DNA from: Belliella alkalica
Lineage (GTDB): Bacteria; Bacteroidota; Bacteroidia; Cytophagales; Cyclobacteriaceae
Assembly: GCF_022549785.1 (NCBI RefSeq)
Contig: NZ_JAKZGO010000001.1
Location: forward strand, 456,101 to 520,100
Direction: 5' to 3'
DNA: 64,000 nucleotides
Below, piece by piece: positions 1 through 64,000 of the stretch. A program made the translations under genes and the position numbers. Below the pieces are notes generated by a model, which was not told the DNA's origin, did not search any database, and saw nothing but the letters and a program-made list of their open reading frames with translations. The stretch's first letter is position 1, and each line of letters opens with the position of its first letter.

Positions 1-1085
1 TATCGATTGTCGCTACGATTGTACTGCAAGAAATGGCCGCTCGAATAGGATTGTTAGCCCAAAAAGGCCTCGCATCAGTAATTTCTGACACAATCCATAT
101 TGGGGTTGTTAGATATTTTTCGATTTCCTTAGTGATGCTTGCAGTAGTTCTAGGAAATGCTGCCTATGAAGCTGGAAACATCTCTGGAGGTGCTATGGGT
201 GCTGAATTGATTGTATCATTGCCTAATTTGAATATCGGTCAATTTAAGGTAAAGTTGCTCAACCTCGTCATTGGTGCGATAGCTTTACTACTTTTGATGC
301 TGGGAAGTTTCAAAACTATCAGCAAATATTTGACAGTGTTGGTCATATTGATGAGTCTTGCATTTATCACAAATGCAATTGTCCTTGGTCCAAATTGGAG
401 AGATTTAATGACTGGTTTCGTACCAAAAATTAATACTGAAAATATAATAACAATAGTAGCATTAATCGGGACAACTGTTGTTCCCTACAACCTTTTCCTT
501 CACTCATCTTTGGTTAGTCAAAAATGGAATACATTATCTGAACTAAAGTATATTCGATTTGATACCATTATTTCAGTTGTTTTGGGAGGCATCGTTTCAA
601 TGGCTATCGTGGTGACTGCTGCTTCGGGTAAAGCTATAGATGTTAATTCAGCTGCTGATTTAGCGATTGGGTTAGAAGGATTACTTGGTGTTTTCGCAAA
701 GTACTTTATGGCATTTGGGTTGTTTGCTGCAGGGGTTACATCGGCAATCACAGCACCTTTAGCTGGCGCTTTGGTAGTCTCCGGCTGTTTCGGTTGGTCT
801 ACGAATATCAATAGCAAGCCTATGAGACTTAGCATTATTTTCATTTTGGGACTAGGGCTAATTTTCTCCTCTTTGGGAATCAAACCCATTCAGTTAATCA
901 CTTGGGCACAAGTCGCTAATGGAATATTGCTTCCACTTTTAAGCGCCTACATACTTTGGATAATCAATAAAAAGTCTGTCATGAAAAATCATGTCAATTC
1001 GATGTTTCTAAACATTGTTGGAGGAATAATCTGGCTAATCACCTTGTTTTTAGGCGGATGGAGTATCTTCAAAGTACTTAATTAA
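1..1085 (+). CDS. Nramp-family divalent metal transporter, 5'-truncated by window edge
   Basis: This is an inner-membrane secondary transporter of the SLC11/Nramp family, which imports divalent cations with protons. The reading frame is open to the left edge; codons from base 3 read SIVATIVLQE before the Met at 33, matching the end of Nramp TM3 (ATVLQEM type), so the real start and the TM1 DPGN motif lie outside the window. About ten hydrophobic segments follow. The TM6 metal-site motif, usually MPHN, reads VPYN (bases 480-491), followed by LFLHSS. The missing Met is unusual for a manganese/iron Nramp and is reminiscent of magnesium-type Nramp relatives. Family assignment is secure; the substrate is inferred only. 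Confidence 0.9.
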   Translation, partial: SIVATIVLQEMAARIGLLAQKGLASVISDTIHIGVVRYFSISLVMLAVVLGNAAYEAGNISGGAMGAELIVSLPNLNIGQFKVKLLNLVIGAIALLLLMLGSFKTISKYLTVLVILMSLAFITNAIVLGPNWRDLMTGFVPKINTENIITIVALIGTTVVPYNLFLHSSLVSQKWNTLSELKYIRFDTIISVVLGGIVSMAIVVTAASGKAIDVNSAADLAIGLEGLLGVFAKYFMAFGLFAAGVTSAITAPLAGALVVSGCFGWSTNINSKPMRLSIIFILGLGLIFSSLGIKPIQLITWAQVANGILLPLLSAYILWIINKKSVMKNHVNSMFLNIVGGIIWLITLFLGGWSIFKVLN

Positions 1086-1485
1086 GTAAAAATTATCCTA
1101 GATATTTAAATTACAAGTGTCACAAATAACATAGATATACAGAACTTTATCACTAATAAATTTGACAACTACATTTTCTGCTTTACAAGAATATAACTGA
1201 TATCGGATACTCCACCTCAATTAAGTTACAATTGGATAATTACTTGCGGTAAGATAATTATCCCAAAATATGATGGTACCGGCAAATAGTCATTTAATCA
1301 AAAATAAAAACATGAATATTTACACTGATATTATAGCTATACTGCTTGTTGAATTATAAATCTATTTAAAACTTGAAAAAAAATACCCCATAATTTCATA
1401 TGAAAAATGCACTTTCTGATGCTATTTCGAACAATCATTTTACTAAACGTCTAAAAATTCAATAATAACATAACCCAAAGAATCT
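1086..1485. other. 400-bp intergenic region with one short inverted repeat
   Basis: No gene is supported between the Nramp transporter and the acylase. The stretch is AT-rich. It holds a perfect 9-bp inverted repeat, GGATAATTA (1234-1242) and TAATTATCC (1255-1263), around a 12-base loop. No U-run follows on either strand, so it is not a convincing terminator. The acylase promoter is probably in the right half, but I find no clean TAnnTTTG box. Confidence 0.4.
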
Positions 1486-3888
1486 ATGAAAAAACTATTG
1501 ATTTTATTAACATTTTTATTCTTGGCTTCACTTATTGGTTTTCAAATAACTAAAAAAATATTTGCTCCAGAATACGATGGAAATAAAGAATTACTCGGGC
1601 TAAACACAAATGCAGAGGTCTATTTCGATGATTTTGGCATTCCTCATATCTATGCTGAAAATGAAATTGATGCTTACCTGACACTCGGATATATCCACGC
1701 ACAAGATCGGCTTTTTCAGATGGAAATGATGCGAAGAGTTGGTTCTGGGACATTGGCAGAGCTTCTTGGTGAGGATTTGGTGGATGTCGATAAATTTTTC
1801 AGAACCTTAGGCATTCCTAAACATGCCGAATGGAGCACAGAAGAATGGAATCAAGAACATAACTCAAGTTCGAAATCAGCCACAGAAGCTTATATAAAAG
1901 GTGTCAACCAATTTATAGAAAATGGGAAATTGCCATTGGAATATACATTACTGGGAGAAAAACCACGACCGTTTACCATCAATGATGTACATAGTATAGT
2001 CGGCTATATGTCTTTTACTTTTGCTATGGCCATGAAAACTGACCCGCTTGTCACCAAAATTTCTCGACAACTCGGCCCTCAATATTTGGATGTATTATCA
2101 GTGCATACATTGCCTGAGCATCATGTTATCCCAAACAATTACCCTAATAGAAATCCCAAAACCAATGATATCAATTTTGACAAAACTTTGATTTCGTTGC
2201 TTGATAAATTACCTGTTCCGCTTTTGGAAGGAAGCAACTCTTGGGTAATTGGTCCCACAAAAACAGCCTCGGGAGAAGTTCTATTTCTGAATGATACACA
2301 CATAGGTTTTGCCCAACCTTCGGTTTGGTATGAAGCACATATCGAGTACCCTGATTTCAGTTTTTATGGAAATCATTTGGCAGGAGTTCCTTTTGGACTG
2401 GTGGGTCATACTAGAGAACATAGCATAGGTTTGACAATGTTTGAGAATGATGATCAGGATTTTTTCGAAGAAAAACTCAATCCTCAAAACTCTAATCAAG
2501 TACTTTATAAAGATTCATTTAAAGATCTGAAAATCAGAAATGAAAAAATTTTAATTAAAGACAAAGAAGCAATTGATTTTGAAATAAAAGAATCAATTCA
2601 TGGTCCTATCATGAATGATGTGATTCCGGAAATTGGCCGACTTACTGATAATCCTGTAGCATCTTGGTGGGTATATATTCAAGAACCAACTAAAGCTTTG
2701 GAAGCTATTTACAAAATGAATCATGCCAAAAGTATCCAAGAAGTAGAAGAAGCTGTAAGGCTGATACATGCTCCTGGACTCAATGTGATGTATGGTGATA
2801 AAGCAGGAAATATAGCTTGGTGGGCAGCGGCCAAATTACCTATAAGACCCGAACAAGTCAATAGCAAATTGTTCCTTGATGGAACGACAGATTTAGATGA
2901 ACCAACAGGATGGATGCCTTTTGAGGAAAATCCTATGAGTGTTAATCCTCCATCTGGATTTGTAGCTTCGGCAAACAATCAGCCTGATACTTTATCCAAT
3001 GGCACTTTCTTTCCTGGATACTACTACCCTGGAGACAGATGGAACAGAATCGCAAAAACTGTCAGCTCAAGGAATGACTGGACACAAGAGAATATCAAAA
3101 GTCTACAACTCGAAACAGTCAATGAAACACATCCTAAAATCGCCAAAAGTATGATTGAAGCAATTAATGAATCAGCTTTCGGAGATTTTGAAAAAGTAAA
3201 ACAGGCTTTGGTAAACTGGGACGGGAATCACGATTTTGAGAGTATTTCTCCTACAGTGTATTACAAATGGTTATACCATACACTTCATGGAATGATGGCA
3301 GATGAATTAGGAGAAGCAGATTTTGAAAATTTTCTTAAGACCTTTCTTTATATCAGAAGTGTTCAAAATCTGGTTCAAACAGAGAATTCACCTTGGTGGG
3401 ATAATACTTCTACCGAAAAAATTGAGCAAAAAAAAGAAATCATTCTTAATGCATTAGAAAAAACGCTTACGGAGCTAGAAAGTCAGTTTGGAAAAAATAT
3501 CAGTAATTGGCAATGGAAAAATGCAGTCAAATTAGAACATCCCCATCCTCTGGGAGCAAAAAAACCATTGGATAGAATTTTCAATGTAAAAGCATCATCT
3601 GTTCCAGCCAATGAAGAATCTATAAACAAATTGGCCTTTGACCTTAATGGAGATGGTGTTTATTATGTGAAATCAGGCCCTGCTATGCGGATAATTATAG
3701 ATTTTGCAAATGTAGAAGCTTCAGAATCAGTCTTGCCTACTGGCCAGAGTGGGAACGTATTCAGTCCACACTACAGTGATCAAGCAGAGTTGTTTGCCAC
3801 AGGACAATATCGACCGCAGCTGATGAATGAATCACAAATTAAAAACAGTCCAAGCGGAATTCTTAGATTTAGCCCAAAAAGAAAATAA
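1486..3888 (+). CDS. Penicillin acylase family protein (Ntn hydrolase)
   Basis: This is a periplasmic N-terminal-nucleophile hydrolase of the penicillin G acylase / acyl-homoserine-lactone acylase family, made as a precursor that cleaves itself into alpha and beta chains. Residues 1-20 form a signal peptide or membrane anchor. The alpha part contains the DxxGIPHIYAENExDAYLTLGY region and the AQDRLFQMEMMRR helix typical of the family. The autocatalytic site is EGSNSW, with the nucleophile Ser250 (bases 2233-2235) becoming the beta-chain N-terminus. The 800-residue length is normal. It stands alone, 58 bp upstream of msrB on the same strand. The substrate cannot be read from sequence; amide bonds of small acylated amines are the family norm. 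Confidence 0.9.
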   Translation: MKKLLILLTFLFLASLIGFQITKKIFAPEYDGNKELLGLNTNAEVYFDDFGIPHIYAENEIDAYLTLGYIHAQDRLFQMEMMRRVGSGTLAELLGEDLVDVDKFFRTLGIPKHAEWSTEEWNQEHNSSSKSATEAYIKGVNQFIENGKLPLEYTLLGEKPRPFTINDVHSIVGYMSFTFAMAMKTDPLVTKISRQLGPQYLDVLSVHTLPEHHVIPNNYPNRNPKTNDINFDKTLISLLDKLPVPLLEGSNSWVIGPTKTASGEVLFLNDTHIGFAQPSVWYEAHIEYPDFSFYGNHLAGVPFGLVGHTREHSIGLTMFENDDQDFFEEKLNPQNSNQVLYKDSFKDLKIRNEKILIKDKEAIDFEIKESIHGPIMNDVIPEIGRLTDNPVASWWVYIQEPTKALEAIYKMNHAKSIQEVEEAVRLIHAPGLNVMYGDKAGNIAWWAAAKLPIRPEQVNSKLFLDGTTDLDEPTGWMPFEENPMSVNPPSGFVASANNQPDTLSNGTFFPGYYYPGDRWNRIAKTVSSRNDWTQENIKSLQLETVNETHPKIAKSMIEAINESAFGDFEKVKQALVNWDGNHDFESISPTVYYKWLYHTLHGMMADELGEADFENFLKTFLYIRSVQNLVQTENSPWWDNTSTEKIEQKKEIILNALEKTLTELESQFGKNISNWQWKNAVKLEHPHPLGAKKPLDRIFNVKASSVPANEESINKLAFDLNGDGVYYVKSGPAMRIIIDFANVEASESVLPTGQSGNVFSPHYSDQAELFATGQYRPQLMNESQIKNSPSGILRFSPKRK

Positions 3889-3946
3889 GGGAAACTTAAA
3901 TCAGCTTCAATTGTTATTTACTTGGAGATTCCAATAAATCGATAAA

Positions 3947-4351
3947 ATGAAAAAATACTATCCTATAGAAAAGTCCGAATCAGAATGGAAAGAAAAGCTT
4001 GATCCTGAAAGCTATAGAGTTTTGAGAGAAAAAGGAACTGAGCGTCCAAATACTGGCAAATACTATCTCAACAAAGAAACGGGAATATATCAATGCAGAG
4101 GTTGTGGAAATGAAATCTTTCATTCTTCGGCAAAGTATGACAGTGGTTGTGGCTGGCCTGCTTTTACAGAACCAGTATCACCTGATGCTATAGATGTAAA
4201 AATGGACTATTCACACATGATGATTAGAGAAGAAATTCTTTGTGCCAAATGCGGTGGACACTTAGGTCATCGATTTCCCGATGGTCCAAAAGATCGTGGT
4301 GGGATAAGATATTGCATCAACTCAGTATCTATGGATTTCGAAAAGAAATAA
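3947..4351 (+). CDS. msrB: Peptide-methionine (R)-S-oxide reductase MsrB
   Basis: This enzyme reduces methionine-R-sulfoxide in proteins back to methionine in the cytoplasm. The 134-residue protein is one MsrB domain. Two CxxC pairs, Cys50/Cys53 and Cys99/Cys102, form the structural zinc site. SGCGWPAF and CGGHLGHRFPDGP are family signatures. The catalytic cysteine is Cys123 in the RYCINS motif. No signal peptide and no MsrA fusion are present. It follows the acylase by 58 bp and may be cotranscribed with it. A hairpin about 95 bp downstream probably ends the transcript. Confidence 0.97.
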   Translation: MKKYYPIEKSESEWKEKLDPESYRVLREKGTERPNTGKYYLNKETGIYQCRGCGNEIFHSSAKYDSGCGWPAFTEPVSPDAIDVKMDYSHMMIREEILCAKCGGHLGHRFPDGPKDRGGIRYCINSVSMDFEKK

Positions 4352-4443
4352 TAAATAGAACAAAAAAATTTTTTTAATTAAAATAAGTATCTCATTACAA
4401 AACAAATAGAGCCATTCATCTCAATTGTTTTATAATAAAAATT

Positions 4444-4490
4444 AAAGGAGAAAACTGAAAAAATAAACTTATTTTCAGCTTTCTCCTTTT
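4444..4490. terminator. Hairpin terminator between convergent msrB and GIN lipoprotein
   Basis: Arms AAAGGAGAAAACTGAAAA (4444-4461) and its complement at 4472-4489 pair with one internal mismatch around a short A/T loop. The plus-strand 3' arm ends in CTTTTCTACTTTT, giving a U-rich tail. Its place between converging genes supports a terminator for msrB. Confidence 0.65.
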
Positions 4491-4637
4491 CTACTTTTCC
4501 ACTCAAAAAGATATAGTGAGAAGTAATCTCGAACTAATCTTTGAGGGTTTTTTAAACTTAATAAGAACACTTTCTTTACTCTTTTTCAAATTCCATTTTG
4601 CGTCCTATCAATCTTAGTTTATTGTCCTTTTATTTAT

Positions 4638-5594
4638 TTAATTGAATATTTTAATACTTCCGCTACTCGCTTTTCCGTGAACTGTAATTTCACTTGAATT
4701 GTCTATTTCCAATCTTTTGGAACCACTCTGATCTCCCACTTTTACAGATCCACTATTCGCTACCAGTTCAAAGTTGAAGTTGGAAAGATCTGAAGGGGTT
4801 TGGATTTTGATACTTCCTGAGCTTGATTTCAAGTTGGTCTCCACTCCTAGTCCTGAGTTGGTAGCGTTGATGCTTCCAGAACTAACTGTCAAATCACCCA
4901 ATCTACTAATTTGATCAAAACGCATGGAGCCAGAGTTTACCTTGCCACTCACTGTGCCCTCCACATCTTCTATCCTCAAACTCCCCGAAGATGCATTTGC
5001 ATTGACATTTCCTTGGACTTCTTTCATTGTAATGCTACCTGAATTAACTTGAGCTTCAACCTCTCCTATCAAGCCCTCAGCTTTAATACTGCCAGAAGAA
5101 GCTTTTAGATTCATCTTTTCTACATCCAATGCCAAAGCCTTGATAGATCCTGAGTTCACCTGAAGATCAATATGCTCACTTTTTACATATTTCACATCTA
5201 TGGAACCAGAGTTGTTGGTGAATTTCAATTTCACATCTTCTGGTCCTGTCAAGCTTATAAAGCCGCCATTTGTTGTCCCTAAGTTGAAGAATTTGACCGA
5301 ACTTTGCTGACCTGTCACTTCGATAATTAGTTTAGAGCCAGATTTTCTAAAACTTAAATCAATATCACTACTCTCTGATATTTCCAGATAAGAGTTTAGA
5401 TTAACAACCGTTTCATTTTCACTTCCTTCATAAGATACCTCGAGGTATCTGCCAGTAACTTCTATTTCCTTTATATCGGAAAAAGTCTCATCGTACTCAC
5501 GAGTAACTATAGGTCCTACGCCTTCACAGGAAGAAAAAAGTACTGCCAATCCAAAGACTAGCAGTACCAATTGTGATTTGTTAAACATTGTCAT
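4638..5594 (-). CDS. GIN-domain (DUF2807-like) surface lipoprotein with SGS repeats
   Basis: This is an exported lipoprotein of the 'auto-transporter adhesin head GIN' (DUF2807/DUF4097-like) type common in Bacteroidota. A signal peptide ends in a lipobox with Cys23 (LFSSC). The rest is a beta-solenoid-like array in which SGS followed by I, L, M or V recurs about ten times, roughly every 18-22 residues. The molecular role is unknown; adhesion or envelope sensing is a family-level guess. It is the last gene of a three-gene operon and overlaps the TM2 gene end by 14 bp, suggesting translational coupling. An alternative ATG two codons inside (5588) would still keep the lipobox. Confidence 0.8.
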   Translation of the reverse strand: MTMFNKSQLVLLVFGLAVLFSSCEGVGPIVTREYDETFSDIKEIEVTGRYLEVSYEGSENETVVNLNSYLEISESSDIDLSFRKSGSKLIIEVTGQQSSVKFFNLGTTNGGFISLTGPEDVKLKFTNNSGSIDVKYVKSEHIDLQVNSGSIKALALDVEKMNLKASSGSIKAEGLIGEVEAQVNSGSITMKEVQGNVNANASSGSLRIEDVEGTVSGKVNSGSMRFDQISRLGDLTVSSGSINATNSGLGVETNLKSSSGSIKIQTPSDLSNFNFELVANSGSVKVGDQSGSKRLEIDNSSEITVHGKASSGSIKIFN

Positions 5595-5967
5595 TTTTGT
5601 TTATTGGTGCTTGAAAATTACCATTGGACATCATCGATAAAGTTTCATGTGCTACTCGAATATTAAATTCGTAAGCCAAACTTTTATAATTAATCAAATC
5701 CACTATGGTACCAATCCAACATAAACCAAATGTCAACAAATAGAGAATTCCCAAGCCAATTTGTCCAATAATAAATCTGTGCAATCCAGCAAATCCAAAG
5801 AAACCAAGCAAACAAAGAATCAAAACCATTTGATTGTCTTTTCTTCTTGCTCTGTAGACCTGAGCAAAAAGATTTGCTTGGTCTTCATCCATATTCTTCA
5901 ATATTCCCTGAATATAACCCAATTCCATTCCTTCCAATTCAGGAAGATGTCTTAATACATTAGCCAT
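5581..5967 (-). CDS. TM2 domain-containing membrane protein
   Basis: This is a small inner-membrane protein of 128 residues. Residues about 45-100 form a TM2 domain: two hydrophobic segments with the GFFGFAGLHRFIIGQ motif (G-x-H-R-F-Y/I-x-G) and a polar turn before a second helix ending in IVDLI. The N-terminal 40 residues are soluble and helical. The function of stand-alone TM2 proteins in Bacteroidota is not established. It overlaps DUF2752 upstream by 8 bp and the GIN lipoprotein downstream by 14 bp, so the three are almost certainly one operon. Confidence 0.88.
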   Translation of the reverse strand: MANVLRHLPELEGMELGYIQGILKNMDEDQANLFAQVYRARRKDNQMVLILCLLGFFGFAGLHRFIIGQIGLGILYLLTFGLCWIGTIVDLINYKSLAYEFNIRVAHETLSMMSNGNFQAPINKNDNV

Positions 5968-6265
5968 AGTGTTTTGTTGTTTTGTTGTTTCTAATTAATT
6001 CAAATATTCGGTAAATAATCACTGCGAAAGCAAACATGGCCAATGGGTGCATGGACCATGATTCCTGAAAATCCCCTCTTGACAAAAGACTCATTGCCCT
6101 ACCCAATCCACAGCCTGGGCACCAAGATACTCCTAGGTTATCCAAAGGACAAAGACTGAAATGATGAGCGTCGTAAGGGTCTATCCTTAGAATGCCAATT
6201 AATGCGGCAATCCAAAAGATCAATTCAAGCGGCAGCTTTCTAACAGATATTATTAACTTTTTCAT
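5960..6265 (-). CDS. DUF2752 domain-containing membrane protein
   Basis: This is a short membrane protein with the DUF2752 signature: a hydrophobic segment, a cysteine-containing loop with CPLDNL and SWCPGCGLGRA, and a second hydrophobic segment near the C-terminus. The CPGCG-GRA core is the hallmark of the family. I chose the ATG at 6265 (MKKLIISV) because the frame upstream of it (to 6310) lacks family similarity. The biochemical function is unknown. It heads the operon with the TM2 and GIN genes. Confidence 0.85.
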   Translation of the reverse strand: MKKLIISVRKLPLELIFWIAALIGILRIDPYDAHHFSLCPLDNLGVSWCPGCGLGRAMSLLSRGDFQESWSMHPLAMFAFAVIIYRIFELIRNNKTTKHYG

Positions 6266-6373
6266 TTGACAGGAAAAGTACGAAAAGAATGCCAACTGTG
6301 AAAAATGCATTTTTAAGCCAAATTCAAGGCTATAAACAGATATTCTTGATAAAATCGGACAAAAAGTGTACGG

Positions 6374-7459
6374 TTATGAACGTTTTATAACCGGTATATG
6401 AAGTTGAACTTCTTTTCCAAAGTCAATTTTTGATTTCGCTATGAAGAGTGATCTTATCTTTTTGTAAGAAGGGTTTTTACCTGATTGCCTGTAAAAACTT
6501 AAGTCTAACATTAATCCATACAAAGCTTTTGGAAGTTGAAATTCTTCATTGATCCCTAAAGCTGATGAAGCTTCCTTTCCTATAAAGTACGCAATTATCG
6601 TTTCAATGTAGCTCGTTAGGTTCTTGTCGGGAATACTGTTTTTATAATATTTAATCAATGAACCAATAAGAACCTTACCAGCCTCGGACTCCTTGAGTTG
6701 TCGTTTTCTAATGATCTTTTCAAGTTCAAATGATTCCTTAGACGTATCAGGCCAATAGCTAATATTTATCCCCATATAATAGCCGATAATTTTCCAATAA
6801 TGCAGAACTGCCTCCAATGTCACTTTACCCGGAAATCTCCCCATTTTTTCCATTCCCCTGATCACCATTAGGCTAAATGCACTATTTGTACCTATCATAT
6901 CTTCCTGATTGATTGGGATTCCCCATTCATTGTTCCAGTCTATGGCATATTTTTTTACAAAATACCTACTGTAAGCATGTATCAATCTCACTTTGGCAAA
7001 AGTAATCAAAGCCTGATCATCTGAAAGGAATGTACCAGGACGATAAGCATCAAGTAAGAAAAGTGCCGTTTCAGAAAGCCTCAACCCTACTTCATCTGTG
7101 ATTCTTTTAGACCTGATCAGAACTTGAGCACCATCTCCAAATGCATAACAAAAAGGCAATGAATAAAAACCCAACATTGCCAAATACATATTTCCTTCTT
7201 TATTGAAAAAATCTTGGGAAATTTTCACTTTATCCTTTTCAATAAAATCTGGAGCTTCTGAATAAAACTCAATAAATCTAATTAATTCTTTCGGGAAACC
7301 CGCTATATCATTATTATTGGGAAATACTGACCAAGAATTAATCTTAATCGCCCATTCTGGTGAGTCAATAAGAATAGGAATCAGAGCATCGGCCAAAGGA
7401 TCACCCTGACTTCTTAGCGGCTCCATGTATTGATTTTGATATAATTTTAATTTATCCAC
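6374..7459 (-). CDS. Oxygenase MpaB family protein (DUF2236)
   Basis: This is a probable heme b-dependent oxygenase-fold protein of the MpaB / latex-clearing-protein (DUF2236) family, mostly alpha-helical and about 361 residues long, which is a usual length. The family pattern is visible in the KVRLIHAYSRYF segment and in the following PINQEDMIGTNSAFS segment, where family members carry conserved R-x-x-H and Q-x-D residues near the heme pocket. There is no signal peptide, so it is likely cytoplasmic or membrane-peripheral. It stands alone and is divergent from the PD40 gene. The substrate is unknown. Confidence 0.78.
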   Translation of the reverse strand: MDKLKLYQNQYMEPLRSQGDPLADALIPILIDSPEWAIKINSWSVFPNNNDIAGFPKELIRFIEFYSEAPDFIEKDKVKISQDFFNKEGNMYLAMLGFYSLPFCYAFGDGAQVLIRSKRITDEVGLRLSETALFLLDAYRPGTFLSDDQALITFAKVRLIHAYSRYFVKKYAIDWNNEWGIPINQEDMIGTNSAFSLMVIRGMEKMGRFPGKVTLEAVLHYWKIIGYYMGINISYWPDTSKESFELEKIIRKRQLKESEAGKVLIGSLIKYYKNSIPDKNLTSYIETIIAYFIGKEASSALGINEEFQLPKALYGLMLDLSFYRQSGKNPSYKKIRSLFIAKSKIDFGKEVQLHIPVIKRS

Positions 7460-7510
7460 TTACTTCTAACCTGCATTTTGTAATTTAGTTTTCTAATTCC
7501 ACGAGTACTT

Positions 7511-8407
7511 ATGCTAAAGAAAATTTGCCCTCTCATATTATTATTTCTTATTTTAAACTTTAATGCCTTTTCACAAAATTCAACCGACATCATATCCATA
7601 GATGTGAAGAAATCAGGTGGTAAGATCCAATTGGTCAAAGGGAGTGAAACAAAGATAACTGATAGAAAAGGCTACGATAATCAACCTAGTTTTATCAATG
7701 ACAAACAGCTTGCTTTTTCTTCTGCTGATGAAAAGGGGAATTTTGATATCATTATCTATAATTTTGAAAACAGCAAATTTACCAATCTTACCAAGACCCC
7801 AAACCAAAACGAGTATTCCCCAAGAATCACAGATTGTGGATTGTATGTATCTGCTATCACAGTTGAAGAAGATGGGAAGCAGAGACTATGGCTTTATCCT
7901 ATAAATTTCGGAGAGCCAGAATTGTTGTACGACGACATTCTTCCTGTAGGCTATTACGATTGGTATGACAACAAAGCTGCAATGTTTGTACTTGGTAGCC
8001 CTAACAGATTGGTCTATCCATACAGCAAAGATGATATTTTTACGATAAAGGAAAATATTGGAAGGTCTATTAGAAAAAGACCAAAATCCAGTGAAATGAG
8101 TTTTGTTGATAAAAACAAGAAAATTGACCAAGGGTCAGACAAGGTGTTTCTCATCAATGGATATGATTTAGAAAAAAGGAAAAGCCTAACTTATGGCAAT
8201 ACATTAAACGAAAATGAAGACTTTATATGGATAGATAAAAACCATCTATTAACATCCAAAGGGACTGAATTATTTGTGAGAAAATTTAATGATTCTAACT
8301 GGAGGAAAATAGGTGACGTTGATATTAGTGGTTACGGAAAAATAACTAGGTTGGACTATTCCAAAAAACTCGGGAAAATTGTAGTAGTTTTGGATAGGTT
8401 AGATTAA
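7511..8407 (+). CDS. Secreted TolB-like / PD40 beta-propeller protein
   Basis: This is an exported protein of 298 residues. The first 21 residues form a signal peptide ending at NAFSQ. The mature part carries WD40-like PD40 repeats, with segments such as NQPSFINDKQLAFSSADEKG, FDIIIYNFEN and EYSPRITDCGLYVSAI, as in TolB C-terminal propellers and Bacteroidota surface proteins. No catalytic domain is visible. It is monocistronic, 51 bp from the divergent oxygenase. The role is unknown; a binding or scaffold function in the periplasm is the cautious reading. Confidence 0.65.
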   Translation: MLKKICPLILLFLILNFNAFSQNSTDIISIDVKKSGGKIQLVKGSETKITDRKGYDNQPSFINDKQLAFSSADEKGNFDIIIYNFENSKFTNLTKTPNQNEYSPRITDCGLYVSAITVEEDGKQRLWLYPINFGEPELLYDDILPVGYYDWYDNKAAMFVLGSPNRLVYPYSKDDIFTIKENIGRSIRKRPKSSEMSFVDKNKKIDQGSDKVFLINGYDLEKRKSLTYGNTLNENEDFIWIDKNHLLTSKGTELFVRKFNDSNWRKIGDVDISGYGKITRLDYSKKLGKIVVVLDRLD

Positions 8408-8655
8408 TTAGTTAGAATTAATGCCTACATACTTGGTCTGCGTCCCTCAGAACCCAATCCCCTTGGTCTGTTTCTGACACACCAATCACTGACCAAAAGA
8501 GAACAACCTTAAACAGCGGGCATTCCTCAACGACTGTTAAATTCGATTTCTCTGATAATTTGGATCAAATTTTGACATAGTATACCAAATCCTCAATAAA
8601 GTCTCTAAACTTGTAAAGAAAAACTTAAATAGAACTTATTCCCAAAATATTTGCC

Positions 8656-9567
8656 ATGAATTATAAACTGATAGTATTTGCCCTTTGCACATTTGCACTA
8701 GTAGGAAAAAGCCAAGGACAAATTGTTGATAAAAAGAACTTGATAGAGAAAAATGCGCAATTGGAAAAAATTGAGACTGGCTTTGCATTCACCGAAGGTC
8801 CAGCTGTAAGTCGTTTGGGTGATGTATATTTTACTGACCAACCAAATGATAAAATTATCAAGTGGTCTTTTTTTACAGGAAAAACAGAAGTATTTATGGA
8901 AAATGCCGGCAGGTCAAATGGGATGTTTTTTGATAAAGAAGGAAACTTGATCGCATGTGCAGATTTGGATAATCAGCTTTGGTCTATAGATGACAAAGGC
9001 AATAAAACTGTTTTGATAGAAAGCTACAAAGGCAAAAAATTGAATGGTCCAAATGATCTGTTTATAACCCCAAGTGGTGACATGTACATTACAGACCCTT
9101 TGTACAAAAGAGACTATTGGACTAGAGATCCCGAATCACAACAAGACGGCGAACATTTGTATTTCCTTTCTGCAAACAGGTTACAATTTATGCCCGTAGA
9201 TGAAAATCTCGTAAGACCAAATGGTATCGTCGGAACACCTGATGGGAAAAACTTGTATGTATCTGATCCAGGTGCAAATAAGATTTACAAATACGATATT
9301 ATTGAAGATGGATACCTTTCAAATAGAGAAATTTACTTGGAGAGAGGATCTGATGGGATGACTATTGATTTCAGGGGAAACATCTATGTAACTGGTGAAG
9401 ATGGAGTAAAAATCTATAACAAAAAGTCGGAAGAAATTGGTCACATACCAATTCCCGAAAAGTGGACAGCAAATGTGACTTTTGCAGGTCCAGACAGAAA
9501 AACGCTTTTCATTACAGCTTCCGAGTCCGTTTACAAAATAAGAATGAAGGTTTACGGAACTTACTAA
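8656..9567 (+). CDS. SMP-30/gluconolactonase family protein, exported
   Basis: This is a six-bladed propeller lactonase of the SMP-30/gluconolactonase/LRE family, probably hydrolysing sugar lactones in the periplasm. Residues 1-22 are a signal peptide. Metal-binding signatures are visible: the early Glu in FAFTEGPAV, the LNGPNDL motif with its conserved Asn, the VRPNGI motif, and the Asp in GSDGMTIDFRGN. The 303-residue length fits the family. The upstream 248 bp (8408-8655) contain no gene; CTTGGTCTG occurs twice there, about 30 bp apart. Confidence 0.9.
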   Translation: MNYKLIVFALCTFALVGKSQGQIVDKKNLIEKNAQLEKIETGFAFTEGPAVSRLGDVYFTDQPNDKIIKWSFFTGKTEVFMENAGRSNGMFFDKEGNLIACADLDNQLWSIDDKGNKTVLIESYKGKKLNGPNDLFITPSGDMYITDPLYKRDYWTRDPESQQDGEHLYFLSANRLQFMPVDENLVRPNGIVGTPDGKNLYVSDPGANKIYKYDIIEDGYLSNREIYLERGSDGMTIDFRGNIYVTGEDGVKIYNKKSEEIGHIPIPEKWTANVTFAGPDRKTLFITASESVYKIRMKVYGTY

Positions 9568-9594
9568 TCTGAGCTTTCCTTAGGAAGCAAAAAC

Positions 9595-9640
9595 AAAAAA
9601 CCAATCAGCATAGCTATCATACTATGCTGATTGGTTTTTT
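9595..9640. terminator. Bidirectional 19-bp terminator hairpin, overlaps thioesterase 3' end
   Basis: Arms AAAAAACCAATCAGCATAG (9595-9613) and its perfect complement (9622-9640) flank an 8-base loop. A- and T-runs at the outer ends give U-tails on both strands, so it can stop both the SMP-30 and the thioesterase transcripts. The right arm encodes the last residues (KKPISI) of the minus-strand thioesterase. Confidence 0.9.
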
Positions 9641-10000
9641 GTTTTGATCTACTGCTACAAATGTAAATACTCCTGAAACCGCCTTTTCTCTCTTGTCGTC
9701 ATACATTTCTTCAACATAAATCTCTACATGTACTTTGAGGCTTGTGTTTCCAATTGAAGTAACTCTACCTACCAATTCTACAAATGTGCCTTCAGGAATA
9801 GGCTGAGTAAAGTCAATCCTATCACTACTTACTGTTACTACCCGCTGACGGCAAAATCTAGTAGCAGTGATGAATGCCACTTCATCCATCAACTGCATTG
9901 CTGTTCCTCCGAAAAGCGTCCCATAATGATTCGTGGTATTGGGGAAAACCGCTTTAAAAATGTGCGTTTCTGATTGCTGTATCCTTTCTTCTAAGTTCAT
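9617..10000 (-). CDS. Acyl-CoA thioesterase (hotdog fold, YciA-like)
   Basis: This is a cytoplasmic single-hotdog thioesterase that would hydrolyse acyl-CoA esters. The family motif HYGTLFGGTAMQLMDEVAF carries the catalytic Asp of the helix, followed by the strand VVTVSSDRIDFTQPIPEGT. The 127-residue length equals one hotdog domain, so it should work as an oligomer. The stop codon lies inside the loop of a terminator hairpin shared with the converging SMP-30 gene. A second, longer thioesterase paralogue lies at 47861. Confidence 0.92.
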   Translation of the reverse strand: MNLEERIQQSETHIFKAVFPNTTNHYGTLFGGTAMQLMDEVAFITATRFCRQRVVTVSSDRIDFTQPIPEGTFVELVGRVTSIGNTSLKVHVEIYVEEMYDDKREKAVSGVFTFVAVDQNKKPISIV

Positions 10001-10083
10001 ATTATTTCTGTTTCAAAAGCTGCAAATGCAACTGTTTCCTTATTTTATTCTTAAGTCGAGCCTTCAATTTTCTCAAATAAATC

Positions 10084-10122
10084 AAAAAGAATCAGCAAGC
10101 TTCTATACAAACTTGCTGATCT
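10084..10122 (-). terminator. Terminator of metE
   Basis: Minus-strand arms ATCAGCAAG (10112-10120) and CTTGCTGAT (10091-10099) form a 9-bp stem followed by TCTTTTTGAT. The hairpin starts just downstream of the metE stop codon. Confidence 0.8.
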
Positions 10123-10133
10123 TTCGGTAAACA

Positions 10134-12476
10134 CTAATTCAACGTAACAGGAACTAGTTCTCTCATAGCTTTAGCAGCCAAAACCATTTCGACTAGAGAC
10201 TTGTGGGTTTCTTCCCATTGTCTTGTTTTCAATCCACAATCAGGATTCACCCATATCTGTTCTGATGGGATTACATCTACTGCTTTTTGCAATAATTCTA
10301 TGATTTCAGCTTTGGAAGGGACCCTTGGTGCATGGATATCATATACTCCAGGCCCTATTTCATTTGGATACTTGAAGTCTGCAAAAGCATCCAAGAGCTC
10401 CATCTGTGAACGAGAGCATTCAATCGTAATCACATCGGCATCAAGGTTGGCTATATGACCAATGATGTCATTGAATTCTGAATAACACATGTGTGTATGA
10501 ATTTGGGTATTGTCATCTACCCCGCTTGCAGAGAGCTTAAATGCTTTGATAGCCCAATCTAGATATCCTTCCCAATGTTCTTCCCTGATTGGCAAACCTT
10601 CCCTCAATGCAGGCTCGTCTATCTGAATGATACGGATTCCTTCTTTTTCCAAGTCCAAAACTTCATCTCTAATAGCCAAAGCAATTTGATTACATGTCAC
10701 GCTTCTATCTTGATCATCCCTTACAAAGGACCATTGGAGAATAGTCACCGGTCCAGTAAGCATTCCCTTCACAAACTTTGGAGTGAGGGATTGAGCATAT
10801 TTTGACCAAAATATTGTCATCGGTTCCGACCTATACACATCTCCATAGATAATCGGTGGCTTGACGCATCGGCTGCCATAACTTTGAACCCAACCAAATT
10901 GAGTGAATGCAAAACCGTGCAAACGCTCACCGAAATACTCTACCATGTCATTTCTTTCAAATTCACCATGAACCAAGACATCTAAACCAATTTCTTCTTG
11001 GATTCTGATTGTCTTCTCCGTTTCATCTTTAATGAATTGTTCATAATTCTGCTTATCGATTCTTCCATTCTTGAAGTCAGCACGAACTTTTCTTACTTCC
11101 TTTGTTTGAGGAAATGAACCAATTGTAGTTGTTGGATAAAGCGGAAGATTCAGTAACTCTGCCTGTACAATCTTTCTATTCTGAAACGAAGATTTTCTCT
11201 CAAAATCAGAGTCCAAAACATTATTCAATCGCTTCTTCACTTCATTTTTATGAATCAAGCTTGAATTTATTCTGTTGCTGATTGCTTCCTGATTTTTATT
11301 GAAAATATCAGAAAATCCATTTTCAAAAGATTCTAAACCATTCGCATTTGGAACATTGACAGATTTTGACAATTTCTTCAAATCACTAATTTCCACCAAT
11401 TTTTGTTTGGCAAATGAAAGCCAACTTTTGATATCTTTATCAAGTTTCAACTCACTATCCAAATCGCATGGTGAATGAAGTAAAGAGCAAGAAGGAGCTA
11501 TAAATAATTTTTCGGGATCAACTTTTCTAAGAGCCTTTTGAATTAGATTCAATGAATTTTTATAATCATTTTTCCAAACATTTCTTCCGTCAATTAATCC
11601 AAGTGAAATGGAGAGATCTTTCGGTTTATTTCCTAACAACTCATACAATTGCTCGGGACAACGGACCAAATCTACATGGAGACAACAAACAGGTAAAGAT
11701 GTTGCTACGCTTATATTTTCGTACAAACCTCCAAAATAAGTTGCTAACAATGTCTTCAAGTGAGGGTACTTTTTTCTGATTTGGGAATAGACATTTTGAA
11801 AAGCCTCTTTTTCTTTAGTCGAAAGATTCATAGCCAAAAATGGTTCGTCAAACTGAACCCACTCTACACCATGTTCTACAAGCTTATCCAATATTTGGAA
11901 ATAAACAGGAAGAAGATTTTTTATTAGGTCAATGCGATCAAAACCGGCTTCTTTTTCCTTACCCAGTAAAAGGAAAGAAATTGGCCCCAAAATAACAGGC
12001 TTCGTTTTGAAACCTGCCAGTTTTGCCTCTGCAAATTCCTGAATGACTTTTGAAGAAAATAGCTTAAACTCTTGATTTTTCTTGAACTCCGGTACGATGT
12101 AATGATAATTCGTGTCAAACCATTTGGTCATTTCCATGGCCTTGATATCCAAACCATTTGCCTGATATCCTCTCGCCATTGCAAAGTACAAATCGATTTC
12201 AGACTTATTTTTGTCAAAAATTACAGAATGATACCTTTCGGGAATGGCTCCAATTGTGAATGCCATATCCAAAACATGGTCATAGTAAGAAAAGTCATTT
12301 GAAGGAATCAAATCTATCCCACATTCTTTCTGTAAGGTCCAATTGCTGAGCTTGATTTCGTTTCCTACTTGAAACAACTCCTGCCTTGTGATTTTTCCTG
12401 CCCAATAGTTTTCACAGGCCTTTTTCAATTCTCGCTGACTACCAATTCGCGGATAGCCAAGATTATGCGTTTGCAT
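10134..12476 (-). CDS. metE: Cobalamin-independent methionine synthase
   Basis: MetE transfers a methyl group from methyl-tetrahydrofolate-triglutamate to homocysteine to make methionine without vitamin B12. The 780-residue protein has the usual two barrels. The N-terminal one begins LGYPRIGSQRELKKACE; the C-terminal one starts near PTTTIGSFPQTKEVR. Zinc ligands are His662 and Cys664 (HTHMCYSE), Glu686 (TIEC) and Cys747 (PDCG), with the same spacing as in the E. coli enzyme. The 260-base leader contains a cobalamin riboswitch, so expression should fall when B12 is plentiful. It is monocistronic with its own terminator. Confidence 0.98.
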   Translation of the reverse strand: MQTHNLGYPRIGSQRELKKACENYWAGKITRQELFQVGNEIKLSNWTLQKECGIDLIPSNDFSYYDHVLDMAFTIGAIPERYHSVIFDKNKSEIDLYFAMARGYQANGLDIKAMEMTKWFDTNYHYIVPEFKKNQEFKLFSSKVIQEFAEAKLAGFKTKPVILGPISFLLLGKEKEAGFDRIDLIKNLLPVYFQILDKLVEHGVEWVQFDEPFLAMNLSTKEKEAFQNVYSQIRKKYPHLKTLLATYFGGLYENISVATSLPVCCLHVDLVRCPEQLYELLGNKPKDLSISLGLIDGRNVWKNDYKNSLNLIQKALRKVDPEKLFIAPSCSLLHSPCDLDSELKLDKDIKSWLSFAKQKLVEISDLKKLSKSVNVPNANGLESFENGFSDIFNKNQEAISNRINSSLIHKNEVKKRLNNVLDSDFERKSSFQNRKIVQAELLNLPLYPTTTIGSFPQTKEVRKVRADFKNGRIDKQNYEQFIKDETEKTIRIQEEIGLDVLVHGEFERNDMVEYFGERLHGFAFTQFGWVQSYGSRCVKPPIIYGDVYRSEPMTIFWSKYAQSLTPKFVKGMLTGPVTILQWSFVRDDQDRSVTCNQIALAIRDEVLDLEKEGIRIIQIDEPALREGLPIREEHWEGYLDWAIKAFKLSASGVDDNTQIHTHMCYSEFNDIIGHIANLDADVITIECSRSQMELLDAFADFKYPNEIGPGVYDIHAPRVPSKAEIIELLQKAVDVIPSEQIWVNPDCGLKTRQWEETHKSLVEMVLAAKAMRELVPVTLN

Positions 12477-12688
12477 GTTCTTTTAACTTTATTTGTTTGA
12501 AATAATAGGTTAAAAGCTCATTACAATAAATCAAAAATGCTTTTGGGAAAGAAGGTGTTAGAAAAGTGAAGGAAATAAATATGTCCCAAATCAGACACAC
12601 TTTTCCTATAAAGGAAAAACCAAAATCGGTAATTCACTTTGGATCAAAGACCTATAGAAATGCCAAAAAAGCATAGAAGGAAATTGAA

Positions 12689-12730
12689 TCACACTTGACT
12701 AAAAGCTTCAAATCGCGAAAGCATCGTCAT
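12689..12730 (-). CDS. Possible 13-codon leader ORF after the B12 riboswitch
   Basis: Immediately 3' of the B12-box side of the riboswitch, a short ORF reads MTMLSRFEAFSQV and then stops. It could also start at the second ATG. It has no recognisable family. Its position between the aptamer and metE would suit a leader peptide, but an ORF this short can arise by chance, so it is kept only as a candidate. Confidence 0.25.
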   Translation of the reverse strand: MTMLSRFEAFSQV

Positions 12731-12905
12731 ATCGAAATAGGCAGGTCTCCTGACTTGTAACAGCTTCTGTCGTCCTTCCCATTTTATTTAAAACAGTGGA
12801 CATACTAAGACAAAAACCTTTGGATTGTTACTTACAGTTGCGCGACAGTTCGTGATTTGCACACGATTCCCTTTTAATACACACCTAAGCATAACCAATT
12901 CCGGA
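12730..12905 (-). promoter_or_regulatory. Cobalamin (adenosylcobalamin) riboswitch upstream of metE
   Basis: Read on the minus strand, the classic aptamer blocks occur in order: AAAAGGGAATCGTGTG (12860-12875), a GCGCAACTGT block (12835-12844), CCACTG (12794-12799), GGGAAGG (12774-12780) and the B12 box with AAGTCAGGAGACCTGCC (about 12740-12757). This is the standard cobalamin riboswitch. Its target here is metE, which it should repress when B12 binds, leaving methionine synthesis to a B12-dependent MetH. No strong U-tailed terminator follows before metE, so the expression platform is unclear. Outer boundaries are approximate. Confidence 0.93.
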
Positions 12906-12939
12906 TGATATAGAATTATAGTAAAGAACTTTAATTTCA

Positions 12940-12947
12940 CAAAACTA
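12940..12947 (-). promoter_or_regulatory. Candidate -7 promoter box of the metE transcript
   Basis: The minus strand reads TAGTTTTG, an exact match to the Bacteroidota -7 consensus TAnnTTTG, about 35 bases upstream of the riboswitch. No good -33 TTTG is seen at the expected distance. Confidence 0.4.
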
Positions 12948-13067
12948 GTAAAATCACTTTACCCCACACTAATCTATCTAAGTTTTAAATAAATACTTCA
13001 AAAACTACTGGGCTTCAAGAATAAATTACAGTTTTATCAAAATATAATTCTGTAGCAAGCATTCTTG

Positions 13068-13772
13068 TTAACAATTCCCTTCTATGTCACAAGAGCTTCC
13101 TTCAGAACTGTTCATTTGTAAAATGGGATTTTCCTTCACATAATCTTCCCAAGCTTTATTCAAAGTATCCTGGAAAACTTCAACAGGTTGAGCTCCCGAA
13201 ATACCAAATTTCCTATCCAATACAAAGAAAGGCACACCTCTCACTCCAATTTGTCTTGACTCCGAGATATCTTGTTCAACTTTCGCAGCAAACTCATTTG
13301 ATTCCAAACAGGCCTGAGCCCTTTCTTTATCTATTCCTACTTCTTCTGCCAAAGAAATTAAAGTACTCAAGTCATCAATGTTTTTTCCTTCTGTAAAATA
13401 AGCCCTCAAAAGTCTTTCTTTCATTGCATCACCCTTTTCCACTGTTTTAGATAGCTGCAATAGTCTATGTGCATTTTTGGCATTTGCTACTACTGTATTC
13501 TCCATCTTATATGTCAACCCTTCACCTTCAGCCATTTCTACCACTTGATTGGTGATTTGCTGAGTTTGCTCTAGACTCCAGCCTTTTGTCTCTGACAAAT
13601 ACTCCAAAGTGGATTTTTCAGGATCTGTTTTCATATCTGGGTTAAGCAAAAAACTCTTCCATTCGATTTTTACATGATCTTTGTATTCAAAACTTTCCAA
13701 TGCAGACTCGAGTCTTCTTTTGCCTATGTAACAAAAAGGACACATGATATCTGACCATATCTCTATTTTCAT
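13068..13772 (-). CDS. DsbA-family oxidoreductase, FrnE-like
   Basis: This is a thioredoxin-fold protein of the DsbA/FrnE (2-hydroxychromene-2-carboxylate isomerase-like) group. With the ATG at 13772 the protein begins MKIEIWSDIMCPFCYIGKRR, putting the redox pair at Cys11-Pro-Phe-Cys14 in strand 1/helix 1. No signal peptide is present, so it is probably cytoplasmic. The cis-Pro region reads RGVPFFVLDRKFGISGAQP. The C-terminus carries two extra cysteines (SSCDIEGNC), as in several FrnE proteins. The extension to 13826 is unlikely to be translated. Its end lies about 160 bp upstream of the metE riboswitch. Confidence 0.9.
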   Translation of the reverse strand: MKIEIWSDIMCPFCYIGKRRLESALESFEYKDHVKIEWKSFLLNPDMKTDPEKSTLEYLSETKGWSLEQTQQITNQVVEMAEGEGLTYKMENTVVANAKNAHRLLQLSKTVEKGDAMKERLLRAYFTEGKNIDDLSTLISLAEEVGIDKERAQACLESNEFAAKVEQDISESRQIGVRGVPFFVLDRKFGISGAQPVEVFQDTLNKAWEDYVKENPILQMNSSEGSSCDIEGNC

Positions 13773-13831
13773 AATATATTTGGTTTTATTGTATGAATAA
13801 TCAAATTTTGATGTCAAGAGTTCCAAAAAAT

Positions 13832-13987
13832 ATGAAAACTAAAGAATGCCCGTCCTGCGCTATGGATGTTGATAAGAAAGCAATTTTCTGCCCTATATGT
13901 GAATTTGAATTCCCTCGTAGAAAGCCAATCTATTCAATCATTGCGATCATTATGGCTGTTATTTTATTGATTCTATTCATCTTTTAG
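13832..13987 (+). CDS. Small zinc-ribbon membrane protein (51 aa)
   Basis: This is a short protein starting MKTKECPSCAMDVDKKAIFC. Two CxxC pairs (CPSC and CPIC) about 17 residues apart form a zinc ribbon, followed by a basic stretch (RRKP) and one C-terminal transmembrane helix rich in Ile and Leu. The ATG at 13832 is preferred; an upstream ATG at 13793 lies next to the divergent gene's start. The function of such tail-anchored zinc ribbons is unknown. Confidence 0.65.
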   Translation: MKTKECPSCAMDVDKKAIFCPICEFEFPRRKPIYSIIAIIMAVILLILFIF

Positions 13988-13993
13988 AAAAAA

Positions 13994-14029
13994 ACACAGA
14001 GTTTTAGCTTTTCGACTAAATCTCTGTGT
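13994..14029 (-). terminator. Terminator of the Fic gene
   Basis: ACACAGAG (13994-14001) pairs with CTCTGTGT (14022-14029), extended by a TTTAG/CTAAA inner stem. On the minus strand the stem is followed by a T-run, placing it just after the Fic stop codon. Confidence 0.75.
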
Positions 14030-14036
14030 CATCCAC

Positions 14037-15110
14037 CTACCCCGCCATTTCAATGTGGCTTTCGAGAGAATTTTTTAAAACATCAATCACTAGGTGATAA
14101 AACACTTCTGGATTGTTGTTAATTTGAACTTCCTCCAATGCCTGATAATAAGCCAATCGAGAACTCAAATCACCTTTTAGGTTAGCTATCGAATATCCAT
14201 GTTTCATCAAAATTAAATTCATAACCAAGCGGCTAGTCCTTCCATTTCCATCTATAAACGGATGAATACTCACCAACCGCTCATGCAATTCTATTGCTAA
14301 AATAACGGGATGTAATTTATTTTTATTGGATGTATAATAAATGAAATAATCTTCCATCAACTTATCGATCATAAAAGGCTGAGGAGGCTCGTGCCTACTT
14401 CCTGATATGCGGACAGGCACTTTTCTATATCTACCGGCATTTTCTTTATCGATTCCCTTCAGAATCAAATAATGAAGATCCATTAGAACTCTCTTGCCAA
14501 AATCAATCTCATCTTTTATCAATTTTTCTATGTAATCAATGGCTTCAGAATGATTGACTGCCTCTAAATGCTCTCTCATTGACTTTCCTCCTATCGTAAT
14601 CCCTTCATTCACCACCAAGTGGGTCTCTTGAAGAGACAGTGTATTACCTTCAATCCTATTGCTTTCAAAGGTATAAGAGATATTGAAGTATTCTTTCAAT
14701 TTATGAAGCTGGGTCTGATTCAAAGGTTTTTTGGTTTGCCATTTTTCTTTTAGACTATCCAAGTTCTTTAGCTTTTCATTTACTTCTTGACTTAGACTCT
14801 CTTTTGCAAATATTTGACTTTTAGTCAGGTATTCTACTCTAGATTCAGCTAATGCCAACACTTTGGAAGGATCTTCTTCACTTTCTAATATTTGATAAAT
14901 CTTCTCTGCCAACCAAATTTTGCGAAGCTCTGACAATGGGATATCTAATACACGCGCTAATGCTACGAGATTATTTTCATTGGGAATCCTGTGTCCTTTT
15001 TCAAATTTTGATATTAATGCTGCGTCTAAATCACATTCTTTGGCTACTTCTCTTATTACTAGTCCTTTTTGATTTCGAGCATTTGTGAGTAACTGTGATA
15101 ATGACTTCAT
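14037..15110 (-). CDS. Fic family protein with N-terminal XRE helix-turn-helix
   Basis: This is a Fic-domain AMP-transferase (NMPylase) fused to a DNA-binding domain. From the ATG at 15110 the protein begins MKSLSQLLTNARNQKG, an XRE/HTH_3 domain covering residues about 5-62. The Fic core carries HPFIDGNGRTSR at 283-294, with the catalytic His and the anion-hole residues intact. The autoinhibitory motif S-x3-E-G is present upstream at Ser150 to Gly155, so the enzyme should be self-inhibited by Glu154. Targets are unknown; they may be a topoisomerase or the protein itself. The HTH plus a palindrome at the start codon suggests autoregulation. In-frame ATGs upstream (15131, 15176) would place the palindrome inside the gene. 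Confidence 0.9.
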   Translation of the reverse strand: MKSLSQLLTNARNQKGLVIREVAKECDLDAALISKFEKGHRIPNENNLVALARVLDIPLSELRKIWLAEKIYQILESEEDPSKVLALAESRVEYLTKSQIFAKESLSQEVNEKLKNLDSLKEKWQTKKPLNQTQLHKLKEYFNISYTFESNRIEGNTLSLQETHLVVNEGITIGGKSMREHLEAVNHSEAIDYIEKLIKDEIDFGKRVLMDLHYLILKGIDKENAGRYRKVPVRISGSRHEPPQPFMIDKLMEDYFIYYTSNKNKLHPVILAIELHERLVSIHPFIDGNGRTSRLVMNLILMKHGYSIANLKGDLSSRLAYYQALEEVQINNNPEVFYHLVIDVLKNSLESHIEMAG

Positions 15111-15112
15111 TT

Positions 15113-15148
15113 TGTTGACTTTTTTGATCATGACAAATTTAGTCAACA
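15113..15148. promoter_or_regulatory. Palindromic operator candidate at the xre-fic start
   Basis: TGTTGACT (15113-15120) and AGTCAACA (15141-15148) are perfect inverted repeats. The dyad centre falls exactly on the palindrome TCATGA (15128-15133). The site abuts the chosen ATG. A second repeat, TTGGAA/TTCCAA across six T, lies at 15159-15176. Autorepression by the XRE domain is inferred. Confidence 0.5.
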
Positions 15149-15241
15149 TTTTTTGGTTTTGGAATTTTTTTTCCAATTTTTCCTACTTTTTTCTCTCCTT
15201 CCAAAAAATTCTTCATTTCTTTAAATTTTTGGTATAAAACC

Positions 15242-15272
15242 TTGCATTTTATTTTAATACTTGTAACCTTTG
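15242..15272 (+). promoter_or_regulatory. Possible promoter of the arginine operon
   Basis: TAACCTTTG (15264-15272) resembles the TAnnTTTG -7 box with one extra base, and a TTG lies 19 bases upstream (15242). It precedes the leader ORF by about 18 bases. The match is weak. Confidence 0.3.
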
Positions 15273-15290
15273 TTGCGCAAGAAGCGAAAG

Positions 15291-15419
15291 ATGAAAAAAA
15301 CAAACACCATAGCTACTTTTTACAAAATTTACCCAACTTCCTTGGGTTTAACAGCTATGCTATTTTTAGCTCCTTTAAGAGAATTTAGGAACAGCTTTAG
15401 GGCAGTGTCCCTTCTATAA
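15291..15419 (+). CDS. 42-codon arginine leader peptide candidate
   Basis: An ATG ORF upstream of the arginine operon encodes 42 residues: a Lys/Thr-rich start, a hydrophobic middle (LGLTAMLFLAPL) and an arginine-rich end, REFRNSFRAVSLL. The three arginines use AGA (15378), AGG (15387) and AGG (15399), spaced three and four codons apart, just before alternative RNA hairpins. This is the arrangement expected for ribosome-mediated attenuation, or for a peptide that stalls the ribosome, coupled to arginine supply. I know of no described family with this sequence. Evidence is positional and codon-based only. Confidence 0.5.
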   Translation: MKKTNTIATFYKIYPTSLGLTAMLFLAPLREFRNSFRAVSLL

Positions 15420-15444
15420 TTTTTGGTGCCCTACGTGGGCGACC
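15399..15444 (+). promoter_or_regulatory. Mutually exclusive hairpins downstream of arginine codons
   Basis: AGGGCA (15399-15404, overlapping the third Arg codon) can pair with TGCCCT (15427-15432). The latter's bases alternatively form the hairpin GGTGCCC (15425-15431) with GGGCGACC (15437-15444, one bulged G). AGGG can also pair locally with CCCT. No U-run follows the last hairpin, so control would act on translation or through a factor rather than by a simple intrinsic terminator. Confidence 0.4.
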
Positions 15445-15520
15445 TACCCCATATACTTTATTACTAAACCACTTAATTTCAACCTAAGAGTCTTTACTCT
15501 GTCTATTACTATCAAACCAA

Positions 15521-16201
15521 ATGGACAATTACTCTTTTATTATTAAACCTGCTAGTCAGGAACACACATTATTCGCAGTTACCATAACTGATGAAATGGA
15601 GCAATCAGCCAAAGCAAGAGGCACCGGAATTGCAAAAAGATCCCCAGAATACATCGTTACAAAAATGATGGAGGGAAAAGCCGTCATTGCCACTACCACT
15701 GAAGGTGAATGGGCTGGATTCTGTTATATTGAAGCTTGGGGACATGGAAAGTATGTCGCAAACTCAGGATTGATTGTAGCACCAAAATTCAGGAAGTATG
15801 GATTGGCTAGAATGATCAAAAAAGAAATCTTCAAACTCAGTAGAACCAAATACCCAGACTCAAAAATTTTTGGATTGACTACCGGGGCAGCAGTTATGAA
15901 AATAAATTCTGAATTGGGATACATACCTGTTTCTTATTCAGACTTGACAGATGATGAACAATTCTGGAAAGGTTGCCAAAGCTGTGTGAATTTTGAAATA
16001 TTACAAAGTAAAAACAGACAAAACTGTCTTTGCACAGCCATGCTTTATGAACCAAAACTGAAAAAAGTAGAGCACGAAGATCTTGCATTGAGAAATGACT
16101 TCAAAAAGAATATAAAATTGTTTGAGAGGTGGACAAGATTGAAAAAATATGTCATGCTTAACATCAAAAAGACCAAAGACAAAACCATTAGCTTATTTTA
16201 A
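15521..16201 (+). CDS. GNAT acyltransferase, probable N-acylglutamate synthase
   Basis: This is a GCN5-related N-acyltransferase that heads the arginine operon. The acyl-CoA-binding region is visible as SGLIVAPKFRKYGLARMIKKE (motif A, R/Q-x-x-G-x-A type, about 82-102), followed by a helix/strand ending LGYIPVSY. No argA or argJ is seen in the window, so this protein is the natural candidate for the first step, transfer of an acetyl or succinyl group to glutamate; related GNATs sit in arg clusters of Bacteroides. The C-terminal part has a cysteine pattern, Cys152/Cys155 and Cys169/Cys171, that could bind metal. Function is inferred from context. Confidence 0.75.
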   Translation: MDNYSFIIKPASQEHTLFAVTITDEMEQSAKARGTGIAKRSPEYIVTKMMEGKAVIATTTEGEWAGFCYIEAWGHGKYVANSGLIVAPKFRKYGLARMIKKEIFKLSRTKYPDSKIFGLTTGAAVMKINSELGYIPVSYSDLTDDEQFWKGCQSCVNFEILQSKNRQNCLCTAMLYEPKLKKVEHEDLALRNDFKKNIKLFERWTRLKKYVMLNIKKTKDKTISLF

Positions 16202-16205
16202 ATCT

Positions 16206-16222
16206 AAAGCCCTAGGCTTTTT
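16206..16222 (+). terminator. Weak hairpin with U-run between the GNAT gene and argG
   Basis: AAAGCC (16206-16211) and GGCTTT (16215-16220) form a 6-bp stem with a 3-base loop, followed by more T. It might act as a partial terminator that lowers downstream expression, but the stem is short. Confidence 0.3.
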
Positions 16223-16236
16223 AAAAACAACCAAAA

Positions 16237-17436
16237 ATGAAAAAAGTAGTATTAGCTTACAGCGGAGGATTAGACACAACTTTTTGCGCTCTCCATCTTT
16301 CCAAAGACCTTGGATATGAAGTTCACGCCGTATTGATCAATACAGGTGGATTCTCCCCTGAAGAACTAAACGAAACTGAAACAAGAGCAAATAGCCTTGG
16401 AATCTCATCATTTACAATTCTTGATGTCACCAAAACTTACTACCAAGAAGTAATTAAGTTTCTAGTATTTGGGAATGTATTGAAAAATCAAACTTACCCA
16501 CTTTCAGTATCTGCTGAGAGAATCTTACAAGCAAAAACTTTAGCAGAATATGCTAAGAAAATTGGAGCCAAATGTGTAGCCCATGGCAGCACCGGCGCTG
16601 GAAATGACCAAGTAAGATTCGATATGATTTTCCAAACGATCGTTCCAGATATTGAGATAATCACCCCTATCCGTGACCTTAAACTAAGCAGAGAAGCAGA
16701 AATAGAATATCTCAAAAAACATGGTGTTTCCATGAATTTTGAAAAGGCAGCCTACTCTATCAACAAAGGTATTTGGGGAACTTCAGTAGGAGGAAAAGAA
16801 ACATTGACTTCAAGTCAAACACTTCCAGAAGCTGCTTGGCCAACTCCTGCTACAAAAACCAATTCAGAAGAGATTTCTCTTACATTTGAAAAAGGTGAAT
16901 TGATCGGAGTAAATGATAAGAAATATGAAAACTCCGTGGACGCAATCCTTAAGGTAAATGAACTAGCCGCTCCTTATGGAATAGGCAGAGATATTCATGT
17001 TGGGGATACAATTATCGGTATCAAAGGTCGTGTAGGATTCGAAGCAGCAGCCCCTTTGATCATAATCAAATCCCATCAATTATTAGAAAAACATACATTG
17101 ACGAAGTGGCAAACATTTTGGAAGAACCAAATTTCTGAGTTCTATGGCAACCACTTACATGAGGGACATTACTTAGATCCAGTTATGAGAAATTTAGAAG
17201 CATTCTTAGCAGATAGCCAAGAATTTGTATCAGGAAAAGTCAAAGTATCGCTCCACCCTTATAGATTCCAGCTCATTGGTATCGAGTCTGAGCATGACTT
17301 GATGGCTTCCAAATTTGGTAGCTATGGAGAAATGAACAAAGGATATACAGCTGAAGATGTAAAAGGTTTCACAAGAATTTTGGGCAACCAAACCGCTATT
17401 TTCCATCAAGTAAACAAGAGTGACAATGAAAATTAA
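16237..17436 (+). CDS. argG: Argininosuccinate synthase
   Basis: ArgG joins citrulline and aspartate with ATP to make argininosuccinate in the cytoplasm. The ATP pyrophosphatase P-loop AYSGGLDTT is at residues 5-13, and AHGSTGAGNDQVRF, the citrulline/aspartate site, follows near residue 110. The 399-residue length is normal. It lies 35 bp after the GNAT gene, and its end overlaps argC by 11 bp, indicating coupled translation. Confidence 0.98.
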   Translation: MKKVVLAYSGGLDTTFCALHLSKDLGYEVHAVLINTGGFSPEELNETETRANSLGISSFTILDVTKTYYQEVIKFLVFGNVLKNQTYPLSVSAERILQAKTLAEYAKKIGAKCVAHGSTGAGNDQVRFDMIFQTIVPDIEIITPIRDLKLSREAEIEYLKKHGVSMNFEKAAYSINKGIWGTSVGGKETLTSSQTLPEAAWPTPATKTNSEEISLTFEKGELIGVNDKKYENSVDAILKVNELAAPYGIGRDIHVGDTIIGIKGRVGFEAAAPLIIIKSHQLLEKHTLTKWQTFWKNQISEFYGNHLHEGHYLDPVMRNLEAFLADSQEFVSGKVKVSLHPYRFQLIGIESEHDLMASKFGSYGEMNKGYTAEDVKGFTRILGNQTAIFHQVNKSDNEN

Positions 17437-18391
17437 GGTAGCAGTCATTGGCGCAGCAGGATATACAGGAGGAGAGTTATTGAGACTTTTGGTTCATCAT
17501 CCCAATGTTGAATTAGCATATATCCATAGCAATAGTCAAAAAGGAAAAACAGCCTCAGAAGTACATCCTGATCTGATTGGCGACATAGATCTGATTTTCA
17601 CTGACAAAGTAAGCACTGAGGGAATAGAAGCTGTATTCTTAGGGCTTCCGCATGGAGAGACCAAAGGATTTTTGGAAGAAAACAAGTTTGCAGAAGACAC
17701 CATCATCATCGATTTGAGCACAGATTTCAGGGATGAAAGCAACGATTTCGTATATGGTCTTCCAGAAGTCAACAAAGAAAAAGTAAAAGCAGCAAAAAAG
17801 ATAGCCAACCCTGGCTGTTTCGCAACTGGTATTCAACTAGCCCTTGCTCCTGCTATTTCTAAAGGATGGGTTAAAGATACAATCCATGTCTCGGGTATCA
17901 CAGGAAGTACTGGTGCCGGAAAAAAGCTTGCCGAAACCTCCCATTTCAGCTACAGAAACAATAACACATCTGTATATAAGCTATTTACACATCAACACCT
18001 CAAAGAAATCAAACAAACCTTTGGGCAAATTCAAAGTGATTTCAATTCGGACATTCTTTTTGTTCCATACAGAGGGAATTTTGCCAGAGGTATCTGGATC
18101 ACCGCATATTTCCCTTTCGAAGGAAGTCTTGATGAAGCATATGAGACTTATGAAGCTTTTTATAAAAACGCTCCATTTACACATGTATCCAAAAAAGATA
18201 TTGACCTCAAACAAGCAGTCAACACCAACAAATGTATCATTCATTTGGAAAAAGAAAATGGTCAATTAGTCGTCTATTCGGCTATTGACAATCTATTGAA
18301 AGGTGCGTCTGGACAAGCAGTGCAAAACTTCAATTTAGCATTTGGAATTGAAGAATATACTGGGTTAAAACTTAAAAGTATAGCTTTTTAA
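17426..18391 (+). CDS. argC: N-acyl-gamma-glutamyl-phosphate reductase
   Basis: ArgC reduces N-acyl-glutamyl phosphate to the semialdehyde with NADPH. The Rossmann start VAVIGAAGYTGGELLRLL is typical, and the catalytic cysteine sits in IANPGCFATG; GITGSTGAGKK follows. I start at the ATG at 17426 (MKIKVAVIG) rather than the in-frame GTG at 17420, because it matches the family N-terminus and overlaps argG by 11 bp. With 321 residues it belongs to the usual size class. In this lineage the acyl group may be succinyl instead of acetyl. Confidence 0.97.
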   Translation: MKIKVAVIGAAGYTGGELLRLLVHHPNVELAYIHSNSQKGKTASEVHPDLIGDIDLIFTDKVSTEGIEAVFLGLPHGETKGFLEENKFAEDTIIIDLSTDFRDESNDFVYGLPEVNKEKVKAAKKIANPGCFATGIQLALAPAISKGWVKDTIHVSGITGSTGAGKKLAETSHFSYRNNNTSVYKLFTHQHLKEIKQTFGQIQSDFNSDILFVPYRGNFARGIWITAYFPFEGSLDEAYETYEAFYKNAPFTHVSKKDIDLKQAVNTNKCIIHLEKENGQLVVYSAIDNLLKGASGQAVQNFNLAFGIEEYTGLKLKSIAF

Positions 18392-18402
18392 CACTTAGGA
18401 AA

Positions 18403-19533
18403 ATGAATTTATTTGACGTTTACCCCTTAATCAACGTTACCCCAGTCAAAGCCTCAGGTTCAAATTTATGGGATGAAAATGGTGTAGAGTATCTTGATTT
18501 GTATGGTGGTCATGCTGTGATTTCTGTTGGACATGCGCACCCTCACTTTAATCAGCGAATCAAAGATCAATTAGATCAAATCACCTTTTATTCAAATTCG
18601 GTACATATACCTATTCAAAAAAAACTAGCTTCAAAACTAGGAGAACTATCAGGGTATCCAGACTTCAATTTATTCCTATGCAATTCTGGAGCTGAAGCCA
18701 ATGAGAATGCATTAAAGCTTGCTTCATTTGTTACAGGCAAGTCTGGATTCATTTCGTTTTCAGGGGCTTTTCATGGAAGGACTTCAGGAGCAGTAGTGCT
18801 TACTGACAATCCTAAAATCATTGCACCAAATAATCAGCGCTCGGATGTACATATTCTTCCTTGGAATGATATTGATGCAGTAAAAAAGCAATTTGACAAA
18901 GGAAATATTGCTGGAATAATAATAGAAGGAATTCAAGGTGTTGGTGGTATTCATGTTCCAAATCCAGATTTTCTTCTGGAAATTTCAGATTTGTGCAAGA
19001 AAAATGGTGCAAAACTAATCCTAGATGAAGTTCAATCAGGTTATGGTAGAACTGGTAAGTTCTTTGCACATCAGTGGGTAGAAGAGCTTGTTCCTGACCT
19101 TATCACCATGGCAAAAGGAATGGGAAATGGCTATCCAATTGGAGGGGTTCTAATCCATCCAGAAATCGAAGCTAGCTATGGACTCCTAGGTACAACTTTT
19201 GGAGGAAACCATTTGGCCTGTGCAGCTGGACTGGCTGTTTTGGAAATCATCGAATTTGAAAACCTGATGGAAAAAGCTTTGGAATCAGGAGAGTTTTTGA
19301 TGAAAAACCTATCTAGTATAAAGGGAGTAAAAGAGGTCCGTGGAAAGGGCTTGATGATAGGTTTGGATTTGGACAAAGAATCCGCTCCAATCCGTTCTGA
19401 ATTAGTAAATAAATACAAAATATTCACGGGAAGTTCAGCAGGAAAACATACAATTCGTTTGCTTCCTCCTTTAAATATTGAAATTAATCAGCTATCTTCG
19501 TTTTTGATCTGTTTAAAAGAGATTTTGAATTAA
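18403..19533 (+). CDS. argD: Acetylornithine/succinylornithine aminotransferase
   Basis: ArgD is a PLP-dependent class III aminotransferase that converts the N-acyl glutamate semialdehyde to N-acylornithine using glutamate. CNSGAEANENALKLA binds the cofactor phosphate, LILDEVQSGYGRTGK holds the conserved Asp, and the Schiff-base lysine is in TMAKGMGNGYPIGG. The 376-residue length is typical. It follows argC by 11 bp in the operon. Confidence 0.97.
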   Translation: MNLFDVYPLINVTPVKASGSNLWDENGVEYLDLYGGHAVISVGHAHPHFNQRIKDQLDQITFYSNSVHIPIQKKLASKLGELSGYPDFNLFLCNSGAEANENALKLASFVTGKSGFISFSGAFHGRTSGAVVLTDNPKIIAPNNQRSDVHILPWNDIDAVKKQFDKGNIAGIIIEGIQGVGGIHVPNPDFLLEISDLCKKNGAKLILDEVQSGYGRTGKFFAHQWVEELVPDLITMAKGMGNGYPIGGVLIHPEIEASYGLLGTTFGGNHLACAAGLAVLEIIEFENLMEKALESGEFLMKNLSSIKGVKEVRGKGLMIGLDLDKESAPIRSELVNKYKIFTGSSAGKHTIRLLPPLNIEINQLSSFLICLKEILN

Positions 19534-19641
19534 ATAGATTTTATATAGCATAAATGCAATTTTATTTTAATAAATACATCTATTCCTTAATATTTCAGTA
19601 ATTAAAATAATTGAAGATTTCTCTTCAATGGTATTTATCTC

Positions 19642-20586
19642 ATGAAGCATTTCACTCAATTTGAAAATAAAAGTCTTGCAGAACAGCTTATTGAAGAAGC
19701 TTTAAAATACAAAACCGACCCACGTCAACATATCTCAAAAGGACTTGGAAAAAGAGTTGGTTGTATTTTCTTGAACCCATCACTAAGAACCCGCGCAAGT
19801 ACACAAATTGCTGCCTTAAACTTAGGTATGGAACCGATAGTGATGAACATGGACAAGGAAGGTTGGGCATTGGAGATGCAAGAAGGGGCCGTTATGAACA
19901 AAAGTACTGTCGAACATATCAAAGATGCTGCTGCTGTTTTGGGGACTTACTTCGATGTATTGGCGATTCGAGCTTTTCCTTCTTTATCAAACAAACAAGA
20001 AGATTCAGAAGATTTCGTCTTCAATCAGTTTATAAAATACTCCGGAGTACCTGTCATTAGTTTAGAAAGTGCCATCAGACATCCATTGCAAAGCTTGGCT
20101 GATATGATCACAATCCAAGAAAACATCATTGCAGGACATAAACCAAAAGTTGTCTTGACTTGGGCCCCACATATCAAAGCTATTCCCCATGCTGTGGCAA
20201 ATTCATTTGCCGAATGGGCTATTGGCTGCGGACATGATTTGACTATTGCCCATCCAGAAGGTTATGGTTTAGATTCGAAATTTACAAAAGGAGCAAAAAT
20301 CGAATATAACCAACAAAAAGCCTTAGTCGATGCAGATTTTGTGTATGTAAAAAATTGGTCAGCTTTTGATGATTATGGCAAAATCCATTGTACAGACACA
20401 TCTTGGATGCTCACTGAAAAGCATTTCAAGAATGCCAAAAACGCAAAAGTGATGCATTGCCTTCCTGTAAGGAGAAATGTCGAGTTATCTGATGAAATCC
20501 TCGATGGAAGCAGAAGTCTTGTCCAAAAACAAGCTGAAAACAGAATTTATGCTGCTCAAGCAGTTTTAAGTAAAATAATTGAATAA
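19642..20586 (+). CDS. argF': N-acylornithine (acetyl- or succinyl-) carbamoyltransferase
   Basis: This enzyme transfers a carbamoyl group to N-acylornithine, the Bacteroidota/Xanthomonas variant of the arginine pathway that acts before deacylation. The carbamoyl-phosphate loop SLRTR is at 47-51, with HPLQSLADM later and HCLPVRRNVELSDE near the C-terminus. The HCLPVRR form, in place of the HCLP-x-D/F-H seen in ordinary OTCases, fits the N-acyl class. Whether the substrate is acetyl- or succinylornithine cannot be fixed by eye. A 108-bp gap separates it from argD. Confidence 0.9.
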   Translation: MKHFTQFENKSLAEQLIEEALKYKTDPRQHISKGLGKRVGCIFLNPSLRTRASTQIAALNLGMEPIVMNMDKEGWALEMQEGAVMNKSTVEHIKDAAAVLGTYFDVLAIRAFPSLSNKQEDSEDFVFNQFIKYSGVPVISLESAIRHPLQSLADMITIQENIIAGHKPKVVLTWAPHIKAIPHAVANSFAEWAIGCGHDLTIAHPEGYGLDSKFTKGAKIEYNQQKALVDADFVYVKNWSAFDDYGKIHCTDTSWMLTEKHFKNAKNAKVMHCLPVRRNVELSDEILDGSRSLVQKQAENRIYAAQAVLSKIIE

Positions 20587-20612
20587 TTAAATAGCTCAAA
20601 CCTACCACAACC

Positions 20613-21413
20613 ATGAATATCAGCATAATCAAAATTGGAGGGAATGTCATAGACTTTCCCGAAAAACTAGATGAATTTCTTTATTTGTTCTCGAGATTTC
20701 CAGGAAAAAAGATCCTTATACACGGAGGCGGTGTCTTGGCATCCAAATTCGGTGAAAGTATGGGAGTAATGCCCGAAATGGTCGATGGAAGAAGAATTAC
20801 AGATAAAGACACCCTTGATATTGTCACCATGGTCTATGCCGGACTTATCAACAAGCAAATCGTCGCCAAACTCCAAAAACTAAAGCAAAATGCACTTGGT
20901 ATGACTGGCGCAGATGGAAACCTTATCCGATCAAAGAAAAGACCTATTAAAACCATTGACTATGGTTTCGTTGGAGATATTCAAGAAGTGAATACTGACT
21001 TGATCGGAACACTTTTAGACGAAAATATCATCCCTGTGATATGTGCCATCACACATGACAAAAAAGGACAACTACTCAATACCAATGCTGATAGCATTTC
21101 TTCTGAATTGGCAGTAGCCCTTTCTGGTAAGCATAAAGTCAATCTATATTACTGCTTCAACAAAGCGGGTGTTTTGATTGATGAGAAAAATGACGATTCC
21201 ATCGTACCATTGATCAATGAAGATATCTACTCAGAATTGAGAAAAGAAAATGTAATCCATTCTGGAATGATCCCAAAACTTGACAATGCTTTTGCAGCCT
21301 TGAATAAAGGTGTCAATCAGGTTTGGATTGGCAAAGCGGAAAATCTTCTTTTGGCAGCCAAAGGAAAAGTCTCCGGGACAAATATAGAAAAGCATAGATA
21401 CGATCTATATTGA
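20613..21413 (+). CDS. argB: N-acetylglutamate (N-acylglutamate) kinase
   Basis: ArgB phosphorylates N-acylglutamate, the second step of the pathway. It is an amino-acid-kinase-fold protein of 266 residues. The N-terminal KIGGN and the glycine-rich ILIHGGGVLASKFGESMG bind ATP and substrate, and NTNADSISSELAVALSG contacts the nucleotide. It starts 26 bp after the carbamoyltransferase. It lacks the N-terminal helix found in arginine-inhibited hexameric kinases, so feedback inhibition may rest elsewhere. Confidence 0.95.
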   Translation: MNISIIKIGGNVIDFPEKLDEFLYLFSRFPGKKILIHGGGVLASKFGESMGVMPEMVDGRRITDKDTLDIVTMVYAGLINKQIVAKLQKLKQNALGMTGADGNLIRSKKRPIKTIDYGFVGDIQEVNTDLIGTLLDENIIPVICAITHDKKGQLLNTNADSISSELAVALSGKHKVNLYYCFNKAGVLIDEKNDDSIVPLINEDIYSELRKENVIHSGMIPKLDNAFAALNKGVNQVWIGKAENLLLAAKGKVSGTNIEKHRYDLY

Positions 21414-21577
21414 TTTGAAAAGTCGAAATTTATTTCTCTAAGACAGCAGTTCCTATCAAGTAAACTGGAATATCCTTTTCTGACATTCGAGAAAATCCCA
21501 ATTATAAGGTATTGAATATGTTAATCTTAATCATCAACCTCAAATTCTTTTGAAGCCAAAAAGTTGATTGAAAATTT

Positions 21578-22657
21578 ATGGAGTCAAACATTATAAGTAG
21601 CAGCACATATTCGGATAAAGCAATTTCATTACTGAAGGATCTGATCAAAATACCTTCTTTCAGCAAGGAAGAATCTTTGACTGCAGATATAATTGTTACT
21701 TTCCTTGATATGCATCAAATCTCTTCCAAAAGAAGTGGAAATAATATCATTGCCTACAACAAGCATTTTGATGTAAGCAAACCATCCATTTTGCTCAATT
21801 CCCATCATGATACCGTCAAACCAAATTCAGGATACACTAAAAATCCTTTTGAAGCCAGAATTGAAGATGGAAAACTATTTGGATTGGGAAGCAATGATGC
21901 TGGTGGATGCTTGGTTTGTTTGATCCAAACCTTTATCCATTATTATCCTCAAAATCTCCCCTACAACATCATCTTAGTAGCAAGTGCAGAAGAAGAAATA
22001 TCAGGAAAAAATGGTATTGAAAGCATTGTAAATCAGCTTCCAAAAATTGAATTGGCAATAGTTGGGGAACCTACATTGATGCAGATGGCTGTTGCTGAAA
22101 AAGGGTTGATGGTATTAGACGCAGTAGTCAAAGGAAGGGCTGGTCATGCTGCAAGAGAAGAGGGTGAAAATGCCATTTACAAAGCTTTGGAAGATCTGAA
22201 CACCATCAAAAACTATCAGTTTGAAAAAGAATCCAAATTCTTGGGTAAAACGAAAGTTTCAGCCACAATCATCCAAGCTGGAAGTCAACACAATGTAGTT
22301 CCTGATACTTGTACTTACACTTTGGATGTGCGAGTTACAGATAGCTACACATTGGAAGAAGCATTGATTGAGTTGAATACAGTACTCAAAGCTGAATTGA
22401 CTCCAAGGTCTATGCGACTCAACTCTTCCAAAGTCCCTCAAGACCACAAAATACTAAAAGTAGCAATCGAATTGAATCTTGTTCAATATGGTAGCCCTAC
22501 CCTGTCTGATCAAGCGCTGATTCCTTTCCCTTCAATAAAAATAGGCCCTGGAGATTCGGCAAGATCACATACTCCTGATGAATATATTTACATTGAAGAA
22601 ATCCATTCAGGCATAGAAGGTTACATAAATCTTTTAAATACCTATATCTTTGATTAA
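21578..22657 (+). CDS. argE: M20 deacylase, N-acylornithine/N-acylcitrulline deacylase
   Basis: This is a zinc-dependent M20-family amidohydrolase that removes the acyl group in arginine synthesis. With an N-acylornithine carbamoyltransferase in the operon, the substrate should be N-acylcitrulline. Metal ligands are visible: His in NSHHDTVKP, Asp in LGSNDAGG, Glu-Glu in ASAEEEISG, Glu in IVGEPT and a C-terminal His in RSHTPDEY. The 359-residue length fits. A 164-bp gap from argB holds no gene. Confidence 0.92.
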   Translation: MESNIISSSTYSDKAISLLKDLIKIPSFSKEESLTADIIVTFLDMHQISSKRSGNNIIAYNKHFDVSKPSILLNSHHDTVKPNSGYTKNPFEARIEDGKLFGLGSNDAGGCLVCLIQTFIHYYPQNLPYNIILVASAEEEISGKNGIESIVNQLPKIELAIVGEPTLMQMAVAEKGLMVLDAVVKGRAGHAAREEGENAIYKALEDLNTIKNYQFEKESKFLGKTKVSATIIQAGSQHNVVPDTCTYTLDVRVTDSYTLEEALIELNTVLKAELTPRSMRLNSSKVPQDHKILKVAIELNLVQYGSPTLSDQALIPFPSIKIGPGDSARSHTPDEYIYIEEIHSGIEGYINLLNTYIFD

Positions 22658-22829
22658 TCAAAATCCTATGTCGTTTAGATTTGGTCTGTGAGGTTTTTTG
22701 TTAAAGATAGAATTTAAACTTTTTTTGGCAAAAAAGCTATCAATAGTTTCCAACTTAACAAGCCTCGTTTCTTGACCAAACAGCATTTAATCAAAATCCC
22801 ACAATCTAATAAAGAAGCACATTCCAACT

Positions 22830-24170
22830 ATGAAACTTTGGCAAAAAGATAAGACAAGTAAAAAAGAAGTTGAATCATTTACAATTGGTAGAGATCCAGA
22901 ATTTGATATCCTCTTAGCTCCTTTTGATGTATTAGGTTCAATGGCTCATGCCGTAATGCTAGAGAAAATCGGTCTTTTGACTGCTGAAGAACTATCTATA
23001 TTGAGAAAAGGATTGAAGGATATTTATCTAGAAATAGAAAAAGGACAATTTCAGATTGAAGAAGGAGTTGAAGACGTCCATTCACAAGTTGAATTTTTAC
23101 TAACTCAACGATTCGGTGACGTTGGGAAGAAACTTCATAGTGGAAGATCCAGAAATGATCAGGTTTTGGTGGACTTGAAGCTTTACTATAGAGCAGTGAT
23201 TAGAGAATTGGTAGAAGAAGTTCAAGAATTGTTTACTCTACTTCAAAGCCTATCTGAAAAGCATAAAAATAACCTGATGCCAGGCTATACGCATACCCAA
23301 CTTGCAATGCCTTCATCATTTGGGCTGTGGTTCGGTTCATTTGCAGAAAGCCTGACTGAAGACTTGGATTTACTTCATGCCGCTTATAATCTTTCGAACA
23401 AGAACCCACTAGGTTCAGCTGCTGGATATGGTTCTTCATTCCCACTTGACAGAACACTCACGACAAGTTTGCTTGGCTTTGAGGATCTTCACCACAATGT
23501 AATCAATGCCCAAAATAGCCGAGGAAAAACAGAAAAAACAATTGCATATGCCATTGCTGGAATTGCAGGTACTCTAAACAAATTGGCAGCTGATATTTGT
23601 ATTTATATGAATCAGCATTTTGGTTTCCTAACTTTTCCTGATGAGCTTACTACAGGAAGCAGCATCATGCCACACAAAAAGAACCCTGATGTATTTGAAT
23701 TGATCAGAGCAAAAACAAATCAAATTCAATCAATTCCTAGTACAGTAACCCTTCAGCTTACCAACATGACGACGGGTTATCATAGAGACTTACAGTTATT
23801 GAAAGAATCTATTTTCCCAGGTGTGGAAATGACCTTAGATTGTATCAAAATGACAACATTTATGCTGAAAGAAGTGAAAATCAAAGAGCAAATTTTGAAA
23901 GACACCTTTTATAAGCATGTATTTTCTGTGGAAGTTGTAAATGAATTGGTTTTACAAGGTGTACCTTTTAGAGATGCTTACAAAAAAGTTGGTATGGACA
24001 TTGAAAAAGATGACTTTTCACCAAATCAAGAAAATGTAAAACATACACATGAAGGTAGTATTGGGAACCTGTGTACCAAAGAAATCAAGGTGAAAATGGA
24101 TAATGCAATTGCCAAGTTCGAATTTGAAAAAGTGAATCAAGCTTTGGAAAGTCTGATTAGTAATTCTTAA
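22830..24170 (+). CDS. argH: Argininosuccinate lyase
   Basis: ArgH splits argininosuccinate into arginine and fumarate, the last step. The fumarase/aspartase superfamily signature GSSIMPHKKNPD is present at about residues 270-281, with HSGRSRNDQV and GYTHTQLAMPSS before it. The 446-residue length is usual. It ends the arginine operon and is followed by a hairpin. Confidence 0.98.
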   Translation: MKLWQKDKTSKKEVESFTIGRDPEFDILLAPFDVLGSMAHAVMLEKIGLLTAEELSILRKGLKDIYLEIEKGQFQIEEGVEDVHSQVEFLLTQRFGDVGKKLHSGRSRNDQVLVDLKLYYRAVIRELVEEVQELFTLLQSLSEKHKNNLMPGYTHTQLAMPSSFGLWFGSFAESLTEDLDLLHAAYNLSNKNPLGSAAGYGSSFPLDRTLTTSLLGFEDLHHNVINAQNSRGKTEKTIAYAIAGIAGTLNKLAADICIYMNQHFGFLTFPDELTTGSSIMPHKKNPDVFELIRAKTNQIQSIPSTVTLQLTNMTTGYHRDLQLLKESIFPGVEMTLDCIKMTTFMLKEVKIKEQILKDTFYKHVFSVEVVNELVLQGVPFRDAYKKVGMDIEKDDFSPNQENVKHTHEGSIGNLCTKEIKVKMDNAIAKFEFEKVNQALESLISNS

Positions 24171-24200
24171 AGAAAGTATTAGCTAGATGCTATACTTTCT
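24171..24200. terminator. Hairpin ending the arginine operon
   Basis: AGAAAGTA (24171-24178) pairs with TACTTTCT (24193-24200), and TAGC with GCTA inside with one bulged T. It lies between converging argH and the YceI-like gene. The U-tail is weak. Confidence 0.55.
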
Positions 24201-24209
24201 ATCTCTGTT

Positions 24210-24731
24210 TCAAAATCCCAACTTAATTTCCAGATTCAATTGTTCTTCGACTTTGATCAAACCTCCAAGCTTGCTTGGAGGGCTTAGATCCAGTTCATCA
24301 AAGTTGATGGAAATCTTTCCAATCAATTGATCTTTGTGATTTTTCAACTTTAAAGATCTATATTCTAATTTTTTCCCTACCAAATTTACCTTCACATCAC
24401 AAGTATAGTCACTACCATTTTCACGTAGATTGTTGACAGTGACTTTAGCATGGGGATACTCGGTAGCTTTTATGGTTTTTCTGAAGTCTCTATTGAGCAA
24501 AAAATTACCACAACCAAAATCCTGAACCGGAATATCAAAAACTATTGGGTTGTTAAGCTTATTGCTATTGACAAAAAGCGTATCCTTAAAATTCTCGTTA
24601 GTATAGTTACAAGTGAATCCACCTAGAGAAGTCTGACCTGATACAGATATTTCTTTCTCAGTGATCACCAGCTTCTTTTCGCTTGAAGCTGTGTAACTAC
24701 ACATTAGAACAAGAATGATAAGGATACGCAT
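24210..24731 (-). CDS. YceI-like exported protein
   Basis: This is an exported protein of 173 residues with a short signal peptide. The fold appears to be that of YceI, a lipocalin-like barrel that binds isoprenoid-type lipids: the GQTSLGGFTCNY start parallels GTSTLHDWDM of the YceI protein encoded 1.3 kb upstream, and later strands and the ...EEQLNLEIKLGF end match the pattern. Similarity is weak, so this is a divergent member. It is the last gene of a YceI / beta-barrel / YceI operon, 14 bp after the barrel gene. Confidence 0.65.
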   Translation of the reverse strand: MRILIILVLMCSYTASSEKKLVITEKEISVSGQTSLGGFTCNYTNENFKDTLFVNSNKLNNPIVFDIPVQDFGCGNFLLNRDFRKTIKATEYPHAKVTVNNLRENGSDYTCDVKVNLVGKKLEYRSLKLKNHKDQLIGKISINFDELDLSPPSKLGGLIKVEEQLNLEIKLGF

Positions 24732-24744
24732 GGTTTTGGTTAAA

Positions 24745-26010
24745 TTAGAATCCTATTACACCTTCTATCATCAAGCCATTGAATTTTCCTCCATTTCGAA
24801 TATCTCCTGCTGCAAAGTCATTGTAATTTTGGCTAACATATTCAACTTTAGCTAAGATATTTTTGGTTACAAACCAGCCACCACCTATTTGAACTCTATC
24901 GATGCTGACATCACGGCCACCTGCTAGTTCACCACTAACTTTGTTATATCTAGCTGCTAGGTAAACATTTTCCTTGACACCTAACCTGTATACAGCGTCT
25001 GCACCGAGTTGATTCCATTTTCTATCAGCTTGTTCGTTTGCCGCTCTACCTTTTGATTGCTCAAAGTTACCGAATAATTCTAACCCTTTTATTTTCACAA
25101 ATGGATTCAAGACCATCGCCGTAATATTATCAGTCTGCCCTGGATTGAAACGTCCAGATGTAAAGTTTGCAGCTGTACTAGCTCCAACAGGATCCATAAC
25201 TAAATAATACCTTGATCCTGCTCTATCTCCACCCCAAAGTGTATTTCGTGCTGAGCCTTTAGTAGTGTACACAGATCCTGTTAACCTTACTCTTACATCA
25301 TCAGAAACATACTTATCATAACCCAATTTACCTATGAAATTCAGTTTTCTATCATCTGGTCTTGTGATTCCACCTTGGATTTCGCCACCGGTAACACCTA
25401 CCATAGCTAGGAACCCATTATTTTGGAAGAAAACCTCACCACCCACTTCAGTCGTGAATGCATCCATAATATAGTTTCCTATAAAAGGATTGTACATCGC
25501 GTTACCATTATCTGATCTTCTAAAATGTGCATCACCATAGTTGATTTCCATGTGACCTACACGAACAGTCAAATACTTGTCAAACCAATCTGTATTTCCT
25601 ATGTTCAAAAAGCTCAATTTGTCAACTTGCAAGAAACCTCCTTTTACCCAAGTTTCTGGATGGTGTCTTGAAGAAAGGTAAGTTACCAAATTCAATCTTA
25701 CACCATCAGCCAAAGCGACGTCGATGTTTAAGTTTGCAGTAGCAAGGTTCGTACCTGCTCCTATTTCGATCAATTCTGGAGAACCTGCTGCATTGCTGTG
25801 GCTCAAGCTTTGGAACTGCTGGGTGAAGTGACCTCCTACCCTTACTTTGATTCCATCATACGCTACCGTATCTGCTTTGCCTGTTTCGAATACATTGATT
25901 CCTCTTTGATCATAAGATCTCCAGAATTGCATATCTCTTTGGAGACCTTGGGCCATTACAGTGGATGATAAACCTGCAATAGCAATCAGCGTTAAAATTT
26001 GCTTTTTCAT
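24745..26010 (-). CDS. Outer-membrane beta-barrel (porin-like) protein
   Basis: This is an exported protein with a clear signal peptide (MKKQILTLIAIAGLSSTVMA) and a 400-residue mature part made of alternating beta strands, ending in a strand with C-terminal Phe (MIEGVIGF), as expected for an outer-membrane barrel. Segments such as VRVGGHFTQQFQ, YLTVRVGHMEINYGDAHFRR and YLAARYNKVSGEL are typical of Bacteroidota phosphate/porin-like barrels. It lies between two YceI-type genes with 7- and 13-bp gaps, implying a joint function. The ligand is unknown. Confidence 0.75.
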   Translation of the reverse strand: MKKQILTLIAIAGLSSTVMAQGLQRDMQFWRSYDQRGINVFETGKADTVAYDGIKVRVGGHFTQQFQSLSHSNAAGSPELIEIGAGTNLATANLNIDVALADGVRLNLVTYLSSRHHPETWVKGGFLQVDKLSFLNIGNTDWFDKYLTVRVGHMEINYGDAHFRRSDNGNAMYNPFIGNYIMDAFTTEVGGEVFFQNNGFLAMVGVTGGEIQGGITRPDDRKLNFIGKLGYDKYVSDDVRVRLTGSVYTTKGSARNTLWGGDRAGSRYYLVMDPVGASTAANFTSGRFNPGQTDNITAMVLNPFVKIKGLELFGNFEQSKGRAANEQADRKWNQLGADAVYRLGVKENVYLAARYNKVSGELAGGRDVSIDRVQIGGGWFVTKNILAKVEYVSQNYNDFAAGDIRNGGKFNGLMIEGVIGF

Positions 26011-26017
26011 TACTTTA

Positions 26018-26596
26018 TTATTTAGTAGGTTGGAATGTTACATTGAAATGGATACTTACTTCGTTTCCGGTTTTTACTGTTCCCATCAATGCCGTAGGTG
26101 GATCGATGCTATAGTCTGTCAACTTGAAGTCATGCTTACCTTTTACGGTTACTTTTTCGCCAGATATTGTGGCAGTAACAGGGAATTTGGCTGCCTTAGT
26201 GACTCCAGCGATGGTAAAGTCTCCGATAGCTTCATAGCTTGAGCCTTTAGCTACCAGCTCTTTTAAGTTGAATTTTACTTCTTTATGGTTTTTTGTATTC
26301 AATGCTGCGTAAGCATTTCTGTCCATACCTCCTTTTCCACTTTTTATACTTTCAGCTGGCATGATGATGGTTACATTCGTAATCTTATCAATCTTGCTGT
26401 TTTCAAGTGAAATTTGAGCTTTTCCAGTAGCTGTAGAAGATTTCATGTCCCAATCATGGAGAGTAGATGTTCCTGTCACCTTCAATTCTGGATTGCTCGA
26501 AAGGGAATAGTTTGTTTGTCCAAAAGCAGAGAGGTTTAGAAAAACCAAAGCTGCAAGCATTGTTATTTTTAGAATAGAAAAGTTGTTTGTTTTCAT
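26018..26596 (-). CDS. YceI family protein
   Basis: This is a periplasmic lipocalin-like YceI-family protein of 192 residues. The signal peptide ends near LSAFGQ. The family core is clear: GTSTLHDWDMKSSTATGKA, then NHKEVKFNLKELV, and GDFTIAGVTKAAKFPVTATI, where the TIxGVTK motif is diagnostic. YceI proteins bind polyisoprenoid or long-chain lipids; its exact role here is unknown. It is the first gene of the operon with the beta-barrel protein and the second YceI-like protein. Confidence 0.93.
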   Translation of the reverse strand: MKTNNFSILKITMLAALVFLNLSAFGQTNYSLSSNPELKVTGTSTLHDWDMKSSTATGKAQISLENSKIDKITNVTIIMPAESIKSGKGGMDRNAYAALNTKNHKEVKFNLKELVAKGSSYEAIGDFTIAGVTKAAKFPVTATISGEKVTVKGKHDFKLTDYSIDPPTALMGTVKTGNEVSIHFNVTFQPTK

Positions 26597-26725
26597 GATA
26601 GTTGGGTGTTTGTTGATGAATCAAAGGTAGACCCAGATAGCTCCCCAAAACATGAGCAAAGTCAGTTTTATTGATGATTTTCAACAATACAAAAAATTCA
26701 ACTTTAAAATATTTTCCATTAAAAA

Positions 26726-26760
26726 ACTAAAAACCTGATGTTTACACACCAGGTTTTAGT
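26726..26760 (-). terminator. Terminator of the gene at 26786
   Basis: On the minus strand ACTAAAACCTG (26750-26760) pairs with CAGGTTTTTAGT (26726-26737), with one extra T in the second arm, and TTTTT follows. It directly follows the stop codon of the gene at 26786. Confidence 0.8.
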
Positions 26761-26785
26761 ATTCACTTGTTTATTGATAAAAATA

Positions 26786-28462
26786 TTATGAAAATATTTT
26801 TTCGAGTATTTTATATGTAATTAGGTAAGTAGGTCTTACTCCTTCCATTCCCAATGCACCCGAAGCCAGAGTGCTTCCTGTTTCCAAAGGGTTGTCTGAC
26901 GCATAATATGCATATAAAACCTTTACATTTTTGCGGATGCTATTTCTTATTTTACTCGCTGACTGAATTGCTTTTTGGTAATGTGCACCTTCCATCTCAA
27001 GTCCTGCGGCTTTCCAAGAGGATTCCATAAAATAGCGCAATACATCCTTGTTTTGCAAAGATGTTCCCAATACAGTGATCATAGGACCTTCATATACTCC
27101 AAGTCCAAATCCTTCAAAATCAGATTTTTTCAATTCATTCTTGAATGGATAGTTATCAGCTGTTCCTTCAAAAACATGACTATTTGGTATCATGATATCT
27201 CCCTTATTTCCTTCCAAAATCCCTGCTTTCCCCATGATCGATGCAGATACAACATCTAAAGCAATGGACTTTCCATCTTTTTCATATGGTTTCAACAATT
27301 CATCAAAACACTCATAAGCCTGCTCACCAAAAGCATAATCCATGACTACAATCACAGGTTTATTCTTCTCCTCATTTGGGATTTTCACCCCGGGGATGAT
27401 AGTGCCTTTTCCCATTTGGGCAGTATCTATAATCTGTGCTCCAATATTTGTACCTGACAAATCTGGCAAATCAATAAATCCATTCTTATTGGCAAATGCT
27501 TGGATTTCTTTCCCTTTATGCTTTTTGTCATTGACACTGATGTCCATTGCTACTTTTTCGATTTCATCATAACTCTTCAAACCTAGTGCTTGATGGCCAT
27601 AGATTGTATTTACAACACTATGTAAGTTTGCAGAAACGATATGTATGGGTCTTGCCAACAAACCTTGATCGTCCAACACACTTTTGATCCTCGTAGCCCA
27701 CAGCTCACCATAAACGTGATGCCCAACCCTTTCTCTTAAAGTAGCAGAAAATGAAATCTCCCTGTCTTTTTCATGAAGAAATTCATCAATTGACAACTTT
27801 CCTAAGTGGTAAACTATCGAAAAAAGACTATTTGAATTTGAGGATTGTGCAAATTTTTGAATAGCATGGTGCGTTTCGTCAAAAGTTCTTCCAGTAATAT
27901 GGCTTAAGTATGAACAAGCCGCTTCTTGATCAAAGTCTTCCCCCCTGCTTTCTTTTTCCACTATTTTGGAAAGCATTTCCCAATTCAAGTTTATTCTACC
28001 TTTATGGTCAGTACTATTTGCCCTGATTTTTTCAGCTTCAATGTATAAAAATGTAAGGTGAGTCAAGATATCATAAATATCAGATTTACCGCGAGTCATT
28101 TCCACATACATCTGATCATCATCCACTCTATAACAATTCCTTTTTCTTCTACTTGGTACCAAAGTTAAAAAATCAGAGTTTTCATAACCTTCCCTGCTAA
28201 TCAATCTCACAAATCGACATTCTTCAATACCTTTTGGAAGCCTTTCCATTACATAAAGTAATCCATCAAGCTCAATTTTTTCCTCGTCTATGACCAAGCC
28301 ATAGATTTCTGGACTAAGAACCAAAAGTGAGCTTACAAGGGATTCACCCGACACACCCATTGGTTTATATGTTCCCCTCATAAATAAGTGGCGCATCGTA
28401 ATATATAGTTTTTCAATGGCTGCCCGAGATTCTTGTGCTCTTGTTCTTTTCATATTTTTCAT
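26786..28462 (-). CDS. Conserved Bacteroidota protein (DUF6909-like), phosphorylase-like C-terminus
   Basis: This is a 558-residue cytoplasmic protein of a family restricted, as far as I know, to Bacteroidota. The N-terminal 330 residues are mostly helical, starting RAAIEKLYITMRHLFMRGTY. The C-terminal 200 residues show features of the nucleoside-phosphorylase superfamily: ASIMGKAGILEGNKGDIMIP resembles the glycine-rich phosphate/base region, and AGLEMEGAHYQKAI resembles the EMEAA ribose-binding motif. No function is established and catalytic activity is only suggested. It is monocistronic, with its own terminator. Confidence 0.6.
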   Translation of the reverse strand: MKNMKRTRAQESRAAIEKLYITMRHLFMRGTYKPMGVSGESLVSSLLVLSPEIYGLVIDEEKIELDGLLYVMERLPKGIEECRFVRLISREGYENSDFLTLVPSRRKRNCYRVDDDQMYVEMTRGKSDIYDILTHLTFLYIEAEKIRANSTDHKGRINLNWEMLSKIVEKESRGEDFDQEAACSYLSHITGRTFDETHHAIQKFAQSSNSNSLFSIVYHLGKLSIDEFLHEKDREISFSATLRERVGHHVYGELWATRIKSVLDDQGLLARPIHIVSANLHSVVNTIYGHQALGLKSYDEIEKVAMDISVNDKKHKGKEIQAFANKNGFIDLPDLSGTNIGAQIIDTAQMGKGTIIPGVKIPNEEKNKPVIVVMDYAFGEQAYECFDELLKPYEKDGKSIALDVVSASIMGKAGILEGNKGDIMIPNSHVFEGTADNYPFKNELKKSDFEGFGLGVYEGPMITVLGTSLQNKDVLRYFMESSWKAAGLEMEGAHYQKAIQSASKIRNSIRKNVKVLYAYYASDNPLETGSTLASGALGMEGVRPTYLITYKILEKIFS

Positions 28463-28581
28463 TTTTTGTATTAGATAAATTCAGCAAATATAATACATTT
28501 TTCTTGATAAACTTTAATTTTATTCTAGAAACAAGTGAAATTAATTCAGAAAATTAGGAATCATATATTTTCATTTGCCTA

Positions 28582-29097
28582 TTAATATCGCTCTTTCAGA
28601 ATTTCCAAATGGTGCATAGCATGGCCTGCTATAATATAAATCAATGCTCTTACACTTACATCATAACCACTAGCATTTCCAATTCTGGAATAGGAATCTT
28701 CAGGAAGTGATTTTATCATAGATACTAATGCATATCTAGACATTTCAAAATCTTCCAAAAGATTGACCAAAGGGACCTTATTAGCTCCTGAATTTGCTAC
28801 ATACAGATCTTGATCAAAACTAGGATATGCCGCTTTCTCTCCTCTAGCAAAGCATAAAGCTCTAAATGTCATCACCCTATCTGTATCAATGATATGGCTC
28901 AACACTTCTTTTGCAGACCACTTTCCTGGAGCGTATGCCAATTGGGATTTTTCTTCACCCATAGCTTCATAATATCTCCTAACTTCTTCTATTTGGCTCA
29001 ATAAAAGCTTTGGAACATCTATATTCTCTACCTTTGAAATGTATTTATGATAATATGGAGCATATTCCCCTTCTTTTGGGAAGAAATTTTCGTTCAT
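28582..29097 (-). CDS. DinB family protein
   Basis: This is a four-helix-bundle metal-binding protein of the DinB/YfiT-like superfamily. The three expected histidines are visible: one in KEVLSHIIDTDR and two near the C-terminus in AGHAMHHLEILKERY. I start at the ATG at 29097 (MNENFFPKEG); the upstream extension to 29163 overlaps the divergent peptidase promoter. Such proteins act as thiol-dependent transferases or remain uncharacterised. Confidence 0.88.
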   Translation of the reverse strand: MNENFFPKEGEYAPYYHKYISKVENIDVPKLLLSQIEEVRRYYEAMGEEKSQLAYAPGKWSAKEVLSHIIDTDRVMTFRALCFARGEKAAYPSFDQDLYVANSGANKVPLVNLLEDFEMSRYALVSMIKSLPEDSYSRIGNASGYDVSVRALIYIIAGHAMHHLEILKERY

Positions 29098-29164
29098 GTA
29101 ATTTTTGTTTTGATTAAGGATGCTTTGTGTAAATTTAAGTGTTTCAAAATCACAAAAAGTCAAA

Positions 29165-30514
29165 ATGAGAAAATTATTACCAATATTCGTTTATTTCATA
29201 GTTGCTACTCTTTCCGCCCAAACACAAATCATCAATAGAGATTCAGAAATCGAAAAAATGGTATCTGAGATTTCAGCTTCAAGCCTTGAACAATATGTTC
29301 GAGATTTAGCAGGTTTCAAAACAAGACATACACTCAGTGAGAAATCTAATAACCGCGGTATTTTGGCTTCTCAAAACTATGTTTTGGATCATTTCAAATC
29401 TTTTGAAAAAGAAGCTGATGGCAGACTATCATCTGAAATAGATTTTTTCACAATCCCTGCTGACAATCGCAGAATCCCAACAGATAGCCAATTAGGTAAT
29501 GTGATTGCAACACTGAAAGGTTCCGATCCAAATGATGACAGGATTTTCATTATCATGGCACATATTGATAGTAGAGCTTTGGACGTAATGGATGCTAAAA
29601 TTGATGCTCCTGGAGCAAATGATGATGGATCAGGAGTAGCTGCAATTATAGAATTGGTAAAAATCATGTCCAAAAAATCTTATCCTGCCACGATCAAATT
29701 TGTAGTGGTCAGCGGTGAAGAACAGGGTTTAAAAGGTGCTGAATATTTAGCAAAAAAAGCTAAGGCCGAAAATTGGAACCTTGTTGCCACATTGAACAAT
29801 GACATGATAGGAAATAGTAGATCTTCCCAAACCGATCTAAGTGACAATACCAGAGTAAGGATTTTTTCTGAAGGAATTCCTATGGCCGAAACAGATCAAA
29901 TGGCTGCCATTAGACGATATACCAATAGTGAAAATGATAGCAAATCAAGGCAGTTAGCTAGATACATGAAGGAAGTAGGTGAAAGATATGTTGACCAAAT
30001 TGAAGTGAAACTTATCTATAGAAATGATAGGTTTTTGAGAGGTGGTGACCATACGCCATTCGCTAGAGAAGGATTTACAGCGATCAGAGTTTGTGAGATG
30101 AATGAAAACTACTATGCACAACATGAAAATGTGCGTGAAGAAGATGGAATTCAATATGGAGATCTTCCTGAGTTTATGGATTTCGAGTACATGCGCAAAA
30201 TCACTGGAATCAATTTGGCTTCCCTTGCATATTTAGCAACTGCCCCATCAGAACCACAGATGGTTGGCATTGACGTGAGGCGCTTAAGCAATACATCAAC
30301 GCTAAGATGGGATGCTCCAAAGACCGGAAAAGCCAAAGGTTATTATGTGTTGATTCGGGAAACAAGTGAATCTATTTGGACAAAGAAAATCTACACTGAA
30401 GATAATACACTTACCATTCCTTATTCAAAAGATAATTATTTCTTTGCAGTCCAATCTGTCGGAGAAAATGGGCATGAAAGCATGGCAGTGTTTCCACAGC
30501 CCATAACGAGATAA
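29165..30514 (+). CDS. M28 family zinc aminopeptidase with C-terminal fibronectin-III-like domain
   Basis: This is a secreted zinc aminopeptidase of family M28 (449 residues from the ATG at 29165, MRKLLPIF). A signal peptide ends at ATLSAQ. Zinc ligands and catalytic residues appear in order: AHIDSR, GANDDGSGVA, SGEEQGLKGAEYL with the catalytic Glu pair, NNDMIGNS, and a late His in AQHENV. The C-terminal 85 residues (from about MVGIDVRRLS) look like a fibronectin-III domain with LRWDAPKTGKAKGYYV. It stands alone, converging on the symporter gene. Confidence 0.92.
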   Translation: MRKLLPIFVYFIVATLSAQTQIINRDSEIEKMVSEISASSLEQYVRDLAGFKTRHTLSEKSNNRGILASQNYVLDHFKSFEKEADGRLSSEIDFFTIPADNRRIPTDSQLGNVIATLKGSDPNDDRIFIIMAHIDSRALDVMDAKIDAPGANDDGSGVAAIIELVKIMSKKSYPATIKFVVVSGEEQGLKGAEYLAKKAKAENWNLVATLNNDMIGNSRSSQTDLSDNTRVRIFSEGIPMAETDQMAAIRRYTNSENDSKSRQLARYMKEVGERYVDQIEVKLIYRNDRFLRGGDHTPFAREGFTAIRVCEMNENYYAQHENVREEDGIQYGDLPEFMDFEYMRKITGINLASLAYLATAPSEPQMVGIDVRRLSNTSTLRWDAPKTGKAKGYYVLIRETSESIWTKKIYTEDNTLTIPYSKDNYFFAVQSVGENGHESMAVFPQPITR

Positions 30515-30542
30515 AACGAATTGAAAAAAACAAGACAACCCA

Positions 30543-30584
30543 AATTGGTCAATAGAAATTTCTATTTATTTCTATTGACCAATT
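30543..30584. terminator. 16-bp hairpin between M28 and symporter genes, overlaps symporter 3' end
   Basis: AATTGGTCAATAGAAA (30543-30558) and its perfect complement (30569-30584) surround a 10-base loop. The right arm codes for the last residues (QLVNR) of the minus-strand symporter, whose stop codon (30562-30564) is in the loop. U-tails are poor. Confidence 0.6.
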
Positions 30585-32268
30585 GAATTAATGCCGCAAA
30601 CAACATTACCAAAAGACATCCGACGGCATTGTACCACAAATACCCAATATCAATGTTTATCCCAAGCAATGACTCACCATTATGCCAATGGATTATCAGA
30701 ATAACAGATTCGGCAAGCAATGCAGCGATAAACACAGCATTTCCTTTCACCCATTTCATGTAAAAACCAACCAAGAAAATCCCCAAAATTGTCCCATAAA
30801 ACAAAGATCCTAGTAAATTGACTGCTTGAATAAGGTTCTCGAAAAGTGTCGCGTATGTTGCAAATAATATTGCAAATACTCCCCAAAAAGCCGTCAGCCA
30901 TTTTGAAGACAACATATAGTGTCGATCTGAGCCTTTTTTGTTCAATGATCTTCTGTAAATATCAACAGTAGATGTAGAGCCCAAGGCATTCAATTCTGAT
31001 GCTGTAGATGACATGGCTGCAGAAAAAATAACGGCAAAAAGCAACCCAATAATCCCCTTTGGCAAATAATCCATCACAAAGCGCATAAAAATATAATCTG
31101 TATCCCGCGTCTCTGCCCCAGAATCATTTTTTACGATCAAAGCTTTTACTTCATCTCTGATTTGTTCTTGCTTAGCAAAGCTTTCTTGCATAGCTGACTT
31201 TGCCTGCTCTATTCCAGTTACATCATCAGCCCTAACTGCTTCAAGCAGACTTTCAATACTTCCTGACTTTTCTGCAAATGCTTTGGAGAAGTCCTCTTCT
31301 AAACTTAAATAATCTGATTTAAACTGTGACTCTTCCAGTTTTTCTGTTTGAACCTTATTGAAAACAACAGGAGGTTGAAAAAACTGGTAAAAAACAAAAA
31401 CCATGACTCCTATAAATAGGATTATGAACTGCATCGGTACTTTGAGAAGACCATTCATAATCAACCCCTTTCTACTTTGGGAAAGTGTTTTCCCAGTCAA
31501 ATACCTTTGTACTTGTGATTGATCAGTTCCAAAATATGATAAAAACAAAAACAAGGCTGCAGTCATTCCAGACCAGAAATTATACCTATCTGACCAGTTA
31601 AAATCAAAATTCACAATATTCAACCGCTCCATTTTTCCTGCCACGTGCAAAGCTTCTGTGAATTTTACAGGAAGCATATTTATAACCAATATACCAGCTA
31701 GAATCATCCCTCCCATCATCACCATCATTTGTTGCTTTTGGGTAATTGAAACTGCCTTGGTGCCTCCAGAAACTGTATATACAATAACCAAAACTCCAAT
31801 GAAAATATTTGTCAATGTAAGGTTCCATCCCAATAATGTGGATAGAATTATAGAAGGTGCATAAATCGTAATACCTGCTGCCAATCCTCTTTGCGTAAGA
31901 AAAAGCAATGCTGCCAATGTTCTGGTTTTTAGATCAAATCTATTTTCCAAAAACTCATATGCAGTGTAAACTTTAAGCTTGTAATAGATAGGAATAAAAG
32001 TGACTGATAAGATAATCATGGCTACTGGAAGCCCAAAATAAAATTGAATGAAACGCATCCCATCTTCGTAAGCCTGTCCAGGCGTACTCAAAAAAGTGAT
32101 TGCTGAAGCCTGTGTTGCCATGATTGATAAACCAATAGTCCACCAATTCATATCACTATCACCTCGCAGGTAATTGTCCATGCTCTTAGGACCGTATGTT
32201 TTGTACACTCCATAGCCAACGATCAATGCAAGCGTTCCAAATAAAACTATCCAATCTAAATTGCTCAT
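30562..32268 (-). CDS. Sodium:solute symporter (SSS family)
   Basis: This is an inner-membrane sodium-coupled transporter of the SSS/SLC5 type with about 12-13 hydrophobic helices. Family features include DNYLRGDSDMNWWTIGLSIMATQ, STPGQAYEDGMRF and IFSAAMSSTASELNALGST near the second sodium site. A charged, probably coiled-coil insertion of about 90 residues (around 320-410, rich in Glu, Lys, Ala and Asp) lies between two helices. The solute is unknown. Its start codon overlaps the stop of a 33-residue membrane peptide in ATGA fashion, and PIG-L is just upstream, so all three are one operon. Confidence 0.92.
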   Translation of the reverse strand: MSNLDWIVLFGTLALIVGYGVYKTYGPKSMDNYLRGDSDMNWWTIGLSIMATQASAITFLSTPGQAYEDGMRFIQFYFGLPVAMIILSVTFIPIYYKLKVYTAYEFLENRFDLKTRTLAALLFLTQRGLAAGITIYAPSIILSTLLGWNLTLTNIFIGVLVIVYTVSGGTKAVSITQKQQMMVMMGGMILAGILVINMLPVKFTEALHVAGKMERLNIVNFDFNWSDRYNFWSGMTAALFLFLSYFGTDQSQVQRYLTGKTLSQSRKGLIMNGLLKVPMQFIILFIGVMVFVFYQFFQPPVVFNKVQTEKLEESQFKSDYLSLEEDFSKAFAEKSGSIESLLEAVRADDVTGIEQAKSAMQESFAKQEQIRDEVKALIVKNDSGAETRDTDYIFMRFVMDYLPKGIIGLLFAVIFSAAMSSTASELNALGSTSTVDIYRRSLNKKGSDRHYMLSSKWLTAFWGVFAILFATYATLFENLIQAVNLLGSLFYGTILGIFLVGFYMKWVKGNAVFIAALLAESVILIIHWHNGESLLGINIDIGYLWYNAVGCLLVMLFAALIQLVNRNK

Positions 32269-32366
32269 GAAAAAGCTTTGGTTAACCAGTAAAACAACCC
32301 AATTAAAACAAATAATGTAACTATCAATGCGATATACCAGTTATTCCAGTTGACTTTATTTTCCAC
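32265..32366 (-). CDS. 33-residue single-span membrane peptide between PIG-L and symporter
   Basis: A GTG-started ORF begins inside the last codons of the PIG-L gene (overlap 11 bp) and ends with TGA inside the symporter start (ATGA). The peptide starts ENKVNWNNWYIALIV after the initiator and consists of a polar N-terminus with three Trp, one hydrophobic helix of about 18 residues, and a basic end (LTKAFS). Overlaps on both sides and the clean helix argue it is a real coupled gene, possibly a small subunit of the transporter. No family is recognised by name. Confidence 0.65.
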   Translation of the reverse strand: MENKVNWNNWYIALIVTLFVLIGLFYWLTKAFS

Positions 32367-34815
32367 TTGGTTGTTCGATTAAGTTTACAAATATCTTGAT
32401 AGCTCCAGGAACTCCGGCTGGGAGTTGTCTGAACCAAGAGATCCCAGAGTAAGTATATGTTCCTTTACCATATTTGGTGTACAATAAAGATCCTTTACTT
32501 GCCTTTTCCCCCGGATCTTGCATCGTAAATGGTGTAGAATAATTAGAGTCCCAATCAGCAGTAAAGTAAAGTCCACGCTCTTGCACCCAGCCATCAAAAT
32601 CTTTTTCTTTAACCTGGTTTGGAAAACGCATCAAAGGGTGATTGAAGTCTACTTCAACAGGAGATTCTTCCACTGTCACTCTATCTCTAGAAACTGAGAA
32701 AGGATAAGGCCCTAGTTCTCTAGTCAAAAGCGGCGAGGATGTGTTATACTGAACAATAACGTTACCTCCTTCTTTGACATATTCCATCAATTGATTCACG
32801 TTGTTGGCAAGCTCTTGGTTTGTATTGAAAGCTCTGATTCCAACTATAATTGTCTTGAATTCATTGAATTTATTTTTCCTAAGGTCTCCATTCTCCAAAA
32901 ATGAAACTTGGTATCCCAAATTTTTCAAAACTTCGGGAACATCATCACCGGCCCCATTGATATATCCAATTTTTTGGCCACTGATTGAAATGTCCATTTT
33001 AATCAAGTCAAAAGAAGCATCTACAAAATAGGTGAGATTTGGAATATGTTTGTAAATTATACGTTTTGTGTCTTGAAAAAACACTCTATTATCATTCGAT
33101 TCATAGGAAGCCAAAACAACTACTTTCTCTTGGTCAGAGTTCTTGATTTTTATCGTATAAATCTTCCTTTTTCTTCGATCATCAGTTTCCACTGTCAAAA
33201 TTTCATATTGATCTTTTTTTAGCCCCTTCAACTTAATTTCACCGTCAAAGATTTTATCCCTAAAAGAAACCTCAACTTTAAGTTCAGGAATTGCACCTTC
33301 TACCAAGAACACACTAGACTTGTCAACATTGACATTTACTTCTGGCACCAATGTAAATGGCTGATTGATTTCTCCATCTACTTGATCATTATATTTATAA
33401 CTGAGTGGTAGATTTAGGTTAATTTTCTCTCCTTCAATTTCAGTAAGTAAATTCAATTCAATCGTTGATTGATTGATTGGAGGTCCAATTTTCATTGGAT
33501 CTCTAATATCAAATAAACTGTTGTTAATAGGATTTTCTAACCAAAATGGTTGTGATACAGGGAATTCTGAAGGAATTTGAAGTTTGATTGATTTATTCAC
33601 AGGCTGATTGTCAACTGCATTTTGATCTAATTTCAAATTCAAAAAAGAATTTGTTGCTTCAATTAATCTTAGCCTTTTATTTGATGGATTGTTAAAAATC
33701 AACTCTGCATCTATAGTTTCACCAGGGAATCCTATTTCCTTTTTAATTACAAATTCTGCCTTGACTCCAAGCGCACCTAAAATCAATTCATCAATTAGCT
33801 TTTTCTTTTCCAAAAACCACAAATCCTCTGATTTTGATTGCTTTAAAAGTCTCTTTATTATCAAAAAATTCACGACATTTTGCTCTGGACTGATAAAATC
33901 AAAATCTTCAATCGCTTTATTGATTGATTTTTGAATTTGCTCACCATCCTCAATTTGCAACCATCTATTTGGAATTCCTTCAAAAGGATTATCCTTAAAA
34001 TTTTCTCCTTTAATCTGTTCAATAAAATCCTTACCCGCACCAATCTGAGAAGTAGAGCCAAATCCTTGTGATTTATGCATGGTACGACTGTTAGCTGCTA
34101 TTTGAGAATAAGTAATCCCCAATAAAGGGTTATAATCCCCTACAGGGAAAATATGATAGCTTTTACCGTCTTCAGGTTCATATTGGCCACCCCAATTGTA
34201 AGCATTCCAAAAAAGTCTTTTTGCATTCCAAGTGTTGGTAAGCTCCAATTGATCTTTGAAATAAAGTGGATCTCCAGAGATGTCAAATGCTTCTGAGGAT
34301 AATATCGCGGAAGTAGTATGATGTCCGTGTGTCGTTCCTGGAATAGTGTTAAATCTATTAATAATGATATCGGGTTGAAAATTCCTGATAATCCAAACGA
34401 CATCTGAAAGCAGTTTCTCTTTATCCCAATTGTTCAAGGTTTCATCAGGGTTTTTACTAAAACCAAAATCAAGCGCGCGGGAGAAAAATTGTCTCCCCCC
34501 ATCAGTTTCCCTTGCTTTCAACAATTCATGGGTCCTTATCAATCCAAGCTCAATTCCTAGCTCTTTACCAATTAGATTTTGCCCTCCATCACCCCTAGTA
34601 AGCGACAAATAGGCAACTTGGGCATGTTCTCCATTGGCTAGATAAGAGATCAGCCGTGTATTTTCATCATCAGGATGTGCCGCCACAAAAAGTATTCTCT
34701 TCGTCTCTTTAAGCGTCAGCAGGTCATGATAAAGTTTAGAGGAAGGATTCTGAGCAAAAACTTGAAGTAATAAAAAACCAAACACTGTGGTCAATAGACT
34801 GGCACGTTTCAACAT
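32356..34815 (-). CDS. Secreted PIG-L family deacetylase with C-terminal beta and GATase-like domains
   Basis: This is a large (819 aa) exported zinc deacetylase of the PIG-L/LmbE family, which removes acetyl groups from N-acetylglucosamine-type sugars. After the signal peptide (residues 1-22) the zinc motif AHPDDE sits at 46-51, with TRGDGGQN and TTHGHHTTS further on. The middle third is beta-rich. The last about 200 residues (IGYINGAGDDVPEVLKNLGY, EYVKEGGNVIVQYNT) resemble a ThuA/GATase1-like fold. It is far longer than bacillithiol-type BshB. It is the first gene of the PIG-L / small peptide / symporter operon, suggesting processing and uptake of an amino-sugar derivative (inference). Confidence 0.9.
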   Translation of the reverse strand: MLKRASLLTTVFGFLLLQVFAQNPSSKLYHDLLTLKETKRILFVAAHPDDENTRLISYLANGEHAQVAYLSLTRGDGGQNLIGKELGIELGLIRTHELLKARETDGGRQFFSRALDFGFSKNPDETLNNWDKEKLLSDVVWIIRNFQPDIIINRFNTIPGTTHGHHTTSAILSSEAFDISGDPLYFKDQLELTNTWNAKRLFWNAYNWGGQYEPEDGKSYHIFPVGDYNPLLGITYSQIAANSRTMHKSQGFGSTSQIGAGKDFIEQIKGENFKDNPFEGIPNRWLQIEDGEQIQKSINKAIEDFDFISPEQNVVNFLIIKRLLKQSKSEDLWFLEKKKLIDELILGALGVKAEFVIKKEIGFPGETIDAELIFNNPSNKRLRLIEATNSFLNLKLDQNAVDNQPVNKSIKLQIPSEFPVSQPFWLENPINNSLFDIRDPMKIGPPINQSTIELNLLTEIEGEKINLNLPLSYKYNDQVDGEINQPFTLVPEVNVNVDKSSVFLVEGAIPELKVEVSFRDKIFDGEIKLKGLKKDQYEILTVETDDRRKRKIYTIKIKNSDQEKVVVLASYESNDNRVFFQDTKRIIYKHIPNLTYFVDASFDLIKMDISISGQKIGYINGAGDDVPEVLKNLGYQVSFLENGDLRKNKFNEFKTIIVGIRAFNTNQELANNVNQLMEYVKEGGNVIVQYNTSSPLLTRELGPYPFSVSRDRVTVEESPVEVDFNHPLMRFPNQVKEKDFDGWVQERGLYFTADWDSNYSTPFTMQDPGEKASKGSLLYTKYGKGTYTYSGISWFRQLPAGVPGAIKIFVNLIEQPSGK

Positions 34816-34942
34816 ATGGATTTATTGTTTAATGGGTAAAATTTAGTGTTTGTATCAAACTTATAAAAACTATTTTTTATTAAAGGGATTTCAACAATGT
34901 AAATATTCTTATTGGGAGATTTTTGGTAACTAAAAAACCAAA

Positions 34943-34970
34943 AAAAAAGCTACCATGCGGTAGCTTTTTT
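34943..34970. terminator. Bidirectional terminator after the TPR gene
   Basis: AAAAAAGCTACC (34943-34954) and GGTAGCTTTTTT (34959-34970) form a perfect 12-bp stem with a 4-base loop and A/T runs on both sides. It lies 25 bp past the TPR-protein stop. Confidence 0.9.
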
Positions 34971-34994
34971 CTATAGTATTTAAAATTACTAAAA

Positions 34995-36203
34995 TTAACC
35001 TTCCATCCAGTTTTCGCCCAAAATGGATATCAATTTTTGGTTATATTTTTCAGCTTCTTCTTTATTATCTAATCTTGTATGGATTTGAAACAATGTCTCT
35101 AATATCTCTGTAGAATCAGGCTTCAATTCAGAAGCTTTTGTGAAATAGACAATTGATTCTTTATAAAGATCTTCTGCTTCTTTGTTCATCGCATCAGACT
35201 TCTTCTCCCACTCTTCATCTGACAAACTACCTACTTCATTAAGGATCGTTCTTGCTTTTTCTATGAAGATTGCTCCAGCATAATAATTACCTTCAAAGAA
35301 GTCAGGATCTGCTGCAACAGATTTCTTGTACTGAACCAAAGCTCCATCCAAGTCACCAGATTGCTCAAGTAAGTATCCATATCTCAAAAGAATACCCGTA
35401 TTCTCTGGGTCATTTTTTAAAGCTTCAACAACAGAACTCATGGCTTCATCCATTTTGTCTAGCTGTAACAAAAACTGAATTTCAAACTCAGCCAAAGTTT
35501 TATCAGTAGGATCTTCTTCTTTTGCTAATTTCACTAATCTATAAGCCTCTTCTGGATCTTTATCAATTGAACTTGCAATCTGAATCAAGAAATAATAAGT
35601 GTTTAGCTTGTTATACTCTTCGATTTCAAGCAATCTATTGAAGTAAACCTTTGCTTCCTCTGTCTTATCTAATTGATTAGCCAAATATCCAGCATTGAAG
35701 TTCATGGTAGTATCTTGAGGACTGATATCACTTGCTAAAGCAAAGTATTCATATGCCATCTCTAGATTATCTTCTTCATAAGTAGCGATAGCTTTATTAA
35801 ATGTCGCATTTTTAAGTGTTTCGATACCAAAAGATCTCAAATTATCTGGCATTCCAGGAAGATCATCTTTCCATAGATCCTTACCAACCTTACTACTCTT
35901 ATCGTTGTTGATCATTTCCATTGTTTTGGAAAATGTCGAAAATGCATCGCGACCTAGAGTAACGGTAGACATTTCATTTTCGTCAGCAGTGTCAAACATC
36001 TTCGTTTGAATCTGACCTTTCAAAAAGATCGTGGAAGGATCATCTTTTGTCTCAGGGTCAGATAATGCCTCTTCAACTTCTGTTAAAGCAGTAGTCAACT
36101 CTCCTTTTTTGTAGTTTTTTTCAGCAGATTTCAACACTTTTTTCTGTGCGAAACTAACTGTGACAAAACCTACTAATGCTAATGATAAGATTAACTTTTT
36201 CAT
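34995..36203 (-). CDS. Exported tetratricopeptide-repeat protein
   Basis: This is a periplasmic TPR protein of 402 residues with a signal peptide ending at VSFAQ. Several helix-turn-helix TPR units are visible, for example MNFNAGYLANQLDKTEEAKVYF, ILLRYGYLLEQSGDLDGALV and ILETLFQIHTRLDNKEEAEK. TPR arrays mediate protein contacts; no catalytic domain is present. It follows gyrA by 14 bp and may be cotranscribed with it. Confidence 0.85.
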   Translation of the reverse strand: MKKLILSLALVGFVTVSFAQKKVLKSAEKNYKKGELTTALTEVEEALSDPETKDDPSTIFLKGQIQTKMFDTADENEMSTVTLGRDAFSTFSKTMEMINNDKSSKVGKDLWKDDLPGMPDNLRSFGIETLKNATFNKAIATYEEDNLEMAYEYFALASDISPQDTTMNFNAGYLANQLDKTEEAKVYFNRLLEIEEYNKLNTYYFLIQIASSIDKDPEEAYRLVKLAKEEDPTDKTLAEFEIQFLLQLDKMDEAMSSVVEALKNDPENTGILLRYGYLLEQSGDLDGALVQYKKSVAADPDFFEGNYYAGAIFIEKARTILNEVGSLSDEEWEKKSDAMNKEAEDLYKESIVYFTKASELKPDSTEILETLFQIHTRLDNKEEAEKYNQKLISILGENWMEG

Positions 36204-36217
36204 TTTGTTCTTTTTTC

Positions 36218-38767
36218 TTAATTGTTTGGTTCTTCGGTTACATTGTTTTCTGAATCTGGGCTATCATCTTGATTTGATCCTTCTTCTGGATTGATCAAAT
36301 CCAATTCCTCCTCAGTTTCTTCTTCTTTTTTGATTTTTTCTACTGAAGAAATTTCATCATTTTCTCCAAGCTTGATAAGCCTCACACCTTGAGTAGCTCT
36401 ACCCATTACCCTAAGGTTTGAAACGGGAGTTCTTATAGTGATTCCTGACTTATTGATAATCATCAAATCATCTGTGTCAACTACTTCTTTAATTGCAACC
36501 AGACTTCCGGTTTTTTCAGTGACACTCATTGCTTTAACTCCTTTCCCTCCTCTATTTGTGATTCTGTAGGCATCAAGCTCTGAGCGCTTTCCGTAACCTT
36601 TTTCTGATACAACCAATAGCGTTGCATCTTCTCTGGAGGCACATACCATGCCAATTACATGGTCATTAACATCTGTTAACTTAATTGCTTTTACACCTGT
36701 AGCGGTCCTGCCCATCGGTCTGACAGTCGATTCATGGAAATGAATAGCTCTACCTGATTTGGCTGCAATGATAATATGGGAATCTCCATTGGTCATTTCA
36801 ACTTGCATCAGTTGATCTTCATCCCTGATATTCAATGCTATAATACCGTTAGTTCTCGGTCTTGAATACTGCTCTAAAGTGGTTTTTTTGATGATCCCTT
36901 TTTTGGTAACCATCACTAGGAAATTATTGTTTATATAATCCTCATCCCCTAAGTCTCCTACTTGAATTATTGACCTAATTCTATCTTCCGATGTAATGTT
37001 GATCAAATTTTGAATAGGTCTGCCTTTCGAAGCTTTGGAACCTTCCGGGATCGCATATGTTTTCAACCAGAATAACTTTCCTAAATCCGTAAAAATCAAA
37101 AGATAATTATGAGTCGAAGCTGTGAAAAGGTATTCAGTCCAATCATCATTCTTGGTAGTAGCACCTCTTGAACCAACTCCTCCTCTACTTTGTGTTCTAT
37201 ACTCAGTCAATGCTGTCCTTTTGATATAACCTTCGTGGGAAACTGTAATTACAACTTCCTCATTTGGAATCATGTCTTCATAACTGAAATCTTCCGCATT
37301 GTGTTCGATTTCGGTTCTTCTGTCATCAGCATATCTTTGTTTGATCTCTGCAAGTTCATCTTTGATGATTTGCATACGCTTATCCTCATTTGCAAGAATT
37401 TCTTTCAACTCTTCAATAAGAAGCATGATCTGATCATATTCTTCCTGGATCTTCTCTCTCTCCATGCCTGTAAGGCGCTGAAGTCTCATGTCCAAAATTG
37501 CTCTTGCTTGAATTTCACTCAATTCAAAGCGTTCCATCAAACCATTTCTGGCAGTCTCAGGATCTCTTGAACTTCTGATCAAAGAAATTACTTCATCAAG
37601 GTTATCCAAAGCAATTAAATAACCTAACAAAATATGGGCTCTTTTTTCCGCTTCTCTCAGTTCATATTCAGTCCTTCTAATGACAACTTCGTGACGGTGA
37701 TTGACATAATGTACAATCATGTCTTTCAGGTTCAAAGTATAAGGTCTTCCTTTAACTAAGGCTACGTTATTTACTGAAAATGAAGTTTGTAACTGAGTCT
37801 GTTTGTAAAGATTATTCAATACCACATTTGAAATGGCATCTCTCTTCAGTTCATAAACAATCCGCATTCCTTGTCTATCAGATTCATCTCTGATAGCAGA
37901 AATACCATCTATTTTTTTCTCTGTAATCAGCTGGGCGGTCTTCTCGATCATATTGGCTTTGTTCACCAAATATGGGATCTCAGAGATGATGATCATCTCC
38001 TTGCCACTATCTTTAGTCTCTATTCCAGCTTTACCGCGTACGATTATCCTTCCTCTTCCCGTTTCAAAAGCAGCTTTGACACCATTATATCCATAGATAA
38101 TCCCACCTGTAGGGAAATCTGGAGCTACAATAAACTCCATCAATTCGGAAATAGTGATGTCTCTATTATCGATGTAAGCGGTGATGCCATCTACAATTTC
38201 TCCTAGATTGTGTGGAGCCATATTTGTGGCCATACCTACTGCAATTCCAGATGCGCCATTCAATAGAAGGGCAGGGATTTTTGCAGGTAATACAACAGGC
38301 TCCTTCAAGGAATCATCAAAGTTCAATTGAAAATCAACAGTTTCTTTATTGATATCAATCAAAAGCTCTTCTGCGATTCTTTTTAACCTTGCTTCTGTGT
38401 AACGCATCGCGGCTGGATTATCTCCATCCACAGAACCAAAGTTACCCTGACCATCCACCAAAGGATATCTCAAAGACCAAGGTTGCGCCATACGAACCAT
38501 TGTTTCATATACTGCAGAGTCACCATGTGGGTGGTACTTACCTAGTACCTCACCAACGATTCTAGCTGATTTTTTAAAGGATTTGTTATGTAAAACGCCT
38601 AGTTCTTGCATTCCGAAGAGTATTCTTCTATGAACAGGCTTTAGTCCGTCTCGGACATCTGGAAGTGCTCTGGAAACAATAACCGACATCGAATAATCGA
38701 TGTAGGCTCCACGCATTTCGTCTTCAATGTTAATCGGTATGATATTCTCTCTTTCTCCTTGAGCCAT
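36218..38767 (-). CDS. gyrA: DNA gyrase subunit A
   Basis: GyrA is the DNA-cleaving subunit of DNA gyrase, which with GyrB introduces negative supercoils. The active-site tyrosine is Tyr123 in MRYTEARL. The quinolone-determining region reads [20 protein letters not shown] with Ser84 and Glu88, the usual quinolone-sensitive form for this phylum. The C-terminal pinwheel contains the GyrA-box-like [10 protein letters not shown] and ends in a long acidic tail of about 45 residues. The 849-residue length fits. Confidence 0.98.
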
Positions 38768-38860
38768 ATTTATCTATTCTCAATAAGCTTGCAAGATAAT
38801 AAAAAGATAACGGTTTTAAAATATGATTTTACACTCAAAAAGGGGGAATTTAAATAAGTT

Positions 38861-39850
38861 TTAATACCACTGACCCACTCTTCTGTTTTGGAGATTGAAT
38901 ATGGAACTACCTCTATACTCAACCCCGTCATGTAAGTGCTTCATTACCACACCACAACCTTGTACTTTGCACCTTTTTGTCCCTGGAAGACTTATGGAAA
39001 GGCCAACTTGAGCGCCGTACAAAGTCTGTTTAATATTTTGAAATTCTTCAATATTTGTGCCCTCAAATGATAAATTTCTAAATTCTGCTCCGGTTTTAAC
39101 AAAAAATCGTGCATATTCAGAAAACTGCCTTTCTATTCTAAAAGCAATTCCATAATAAGGCTCATTATTATTTACCAAACGAGAATCTGGTGATTTACGA
39201 ACTATCAAACTCCCATACTCGCCTTCCAAGATAAATCTCCAAGGATAATTTTGACGAATCCTTTGATTTTTTTCAGACTGCATGTATATATTCTGAGAAG
39301 AATATCTACGGTATTTCCATTTCAGAAAACTTGCTCGTTTTTTTGCATCATATAGAACCAAACCTAAATTTCCATATAGCTTGTCGAAAGTATAGGAACT
39401 ATTTTGGAACTCAAATCTATAATCAGAACCTTGCAAATTATTTATATTCCCAATTTCCCGTCCGTATCCGCCCCCCAAAATAAATAGGTTAAATACATTC
39501 AGCTTTACTCCCAAATTGATAGGGACACCAAAACCACTACCATCAAACTTCGTGATTTCATCGACGGGTATTTCTGTCGTATTTTCTATATTTTGAAATT
39601 GGCTTATTGGATATTCACTAGGGTTAGCGGATAAAAAATCCATATTGTTATGTAGATAACTACCTCCTGAAGATAATTCAAAACTAAAATTGCTAATTCC
39701 CTTTCTGAAAACATTCCCAATATTACTTTCACTCATTCTTCCACGCTTTACTCTCGTATCAATTCCGAAAATATCATCTTGCTGTGCTTGTATTTCTATG
39801 ATGGTAAGCAAAAAGATTGATGATAGTAGAAGTATTGACTTAAGATTCAT
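38861..39850 (-). CDS. Exported protein, predicted outer-membrane beta-barrel
   Basis: This is a 329-residue exported protein with a signal peptide ending at EIQAQ. The mature part has beta-strand-like alternation (FNLFILGGGYGREIG, WRFILEGEYGSLIVR, YYGIAFRIERQFSEYARFFV) suggesting a small barrel. The late segment with CKVQGCGVV carries two cysteines. I do not recognise a family. It stands alone between gyrA and a terminator. Confidence 0.5.
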   Translation of the reverse strand: MNLKSILLLSSIFLLTIIEIQAQQDDIFGIDTRVKRGRMSESNIGNVFRKGISNFSFELSSGGSYLHNNMDFLSANPSEYPISQFQNIENTTEIPVDEITKFDGSGFGVPINLGVKLNVFNLFILGGGYGREIGNINNLQGSDYRFEFQNSSYTFDKLYGNLGLVLYDAKKRASFLKWKYRRYSSQNIYMQSEKNQRIRQNYPWRFILEGEYGSLIVRKSPDSRLVNNNEPYYGIAFRIERQFSEYARFFVKTGAEFRNLSFEGTNIEEFQNIKQTLYGAQVGLSISLPGTKRCKVQGCGVVMKHLHDGVEYRGSSIFNLQNRRVGQWY

Positions 39851-39975
39851 AGATTTACTATAATTGATGACAAGAAAGCATTCATTGAAAGGATGAAGAT
39901 ATTCGAAATAACCATAATTTTAAATACATCGTTCGATTAAATAACGAGGTTTGAACAAAATAAATACTCTTTAGA

Positions 39976-40020
39976 CATAAAAAAAGGAGATTTTCAAATT
40001 GAAAATCTCCTTTTTTTATG
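39976..40020. terminator. Long terminator hairpin after the gene at 40034
   Basis: A near-continuous palindrome of 22 bp per arm, from CATAAAAAAAGGAGATTTTC (39976) to its complement ending ATG at 40020, has A- and T-runs on both sides. It lies 13 bp past the stop of the small exported protein. Confidence 0.9.
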
Positions 40021-40033
40021 ATGTTATGAAAAA

Positions 40034-40546
40034 TTACATATCCGTAACAGGCTCTTGTCCTTCTTCAGCATTTTTCTTTTTCATTTCTGCAATCATAGTA
40101 TCCACTTTTTCTTTAACTTCTGGATTTTCTTTGATTGCTTTGTTCACTTTGTTGTAAGTCGCTGCTCCCAAAACATCTGCGTCCATAATTAGATCAGTTT
40201 TGTATTCTCTTGCAGACTCACCAATAGAACCAATAAAATCTTGAATTCTCTGATATTCTGCTTTCTCCTCTTCAGTGATATTAATTTCAGCTAATTTTTC
40301 ATCGTTACCCCAAGCAGCTTTGATTTCATTATACCTTGCTCCTCCGCCTTCGATTATTTCATTTGATTTGATCATATCTTCCATTTCAGCTTGCTTGCCT
40401 GCTATAAATGCAGCAAAATTAGCTTCCATGGCAGCAAATTTCATCATCTCTTCTTCGGTAACTTCCTCGGACTCATCTTGTGCATTGACTTGCACACTCA
40501 TCATACCTAACATTAAGAAGGCTAATACAAATACTCTTTTCATCAT
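40034..40546 (-). CDS. Small exported acidic helical protein, unknown function
   Basis: This is a 170-residue protein with a signal peptide (MMKRVFVLAFLMLGMMSVQVNAQ). The mature part is highly charged and helical, with many Glu and Lys (EEVTEEEMMKFAAMEANFAA, VKEKVDTMIAEMKKKNAEEG). No family is recognised. It has its own strong terminator and an AT-rich 150-bp upstream region, so it may be an abundant periplasmic protein. A start at the second Met (40543) is equally possible. Confidence 0.6.
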   Translation of the reverse strand: MMKRVFVLAFLMLGMMSVQVNAQDESEEVTEEEMMKFAAMEANFAAFIAGKQAEMEDMIKSNEIIEGGGARYNEIKAAWGNDEKLAEINITEEEKAEYQRIQDFIGSIGESAREYKTDLIMDADVLGAATYNKVNKAIKENPEVKEKVDTMIAEMKKKNAEEGQEPVTDM

Positions 40547-40699
40547 GACAATAGATTTTAATTTAGTTTTATATTCAAAAACGATCCTCTAATAAAACGT
40601 TAAAAGACCATTTTACCAAAAAAATATGCAAAAGATGTGCCTTAAATATTGTTAAAAGGTAATTATTTTTGATTAAAGGATTCTTTATGATGTTTTAAA

Positions 40700-41353
40700 C
40701 TAATCAATCTTTTTTAGTTTTTCTATGGTTGACAAAGGATCAGACGAAGAAAACACAAAGCTTCCTGCTACTAAAACATCGGCTCCTGCTGCTCTCAACA
40801 ATGGTGCATTACTTTCATTTACACCTCCATCAATTTCTATTTCAGTTTCTGCACCATTTTCGATGATTATTTCTTTTAGCCTCTTTACTTTGGCATAAGT
40901 ATTTTCGATAAATTTCTGTCCTCCAAATCCAGGATTGACAGACATGATACAAACCAAGTCAATATCCATAATGACATCTTTCAACAGCTCTACAGATGTA
41001 TGTGGATTAATGGCTACTCCAGCCTTACAGCCCAACTGCTTGATTCCCTGTAAAGTTCTATGCAAATGAGTACAAGCTTCGTAATGAACAGAAATAATGG
41101 CTGCTCCAGCATTTTTAAATGCTTCCAGGTATTGATCTGGGTTGACTATCATAAGGTGAACATCCAATGGTTTTTTTGCATGTTTATTTACTGCTTCGGT
41201 GACTGGTATCCCAAAAGAAATATTTGGTACAAATACACCATCCATTATATCCACATGGATGTAATCAGCTTCTGAAACATTGATCATTTCGATCTCTTTT
41301 TGCAAGTTGGCAAAATCAGATGCAAGTATAGAAGGGGCTATTTTAACTGACAT
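40700..41353 (-). CDS. rpe: Ribulose-phosphate 3-epimerase
   Basis: Rpe interconverts ribulose 5-phosphate and xylulose 5-phosphate in the pentose phosphate pathway. The 217-residue TIM barrel starts MSVKIAPSILASDFANL; the ATG at 41353 fits the family better than the frame's upstream extension. Metal/catalytic motifs are HVDIMDGVFVPN, VHLMIVNPD and IDGGVNESNAP, with NPGFGGQKF as the phosphate-side loop. Confidence 0.97.
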   Translation of the reverse strand: MSVKIAPSILASDFANLQKEIEMINVSEADYIHVDIMDGVFVPNISFGIPVTEAVNKHAKKPLDVHLMIVNPDQYLEAFKNAGAAIISVHYEACTHLHRTLQGIKQLGCKAGVAINPHTSVELLKDVIMDIDLVCIMSVNPGFGGQKFIENTYAKVKRLKEIIIENGAETEIEIDGGVNESNAPLLRAAGADVLVAGSFVFSSSDPLSTIEKLKKID

Positions 41354-41408
41354 TATTGTTTTAGTAGGGTTTTTATCCTGCAAAGGAAATAAAAAAGAGT
41401 TTAGCCCC

Positions 41409-43055
41409 CTATCTTTTTATTAATTTTGTCCTTTTGACATCTCTGCCAGACTGAAGTTCCAATAAATATACACCTTTTACCAAAGTAGGTAAACTGACCG
41501 TAAAAGGGTTATTATTTGAATCCCTAGAAATTTCACTATCTAAAATCACACTTCCATTTACGTCAAATAGTCTAATTGCAATCTGATTTGACAGTCCGAA
41601 ATTTATAAAGAGCTCTTGTCCTTCATTGGGATTTGGATAGATTTTCCAATCTTCAACCTCCCCTTTTTCTTCGACTGATAGAATCTCTCCATAATAAGCC
41701 CTTGCAAAATCAGGAATCCCATACCCCAATTCATTATCAGGATTCTCTGCTTGTGATCCACTTTTTATTAAAGCATCGATCAATTGATTCTTGGTCCAAT
41801 CTGGCTTCGCCTGCCATAGTCCAGCTGCTAAAGCTGTTATCTGTGGCGCCGAAAAAGATGTGCCATTGCCTGGACTTACAGTTCCGTTTGATCTAATCAA
41901 AAATGCTCCCCTACCGAATGTGACTAATTCAGGTTTCAAATCACCCAATGCATTAGGTCCTTGAGAGCTGAAATTTGCACGCTTGAATTCAATATCTACT
42001 GCACCGATAGACAAAATCCCTTTTGCATCTGCAGGCGCTGTGATGGACTGCCCTCCTCTACTGCCATAGTTCCCTACACTATTGACTACCAATATCCCTT
42101 TTTGCCCAGCTATGAAAGCGGCTTGTGAAATAACTGCGGTGGCACCATCGAGATCTTCGGCAAAATAATCCATTCTTGGGTCATCAAAATCTAAATAACC
42201 CAATGATGAATTAATGATATCTACCCCTAAACTGTCAGCAAACTCGGCTGCTTTTAGCCAATTGTATTCTTCTATCCTATATTCTGAAAACACATCTTCT
42301 GTAATACAAAGAATATAACTTGCATCCGGAGCTCCAGACACTAAAAGTTGTGGCATATTAGCACCAATTAGCGATAGGACATTTGTGCCGTGTTGGTGTC
42401 TAGTATAAACATCTGCATTTCTCAAATTTATAAAATCCCTTGTAGCAACAATCTGGTTATTTTCAAACAAATGCTTAAATCCATCGATTTTATCTACTCC
42501 TAAAAATCCTCCATCAAAAACTGCTATCGTGACCCCTTTTCCTGTAAATCCCTCTTCATGCATTTGCTGTATACCTAATAGAGAATTTTGAAAATCATAA
42601 ACTTCATTGCTTGATTTCCTTGAAACATTTTTTAATTCTAGATTTTGAATATTTGCTCTTTTATCTCTTCGGTGAATCCTTCCGCCATTGTTTGAAATAG
42701 GTGAAACAAATTCCACTTTTTCAACAAAATCAAAACCAGAAATCACATCAACTTGATCCTGACTAGCTATGACTAGTGAGGCATTCATCCACTTTGTGTT
42801 ATAGATCAATTCCATTGAATTTTCCAAAATTTGCGCTTCATACTTTTTGGAAATTGGAAGATCCAAGCTGTCTAGAGGAATGCTTTGCTTGACTCTTCTT
42901 TCAAGCGATTTTGTAGTTAAAAATCCAGTGCCATCCTCCAAACTAAATTGATCTTGGGGTTTGTATTTATAATGAACTGCATATTTTCCCTGTCCATTCG
43001 AAAAATGGAAAACCAAAGCGAAAAATATTGAAAAAAGGAATCTAATTTTTCCCAT
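41409..43055 (-). CDS. S8 (subtilisin-like) serine protease with T9SS sorting domain
   Basis: This is a secreted subtilase. Residues 1-22 form a signal peptide. The catalytic triad is Asp181 (VFDGG), His222 (QHGTNV) and Ser400 (GTSFSAPQ), with the oxyanion Asn in VVNSVGNYGS. The C-terminus is a type A T9SS sorting domain (IYPNPNEG, then LVKGVYLLELQSG and ending in KLIKR), so the enzyme should be exported through the type IX system and anchored or released at the surface. The start overlaps the upstream lipoprotein gene by 14 bp. Confidence 0.92.
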   Translation of the reverse strand: MGKIRFLFSIFFALVFHFSNGQGKYAVHYKYKPQDQFSLEDGTGFLTTKSLERRVKQSIPLDSLDLPISKKYEAQILENSMELIYNTKWMNASLVIASQDQVDVISGFDFVEKVEFVSPISNNGGRIHRRDKRANIQNLELKNVSRKSSNEVYDFQNSLLGIQQMHEEGFTGKGVTIAVFDGGFLGVDKIDGFKHLFENNQIVATRDFINLRNADVYTRHQHGTNVLSLIGANMPQLLVSGAPDASYILCITEDVFSEYRIEEYNWLKAAEFADSLGVDIINSSLGYLDFDDPRMDYFAEDLDGATAVISQAAFIAGQKGILVVNSVGNYGSRGGQSITAPADAKGILSIGAVDIEFKRANFSSQGPNALGDLKPELVTFGRGAFLIRSNGTVSPGNGTSFSAPQITALAAGLWQAKPDWTKNQLIDALIKSGSQAENPDNELGYGIPDFARAYYGEILSVEEKGEVEDWKIYPNPNEGQELFINFGLSNQIAIRLFDVNGSVILDSEISRDSNNNPFTVSLPTLVKGVYLLELQSGRDVKRTKLIKR

Positions 43056-43728
43056 AATTGATAATCCTTAAATGTCTCAAACTGCCTGAATCTATCAACT
43101 CCTGACCCAAACAATCATTTCGGGAACAATATGTAAACACCTCAAAATATTGCTCTATCATTCCAATACCCTTAGCATAAACTTCATACCTATTATCCCG
43201 AAAAGTGATTTTATCATCTTCTTGACTTTGTAAAACCTGAACAACTTGTGAGTAGTTAGTTTGCCCAAGCTGGTAAATTCCTAAGAGACTTACATTGAAC
43301 ATCTCAGGCTGTCTCGAAGAATAAACTCGCCCATCCCAAGATTTGTTGAGACGAGGTGGAAAAGAAAAGGTGACAACTCTTTCATTTTCTTGCATTCTGA
43401 CCAACGCTTGATTTCTAACTAATAACGAATAATTCCCTTCAATCAGCCAATCTATCCTATCATTAGATTTTTCTCTCAATACTACAAAAACCTCTTCTCC
43501 CGCTTCATTGATATAGGAATAATCAATTTTATCCCTAAAAAAATAGGCAAACTCCTCAGAATCATTTTCACCAAATACTATCCTTTCTTCTACTTCATAT
43601 TCCCAAAACAGACCAATATCCAAAGGTTGATAATCATAACCCAAATCCACGTTCACATCATCCATTTCTCTACAAGAAAACAGACCTATTGCAACAACCA
43701 ATAAATAAAGTTTAATCAAATATCGCAT
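43042..43728 (-). CDS. Lipoprotein, unknown function, upstream of S8 protease
   Basis: This is a 228-residue lipoprotein with signal peptide and lipobox (IGLFSC, Cys19). The mature part is beta-rich, with the recurrent Bacteroidota lipoprotein pattern near the start (YDYQPLDIGLFWEYEVEE) and a Cys pair in YCSRNDCLG. No function is known. Translation is coupled to the subtilase by a 14-bp overlap, suggesting a partner of that protease. Confidence 0.65.
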   Translation of the reverse strand: MRYLIKLYLLVVAIGLFSCREMDDVNVDLGYDYQPLDIGLFWEYEVEERIVFGENDSEEFAYFFRDKIDYSYINEAGEEVFVVLREKSNDRIDWLIEGNYSLLVRNQALVRMQENERVVTFSFPPRLNKSWDGRVYSSRQPEMFNVSLLGIYQLGQTNYSQVVQVLQSQEDDKITFRDNRYEVYAKGIGMIEQYFEVFTYCSRNDCLGQELIDSGSLRHLRIINYGKN

Positions 43729-43812
43729 AGAAGCATACTAACAAGGGGCTAAAAATACATTTTTCGGGCGAAATCTTTTACCTTCGTATCTATAAAATCA
43801 ACAATACTTGTC

Positions 43813-44439
43813 ATGTCACTAAAAACTTTTGTAAAAATAAGCAACATCAATAACCTAAGCGATGCCAGATATTGTGCGGGAATGTATGTTAACTTGATGG
43901 GATTCAGCCTTGAAGAAAACAATAAAAACTTCATCTCCCCTGAAAAGTTCAAGGAAATCACAGATTGGTTGTCAGGTTTGGAATATGTTGCAGAGTTTGA
44001 AGAAAGTCACCCAGATACTATCTTGGAAATTGTAAAAGCCTACCCAGAGATAAATTATCTGGAAATTCAAGAAGAAATCCATCTAAAAATGCTCGTAAAT
44101 TCAAGTTTCGGATTGATTTTGAAATGTAAAGTTGAGGATTTAGATACAATCGATGATCTAATCTCCAAGTCAAAGTCGTATGCTGATTTCGGAGTAACCG
44201 TACATTTGGTAAGTGACACCTTGGAATTAGACGAAGCTACATCCTTAAAAATCAAAGAACTTGCAGAAAAATGCCAAGTTCTCTTGGGATTTGGGCTGGA
44301 TGCATCGACAATCGAAGAAGTGTTAGGCAAAACCAAAGTAAAGGGAATATCTCTAGAAGGTGGAGATGAAATCAAGCCAGGCTTGAAAGATTTTGATGAA
44401 CTGGCGGATATTTTGGAAGTGTTGGAGTTGGAGGACTGA
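43813..44439 (+). CDS. Phosphoribosylanthranilate-isomerase-like (TrpF-like) barrel, catalytic Cys lost
   Basis: This is a 208-residue TIM-barrel protein alignable with TrpF: FVKISNINNLSDARYCAGMY matches the TrpF start with KICGI replaced by KISNI, then FISPEKFKEI, and the phosphate-side region FGLDASTIEEVLG and SLEGGDEIKPGLKD match GGLxPENV and VSSGVExxPGxKD. The general-base Cys is Ser here, and the catalytic Asp region is not conserved, so ordinary isomerase activity is unlikely. It precedes hemF by 29 bp. No function is known; it is not a normal trpF. Confidence 0.6.
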   Translation: MSLKTFVKISNINNLSDARYCAGMYVNLMGFSLEENNKNFISPEKFKEITDWLSGLEYVAEFEESHPDTILEIVKAYPEINYLEIQEEIHLKMLVNSSFGLILKCKVEDLDTIDDLISKSKSYADFGVTVHLVSDTLELDEATSLKIKELAEKCQVLLGFGLDASTIEEVLGKTKVKGISLEGGDEIKPGLKDFDELADILEVLELED

Positions 44440-44468
44440 TTTTAGATTTAAGATTGAAAAAAAATAAA

Positions 44469-45359
44469 ATGAACAAGGATCAAATCGCAAATGATTTCAA
44501 AAAGATCCAAGACCATATCTGTAAAGAATTGGAATTGGCAGATGGGAAAGCAATCTTCAAAGAAGATCTTTGGAAACGCCAAGAAGGTGGTGGTGGGAGA
44601 ACCCGAATAATCCAAAATGGAAATATCATTGAAAAAGGAGGCGTTGCTTTTTCGGCTGTAGAAGGACCTACACCAGACAAAATCCTTCAAAAACTGAATC
44701 TTGAGAAATCTGATTTTTTTGCAACTGGTGTATCAATTGTAATCCACCCAGAGAGTCCAATGGTGCCTATCATTCACATGAACATTCGATATTTTGAAAT
44801 GAGTAATGGTGTGAATTGGTTTGGAGGAGGTATTGATTTGACTCCACATTATGTGGATGAAGAAGATGCCAAATTTTTCCATCAAGCTATAAAAGACACT
44901 TGTGATCATTTTGATGAAAGCTATTATCCAAAGTTCAAAAAATGGGCAGATGATTATTTTTTCATCAAACACAGAAATGAAACAAGAGGAATTGGTGGTA
45001 TCTTCTTTGACCGATTGACCTCCAAAGATTCTGAAGAGATGAATGGAATTTTTGAATTTGTAAAAGCTATAGGCTATTTATTCCCGAAGGTTTACACACA
45101 TTTCATGAAGAAAAATCATCAGATCCCTTATGGAAAGAATGAAAAAAGTTGGCAAGCGCTCAGAAGGGGGCGATATGTTGAGTTCAATTTGGTCTGGGAT
45201 GCAGGTACAAAATTCGGTCTGGACACCAATGGAAGAACAGAAAGTATTTTGATGAGTATGCCTCCGTTAGCAAGTTGGGAATATATGCATCAAGTGGAGT
45301 CCGGTTCAAAAGAAGCCAATACACTGGAATTGTTGACAAAAGGAATAGATTGGGTTTAA
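44469..45359 (+). CDS. hemF: Oxygen-dependent coproporphyrinogen III oxidase
   Basis: HemF oxidatively decarboxylates coproporphyrinogen III in heme synthesis, using O2. The family signature RRGRYVEFNLVWDAGTKFGL is near residues 237-256, with GGGGRTR and the HMNIRYFEM/WFGGGIDLTPHY region before it. I start at the ATG at 44469; upstream there is only an in-frame TTG at 44454. The 296-residue length is typical. It is followed 6 bp later by a PAP2 phosphatase. Confidence 0.97.
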   Translation: MNKDQIANDFKKIQDHICKELELADGKAIFKEDLWKRQEGGGGRTRIIQNGNIIEKGGVAFSAVEGPTPDKILQKLNLEKSDFFATGVSIVIHPESPMVPIIHMNIRYFEMSNGVNWFGGGIDLTPHYVDEEDAKFFHQAIKDTCDHFDESYYPKFKKWADDYFFIKHRNETRGIGGIFFDRLTSKDSEEMNGIFEFVKAIGYLFPKVYTHFMKKNHQIPYGKNEKSWQALRRGRYVEFNLVWDAGTKFGLDTNGRTESILMSMPPLASWEYMHQVESGSKEANTLELLTKGIDWV

Positions 45360-45365
45360 TAATTG

Positions 45366-45950
45366 ATGACAATGGTAGAAAGTTTAAAATCTTGGGACGA
45401 AAGCTTGTTTATATACCTGAATGGTTTTCATACTGACTTTTTAGATCCGATTGTTTTTCAACTAACCCAAACCATCCCTTGGATACCATTGTATTTATTT
45501 TTGACTTTTCTTGTTGTAAAAAAGTTTGGTAAGCAATCCTGGTGGGTTTTCATTAGTATAGGGCTTACTATCCTGATAGCGGACCAATTTACATCAGGCT
45601 TTATGAAACCTTTCTTCGAGCGTCTCAGGCCCTGTCATGACCCGAGGTGGGAAGGAATAGTCCATAATTTTGGTAAATGCGGTGGCTTGTATGGATTTGC
45701 ATCCTCGCATGCGTCCAATAGTTTTGGCATTGCCACCATAATGGCTCTAACCCTGACAGATCGTTTTCAGGCAGTAAAATGGCTTTTCCTTTGGGCAGCA
45801 TTATTTTCATATACAAGGATCTATCTTGGTGTACATTATCCAGCAGATGTTATTGTGGGAGCTTCCGTTGGGACTATAGGCGCATATTTATCATATCAGA
45901 TCGGACTGTTTTTGAATTCCAAAATATCTGCAAAAACAGTCCAAAGTTAA
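45366..45950 (+). CDS. PAP2-family membrane phosphatase
   Basis: This is an inner-membrane phosphatidic-acid-phosphatase-type (PAP2) lipid phosphatase. The three PAP2 motifs are present: K-x6-RP in MKPFFERLRP, the SSHASNS variant of PSGH, and TRIYLGVHYPADV (SR-x5-H-x3-D type, with T before R). About five hydrophobic helices are predicted. Substrates may be undecaprenyl pyrophosphate or phosphatidates. It lies in the operon after hemF. Confidence 0.9.
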   Translation: MTMVESLKSWDESLFIYLNGFHTDFLDPIVFQLTQTIPWIPLYLFLTFLVVKKFGKQSWWVFISIGLTILIADQFTSGFMKPFFERLRPCHDPRWEGIVHNFGKCGGLYGFASSHASNSFGIATIMALTLTDRFQAVKWLFLWAALFSYTRIYLGVHYPADVIVGASVGTIGAYLSYQIGLFLNSKISAKTVQS

Positions 45951-46068
45951 GTTTCACTACAGTTGACCAAGCTATAGAGTAATATTTTTAACTCACAAAT
46001 TCTCTTGTTATTGATCATCCTAAATTGCGGAAACACCCGTAAAATTATGATTTGATCTAAAACGTCAA

Positions 46069-46662
46069 TCAGGAGGAGTAACCTCTAATTATTCTCTGAA
46101 TGTACTTTCCGATCACGTCAAACTCCAAGTTCACTTCATTGCCGATTTGTAATTGATGGAAATTTGTGAATTCATAGGTATATGGAATAATTGCAACTGA
46201 AAAACTTCCGTTTTTTGAATTGAAACAAGTTAAGCTTGTTCCGTTTATTGTGATTGATCCTTTTTCGACAGTGACATTCCCAAGGTTTGGATCAAAGGAA
46301 AAATCAAAAATCCAAGAGCCATCCTGCTCAGAAATACCATCTACTCTACCTACTTGATCTACATGGCCTTGTACTATATGCCCGTCAAACCTTCCATTTG
46401 CAGGCATGCATCTTTCGATGTTTACCTTTTTACCTACTTCCCAATTTTTAAGACTCGTTTTTTTCAATGTCTCATCGATTGCTGTAACTTTGTAAACCTC
46501 TCCTTCTATTGCCACAACAGTGAGGCAAACCCCATTGTGAGCGACAGATTGGTCAATTTTCAATTCGTTTGTAATTGATGAATGAATAAAAAAATGAAAA
46601 TTAGTACCTTCTTTTTCTATTTTCTGTATAACCCCAAGGGTCTCAATGATTCCTGTAAACAT
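46069..46662 (-). CDS. ribE: Riboflavin synthase alpha subunit
   Basis: Riboflavin synthase dismutates two 6,7-dimethyl-8-ribityllumazine molecules into riboflavin. The diagnostic N-terminus MFTGIIE is at the ATG at 46662, and two lumazine-binding repeats follow: one with VAHNGVCLTVVAI and a second with SITINGTSLTCF. The 197-residue length fits. The protein ends with RGYSS. It is divergent from pcm. Confidence 0.97.
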   Translation of the reverse strand: MFTGIIETLGVIQKIEKEGTNFHFFIHSSITNELKIDQSVAHNGVCLTVVAIEGEVYKVTAIDETLKKTSLKNWEVGKKVNIERCMPANGRFDGHIVQGHVDQVGRVDGISEQDGSWIFDFSFDPNLGNVTVEKGSITINGTSLTCFNSKNGSFSVAIIPYTYEFTNFHQLQIGNEVNLEFDVIGKYIQRIIRGYSS

Positions 46663-46789
46663 TTTTTCTAATATTGTTCCTGAATAATTCAGATTATAAA
46701 CTTTCAAATGGAAATTGCTTCAAATTAAGCCATTTTAAACATTAACTTAGCAGTCTCAATTAAAGTTTCTAAAATATTCATTTATATCA

Positions 46790-47458
46790 ATGCTCAGACT
46801 TGAGGATACTTATAGACATAAGGGTCAAAGAAATGCCTTAGTAAAATTACTGGAAAAAAAAGGTATAAAAGACGGCAATGTATTGCAAGCAATTAATACG
46901 ATTCCCCGCCATTTTTTTTTCGACACTGCTTTGGATTCACATGCTTATGAGGACAAAGCATTCCCAATAGGCGAAGGTCAGACTATTTCACAACCCTATA
47001 CTGTCGCTTTTCAATCAGAATTGCTGGAAGTAAAGTCAGGTGACAAAATCTTGGAAATAGGAACAGGGTCAGGATATCAAGCAGCTATCCTCCATCTACT
47101 TGGAGCGGAAGTACACAGCATAGAGTATCAAAAGAAGCTATTTGACAAAACAAAAAAATTCCTTACCAAATTAGGCATTCCAATTAACTTCTATTACGGT
47201 GATGGTTCGCAAGGTATTCCTACAAAGGCTCCATTTGATAAAATCATTGTTACTGCAGGAGCTCCAGTGGTACCAAACTCCCTTCTCAAACAATTGAAAG
47301 TCGGGGGTATTTTGGTAATTCCTGTTGGAGATAGAAACACCCAAAAGATGATGAAGCTATTCAAAAAAACCGAAAGAAAGATTATCCAAGAAGAATTTGA
47401 CAATTTTGCTTTTGTTCCCCTACTAGGCGAGGAAGGTTGGAGAAGTCAGTCGCTTTAA
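46790..47458 (+). CDS. pcm: Protein-L-isoaspartate O-methyltransferase
   Basis: Pcm methylates L-isoaspartyl residues of damaged proteins with S-adenosylmethionine so that they can be repaired. The motif ILEIGTGSGYQAAIL (SAM binding) is clear, preceded by GQTISQPYTVAFQSELL, and followed by FYYGDGSQGIPTKAPFDKIIVTAG. The 222-residue length is normal. A 91-bp tandem repeat array starts immediately after the stop codon. Confidence 0.96.
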   Translation: MLRLEDTYRHKGQRNALVKLLEKKGIKDGNVLQAINTIPRHFFFDTALDSHAYEDKAFPIGEGQTISQPYTVAFQSELLEVKSGDKILEIGTGSGYQAAILHLLGAEVHSIEYQKKLFDKTKKFLTKLGIPINFYYGDGSQGIPTKAPFDKIIVTAGAPVVPNSLLKQLKVGGILVIPVGDRNTQKMMKLFKKTERKIIQEEFDNFAFVPLLGEEGWRSQSL

Positions 47459-47463
47459 TGACA

Positions 47464-47742
47464 AGATTGGAAGATTGGAAGGTTGGTTTGAAAGTTGCAA
47501 AGTTGGAAGGTTTGAAAGTTGGGGGATAGTTGATTGAGTTGTTGGAGGATTAGAAGATTGGAAGATTGGAAGGTTGGTTTGAAAGTTGCAAAGTTGAAAG
47601 GTTTGAAAGTTGGGGGATAGATGATTGAGTTGTTGGAGGATTAGAAGATTAGTATTTTGGAAGATTGGAAAATTGGTTTGAAAGTTGCAAAGTTGGAAGG
47701 TTTGAAAGATGGGGGTAGTTGATTGAGTTGTAGGAAGATTGA
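47464..47742. repeat. Three-copy tandem repeat (91-bp unit) downstream of pcm
   Basis: A unit beginning AGATTGGAAGATTGGAAGG is repeated from 47464, 47555 and about 47654. The first period is 91 bp and the second 99 bp because of an 8-bp insertion (AGTATTTT region). Within each unit GTTTGAAAGTTGCAAAGTTG and TTGATTGAGTTG are nearly identical; the unit is itself built of short TTGG/GAAG motifs. The strand asymmetry (purine/G-rich plus strand) is strong. No coding content is believable. Confidence 0.9.
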
Positions 47743-47836
47743 ATGCCAATATTTTAATAGTCACAAAAATCAGAATTTAACCAAACAATATTTCGATATT
47801 GACGTTAAATAATTTCTGTATAGATAATTTATTCTG

Positions 47837-47844
47837 TATTTTTG
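47837..47844 (+). promoter_or_regulatory. Candidate -7 box for the thioesterase gene
   Basis: TATTTTTG matches TAnnTTTG exactly, 16 bases upstream of the ATG at 47861. A -33 element is not clear. Confidence 0.4.
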
Positions 47845-47860
47845 TCTAAAATTTAATATA

Positions 47861-48397
47861 ATGACTAAGAAGAGATTTGCAAAGCAATCAGAAGTGATAA
47901 TGACCGAAATGGTCTTACCAAATGATACCAATACTTTGAACAACCTCATGGGAGGGAAATTGATGCACTGGATGGATGTGGTAGCAGCCATAGCAGCTCA
48001 AAAGCACTCTACAAGAATCGTAGTAACTGCTTCTGCTGATAGCATTTCTTTCAAACACCCTATTGCTTTGGGAAATGTAGTAACCCTCAAAGCAAAAGTT
48101 ACGAGAGCTTTCAATTCTTCTATGGAAGTATTTATTGAAGTTTTCGCTGAAGACATTCCAGCAAGTAAAAAAATCACAACCCATAGAGCATTTTTCACAT
48201 TTGTAGCTGTGGATCAAGGAGGAAGACCTATAGAAGTTCCAGAAGTAGAACCCGAGACGGAAGAAGAAATAGAGCTTTATGAAGGCGCATTGCGAAGGAG
48301 ACAACTTAGGTTAGTTTTGGCAAAAAGAATGGATCCAAAGGATGCTATTGAACTGAAATCAATCTTTAACTTGGACGATAAAAAGGAAGAAATCTAA
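47861..48397 (+). CDS. Acyl-CoA thioesterase (hotdog)
   Basis: This is a cytoplasmic hotdog-fold acyl-CoA hydrolase of 178 residues. The motif LPNDTNTLNNLMGGKLMHWMD, followed by TASADSISFKHPIALGN, is typical of the BFIT/ACOT class, with the catalytic Asn and Asp in the first helix. A C-terminal extension with an acidic stretch (VEPETEEEIE) and a basic helix (ALRRRQLRLVLAKR) goes beyond the basic domain. A terminator follows at 48509. Confidence 0.92.
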   Translation: MTKKRFAKQSEVIMTEMVLPNDTNTLNNLMGGKLMHWMDVVAAIAAQKHSTRIVVTASADSISFKHPIALGNVVTLKAKVTRAFNSSMEVFIEVFAEDIPASKKITTHRAFFTFVAVDQGGRPIEVPEVEPETEEEIELYEGALRRRQLRLVLAKRMDPKDAIELKSIFNLDDKKEEI

Positions 48398-48508
48398 TAT
48401 TTAAATTGATTTTTGGTACATCTGTCACGCAGAGAAAACGAAGTCGCAAAGGATGGTGTCAGAATCGGTGGACAAACACTTCGTGGGGTATCTTGACAAT
48501 ATCCCAAT

Positions 48509-48541
48509 AAAGGTGAAGGGATAGACTCTTCACCTTTTTTT
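48509..48541 (+). terminator. Terminator of the thioesterase gene
   Basis: AAAGGTGAAG (48509-48518) pairs with CTTCACCTTT (48528-48537) and is followed by more T, a typical intrinsic terminator. Confidence 0.85.
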
Positions 48542-48690
48542 CTAGGAATTTTACTAATTTAATTTGGTTTCTTCTTGAAATATTTAAGACTGAGAACTTC
48601 TTCAAATACTCTTAGAAGTTAAGCTAGCTTTTTTGTTTCAATCCACTGGAATTGTTTGTTTGCTTGAGATTTTTTAGTCAATTTAGCCTT

Positions 48691-49227
48691 ATGGAAAGCA
48701 TGAATTTACATCATTTAGGAATGTTTTTGGATTCGGACATTGTAATTGTCCAAGATGAAATCCCTGCGCTTTTGGAGAAAAATTATAACATAGATTTGGT
48801 ATCTGATGCAGAAGCAATCAGCGAAGAAGTCAGTGAAGAGGAACATGACCTTATTTATGAAGGAAATTTCGAAAAAGGTATCTTAATAGTCTATGAAGGA
48901 AGTCATCTGGAAGCTGATTTGAGAGAATTTCTATTCAAAATCCTTGGAGCTGTAAACTGTTCTCTCAAAGACATAGCTTTGAGTTCTTCAGAATCAGTTG
49001 AAGAAGTTTCACTTGCCAAAATTGATGAATTGAATGCCAATAAAATATTGATTTTTGGAAAATTGAACCATAGTTTGTTTCAATTCAAACAAAGGGATTA
49101 TGAAATAAAAAATGAAAATGGTGTAGAGTATCTTTATTCTGATGACTTAAGGTCAATTTTCTCAGATGTAGCACTCAAAAAATCGCTTTGGAACATGCTT
49201 CAAATTTTATTTGGTATCAAAAAATAA
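48691..49227 (+). CDS. Uncharacterised protein, possible DNA polymerase III psi (HolD)-like
   Basis: This is a 178-residue cytoplasmic protein with no named family recognised with certainty. The outline resembles the psi subunit of DNA polymerase III: an N-terminal LHHLGMFL segment, strands ILIVYEG and ILIFG flanking a helix with LREFLFKILGAV, and an ending DDLRSIF...LKKSLWNMLQ like the SPALTDL...ALWQQI end of HolD. The start may be 48691 or 48700; upstream of these only a TTG (48652) extends the frame. It stands alone after a terminator. Confidence 0.4.
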   Translation: MESMNLHHLGMFLDSDIVIVQDEIPALLEKNYNIDLVSDAEAISEEVSEEEHDLIYEGNFEKGILIVYEGSHLEADLREFLFKILGAVNCSLKDIALSSSESVEEVSLAKIDELNANKILIFGKLNHSLFQFKQRDYEIKNENGVEYLYSDDLRSIFSDVALKKSLWNMLQILFGIKK

Positions 49228-49230
49228 TTT

Positions 49231-49371
49231 GATTATCCGCAATGATACTAGAAGGTTAATTTCCACATGAAAATATGCGGATAATCGTTATAGGTTATTT
49301 GTTGATTAGTTATCAGTGTACAAATTGATTTAAGAAGTATGATTTTGTTTGGCAACTGGTAAATAAACGGA
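49231..49371 (+). repeat. Dispersed ~141-nt repeat element, copy A
   Basis: The element starts with an 11-bp inverted repeat, GATTATCCGCA (49231-49241) and TGCGGATAATC (49276-49286), then continues to ACGGA at 49371. From 49276 on, 71 of 96 positions match, without gaps, the minus strand at 61906-62001. It lies in a gene-free gap between two plus-strand genes. Confidence 0.8.
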
Positions 49372-49398
49372 TTAAAAAAAATAAATACAACTATCATA

Positions 49399-49722
49399 AT
49401 GGCAACTATAGAACAAAAGGAAAAGTGGTTAAAGAGGTTTAGAAAGATAAGTATACTGGAAGGAATATCATTTCTATTGTTGCTATTTATCGCTATGCCG
49501 TTAAAATACATGTTAGATATGCCAATGGCAGTCAAAATAGTCGGTTGGATACATGGAGCATTGTTTGTTGTTTATATTTACATAATTTTTCCGACAGCCA
49601 AGAAGCTAGACTGGAGCTTTGGGAAAACATTCTTTGGCTTGGTTGCCTCAGTTTTACCGTTTGGCCCTTTTATATTTGATAGGAACCTTAAGAAAAAAGA
49701 GAAGGAAATGATTGACTCCTAA
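49399..49722 (+). CDS. DUF3817 domain-containing membrane protein
   Basis: This is a 107-residue membrane protein of the DUF3817 (YdzA-like) family with three hydrophobic helices and the diagnostic ILEGISFLLLLFIAMPLKY and VGWIHGALFVVYI segments. The His in the second helix and the Glu in the first are family-conserved. The role is unknown. It is 9 bp upstream of a kinase-like gene and probably cotranscribed with it. Confidence 0.9.
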   Translation: MATIEQKEKWLKRFRKISILEGISFLLLLFIAMPLKYMLDMPMAVKIVGWIHGALFVVYIYIIFPTAKKLDWSFGKTFFGLVASVLPFGPFIFDRNLKKKEKEMIDS

Positions 49723-49731
49723 ATTCTATTT

Positions 49732-50754
49732 ATGGCCTTAATCAGCAAAAAGAAAATCGTCTATCCCATAAGTTCAGGTTTGAGGAAATACTTATTCAAA
49801 TATGGACGTGTAGTTGATTTCCCAATTCATTACAAAGACCTTTTAAGGTATAATACTTCTATCCCTTTGTATGACTACAAAGGAAATGATACTTTATGGG
49901 AAACTGTTTTTTACAGCGAATCTGACAGAGAAGATATTCATTACAACATTAAGAAGATATATGCCCTGCTAAAGGCTGAGGGTGACATATCTGTTATGAA
50001 GCACCTTTATGTCGATCGCATAGATTTATGTAGCTATGGTAATACCCAGCCTTTTCGAGTAAGAATAGTCAACAGGATCAATGATAACTTTGATTATTTT
50101 TATGTCAAAAATGCTGATGCTTCGAGGGTTTATGGCTTGGAATTAGAACATTTGCTTTCTCCCAATAGGATAAGTTATTTGGTTCATGAAAACACATTAA
50201 TCGAAGAGCACATTGCTGGCATCCCTGGGGAAATGTTTATGAAGTTACACATCCATGACCAATTATTGAACCCAATCAGGTTGGCAAAGGAGTTTGTGAA
50301 ATTCAATGAAAGATGCTTTGTCAGACTATTGGGAGATATGCATTCTTCAAATTTTGTAATTGATGTGACACCAGATTTCGAGGAAACTCATTATAGAATC
50401 AGGGCAATCGATTTTGATCAGCAATCTTACGAAGGGAAAAAATCTATCTACCTACCTCAGTATTTCAAGCAAAATAATGCCTTAATTCAATTAGGTTTAA
50501 ATCATATCACTTCCGAGTCTATGGTTCAATACCAAAGAGAAGAAAGGGCCTTGATAGCAAATAGATTAAAATCATCATACAAAGAGATTGAAGATATAAT
50601 CAAAAGTATGGAACACGACACGATTTCTACCAAAGAAAATATTGATTCTCTTAAAGCAGATTTAGCAAAACACTACAAGAACGATAGATTCCTTTCATGT
50701 AAAAATATGGGGGCAATTTTGAGAGAAAGCTTAGAGCAGGTTCTCAAAAAATAG
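49732..50754 (+). CDS. Protein-kinase-like-fold protein, unknown function
   Basis: This is a 340-residue cytoplasmic protein whose centre has the catalytic pattern of the protein-kinase-like superfamily: LLGDMHSSNFVID (GD-x-H-x2-N, the catalytic Asp/His and Mg-binding Asn) followed by IRAIDFDQQSY (DFD in place of DFG). A beta-rich N-lobe precedes it, including RVRIVNRINDNFDYFYVKNA, where the Lys may bind ATP, and IEEHIAGIPGE in the hinge. This pattern resembles bacterial sugar/aminoglycoside kinases or lipopolysaccharide kinases. The substrate is unknown. Confidence 0.65.
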   Translation: MALISKKKIVYPISSGLRKYLFKYGRVVDFPIHYKDLLRYNTSIPLYDYKGNDTLWETVFYSESDREDIHYNIKKIYALLKAEGDISVMKHLYVDRIDLCSYGNTQPFRVRIVNRINDNFDYFYVKNADASRVYGLELEHLLSPNRISYLVHENTLIEEHIAGIPGEMFMKLHIHDQLLNPIRLAKEFVKFNERCFVRLLGDMHSSNFVIDVTPDFEETHYRIRAIDFDQQSYEGKKSIYLPQYFKQNNALIQLGLNHITSESMVQYQREERALIANRLKSSYKEIEDIIKSMEHDTISTKENIDSLKADLAKHYKNDRFLSCKNMGAILRESLEQVLKK

Positions 50755-50764
50755 GGATTCTACC

Positions 50765-50803
50765 AAAAAAGAGGTTGAAACTTGATGTTTCAACCTCTTT
50801 TTT
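50765..50803. terminator. 17-bp bidirectional terminator
   Basis: AAAAAAGAGGTTGAAAC (50765-50781) and its perfect complement (50787-50803) with a 5-base loop lie between converging kinase-like and LRR genes, with A/T runs at both ends. Confidence 0.92.
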
Positions 50804-50824
50804 GATAACCATATCTCCACTTTA

Positions 50825-53281
50825 TCAATAATATCTGACTTCACAGTCAGGGTTTAGTTTTTTGAAGTTATCCACTCCCCTTTTGTTTATTCTGGTATTG
50901 AAGCAGCTTAACTTTTTTAGATTCAATCCCTGAACCGGCTTTAATGATTTCACATTTGTACTTGCAATGTCTAAATCATCAAGTTCTATTAAAGAGTTTA
51001 AGCCTCTTAGATTTTTCACATTGGTACCAGATAGGTTTAATGATTTCAATTGAGTATGTACCCCCAGAGGCCTTAGATCATCAATACCTGTATTTGAAAG
51101 GTCGAGTCTTTGTAAATTTCTCAACTGAGACAATACTCCTAAATCAGATATTGGAGACTGGCTAATCTTAAGTTCCTCTAGCTGAAGTAAACTTCCAATA
51201 TCGATAAAATCCATAGCTGGCACATCAAATATGCTTAGCTCTCTTAAGTTAATGAAGACTTCGAGGTTTCTAAAATTTGAAATTGACTCCCTTTCGATTA
51301 CCAAACTAGGTTTGGTAGTCCAAGCGTGAAGCTCTTCATTTGTTGGCTCTTCAGAAGTGTTGTTGAATTGTTTTTTGAAAATTGATTTCCAAGTGTCATC
51401 AAGCTGATCCCACCATCCAAGCAAATCACCTGATCTATATATAATATTTAAATTTGGATTCGCATATACCGCTGCAACTACTTCCTCTACTGGGATTTGA
51501 GCATTTTCTACATTTAGATATTTTAAAGTATTCGATTCCAACAATGGCGATATACTTGTAATTGGATTATTTCTAAAATCCAAAATTTCAATATTTGGTA
51601 AGTTTGAAAGTGGTTGTAATGTACTTACACTAGCATTTCTTGCTGTGATTTTTGTTAGTGTTTTGATATCAGCTAAAGGAGAAAGATCTACTACTTTAGT
51701 ATTATCAAAATACAAATAATTGATTTTTTTGAATTTAAGAACTGGCCCAAGGTTCACTATCTCGCTATCAGACAAATCTAAAGAGTCAGTACTGATCAAT
51801 GTCGATAAGTCTTCGACAGAAGGCTCAGCACGTGCTAAATTTTTGTTTATACCCACAAATACATCCCTCCAAGGTTGAGTTAAACCTTCCCACCAAGTCT
51901 GTAAATTTTCTACATGATGAATTAGTAGAATAGACCTATTTCTTCTAGTAAATTCATCTGCTTCCCATTCTTGAATTCTTGTTCTATCAGCATAGATTTT
52001 TTTCAAAGTAGAAATTCTATCTAATGGATTCAAGTCTGAAACTTCAGTTTGGTTAATATTAATAACCTTAATATTTGGTAATGATTTCAAAGGCGACAAA
52101 TCAACTATGTTTGTCTCATTTAAATTAATACTTTCGAGACTAACTAGATTTGAGAGCAGCTCAAAGTTTATCAAATAATTTGAACTGATATCCAAACTCA
52201 CTAAGTTTTCCAATTCCTGTATATTCTCGAGATTATTGAATCCACTTTCTCTCAACTCAAGAGACCTAAGAGCTTCAAAAGAATTCAAAATGCCGAAACT
52301 CATAATAGGAGTCTTCTCTGCTTTCAGAGTAGCTAAGAGTTTTAAATTTCCCAGTTCGCTGATATCATTGATTTGCGTTCCAGATATATCCAAATAAACC
52401 AATCTATCAGAATATTTGATAAACTGAATATCTTCGGTTGGAGTATTTGCAATATTGAGATGTGACAAAAAAGTAACATTGCTGATTGGATTCAGTTCCT
52501 TAATATTAGTATTGCTAATGTCAATAAATTTAAGGTCTCTCAATGCTTGTATAGGCTCCAAATCAAGTACAAAAGTATTACCTGATAAATTAATAGAATC
52601 AATTTGACTTATTTTATACAAATGATCTATTGTAATAGAGTCTTGTTCGGTGAGTCCGATTTTTGTTTTAAAATAATCTGTCCAAGTATAAGAAAGTGTC
52701 GTCCACCACTCATGCAATTCCTCATCTCTATTCAACTTGGTGGTATAAATACTTGCTATTTTTAATTCATTCGTTTTTTTATCTACATTGACTTCTACGA
52801 ACCTCTCCTTCGTATTGGATATTTTCTCATGATTCAAGCCTGTAGCAGTCAATGTCCTATCTAGAGTCACAATAAATGATAACTCTTCATTATCCCTCAA
52901 AAAAGGCTTTACCTCTCTTACTTTAAATTTGAAATCAGCATCTTTGAAAAAAAATTCAATATCCTTCAAGTAAGCTGTTACGTCTTTGTTTGTAATTACT
53001 TTTCTATCAAGTAACAAATCATCTTCTACCTGAACTTTGTCGTCCCTGAAAATTTTCTTATAGCTTTCTCTAATAATAACATCTTTATCACGGGCAGGTG
53101 TATCTTTACTACCAACAGTGTTAAAATAGTATTCCAAAAATCTTACTTGATCTTCGGCTTTTTGCCCAAGATCTTTGATCTCTTGTTTGGAATAATCACC
53201 CAGAGCTTGCTGTCCAAAAACACCAGAGGTATTGACAAATGCTACTGTAAAAAGAAGATATTTAATGCTATTTTTGATCAT
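50825..53281 (-). CDS. Exported leucine-rich-repeat protein with three WW-x-x-L modules
   Basis: This is an 818-residue exported protein (ATG at 53281; signal peptide to VFGQ). Residues 45-185 form an N-terminal domain related to those of neighbouring gene products (LEYYFNTVGSKDT). The rest is LRR of the 22-residue type (LDIS-x-T/N-x-I-x-D-L-x-P-L). Three times, at about 192-204, 463-475 and 623-635, the LRR array is interrupted by a module WWxxLxxxWxxxF with identical spacing. LRRs bind proteins or ligands. The gene overlaps the upstream gene by 14 bp and ends a four-gene operon. No function is known. Confidence 0.8.
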   Translation of the reverse strand: MIKNSIKYLLFTVAFVNTSGVFGQQALGDYSKQEIKDLGQKAEDQVRFLEYYFNTVGSKDTPARDKDVIIRESYKKIFRDDKVQVEDDLLLDRKVITNKDVTAYLKDIEFFFKDADFKFKVREVKPFLRDNEELSFIVTLDRTLTATGLNHEKISNTKERFVEVNVDKKTNELKIASIYTTKLNRDEELHEWWTTLSYTWTDYFKTKIGLTEQDSITIDHLYKISQIDSINLSGNTFVLDLEPIQALRDLKFIDISNTNIKELNPISNVTFLSHLNIANTPTEDIQFIKYSDRLVYLDISGTQINDISELGNLKLLATLKAEKTPIMSFGILNSFEALRSLELRESGFNNLENIQELENLVSLDISSNYLINFELLSNLVSLESINLNETNIVDLSPLKSLPNIKVININQTEVSDLNPLDRISTLKKIYADRTRIQEWEADEFTRRNRSILLIHHVENLQTWWEGLTQPWRDVFVGINKNLARAEPSVEDLSTLISTDSLDLSDSEIVNLGPVLKFKKINYLYFDNTKVVDLSPLADIKTLTKITARNASVSTLQPLSNLPNIEILDFRNNPITSISPLLESNTLKYLNVENAQIPVEEVVAAVYANPNLNIIYRSGDLLGWWDQLDDTWKSIFKKQFNNTSEEPTNEELHAWTTKPSLVIERESISNFRNLEVFINLRELSIFDVPAMDFIDIGSLLQLEELKISQSPISDLGVLSQLRNLQRLDLSNTGIDDLRPLGVHTQLKSLNLSGTNVKNLRGLNSLIELDDLDIASTNVKSLKPVQGLNLKKLSCFNTRINKRGVDNFKKLNPDCEVRYY

Positions 53282-54107
53282 ATATGTATTTCTGAACAAC
53301 GTCTTTATCTCCAGCGTCAAGTTTTACTAAATTACTTATCAACCATCCTGTGTTGAACCCAGGTCTGTTGAATTGATTAAGTTCGAAGTACCAATTGTTA
53401 ATTTGGAAAAAATGAAACTTCACATCAGAGATGTTGTCAAATTTCAAATTTCCATTCTTCATTTCATACAAAAATATCGTCAGATAATCTGGTTGATATT
53501 CTTTTGGCGTGTATGATTCAGGTTTATCATTTTCCTGAAAAGCTTTACGCAAATTCATAAATCCAATTTCATGACTCAAAGGATGTAGAAATCCTTTGGC
53601 ATCACCTTCGGGTTTATTAAATAAGTTTTTGAATGGTTTAAAATTAATTTTTTCAACAACCCATTCGTATCCCAAACCCTCTGGCTGTAATTTCATAAAT
53701 AATGTAACTTCCTCTTTTTTTCCTTTGAAAATAAAGGTAGTCTGAACTTCTGCAAACCACTCTCCTCTATGAAAACTTAAATACTGTGGGAGATTTTCGG
53801 AAAGAACTTCTTTGAGAAATTCTGATTTCAAAGAATTTTGGATACTAGAAGTTTCATTGTCAAAAAGAACGCTGATAAATTTACCTCGTAGTTCTCTGTC
53901 TCTATATTCTGAGTCAGTGTCATAGTATCTTTTTTTGCCATCAGCACTTTCCTCGCCATTGAACCTTCTAAAAAATTGATTTACTTGTTTTGTTGAAGCA
54001 GCAAACCTTCCATCATCCTGTGGCGAACCGGGGCTGTATAAACCCTGCCCCGGTGCCAACTGAATGGATGTTATTATTAATAATACAAGTATTGTTAATT
54101 TTCTCAT
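53268..54107 (-). CDS. Exported protein in LRR operon, unknown function
   Basis: This is a 279-residue exported protein with a signal peptide (ending about APGQ). It has a folded domain that starts with STKQVNQFFRRFNGEE and beta-rich segments such as WFAEVQTTFIFKGKKEEVTLFM, which resemble, distantly, the domains of the operon's other members. The C-terminal half contains GFLHPLSHEIGFMNLRKAF and VKFHFFQINNWYFELNQF. Its start overlaps the upstream gene's stop in ATGA style, and its end overlaps the LRR gene. No recognised family. Confidence 0.6.
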   Translation of the reverse strand: MRKLTILVLLIITSIQLAPGQGLYSPGSPQDDGRFAASTKQVNQFFRRFNGEESADGKKRYYDTDSEYRDRELRGKFISVLFDNETSSIQNSLKSEFLKEVLSENLPQYLSFHRGEWFAEVQTTFIFKGKKEEVTLFMKLQPEGLGYEWVVEKINFKPFKNLFNKPEGDAKGFLHPLSHEIGFMNLRKAFQENDKPESYTPKEYQPDYLTIFLYEMKNGNLKFDNISDVKFHFFQINNWYFELNQFNRPGFNTGWLISNLVKLDAGDKDVVQKYIYDQK

Positions 54108-54682
54108 GCTGAAGTTTCAGTCACACGGATATCACCTAGCATAACATCCCAGAATTCGATAGTACGACCAGCGATCTGAGTTTGTTTTTTCTCAACATAG
54201 ATTGTAATATCTTTCTTTGTAGTATCTCTATAATTTAAACCACTCTCCAAAGAAGTTCCTTCGAATCTCTGATATACTGTAACAACCCCAACATAACGTC
54301 CGTCAGGCTGTCTTTCCAAATCAGAAATGTAATGGATATCATACCAAGTGATATTCACTCTATCATAGTTCAATGCCATCAATCTTTCAAAGTATCTTCT
54401 TACTTTGTAATAAGCGATTTCTTTTCTGTTGATAGAAGAAACTCCCATTTCAGCATCTGGTGCGAAAAGCTCTTCTGCTCTATCCATTACTCTATTGGCC
54501 TCAGAGAACTGTGTTTCTTTGCTACCGATAATGGTGATATATTTACTTAAATCTTTAACTTTTTCTAAAGCTAGTGAATCTATTGCCTGCTTTCTTGAAG
54601 GGCTAATGTCATTTGACTGGGCCAAAGTGATTGACGCAGATGCCAAAAAGACAAGTAGAAATAAAGGAATGTATTTTTTCAT
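54104..54682 (-). CDS. Exported NTF2-like protein in LRR operon
   Basis: This is a 192-residue exported protein with a signal peptide (ending SITLAQ). The domain begins LSKYITIIGSKET and contains a helical start, RAEELFAPDAEM, then beta strands (YVGVVTVYQRFEG, KDITIYVEKKQT), consistent with an NTF2-like cone fold; it parallels the LRR protein N-terminus at the position GSKDT. No catalytic residues are evident. It is 27 bp from the upstream lipoprotein gene and overlaps the next gene by 4 bp. Confidence 0.6.
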   Translation of the reverse strand: MKKYIPLFLLVFLASASITLAQSNDISPSRKQAIDSLALEKVKDLSKYITIIGSKETQFSEANRVMDRAEELFAPDAEMGVSSINRKEIAYYKVRRYFERLMALNYDRVNITWYDIHYISDLERQPDGRYVGVVTVYQRFEGTSLESGLNYRDTTKKDITIYVEKKQTQIAGRTIEFWDVMLGDIRVTETSA

Positions 54683-54709
54683 AATTATTATATATTCGAT
54701 TTTGTGTGA

Positions 54710-55180
54710 TTATTTACGACGAAGCTCTAATTCAGAAACTCTTCCAGATCCATCTAAACGGATATCACTGATAAAGTTCAAATTTTTCTTAGTGTCTTTC
54801 AAATAATTAAGATATTTAGAGATAGTAGTAGGCTCATCATAATCTTTGATTCCACTTTCTTCGTGAATCACAATAAGTACTGGAGTTTCTTGATTTGAGA
54901 ACATTCCCAAAGCTTCTTGGATTGTAGCGTTTGCTGCTTGTACGTTATTTGAATTAGCAACACTATTGAAATAATTCTCCAATTTACCTACAGCGGCCTC
55001 TTCTGCTGAAAGATCTGGCGTAGATGGTGCAGCTGGTGCTTCTACTTGCTCAACTGGTGCTGGCGGTGGGGTCTCAGCGACTACTTTCTTTTTACTTTTA
55101 CATGCTCCCATAGCCATTAAGCTGAACAGAGCAATAAATACGAATCTGTTTACAGGTGATTTGAGGATTGTTTTTTTCAT
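54710..55180 (-). CDS. Lipoprotein, first gene of LRR operon
   Basis: This is a 156-residue lipoprotein starting MKKTILKSPVNRF (ATG at 55180), with a lipobox (MGACK). A Pro/Ala-rich linker (TPPPAPVEQVEAPAAPST) leads to a small domain beginning LENYFNSVANSNNV and ending with SKYLNYLKDTKKNLNFISDI. This domain has the same outline as the N-terminus of the LRR protein (LEYYFNTVGSKD, and YLKDIEFFFKD). The frame upstream of 55180 is not believable. The role is unknown. Confidence 0.6.
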   Translation of the reverse strand: MKKTILKSPVNRFVFIALFSLMAMGACKSKKKVVAETPPPAPVEQVEAPAAPSTPDLSAEEAAVGKLENYFNSVANSNNVQAANATIQEALGMFSNQETPVLIVIHEESGIKDYDEPTTISKYLNYLKDTKKNLNFISDIRLDGSGRVSELELRRK

Positions 55181-55383
55181 GTTCTGAATTATAAGTTTAA
55201 ATTTTGTTCTTTTGGAACACCACATTTTAATCAAAAAGCATTCCATAAAACTATTCGCTAGAAATATTTTTAATTTTATGCTATCTTGAGTCTGTGATGC
55301 TTAATTATGGCGCAAATGTATATGAAAAACTTCATATTTAAAGCAATTCCATTTGGGACAAGATCATAATATTTTTTAAAAAT

Positions 55384-55419
55384 AAAGAAGGCCATCTTAA
55401 AACAAAAATGGCCTTCTTT
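55384..55419. terminator. Terminator of the tlpA-like gene
   Basis: AAAGAAGGCCAT (55384-55395) and ATGGCCTTCTTT (55408-55419) form a perfect 12-bp stem with a 12-base loop and a T-rich tail. Confidence 0.88.
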
Positions 55420-55436
55420 CTAACAATAAAAAAAAC

Positions 55437-56552
55437 TTAATTAAATATCTCAGCAAGCTTATTTTCCAAACTCATCCCACGAAGATCTTTTGCTACAATT
55501 TTACCCTCTGGATCTATCAAATAGGTCGCAGGTATAGCATTGATCTGATAAGTCGCAGCAGCTTCCGAATTGAAATACTTCAAATCCGAAACATGTGTCC
55601 AAGTCAATTCATCTTCTGCTATTGCTTTTTCCCACGCTTCTTTGGTCCTATCCAATGAAACCCCAAATACTTCAAAGCCTTGATCCTTGTATTGATTGTA
55701 AAGCTTGACCACATTTGGGTTTTCTTCTCTACATGGCTTGCACCAAGCTGCCCAAAAATCTATCAATACATACTTTCCACGAAGATCTGACAATTTCACA
55801 AGCTCACCTTTGGGATTTGGAAGAGATATTTCTGGCGCTACCTGACCTATTGAAAGGACTCTTAGATCCTCTAATTGAGCCATAAGACTAGTTATCATTT
55901 TTGTGTTTGGGTATTTATCATTTAATCTACTTACCAATTCATCCACAAAAATAAAATCCTGCTTGATGTTTAGTAAACCCACTGCAAACAACGACGCAAA
56001 GCTATCATTCATTTCACCGATAACTTCTTTGACTTTAGTAGCATGATTACTTTCCAAACTCATTGCTTGTTCTTGGATCTCTTTAATTCTCTCTTGATCT
56101 TTTTCAGACATTGCCTCAAAATAGGCATCATTGAGTCCATTGATTTGTTCTTGATATCCCTCTCTCAATTCCTTTACTTTCAACATATTTTGAGAATCTT
56201 CAGAACCTTCAATGTTAGGACTTTTATCATCATTTACATCATAGCTAATCTCCGCGTCTTGATCATATAAAGCAAGCATAATGGACACTTTCTCTTGCAT
56301 TGTCAACTCATAAAACCCAGGCCCTTCTAATTCCACAGTATATTCAAATTTACCATTTGAAGAAAGCTTTAAGGTGTCTAGTATTTCTGTCCTATCATCT
56401 AGGTACTTGACTAATATCAATTCAGAGCCATCTGCGTTTTCAATTTTTCCTGATATTTTCACTTTGCCATCGAAAACTTGCTCTGAATTGTCGCAAGAAA
56501 CCAAAGAGATTGTCAATAGTGAAATAAAAAAGCTTTTAAATATATTTAGCAT
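55437..56552 (-). CDS. TlpA-family thiol-disulfide oxidoreductase lipoprotein (DUF4369 + thioredoxin)
   Basis: This is an exported lipoprotein (lipobox ISLVSC, Cys20) with an N-terminal DUF4369-type beta domain (residues about 25-125), a helical linker, and a C-terminal AhpC/TSA thioredoxin-like domain with the redox motif WCKPC in FWAAWCKPCREENP. The 371-residue layout is the common Bacteroidota one. It probably reduces periplasmic disulfides. It is 6 bp downstream of gatB and in the same operon. Confidence 0.92.
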   Translation of the reverse strand: MLNIFKSFFISLLTISLVSCDNSEQVFDGKVKISGKIENADGSELILVKYLDDRTEILDTLKLSSNGKFEYTVELEGPGFYELTMQEKVSIMLALYDQDAEISYDVNDDKSPNIEGSEDSQNMLKVKELREGYQEQINGLNDAYFEAMSEKDQERIKEIQEQAMSLESNHATKVKEVIGEMNDSFASLFAVGLLNIKQDFIFVDELVSRLNDKYPNTKMITSLMAQLEDLRVLSIGQVAPEISLPNPKGELVKLSDLRGKYVLIDFWAAWCKPCREENPNVVKLYNQYKDQGFEVFGVSLDRTKEAWEKAIAEDELTWTHVSDLKYFNSEAAATYQINAIPATYLIDPEGKIVAKDLRGMSLENKLAEIFN

Positions 56553-56558
56553 GTTTTT

Positions 56559-58019
56559 CTAATTTTCTAGTAATTCTGTTAAGATTTTCGTAGCTACTTT
56601 TGGATCTGCCTTCCCTTGGGATTTTTTCATTACTTGTCCCATAAACATCCCCATCAAACCTTTTTTGCCAGATCTATATTCTTCTACTTTAGCTGAATTT
56701 TCTGCCAACACACTTTCAACAATTGGCTTAAGCGAGCCTTCGTTACTTTCTTGAATCAAATTAAGTTCTTGCGCAATCTCCAAAGGAGTCTTCTCAGTGC
56801 TCTTAAGCATTTCAGGATACACTTTTTGTGAGGCTACTGAGAAATTTATTTTGCCTTCATCTATGATCCCAATCAAATCTGCCAAACGTTTTGGAGAAAT
56901 AGGGAAATCTGAAATATGCAATGTCAACTCATTCAAATATGACTTCACTGGACCCATCAACCAATTGGAAGCAGCTTTATAATTTTGAGTTGATTCGCAC
57001 AATTCATTGAAATAAAGCGCGATTTCTTTTGAATCAGTCAATACACCCGCATCATATTCAGGAAGTCCATACGAATTGACAAATTTATAATGTAACTCTC
57101 TTGGCAATGCTGGCATTTCCTTTCTTATCCCTTCAAGCCATTCTTCTGAGACTACAACTGGACTCAAATCAGGCTCTGGAAAATATCTGTAATCATTCAA
57201 GTCTTCCTTAGTTCGCATAGAAGCTGTAAGACCTGTGGTTGCATCAAAAGTCCGAGTTTCAGAAATAATTTCTACATTGGCTTCAATCATGTGAATCTGT
57301 CTTTCATACTCGTGCTCTATTGCTCTTGCCACATTTCTGAAAGAATTCATATTCTTTACTTCTACTTTCTTTCCATATTCAGCTGCTCCTCTCAATCTTA
57401 CTGAAATATTAGCATCACAACGCAAAGAACCCTCTTCCATGTTTCCATCACAAATATCAAGGTACCTGACCAGCTTCTTGATCTCCACCAAAAATGCATA
57501 TGCTTCTTCTGAAGATCTGATATCTGGTTCGGATACGATCTCTATAAGTGGTACTCCTGCCCTATTGTAATCTACCAAAGTGTCAACTTCGCCAGCTAAG
57601 TGCATTGACTTGCCCGCATCTTCCTCCATGTGGATTCTAGTCAGGGTAACTGATTTTTTGGTACCGTCTGGCATTGTCAAAGGAACTTGTCCTCCCACAC
57701 AAATAGGATTCTTGTCTTGTGTGATCTGATAGCCTTTAGGTAGATCTGGATAGAAATAATTCTTTCTTGCAAAAATATTCTTTCTGGTAATTTCGGAATT
57801 ACAGGCTATACCCATTTTCACTGCAAACTCCACAGCACTTTTGTTTACCTTTGGCAAAGTTCCAGGGTGCCCCAAAGTCACGACCGAAATATGGGTATTC
57901 GGAAGGTTTCCAAACTCTGTAGAATCAGTAGTGTACATTTTACTTTTGGTAAGTAATTGCGCATGGACTTCTAGCCCTACTACCAATTCATATTTATCTT
58001 TTATTTCTGCTGAAAGCAT
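56559..58019 (-). CDS. gatB: Asp/Glu-tRNA amidotransferase subunit B
   Basis: GatB is the kinase/transferase subunit of GatCAB, which amidates Glu-tRNA(Gln) or Asp-tRNA(Asn) in place of a missing GlnRS/AsnRS. The start YELVVGLEVHAQLLTKSKMY is diagnostic, and the catalytic region DYNRAGVPLIEIVSEPD and RCDANISVR follow. The YqeY-like C-terminal domain is present to residue 486. It is followed by the tlpA-like gene (6 bp gap); alaS lies 89 bp upstream. Confidence 0.98.
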   Translation of the reverse strand: MLSAEIKDKYELVVGLEVHAQLLTKSKMYTTDSTEFGNLPNTHISVVTLGHPGTLPKVNKSAVEFAVKMGIACNSEITRKNIFARKNYFYPDLPKGYQITQDKNPICVGGQVPLTMPDGTKKSVTLTRIHMEEDAGKSMHLAGEVDTLVDYNRAGVPLIEIVSEPDIRSSEEAYAFLVEIKKLVRYLDICDGNMEEGSLRCDANISVRLRGAAEYGKKVEVKNMNSFRNVARAIEHEYERQIHMIEANVEIISETRTFDATTGLTASMRTKEDLNDYRYFPEPDLSPVVVSEEWLEGIRKEMPALPRELHYKFVNSYGLPEYDAGVLTDSKEIALYFNELCESTQNYKAASNWLMGPVKSYLNELTLHISDFPISPKRLADLIGIIDEGKINFSVASQKVYPEMLKSTEKTPLEIAQELNLIQESNEGSLKPIVESVLAENSAKVEEYRSGKKGLMGMFMGQVMKKSQGKADPKVATKILTELLEN

Positions 58020-58108
58020 TTTTATTATTCTTTTTGTAAAAACCGATAATTAAACTCAAAAATGGCTTAGAAAACATCTAAAACCAAATTAGATTTAAGT
58101 AAGTTGAT

Positions 58109-60739
58109 TTAAAGCTGGGAAAACATGATCTTTGCTTTCTCCACAACCGATGGTAAACCCGCTAGATTTTTGCCCCCTGCTGTTGCGAAGAAAGGTTGCC
58201 CCCCTCCTCCACCTTGGATTTCTTTTGCCAATTCACGTACTGCATTACCTGCATTTAGTCCTTTGGAACTTACCAAATCGTCATTGATTACAACAGCAAT
58301 CTGTGGCTTGCCATCAATCTCTGCTGCAATCACACAGATCAAATTCTCTACTTCATTTTTTAATTCAAATGCGATCTTTTTCAAAGCATCTGCTGAAGGC
58401 AAATTGACTGTTGCAAACAATTGATTGGTAACACCGACTGCTTCGACTTGATTCAGAAGAGCATCTTTTATCGCATTGGCTTGTAGGCTGTGCAGTCCTT
58501 CGATCTCTTTTTTCAATTCGTTTTTTTCTTGAATCAATGATTCAATAGCTTTTTTGACATCTTTTGGACTTTTCAAAAGCTCTTGGATTTCCTTCACCAA
58601 AGTCAACTGTTCATTGATGTAGGATTCTGCAGCATCCGCTGTAATAGCCTCTATTCTTCTTACTCCAGAAGAAATAGATCCTTCAGAGACAATTTTGAAC
58701 AATCCAATAACTCCAGTGGAAGCGACGTGGCATCCTCCACAAAGCTCAACAGAAAAATCCTTATCAAAGGTGATAACCCTCACAAAATCCCCATATTTTT
58801 CTCCAAACAAAGCTGTTGCACCTTGCTGTTTGGCTGCTTCAATAGGGACATTCCTTTGCTCATACAAAGCTATGTTTTCCCGTATTTTCGCATTAACAAT
58901 TGACTCTACTTTAGTGATTTCTTCATCTGTCAATTTTGAGAAATGAGCAAAATCAAATCTAAGCAAACTTTCATTGACCAAAGATCCTTTTTGCTGAATG
59001 TGGTCACCTAATACCTCCTTCAATGCCGCCTGAAGCAAGTGGGTCGCTGTATGGTTATTGATCGTAAGTCTTCTTTTTTCAGCGTTAACTTTAGCTGAAA
59101 AAGTCGCAGATGGATTACTTGGCAACTTATCTACAAAATGAACAATCAGGTCATTTTCTTTTTTGGTATCGAGAACTTTTATTTTCTCTGCCTTTGATTC
59201 CAAAAACCCCTGATCACCTACTTGCCCACCACTTTCTGCATAAAATGGCGTTTTATCTAGTACCAATTGATAGCGGTCTCCTTTTTTATCCTTTATCTGT
59301 CGATATTTGACAATTTTACTCTCTGCTTCCAGATGATCATATCCTATAAATTCAACTCCTTCTTCATCAGATACCATTATCCAATCACCTGTCTCTTGCT
59401 CAGCAGCTGCTCTTGATCTGTTTTTCTGCTTTGCCATTTCTTCGGCAAAACCTTTCTCATCTATTGACAGACCATTTTCCCTTGCTATCAGAGAAGTCAA
59501 ATCCAATGGAAACCCGAAAGTATCGTACAATTCAAAAGCTGTCTTACCATCAATTATCTTTTCAGACTTAGAAGCCATTTCAACTTGAATTTGATCAAGA
59601 ATTTTCAATCCATTATCCAAAGTTCTCAAGAATGAGGCTTCTTCTTCCTGAATAACTTTAGCGATAAAATCTTGTTGTGCTGCCACTTCCGGGAATATTT
59701 CACCAAAATTCTCTGCTAAAAGAGGCATCAAATCAAACATAAATGGTTTTTGGAAGCCCAGAAAAGTGTAACCATATCTTACAGCCCTTCTCAAAATCCT
59801 TCTAATTACATATCCTGCCTTATTATTGGAAGGCAATTGCCCATCAGCAATTGTAAATGCTATCGCCCTAATGTGATCTACAATCACACGCATAGCGATG
59901 TCTATTTTTTCGTTTTCACCGTAAGTCTTTCCTGATTTTTTCTCAAGAATCTGAATAAATGGTGTGAAAATATCAGTGTCGTAATTTGAAGATTTTTCCT
60001 GAATCGCTCGTACCAGACGTTCAAAACCCATTCCTGTGTCCACATGCTTTGCAGGCAATTCTTTCAAGGAGCCATCACTGAGTCTGTTGAATTGCATGAA
60101 CACCAAATTCCAAATCTCAATTACTTGTGGATGGTCATTATTTACAAGATCAAATCCACTTTCAGTAGCCCTTTCTTCATCAGATCTAAGATCAACGTGT
60201 ATCTCAGAACAAGGTCCACATGGGCCAGTATCACCCATTTCCCAAAAATTATCCTTTTTAGAACCGAATATAATCCTATCTTCAGGCACTATATTTTTCC
60301 ATAGATCAAATGCCTCAATATCTTTGTCCAATCCATCTGAGGCATCACCTCCAAAAACAGAGACATATAACCTGTCCTTCGGTAATTTGTAAACATCAGT
60401 CAATAACTCCCACGCCCATTCGATCGCTTCTTTTTTGAAATAATCTCCAAAAGACCAATTACCGAGCATTTCAAACATGGTATGGTGATAAGTATCCACG
60501 CCTACCTCTTCGAGATCATTGTGCTTTCCTGATACTCTCAGACATTTCTGACTGTTTGCCACTCTAGTTGCCTTGGCTATTTCATTTCCAAGAAAATAAT
60601 CCTTGAACTGATTCATGCCCGCATTGGTGAACATTAAGGTCGGATCGTTTTTAACTACTATCGGCGATGATGGTACAAATTGATGCTGTTTTGATTGAAA
60701 AAATTCAATAAATGTACTTCTGATTTTCTTTGCTTCCAT
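58109..60739 (-). CDS. alaS: Alanyl-tRNA synthetase
   Basis: AlaRS charges tRNA(Ala). The class II core starts with FIEFFQSKQHQFVPSSPIVV; the motif 1 to 3 region is intact. The editing domain carries HTATHLL and CGGCHVASTG for zinc-dependent proofreading, and the C-terminal DHHA1 domain reads IQGGGGGQPFFATAGG. The 876-residue length is typical. It starts divergently from the M23 peptidase gene. Confidence 0.98.
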   Translation of the reverse strand: MEAKKIRSTFIEFFQSKQHQFVPSSPIVVKNDPTLMFTNAGMNQFKDYFLGNEIAKATRVANSQKCLRVSGKHNDLEEVGVDTYHHTMFEMLGNWSFGDYFKKEAIEWAWELLTDVYKLPKDRLYVSVFGGDASDGLDKDIEAFDLWKNIVPEDRIIFGSKKDNFWEMGDTGPCGPCSEIHVDLRSDEERATESGFDLVNNDHPQVIEIWNLVFMQFNRLSDGSLKELPAKHVDTGMGFERLVRAIQEKSSNYDTDIFTPFIQILEKKSGKTYGENEKIDIAMRVIVDHIRAIAFTIADGQLPSNNKAGYVIRRILRRAVRYGYTFLGFQKPFMFDLMPLLAENFGEIFPEVAAQQDFIAKVIQEEEASFLRTLDNGLKILDQIQVEMASKSEKIIDGKTAFELYDTFGFPLDLTSLIARENGLSIDEKGFAEEMAKQKNRSRAAAEQETGDWIMVSDEEGVEFIGYDHLEAESKIVKYRQIKDKKGDRYQLVLDKTPFYAESGGQVGDQGFLESKAEKIKVLDTKKENDLIVHFVDKLPSNPSATFSAKVNAEKRRLTINNHTATHLLQAALKEVLGDHIQQKGSLVNESLLRFDFAHFSKLTDEEITKVESIVNAKIRENIALYEQRNVPIEAAKQQGATALFGEKYGDFVRVITFDKDFSVELCGGCHVASTGVIGLFKIVSEGSISSGVRRIEAITADAAESYINEQLTLVKEIQELLKSPKDVKKAIESLIQEKNELKKEIEGLHSLQANAIKDALLNQVEAVGVTNQLFATVNLPSADALKKIAFELKNEVENLICVIAAEIDGKPQIAVVINDDLVSSKGLNAGNAVRELAKEIQGGGGGQPFFATAGGKNLAGLPSVVEKAKIMFSQL

Positions 60740-60780
60740 GTAAGCTTTTGACTATGTTCGGATTATAAATTCATATTTTA

Positions 60781-60788
60781 TATATTTG
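60781..60788 (+). promoter_or_regulatory. Candidate -7 box of the M23 peptidase gene
   Basis: TATATTTG fits TAnnTTTG exactly in the divergent interval between alaS and the peptidase. A -33 TTTG lies 30 bases upstream (60747-60750), which is longer than the usual spacing. Confidence 0.45.
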
Positions 60789-60863
60789 CACGCTTCCGGT
60801 TCGTTATATCACCCAAGTACGTACAAGGAATGCAAAATTAGAAGATTTACCCTGCAAATTATA

Positions 60864-61841
60864 ATGAGTAGAATAAAATATTACTACGATCCAAAAACCT
60901 GTAAATATGAAAGATACCAAAAAAGCAAATGGGATGTAGTCCTAAATGCACTGGGGTTCTTTTCCGCTGCATCAATAATCGCAGTTGCAATTTTGATCGT
61001 TTTCAACCTTTATTTCGATAGCCCCAAAGAAATCCTACTTAGAAATGAAAATAAAGAACTGAAACTTTATTACCAATTGATGGAGGAGGAAATTGGAATT
61101 ATGAGTCAAATGCTTGGTGATTTGCAGCAAAGAGATGACAACTTGTATAGGGTTATTTTTGAAACTGAACCAATTCCTTCAGAAATTAGAAATGCGGGTA
61201 TAGGTGGCGCGGATAGATTTAAAGAAATAAGATCCAAAGGTTTGAAGCAAGAGCAACTCATTATTTCTTTGAAAAGTAAAGTAGAAAACCTGAAAAGGCA
61301 ATTATATATCCAGAATGTCAGCTATGATGATATTTCAGAAATGGCTTTGAACAAGGAAGAATACTGGGCTTCAATTCCAGCTATTCAACCAATTGTCAAT
61401 GAAGAGTTAATTAACTTGGCTTCAGGGTTTGGAAATAGGTTACACCCTATTCTGAAAGTAAGAAAGATGCATACAGGTGTGGATTTTTCTGCACCTAAAG
61501 GCACTCCAATCTATGCTACTGGAGATGGCGTGGTTTCAGATGTTAAAACTGTTTTTGGAGGATATGGAAAATATATTGAAATAGACCATGGCTTTGGTTT
61601 TGTAAGTAGATATGCCCACATGAATGAATTCAAAGTGAGAAAAGGGCAAAAAGTCAAACGTGGCGATATGATCGGCACTGTAGGAAACACTGGCTCTTCC
61701 ACTGCTCCACATGTACATTACGAAGTAATCAAAGATGGCGCATATGTAAATCCAGTCCATTATTTCTTCAAAGACCTAGAACCTAGTGAATATGAAAAAA
61801 TATTGGAGTTAGCTTCTAAAGAAAATCAATCTTTGTCTTGA
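60864..61841 (+). CDS. M23 family metallopeptidase (membrane-anchored)
   Basis: This is a LytM-type zinc peptidase likely to cleave peptidoglycan cross-bridges or to activate amidases. With the ATG at 60864 (MSRIKYYYDPKTCKYER) the protein has a cytoplasmic start, one transmembrane helix (about residues 30-52), a coiled region (residues 55-150) and a C-terminal M23 domain. Zinc/catalytic motifs are HTGVDFSAPKGTPIYA and HVHYEVIKDG, with GFGNRLHPIL upstream. The frame continues further upstream only with a TTG start, which I do not use. Confidence 0.93.
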   Translation: MSRIKYYYDPKTCKYERYQKSKWDVVLNALGFFSAASIIAVAILIVFNLYFDSPKEILLRNENKELKLYYQLMEEEIGIMSQMLGDLQQRDDNLYRVIFETEPIPSEIRNAGIGGADRFKEIRSKGLKQEQLIISLKSKVENLKRQLYIQNVSYDDISEMALNKEEYWASIPAIQPIVNEELINLASGFGNRLHPILKVRKMHTGVDFSAPKGTPIYATGDGVVSDVKTVFGGYGKYIEIDHGFGFVSRYAHMNEFKVRKGQKVKRGDMIGTVGNTGSSTAPHVHYEVIKDGAYVNPVHYFFKDLEPSEYEKILELASKENQSLS

Positions 61842-61905
61842 TATTTTGGTTGATTAGAATCGAATATAAGATATTGATGGATATTAGATATTAATTGATA
61901 GTATA

Positions 61906-62047
61906 TCCGCTTTCACACTAATGGCCAAACAAATTGGTGTGTTTTTAACCAATTGATGCAATGATAACTAATCGACTAATAACCAATAACAATTATCCGC
62001 ATGATCATTTGTGTTAATTATGCATACTGCTGTTGATACGGATAATC
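61906..62047 (-). repeat. Dispersed ~141-nt repeat element, copy B
   Basis: Minus strand, 62047 to 61906. It begins GATTATCCG, has a second block GCGGATAATT ending the first sub-unit (61991-62001), and ends in AGCGGA. It matches copy A (49231-49371) at 71 of 96 positions over the second sub-unit; the first 57 bases align with one indel in the same arrangement of inverted repeats. It lies in a gap between the M23 peptidase and the ABC transporter. Confidence 0.8.
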
Positions 62048-62095
62048 ATATCGGATATTTAGAAGTTTTGGGTTTAAAACAAATTAAGAAGCCTA

Positions 62096-62130
62096 AAAAA
62101 AAGAGGAGCTTATTGGTATCCTCTTTTTTT
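62096..62130. terminator. Terminator between M23 peptidase and ABC exporter
   Basis: AAAAAAAGAGGA (62096-62107) and TCCTCTTTTTTT (62119-62130) form a perfect 12-bp stem with an 11-base loop, and A/T runs lie on both sides, for converging genes. Confidence 0.88.
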
Positions 62131-62152
62131 ATTTGAATATTGTAATTTATGA

Positions 62153-63904
62153 TCAAATCCTTGCTTGATAGGTATATAACTGATAGTATCTACCTTGCTT
62201 TTCGATTAATTCGTCATGTTTCCCTTGCTCGACTATGTGCCCTTGCTCTATCACCAAAATCTGATCTGCCTGCCTTATGGTACTGAGTCTATGTGCAATT
62301 ACAAAGGTGGTTCTCCCTTCCATCAATTCTTTCAAACTCGCCTGAATCAAAGATTCACTTTCAGTATCCAAATTTGATGTTGCTTCATCCAAAACTAAAA
62401 CACGAGGATCAGCCAATATTGCCCTAGCGATCGCAATCCTTTGTCTCTGACCTCCCGAAAGTTTCACCCCTCTCTCACCGATCAGTGTATCCAAACCATC
62501 TTCAAATCGATCCGTAAACTCGTCAACATGTGCTGCTTTGACTGCCTGAATCAATCGATCATTCGATGCATTTGGTCTTGGAAATAGAATGTTTTCCTTG
62601 ATAGTTCCCTCAAAAAGAAAATCATCTTGTAGGACTACACCAAGCTGGGACCTATAGCTATCCAATGTAATCTTTTGCATGTCCACACCATCAACAGTGA
62701 TCAAACCTGATTCCGGATTCAAAAAAGATGCCGCAAGACCAGCTATTGTAGTTTTTCCAGAACCTGAAGTACCGACCAAAGCTGTCACCGATCCAGCATG
62801 TGCTTCAAAGGAGATACCATGCAACACATCTTTACCTTCTTCATAAGCAAATGAAACCTCCTTGAAACTGATATTTCCGATGATTTTTGGAAGAGCAATA
62901 TTCCTTTCTCCTGATGCATTTTCCAATGGTGAATTCATAATTTCCTCAGTCCTATCTAGCCCTGCAAAGGCCTCTGTAAACTGACTACCAATATTACTCA
63001 TCTGCAAAATCGGCGCTATCATAAATCCCAAGTACAATGTAAATGCAAGAAAATCACCAAAAGTCATTTGCCCATCCATGATCATATACCCACCGATTCC
63101 CATGATCCCTGCAGAAGCTAGACCCAAAAGAAAAGTCGCTGATGAAGTCACTATACTAGTTGTGGTCAAACTCTGTTTTACATTCAAAAACAAGCGCTCA
63201 ACACCCATTTCAAAACTTTTGATTTCTTGTTCTTCTGCGTTGAATCCCTTGATCACTCTTATACCACCCAAAGTTTCGGTCAATCTACCTGTTACTTCTG
63301 CATTTATCTTTCCTCTTTCTCTAAAAATTGGTCGGATTTTACCAAAAGCTTTAAGAGAAATCAGTCCAAAAATAATCACAGGAACCAATACATAAAGTGT
63401 CATCAATGGACTGATGTAAATCAACAAGACCAAGGAAATCACTGCTGTCAATAATCCACCGATCATTTGCGCAAAACCTGTTCCCACCAAATTCCTAACA
63501 CCTTCCACATCAGTCATGATTCTTGACACCAATTCACCTGTTTTGGTATTGTCAAAAAACCTTATTGGAAGCTGGATAATATGTCTTTGAACTTTTGCCC
63601 TCAATTTTGAAATCAAATGCTGTGCTTCGACACTAAGGATTTGCGTCAAAGCATAGGATGTGACAGCTTGAATGGTAATTGCGATTGTGACACCTAGTAC
63701 AAGCCATTTGAGGGTGTCGATGTTATTAGATGGAATGACATCGTCAATAAGAATTTTACTCGCTCCAGGCAAAACCAAGCCTGAGAGTCTACTGATGATG
63801 ATAAGAAAAAGTCCAAAGAACAATTGCTTTCTCCTCGGCCAAATTATTGTTTTGAAAACATGGGACATAGTGACCCTGTTTTCACCTCTTTTTGATTTTG
63901 ACAT
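62153..63904 (-). CDS. ABC exporter, ATP-binding/permease (MsbA-like)
   Basis: This is a type I ABC half-exporter. The N-terminal 310 residues form six transmembrane helices; the C-terminal domain has Walker A GTSGSGKTT, the LSGGQRQR signature, Walker B VLVLDEATSNLD and the H-loop His in AHRLST. It would form a homodimer exporting lipids or drugs. The 583-residue length is normal. The start at 63904 leaves about 96 bp of upstream sequence to the window edge, which holds no gene. Confidence 0.94.
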   Translation of the reverse strand: MSKSKRGENRVTMSHVFKTIIWPRRKQLFFGLFLIIISRLSGLVLPGASKILIDDVIPSNNIDTLKWLVLGVTIAITIQAVTSYALTQILSVEAQHLISKLRAKVQRHIIQLPIRFFDNTKTGELVSRIMTDVEGVRNLVGTGFAQMIGGLLTAVISLVLLIYISPLMTLYVLVPVIIFGLISLKAFGKIRPIFRERGKINAEVTGRLTETLGGIRVIKGFNAEEQEIKSFEMGVERLFLNVKQSLTTTSIVTSSATFLLGLASAGIMGIGGYMIMDGQMTFGDFLAFTLYLGFMIAPILQMSNIGSQFTEAFAGLDRTEEIMNSPLENASGERNIALPKIIGNISFKEVSFAYEEGKDVLHGISFEAHAGSVTALVGTSGSGKTTIAGLAASFLNPESGLITVDGVDMQKITLDSYRSQLGVVLQDDFLFEGTIKENILFPRPNASNDRLIQAVKAAHVDEFTDRFEDGLDTLIGERGVKLSGGQRQRIAIARAILADPRVLVLDEATSNLDTESESLIQASLKELMEGRTTFVIAHRLSTIRQADQILVIEQGHIVEQGKHDELIEKQGRYYQLYTYQARI

Positions 63905-64000
63905 ATAAATTTTTACGAAATATTACTTTGAGTGAGATAGCCTGAATTTTTCACTCTAAATCAGGATCCTTGATTTGATCTTGATTTCTCAATCTCCAAA

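Follow-up and report, generated by a model that had tools for sequence, protein, structure and literature searches.

The region at 15291-15444 of the window (the whole 64,000-nucleotide stretch of Belliella alkalica DNA analyzed) is probably a ribosome-mediated arginine attenuator leader of the arg operon behind it, one without an intrinsic terminator and with a possibly Rho-dependent output. That the Arg codons of its short peptide sense arginine shortage is very likely; sensing is well supported by comparison among relatives, while the output step is one that we infer. The conserved structure is, as predicted from aligned relatives, two consecutive hairpins, P1 and then P2. An earlier note on this DNA had proposed arginine-dependent attenuation or stalling here; P1, the UAYGY loop of P2 and the absence of ArgR are additions to it.

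The leader and the operon behind it

The earlier note described a 42-codon ATG ORF ending 101 bp before the first gene of the arg operon, and its coordinates (15291-15419) were verified in the sequence (Table 1). The encoded 42 aa peptide, MKKTNTIATFYKIYPTSLGLTAMLFLAPLREFRNSFRAVSLL, has the C-terminal Arg cluster LREFRNSFRA, whose Arg codons are all AGA or AGG, as had been said, with three in eight codons. The other particulars were also found in place: AGGGCA at 15399-15404 and TGCCCT at 15427-15432; the GGTGCCC/GGGC(G)ACC stem, present as the hairpin at 15425-15444; no T run directly 3' of that hairpin, hence no U-tail; and the last AGG (15399-15401) inside a hairpin, where it forms part of P1. 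This last AGG starts 26 nt 5' of P2 and the first Arg codon 47 nt 5' of it.

Table 1. Features of the leader region and the arg operon in the window
Feature	Position	Strand	Basis and remarks
Putative promoter	15242-15272	+	Sequence; TTG 15242-15244 and AACCTTTG 15265-15272; similar blocks before the leader in relatives, by eye
Leader ORF, 42 codons	15291-15419	+	ATG 15291, stop TAA 15417-15419; Arg cluster kept in relatives
Putative helix P0 inside the ORF	15308-15359	+	Centroid fold; CATAGCT 15308-15314 with AGCTATG 15353-15359
Arg codons	AGA 15378-15380, AGG 15387-15389, AGG 15399-15401	+	Sequence
Hairpin P1	15399-15412	+	Local fold; AGGG 15399-15402 with CCCT 15409-15412; last Arg codon is the 5' arm
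U-rich linker TCTATAATTTTT	15413-15424	+	Sequence; holds the leader stop codon; P1-P2 linker also in relatives
Hairpin P2	15425-15444	+	Covariation, fold, loop counts; loop UACGU 15432-15436, covarying stem
C-rich, G-poor rut-like stretch	15445-15520	+	Composition; 20 C and 3 G in 76 nt
GNAT acetyltransferase, first operon gene	15521-16201	+	Weak N-acetyltransferase profile match only, E 0.00043
argG	16237-17436	+	ORF call, NCBIfam
argC	17420-18391	+	ORF call, NCBIfam
argD	18403-19533	+	ORF call, NCBIfam
argF-like (N-acetylornithine carbamoyltransferase type; argF')	19642-20586	+	ORF call, NCBIfam
argB	20613-21413	+	ORF call, NCBIfam
argE/dapE-like	21578-22657	+	ORF call, NCBIfam
argH	22830-24170	+	ORF call, NCBIfam

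From the putative promoter, transcription would begin some 10 nt 5' of the leader ATG, so that the leader would be transcribed first. Its AACCTTTG block differs at one position from TAnnTTTG, the Bacteroidota consensus; a sigma-70 scan found no promoter on the plus strand at the leader. The CATAGC/GCTATG words of the putative helix P0 recur by eye in several relatives, and the 80 nt 5' of the Arg cluster have a mean z of -0.76 over 39 loci, which supports P0 weakly. Pairing of this upstream part of the ORF with the stretch behind P2, through CATAGC, GCTATG and CAATAGC words, was considered and set aside, no pairing signal being found in 39 loci.

The operon order in Table 1 has NCBIfam support, with some best matches below the curated cut-offs and a weak match for GNAT. 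Among the matches listed, the closest GNAT homologue with a species name is that of Belliella aquatica (Cyclobacteriaceae, Cytophagales), at 89% identity. A divergent gene with HTH-like and Fic-like parts (weak NCBIfam matches) adjoins the leader at 14037-15176 on the minus strand, and a cobalamin riboswitch (RF00174, 101.4 bits) lies at 12723-12914, minus strand, upstream of a large ORF at 10134-12476 on the same strand.

Conservation of the Arg codons and the hairpins

The search for the GNAT protein was positive for 44 of 59 relatives; in a draw of 247 genomes from the class it turned up in 83. The regions upstream of 124 distinct GNAT matches were compared. The leader test asked for an ORF 10-90 codons long that ends 30-270 nt before the gene and has three or more Arg codons among its last 15, taking the best ORF of each region. 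It was passed by 86/124 regions, versus 23/124 reverse complements and 437/2480 dinucleotide shuffles (17.6%). With at least four Arg codons, the counts were 49/124, 9/124 and 88/2480, respectively. These counts support the proposal of an arginine-codon leader peptide for the arg operon; the note had named lack of conservation of the ORF or its codons in relatives as evidence to the contrary, and in the comparison both are conserved. Since the loci are related by descent, p-values throughout are optimistic.

Among the Arg codons of the passing ORFs, AGG is the most frequent (140/329). The use of AGA and AGG holds in the group of relatives around the window, and CGN codons are used by some families. 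The Arg clusters are C-terminal, with endings such as FRNSFRA, RRPARV, RRRPYMPRA, RRCRPARFVRI, RRPRI and PRPRRGC. The N-terminal half of the peptide drifts between relatives, so that the Arg codons, not the whole peptide sequence, seem to be kept. Among 80 separately fetched named loci (Algoriphagus, Cecembia, Cyclobacterium, Chitinophaga, Sediminibacterium, Pedobacter and others; L150, L154, L155 and L180 repeat earlier loci), 61 pass the test. Real-looking leaders with only two Arg codons fail it (Cyclobacterium L165, L167 and L170, and several Pedobacter loci), and some non-leader ORFs are counted, e.g. in L169 and L180. The exact word CCTACGTGG occurs at five further sites of the genome, which by eye look coding or unrelated.

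P2, with the loop UAYGY or close to it, was assigned by loop pattern and by eye between the Arg cluster and GNAT in 31 of the first 44 loci and was unrecognized in 13; in 15 later loci it was assigned by eye. The spacing and energy tests used the 46 loci with an assigned P2, and their results are conditional on this assignment. In a MAFFT alignment of 25 sequences, covariation of the P2 stem is 0.670, versus 0.226 +- 0.037 in shuffles and a slid maximum of 0.263. The corresponding values are 0.711, 0.198 +- 0.023 and 0.188 in 56 model-aligned matches (53 distinct; 56 of 67 input sources), an alignment that was fitted to the structure. In these 56 matches, 94.7% of the inner-stem cells and 66.7% of the outer two pairs are paired, and the loop (U 53/56, A 55/56, G 56/56, final Y 55/56) is conserved to a much greater degree than the stem. 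The own arms of P2 pair at -10.04 kcal/mol versus -5.13 kcal/mol for swapped arms (p 7e-12). Seven near-identical loci were removed from the own/swapped tests, leaving 38 loci for P2 and for the switch described below, and 39 for long-range pairing.

A covariance model built on the 25 sequences detects the window leader as the single site in the own genome (E 5e-9; the next match has E 6.7). In the 247 whole genomes it gives 13 matches at E <=0.05, a number near that expected by chance; these are the window and four directly before GNAT-argG (ranks 1, 2, 3 and 6), and eight others without such a gene behind them. Of the 80 named loci, 24 have a model match that stops 60-135 nt short of the GNAT match; two more model matches lie elsewhere.

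An Arg codon, in most cases AGG, opens the 5' arm of P1; the stop codon of the leader lies inside P1 or a few bases 3' of it. The P1 region is more stable than shuffles (mean z -1.48, p 1e-11, 45 loci); the fold is weak or absent in four loci of family f32 and in the window (z -0.52). An Arg codon begins 23-31 nt 5' of P2 in 45/46 loci, the gap from stop to P2 is 3-22 nt, and the distance from P2 to the GNAT match is 53-163 nt (31 loci). The window leader taken alone has a fold stability z of 0.01, and its local pieces have z of -1.39 and -0.43; it is not unusually stable, and the case is a comparative one. A loop-loop contact between P1 and P2 (CAUAG/CUAUG), seen by eye in a few loci, was not kept. 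In Chitinophaga and Sediminibacterium loci (e.g. L173, L174, L183, L207, L226), a stem seems by eye to start at the leader stop codon (TGATAGCG with CGCTATC, TGATAGG with CCTATCA), perhaps as a variant of the downstream hairpin.

The earlier note also proposed that AGGGCA and TGCCCT pair as the mutually exclusive partner of the P2 stem, and suggested looking for conserved codons and covariation of both stems. Across relatives the codons are kept and P2 covaries, but AGGGCA/TGCCCT does not co-evolve: own duplexes have -7.47 and swapped ones -7.48 kcal/mol (p 0.63; own family p 0.48), and in 10-14 of 25 sequences the part of the helix outside AGG breaks down. AGG:CCU persists across species, as follows from conservation of the AGG codon and of the CCUA of P2. 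The minimum free energy (MFE) fold of the window leader holds not P1 and P2 but a 7-bp helix (15398-15404 with 15427-15433) together with 15435-15439 paired with 15448-15452; in the local fold of the window, P1 and P2 win. The MFE fold in the window notwithstanding, the pairing was dropped as a general switch, since P2 clears the own/swapped comparison and this pairing gains nothing in it. It may yet play a part among the closest relatives.

Read-out of the leader and competing explanations

In the proposed mechanism, a short peptide with a C-terminal Arg cluster would be translated from the 5' end of the operon mRNA, a step for which there is comparative support. When charged Arg-tRNA is scarce, the ribosome would stall within the cluster. 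If it is the conserved Arg codon that occupies the A site, the front of the ribosome, at about +13, would cover P1 and leave P2 free. The first Arg codon lies 47 nt before P2, so a stall there would leave P1 free, and stalls at different codons would differ in effect. When arginine is plentiful, the ribosome would reach the stop codon in or near P1 and leave, and P1 and P2 could both fold. RNA polymerase would then stop in the C-rich stretch behind P2, turning the operon off; in arginine shortage it would continue, turning the operon on. Transcription attenuation is the output that we somewhat favor. With no U-tailed terminator at P2, stopping would most likely be factor-dependent; Rho is a plausible candidate for the agent, though its part is held more tentatively.

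Several points count against this explanation: i) the C-rich stretch would lie 3' of the predicted position of the stalled ribosome, leaving the model short of a way for stalling to keep Rho off; ii) the leader test is failed, for want of three Arg codons, by 26 of the 78 class loci without a strong ArgR (52 pass); and iii) P2 is missed in 13/44 loci, the window leader is no more stable than shuffles, and its MFE fold is the alternative pairing.

The composition behind P2 fits a Rho loading site without proving one. The stretch at 15445-15520 has the greatest excess of C over G among 31 upstream regions of the window, itself counted. The mean (C-G)/length behind P2 is 0.158 over 31 loci, versus 0.03 in the window upstream regions (p 8.5e-8); the loci share ancestry, and a single genome supplied the controls. 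Structure behind P2 is near the shuffle level (mean z -0.37, 39 loci). Within the same operon, the upstream region of argH ranks second in the window for C-richness, so that the C bias behind P2 could have another cause; by eye, no Arg cluster was seen in this region (22658-22829), which was examined for its C bias.

No classical intrinsic terminator was found between the leader and GNAT; there is one weak terminator-like site on the plus strand, 15435-15452, with 5 pairs and the tail ATACTTTATT (2 sites on both strands versus 0.5 in shuffles), and among the relatives examined a counterpart was seen by eye only in L002. A strict scan for a hairpin followed by a U run was passed by 14/124 loci, eight of them with a leader of at least three Arg codons; by eye, only L082 and L100 have a clear terminator, and both belong to family f58, of which three loci were seen. 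The leaders of these two (SPRRQPNTAG or LRRRPYAAG) end in GGCAGGC, able to pair with the 5' arm of the terminator. The antiterminators have -14.9 and -19.5 kcal/mol, and the U-tailed terminators -18.0 and -18.9 kcal/mol. By these modeled energies the two loci are textbook cases of transcription attenuation, with the operon predicted to be on when the Arg codons stall the ribosome, and they support both this type of output and its direction. In the group of the window, no conserved, mutually exclusive antiterminator was found in the codon region; the energies fit one in L082 and L100. Both loci also have a second small ORF between the leader terminator and GNAT, with similar C-termini (HFESIQSIADMLNYT, HFEQIQSIHDMLNYT).

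An unlikely alternative keeps the same arginine leader and makes its output translational or a matter of mRNA decay, the change in P1 and P2 altering access to the GNAT start or for an RNase. The scarcity of U-tailed terminators (14/124) is in line with it, as are two systems in which Arg codons act in this way: Salmonella orf34-speF (PMC6386406) and rbfL, where stalling acts on translation (PMC13009471). Against it stand the terminators of the f58 loci, which point to transcription, the variable distance from P2 to GNAT, and the lack of any sign, in 39 loci, that the leader pairs with the GNAT start in particular (own -16.77, swapped -16.96 kcal/mol, p 0.73). The same test, blunt because P1 and P2 pair with themselves, gave no signal between the leader and the 60 nt 3' of P2. 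A classical trp-type attenuator, with an intrinsic terminator at P2, at P1 with the U-rich linker, or at 15435-15452, and with AGGGCA/TGCCCT in the switch, is quite improbable. It draws on the full-leader MFE fold, which holds both the 7-bp helix and 15435-15439/15448-15452, on the terminator-like site of the plus strand, on the antiterminators and terminators of L082 and L100, on a T run within a few bases of P1 in L149, and on a GC hairpin at the leader end of L128 that is followed by TAATTTTT. Yet P2, which excludes both MFE helices, covaries strongly and has no U run directly behind it, whereas the alternative helix lacks co-evolution and half of it fails in 10-14/25 sequences; the 15435-15452 hairpin has, by eye, its one counterpart among the relatives examined in L002.

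The loop of P2, far better kept than the stem, could itself be the sensor, binding a protein or a ligand, with the Arg codons only tuning the speed of the ribosome. In favor of this, P2 is also arg-specific, with one copy found in the genome; against it, the Arg cluster is more widely conserved than P2, the spacing from Arg codon to P2 is kept while the stop position is not, and UNYG-type loops may persist for stability alone (those of L120, L125 and L182 are UUCG). We regard a sensor of this kind as decidedly improbable. The ORF is short, its N-terminal half is poorly conserved and the window leader is no more stable than shuffles, as might be expected of a chance ORF in a 5' untranslated region; given the counts of 86/124 and 61/80, the spacing and the covariation of P2, chance is very unlikely, to the point of being negligible. 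The arginine attenuator with hairpins P1 and P2 is the preferred reading.

Known systems, other leaders and ArgR

Computational surveys of attenuation have covered Bacteroidetes, so an earlier prediction of this leader is possible. Among the literature matches listed, a set that leaves subscription papers mostly outside, none describes an arginine leader for an arg operon of Bacteroidota, in keeping with the earlier statement that the leader is undescribed. In an Rfam scan of the window at gathering scores, the cobalamin riboswitch elsewhere was the only match, with no T-box or known riboswitch at the leader; at 15180-15560, seven matches with E 0.69-8.4 are all far below gathering scores. Three leaders, that of the window included, match no Pfam-A family at E 1, and no SpeFL/DUF2618 match was obtained.

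The arg leader shares with the trp, his and ilv attenuators a short leader ORF, clustered codons for the end product before the operon, and hairpins around these codons; such an ORF before a biosynthetic operon was found here, its translation being predicted. It differs in having no intrinsic terminator or conserved antiterminator, and has instead P1, the UAYGY hairpin P2 and the C-rich stretch. The closest worked mechanism is that of Salmonella orf34-speF (DUF2618), which has Arg codons in the leader ORF, a hairpin 3' of the stop codon, and Rho and RNase G acting on it (PMC6386406). A role for Rho at the arg leader would be a further likeness. The orf34-speF leader controls ornithine decarboxylase, and two early Arg codons matter there rather than a C-terminal cluster (PMC6386406). 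In rbfL of Staphylococcus aureus, AGA and AGG codons sense the arginine supply, with toeprint pauses at +13; this leader acts on a biofilm regulator instead of an arg operon, by blocking its ribosome binding site, and the part of the report available describes no P1/P2 (PMC13009471). Clues for leader-peptide attenuation at amino-acid operons come from a transcriptome of Flavobacterium psychrophilum, arginine being unnamed in the available text (PMC9723704). Bacteroid-trp RNA of Bacteroidetes appears in a published table among probable cis-regulatory RNAs (PMC2864571). Its Rfam model, RF01692, has no match at the arg leader; the own genome has a 44.4-bit candidate, under the cut-off of 49, before a trpE-like gene.

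Other leaders of the same genome were recognized by eye. The trpE-like gene (best NCBIfam match trpE, below cut-off) is preceded by a leader, MKTIQAKYWWWHLTS..., with WWW and a U-tailed hairpin (L037, G000:C51:12556-12688, minus strand), in which it differs from the arg leader. The leader of ilvD, MFKSVSLIGIIILIIGKQ, is isoleucine-rich and also has a U-tailed hairpin (L231, G000:C18); that of hisG, MNRNFLHIDLFLATAHAGTVHHIHHSS, has a hairpin without a U-tail, as in the arg leader (L230, G000:C95). With leaders before the trpE-like gene, ilvD, hisG and the arg operon, leader control looks general in this genome, with two kinds of output. The arg leader would be an attenuator without an intrinsic terminator, with covariation and a conserved loop, beside two U-tailed leaders (trp, ilv) of the same genome, a setting in which the means of stopping transcription in such Bacteroidota leaders can be tested directly.

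ArgR (PF01316) was found in none of 28 genomes of the order (a subset of the 59 relatives), the own genome included; Bacteroides ihuae was among the positive controls. In the class draw, 14/247 genomes have PF01316 at E <=0.001 and 11 of them reach the cut-off, ten strongly (E < 1e-18) and the eleventh (G221) marginally. Four of the ten strong genomes have no GNAT match. The other six carry GNAT; each has an ArgR frame that stops 28-121 nt short of the GNAT match, placing argR directly upstream, in the position of the leader (L135, L138, L140, L142, L145 and L146; families f52 and f76). Two of these six loci pass the leader test, with 3 and 4 Arg codons apparently inside coding sequence, and the test is therefore noisy. 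Within the order, the leader seems to substitute for the ArgR repressor. A wider reading is put forward only tentatively: that an Arg leader found across many families of the class replaced ArgR in most Bacteroidia with the operon, and that Cytophagales and several other families use a new terminator-less device, with an Arg codon at the foot of P1, an almost constant 26-nt spacing, and the covarying P2, whose near-invariant UAYGY loop would be read by a factor of transcription or translation. The leader offers a testable account of how members of the class where ArgR was not found may control arginine synthesis, and the six class genomes in which argR sits where others have the leader present a natural swap.
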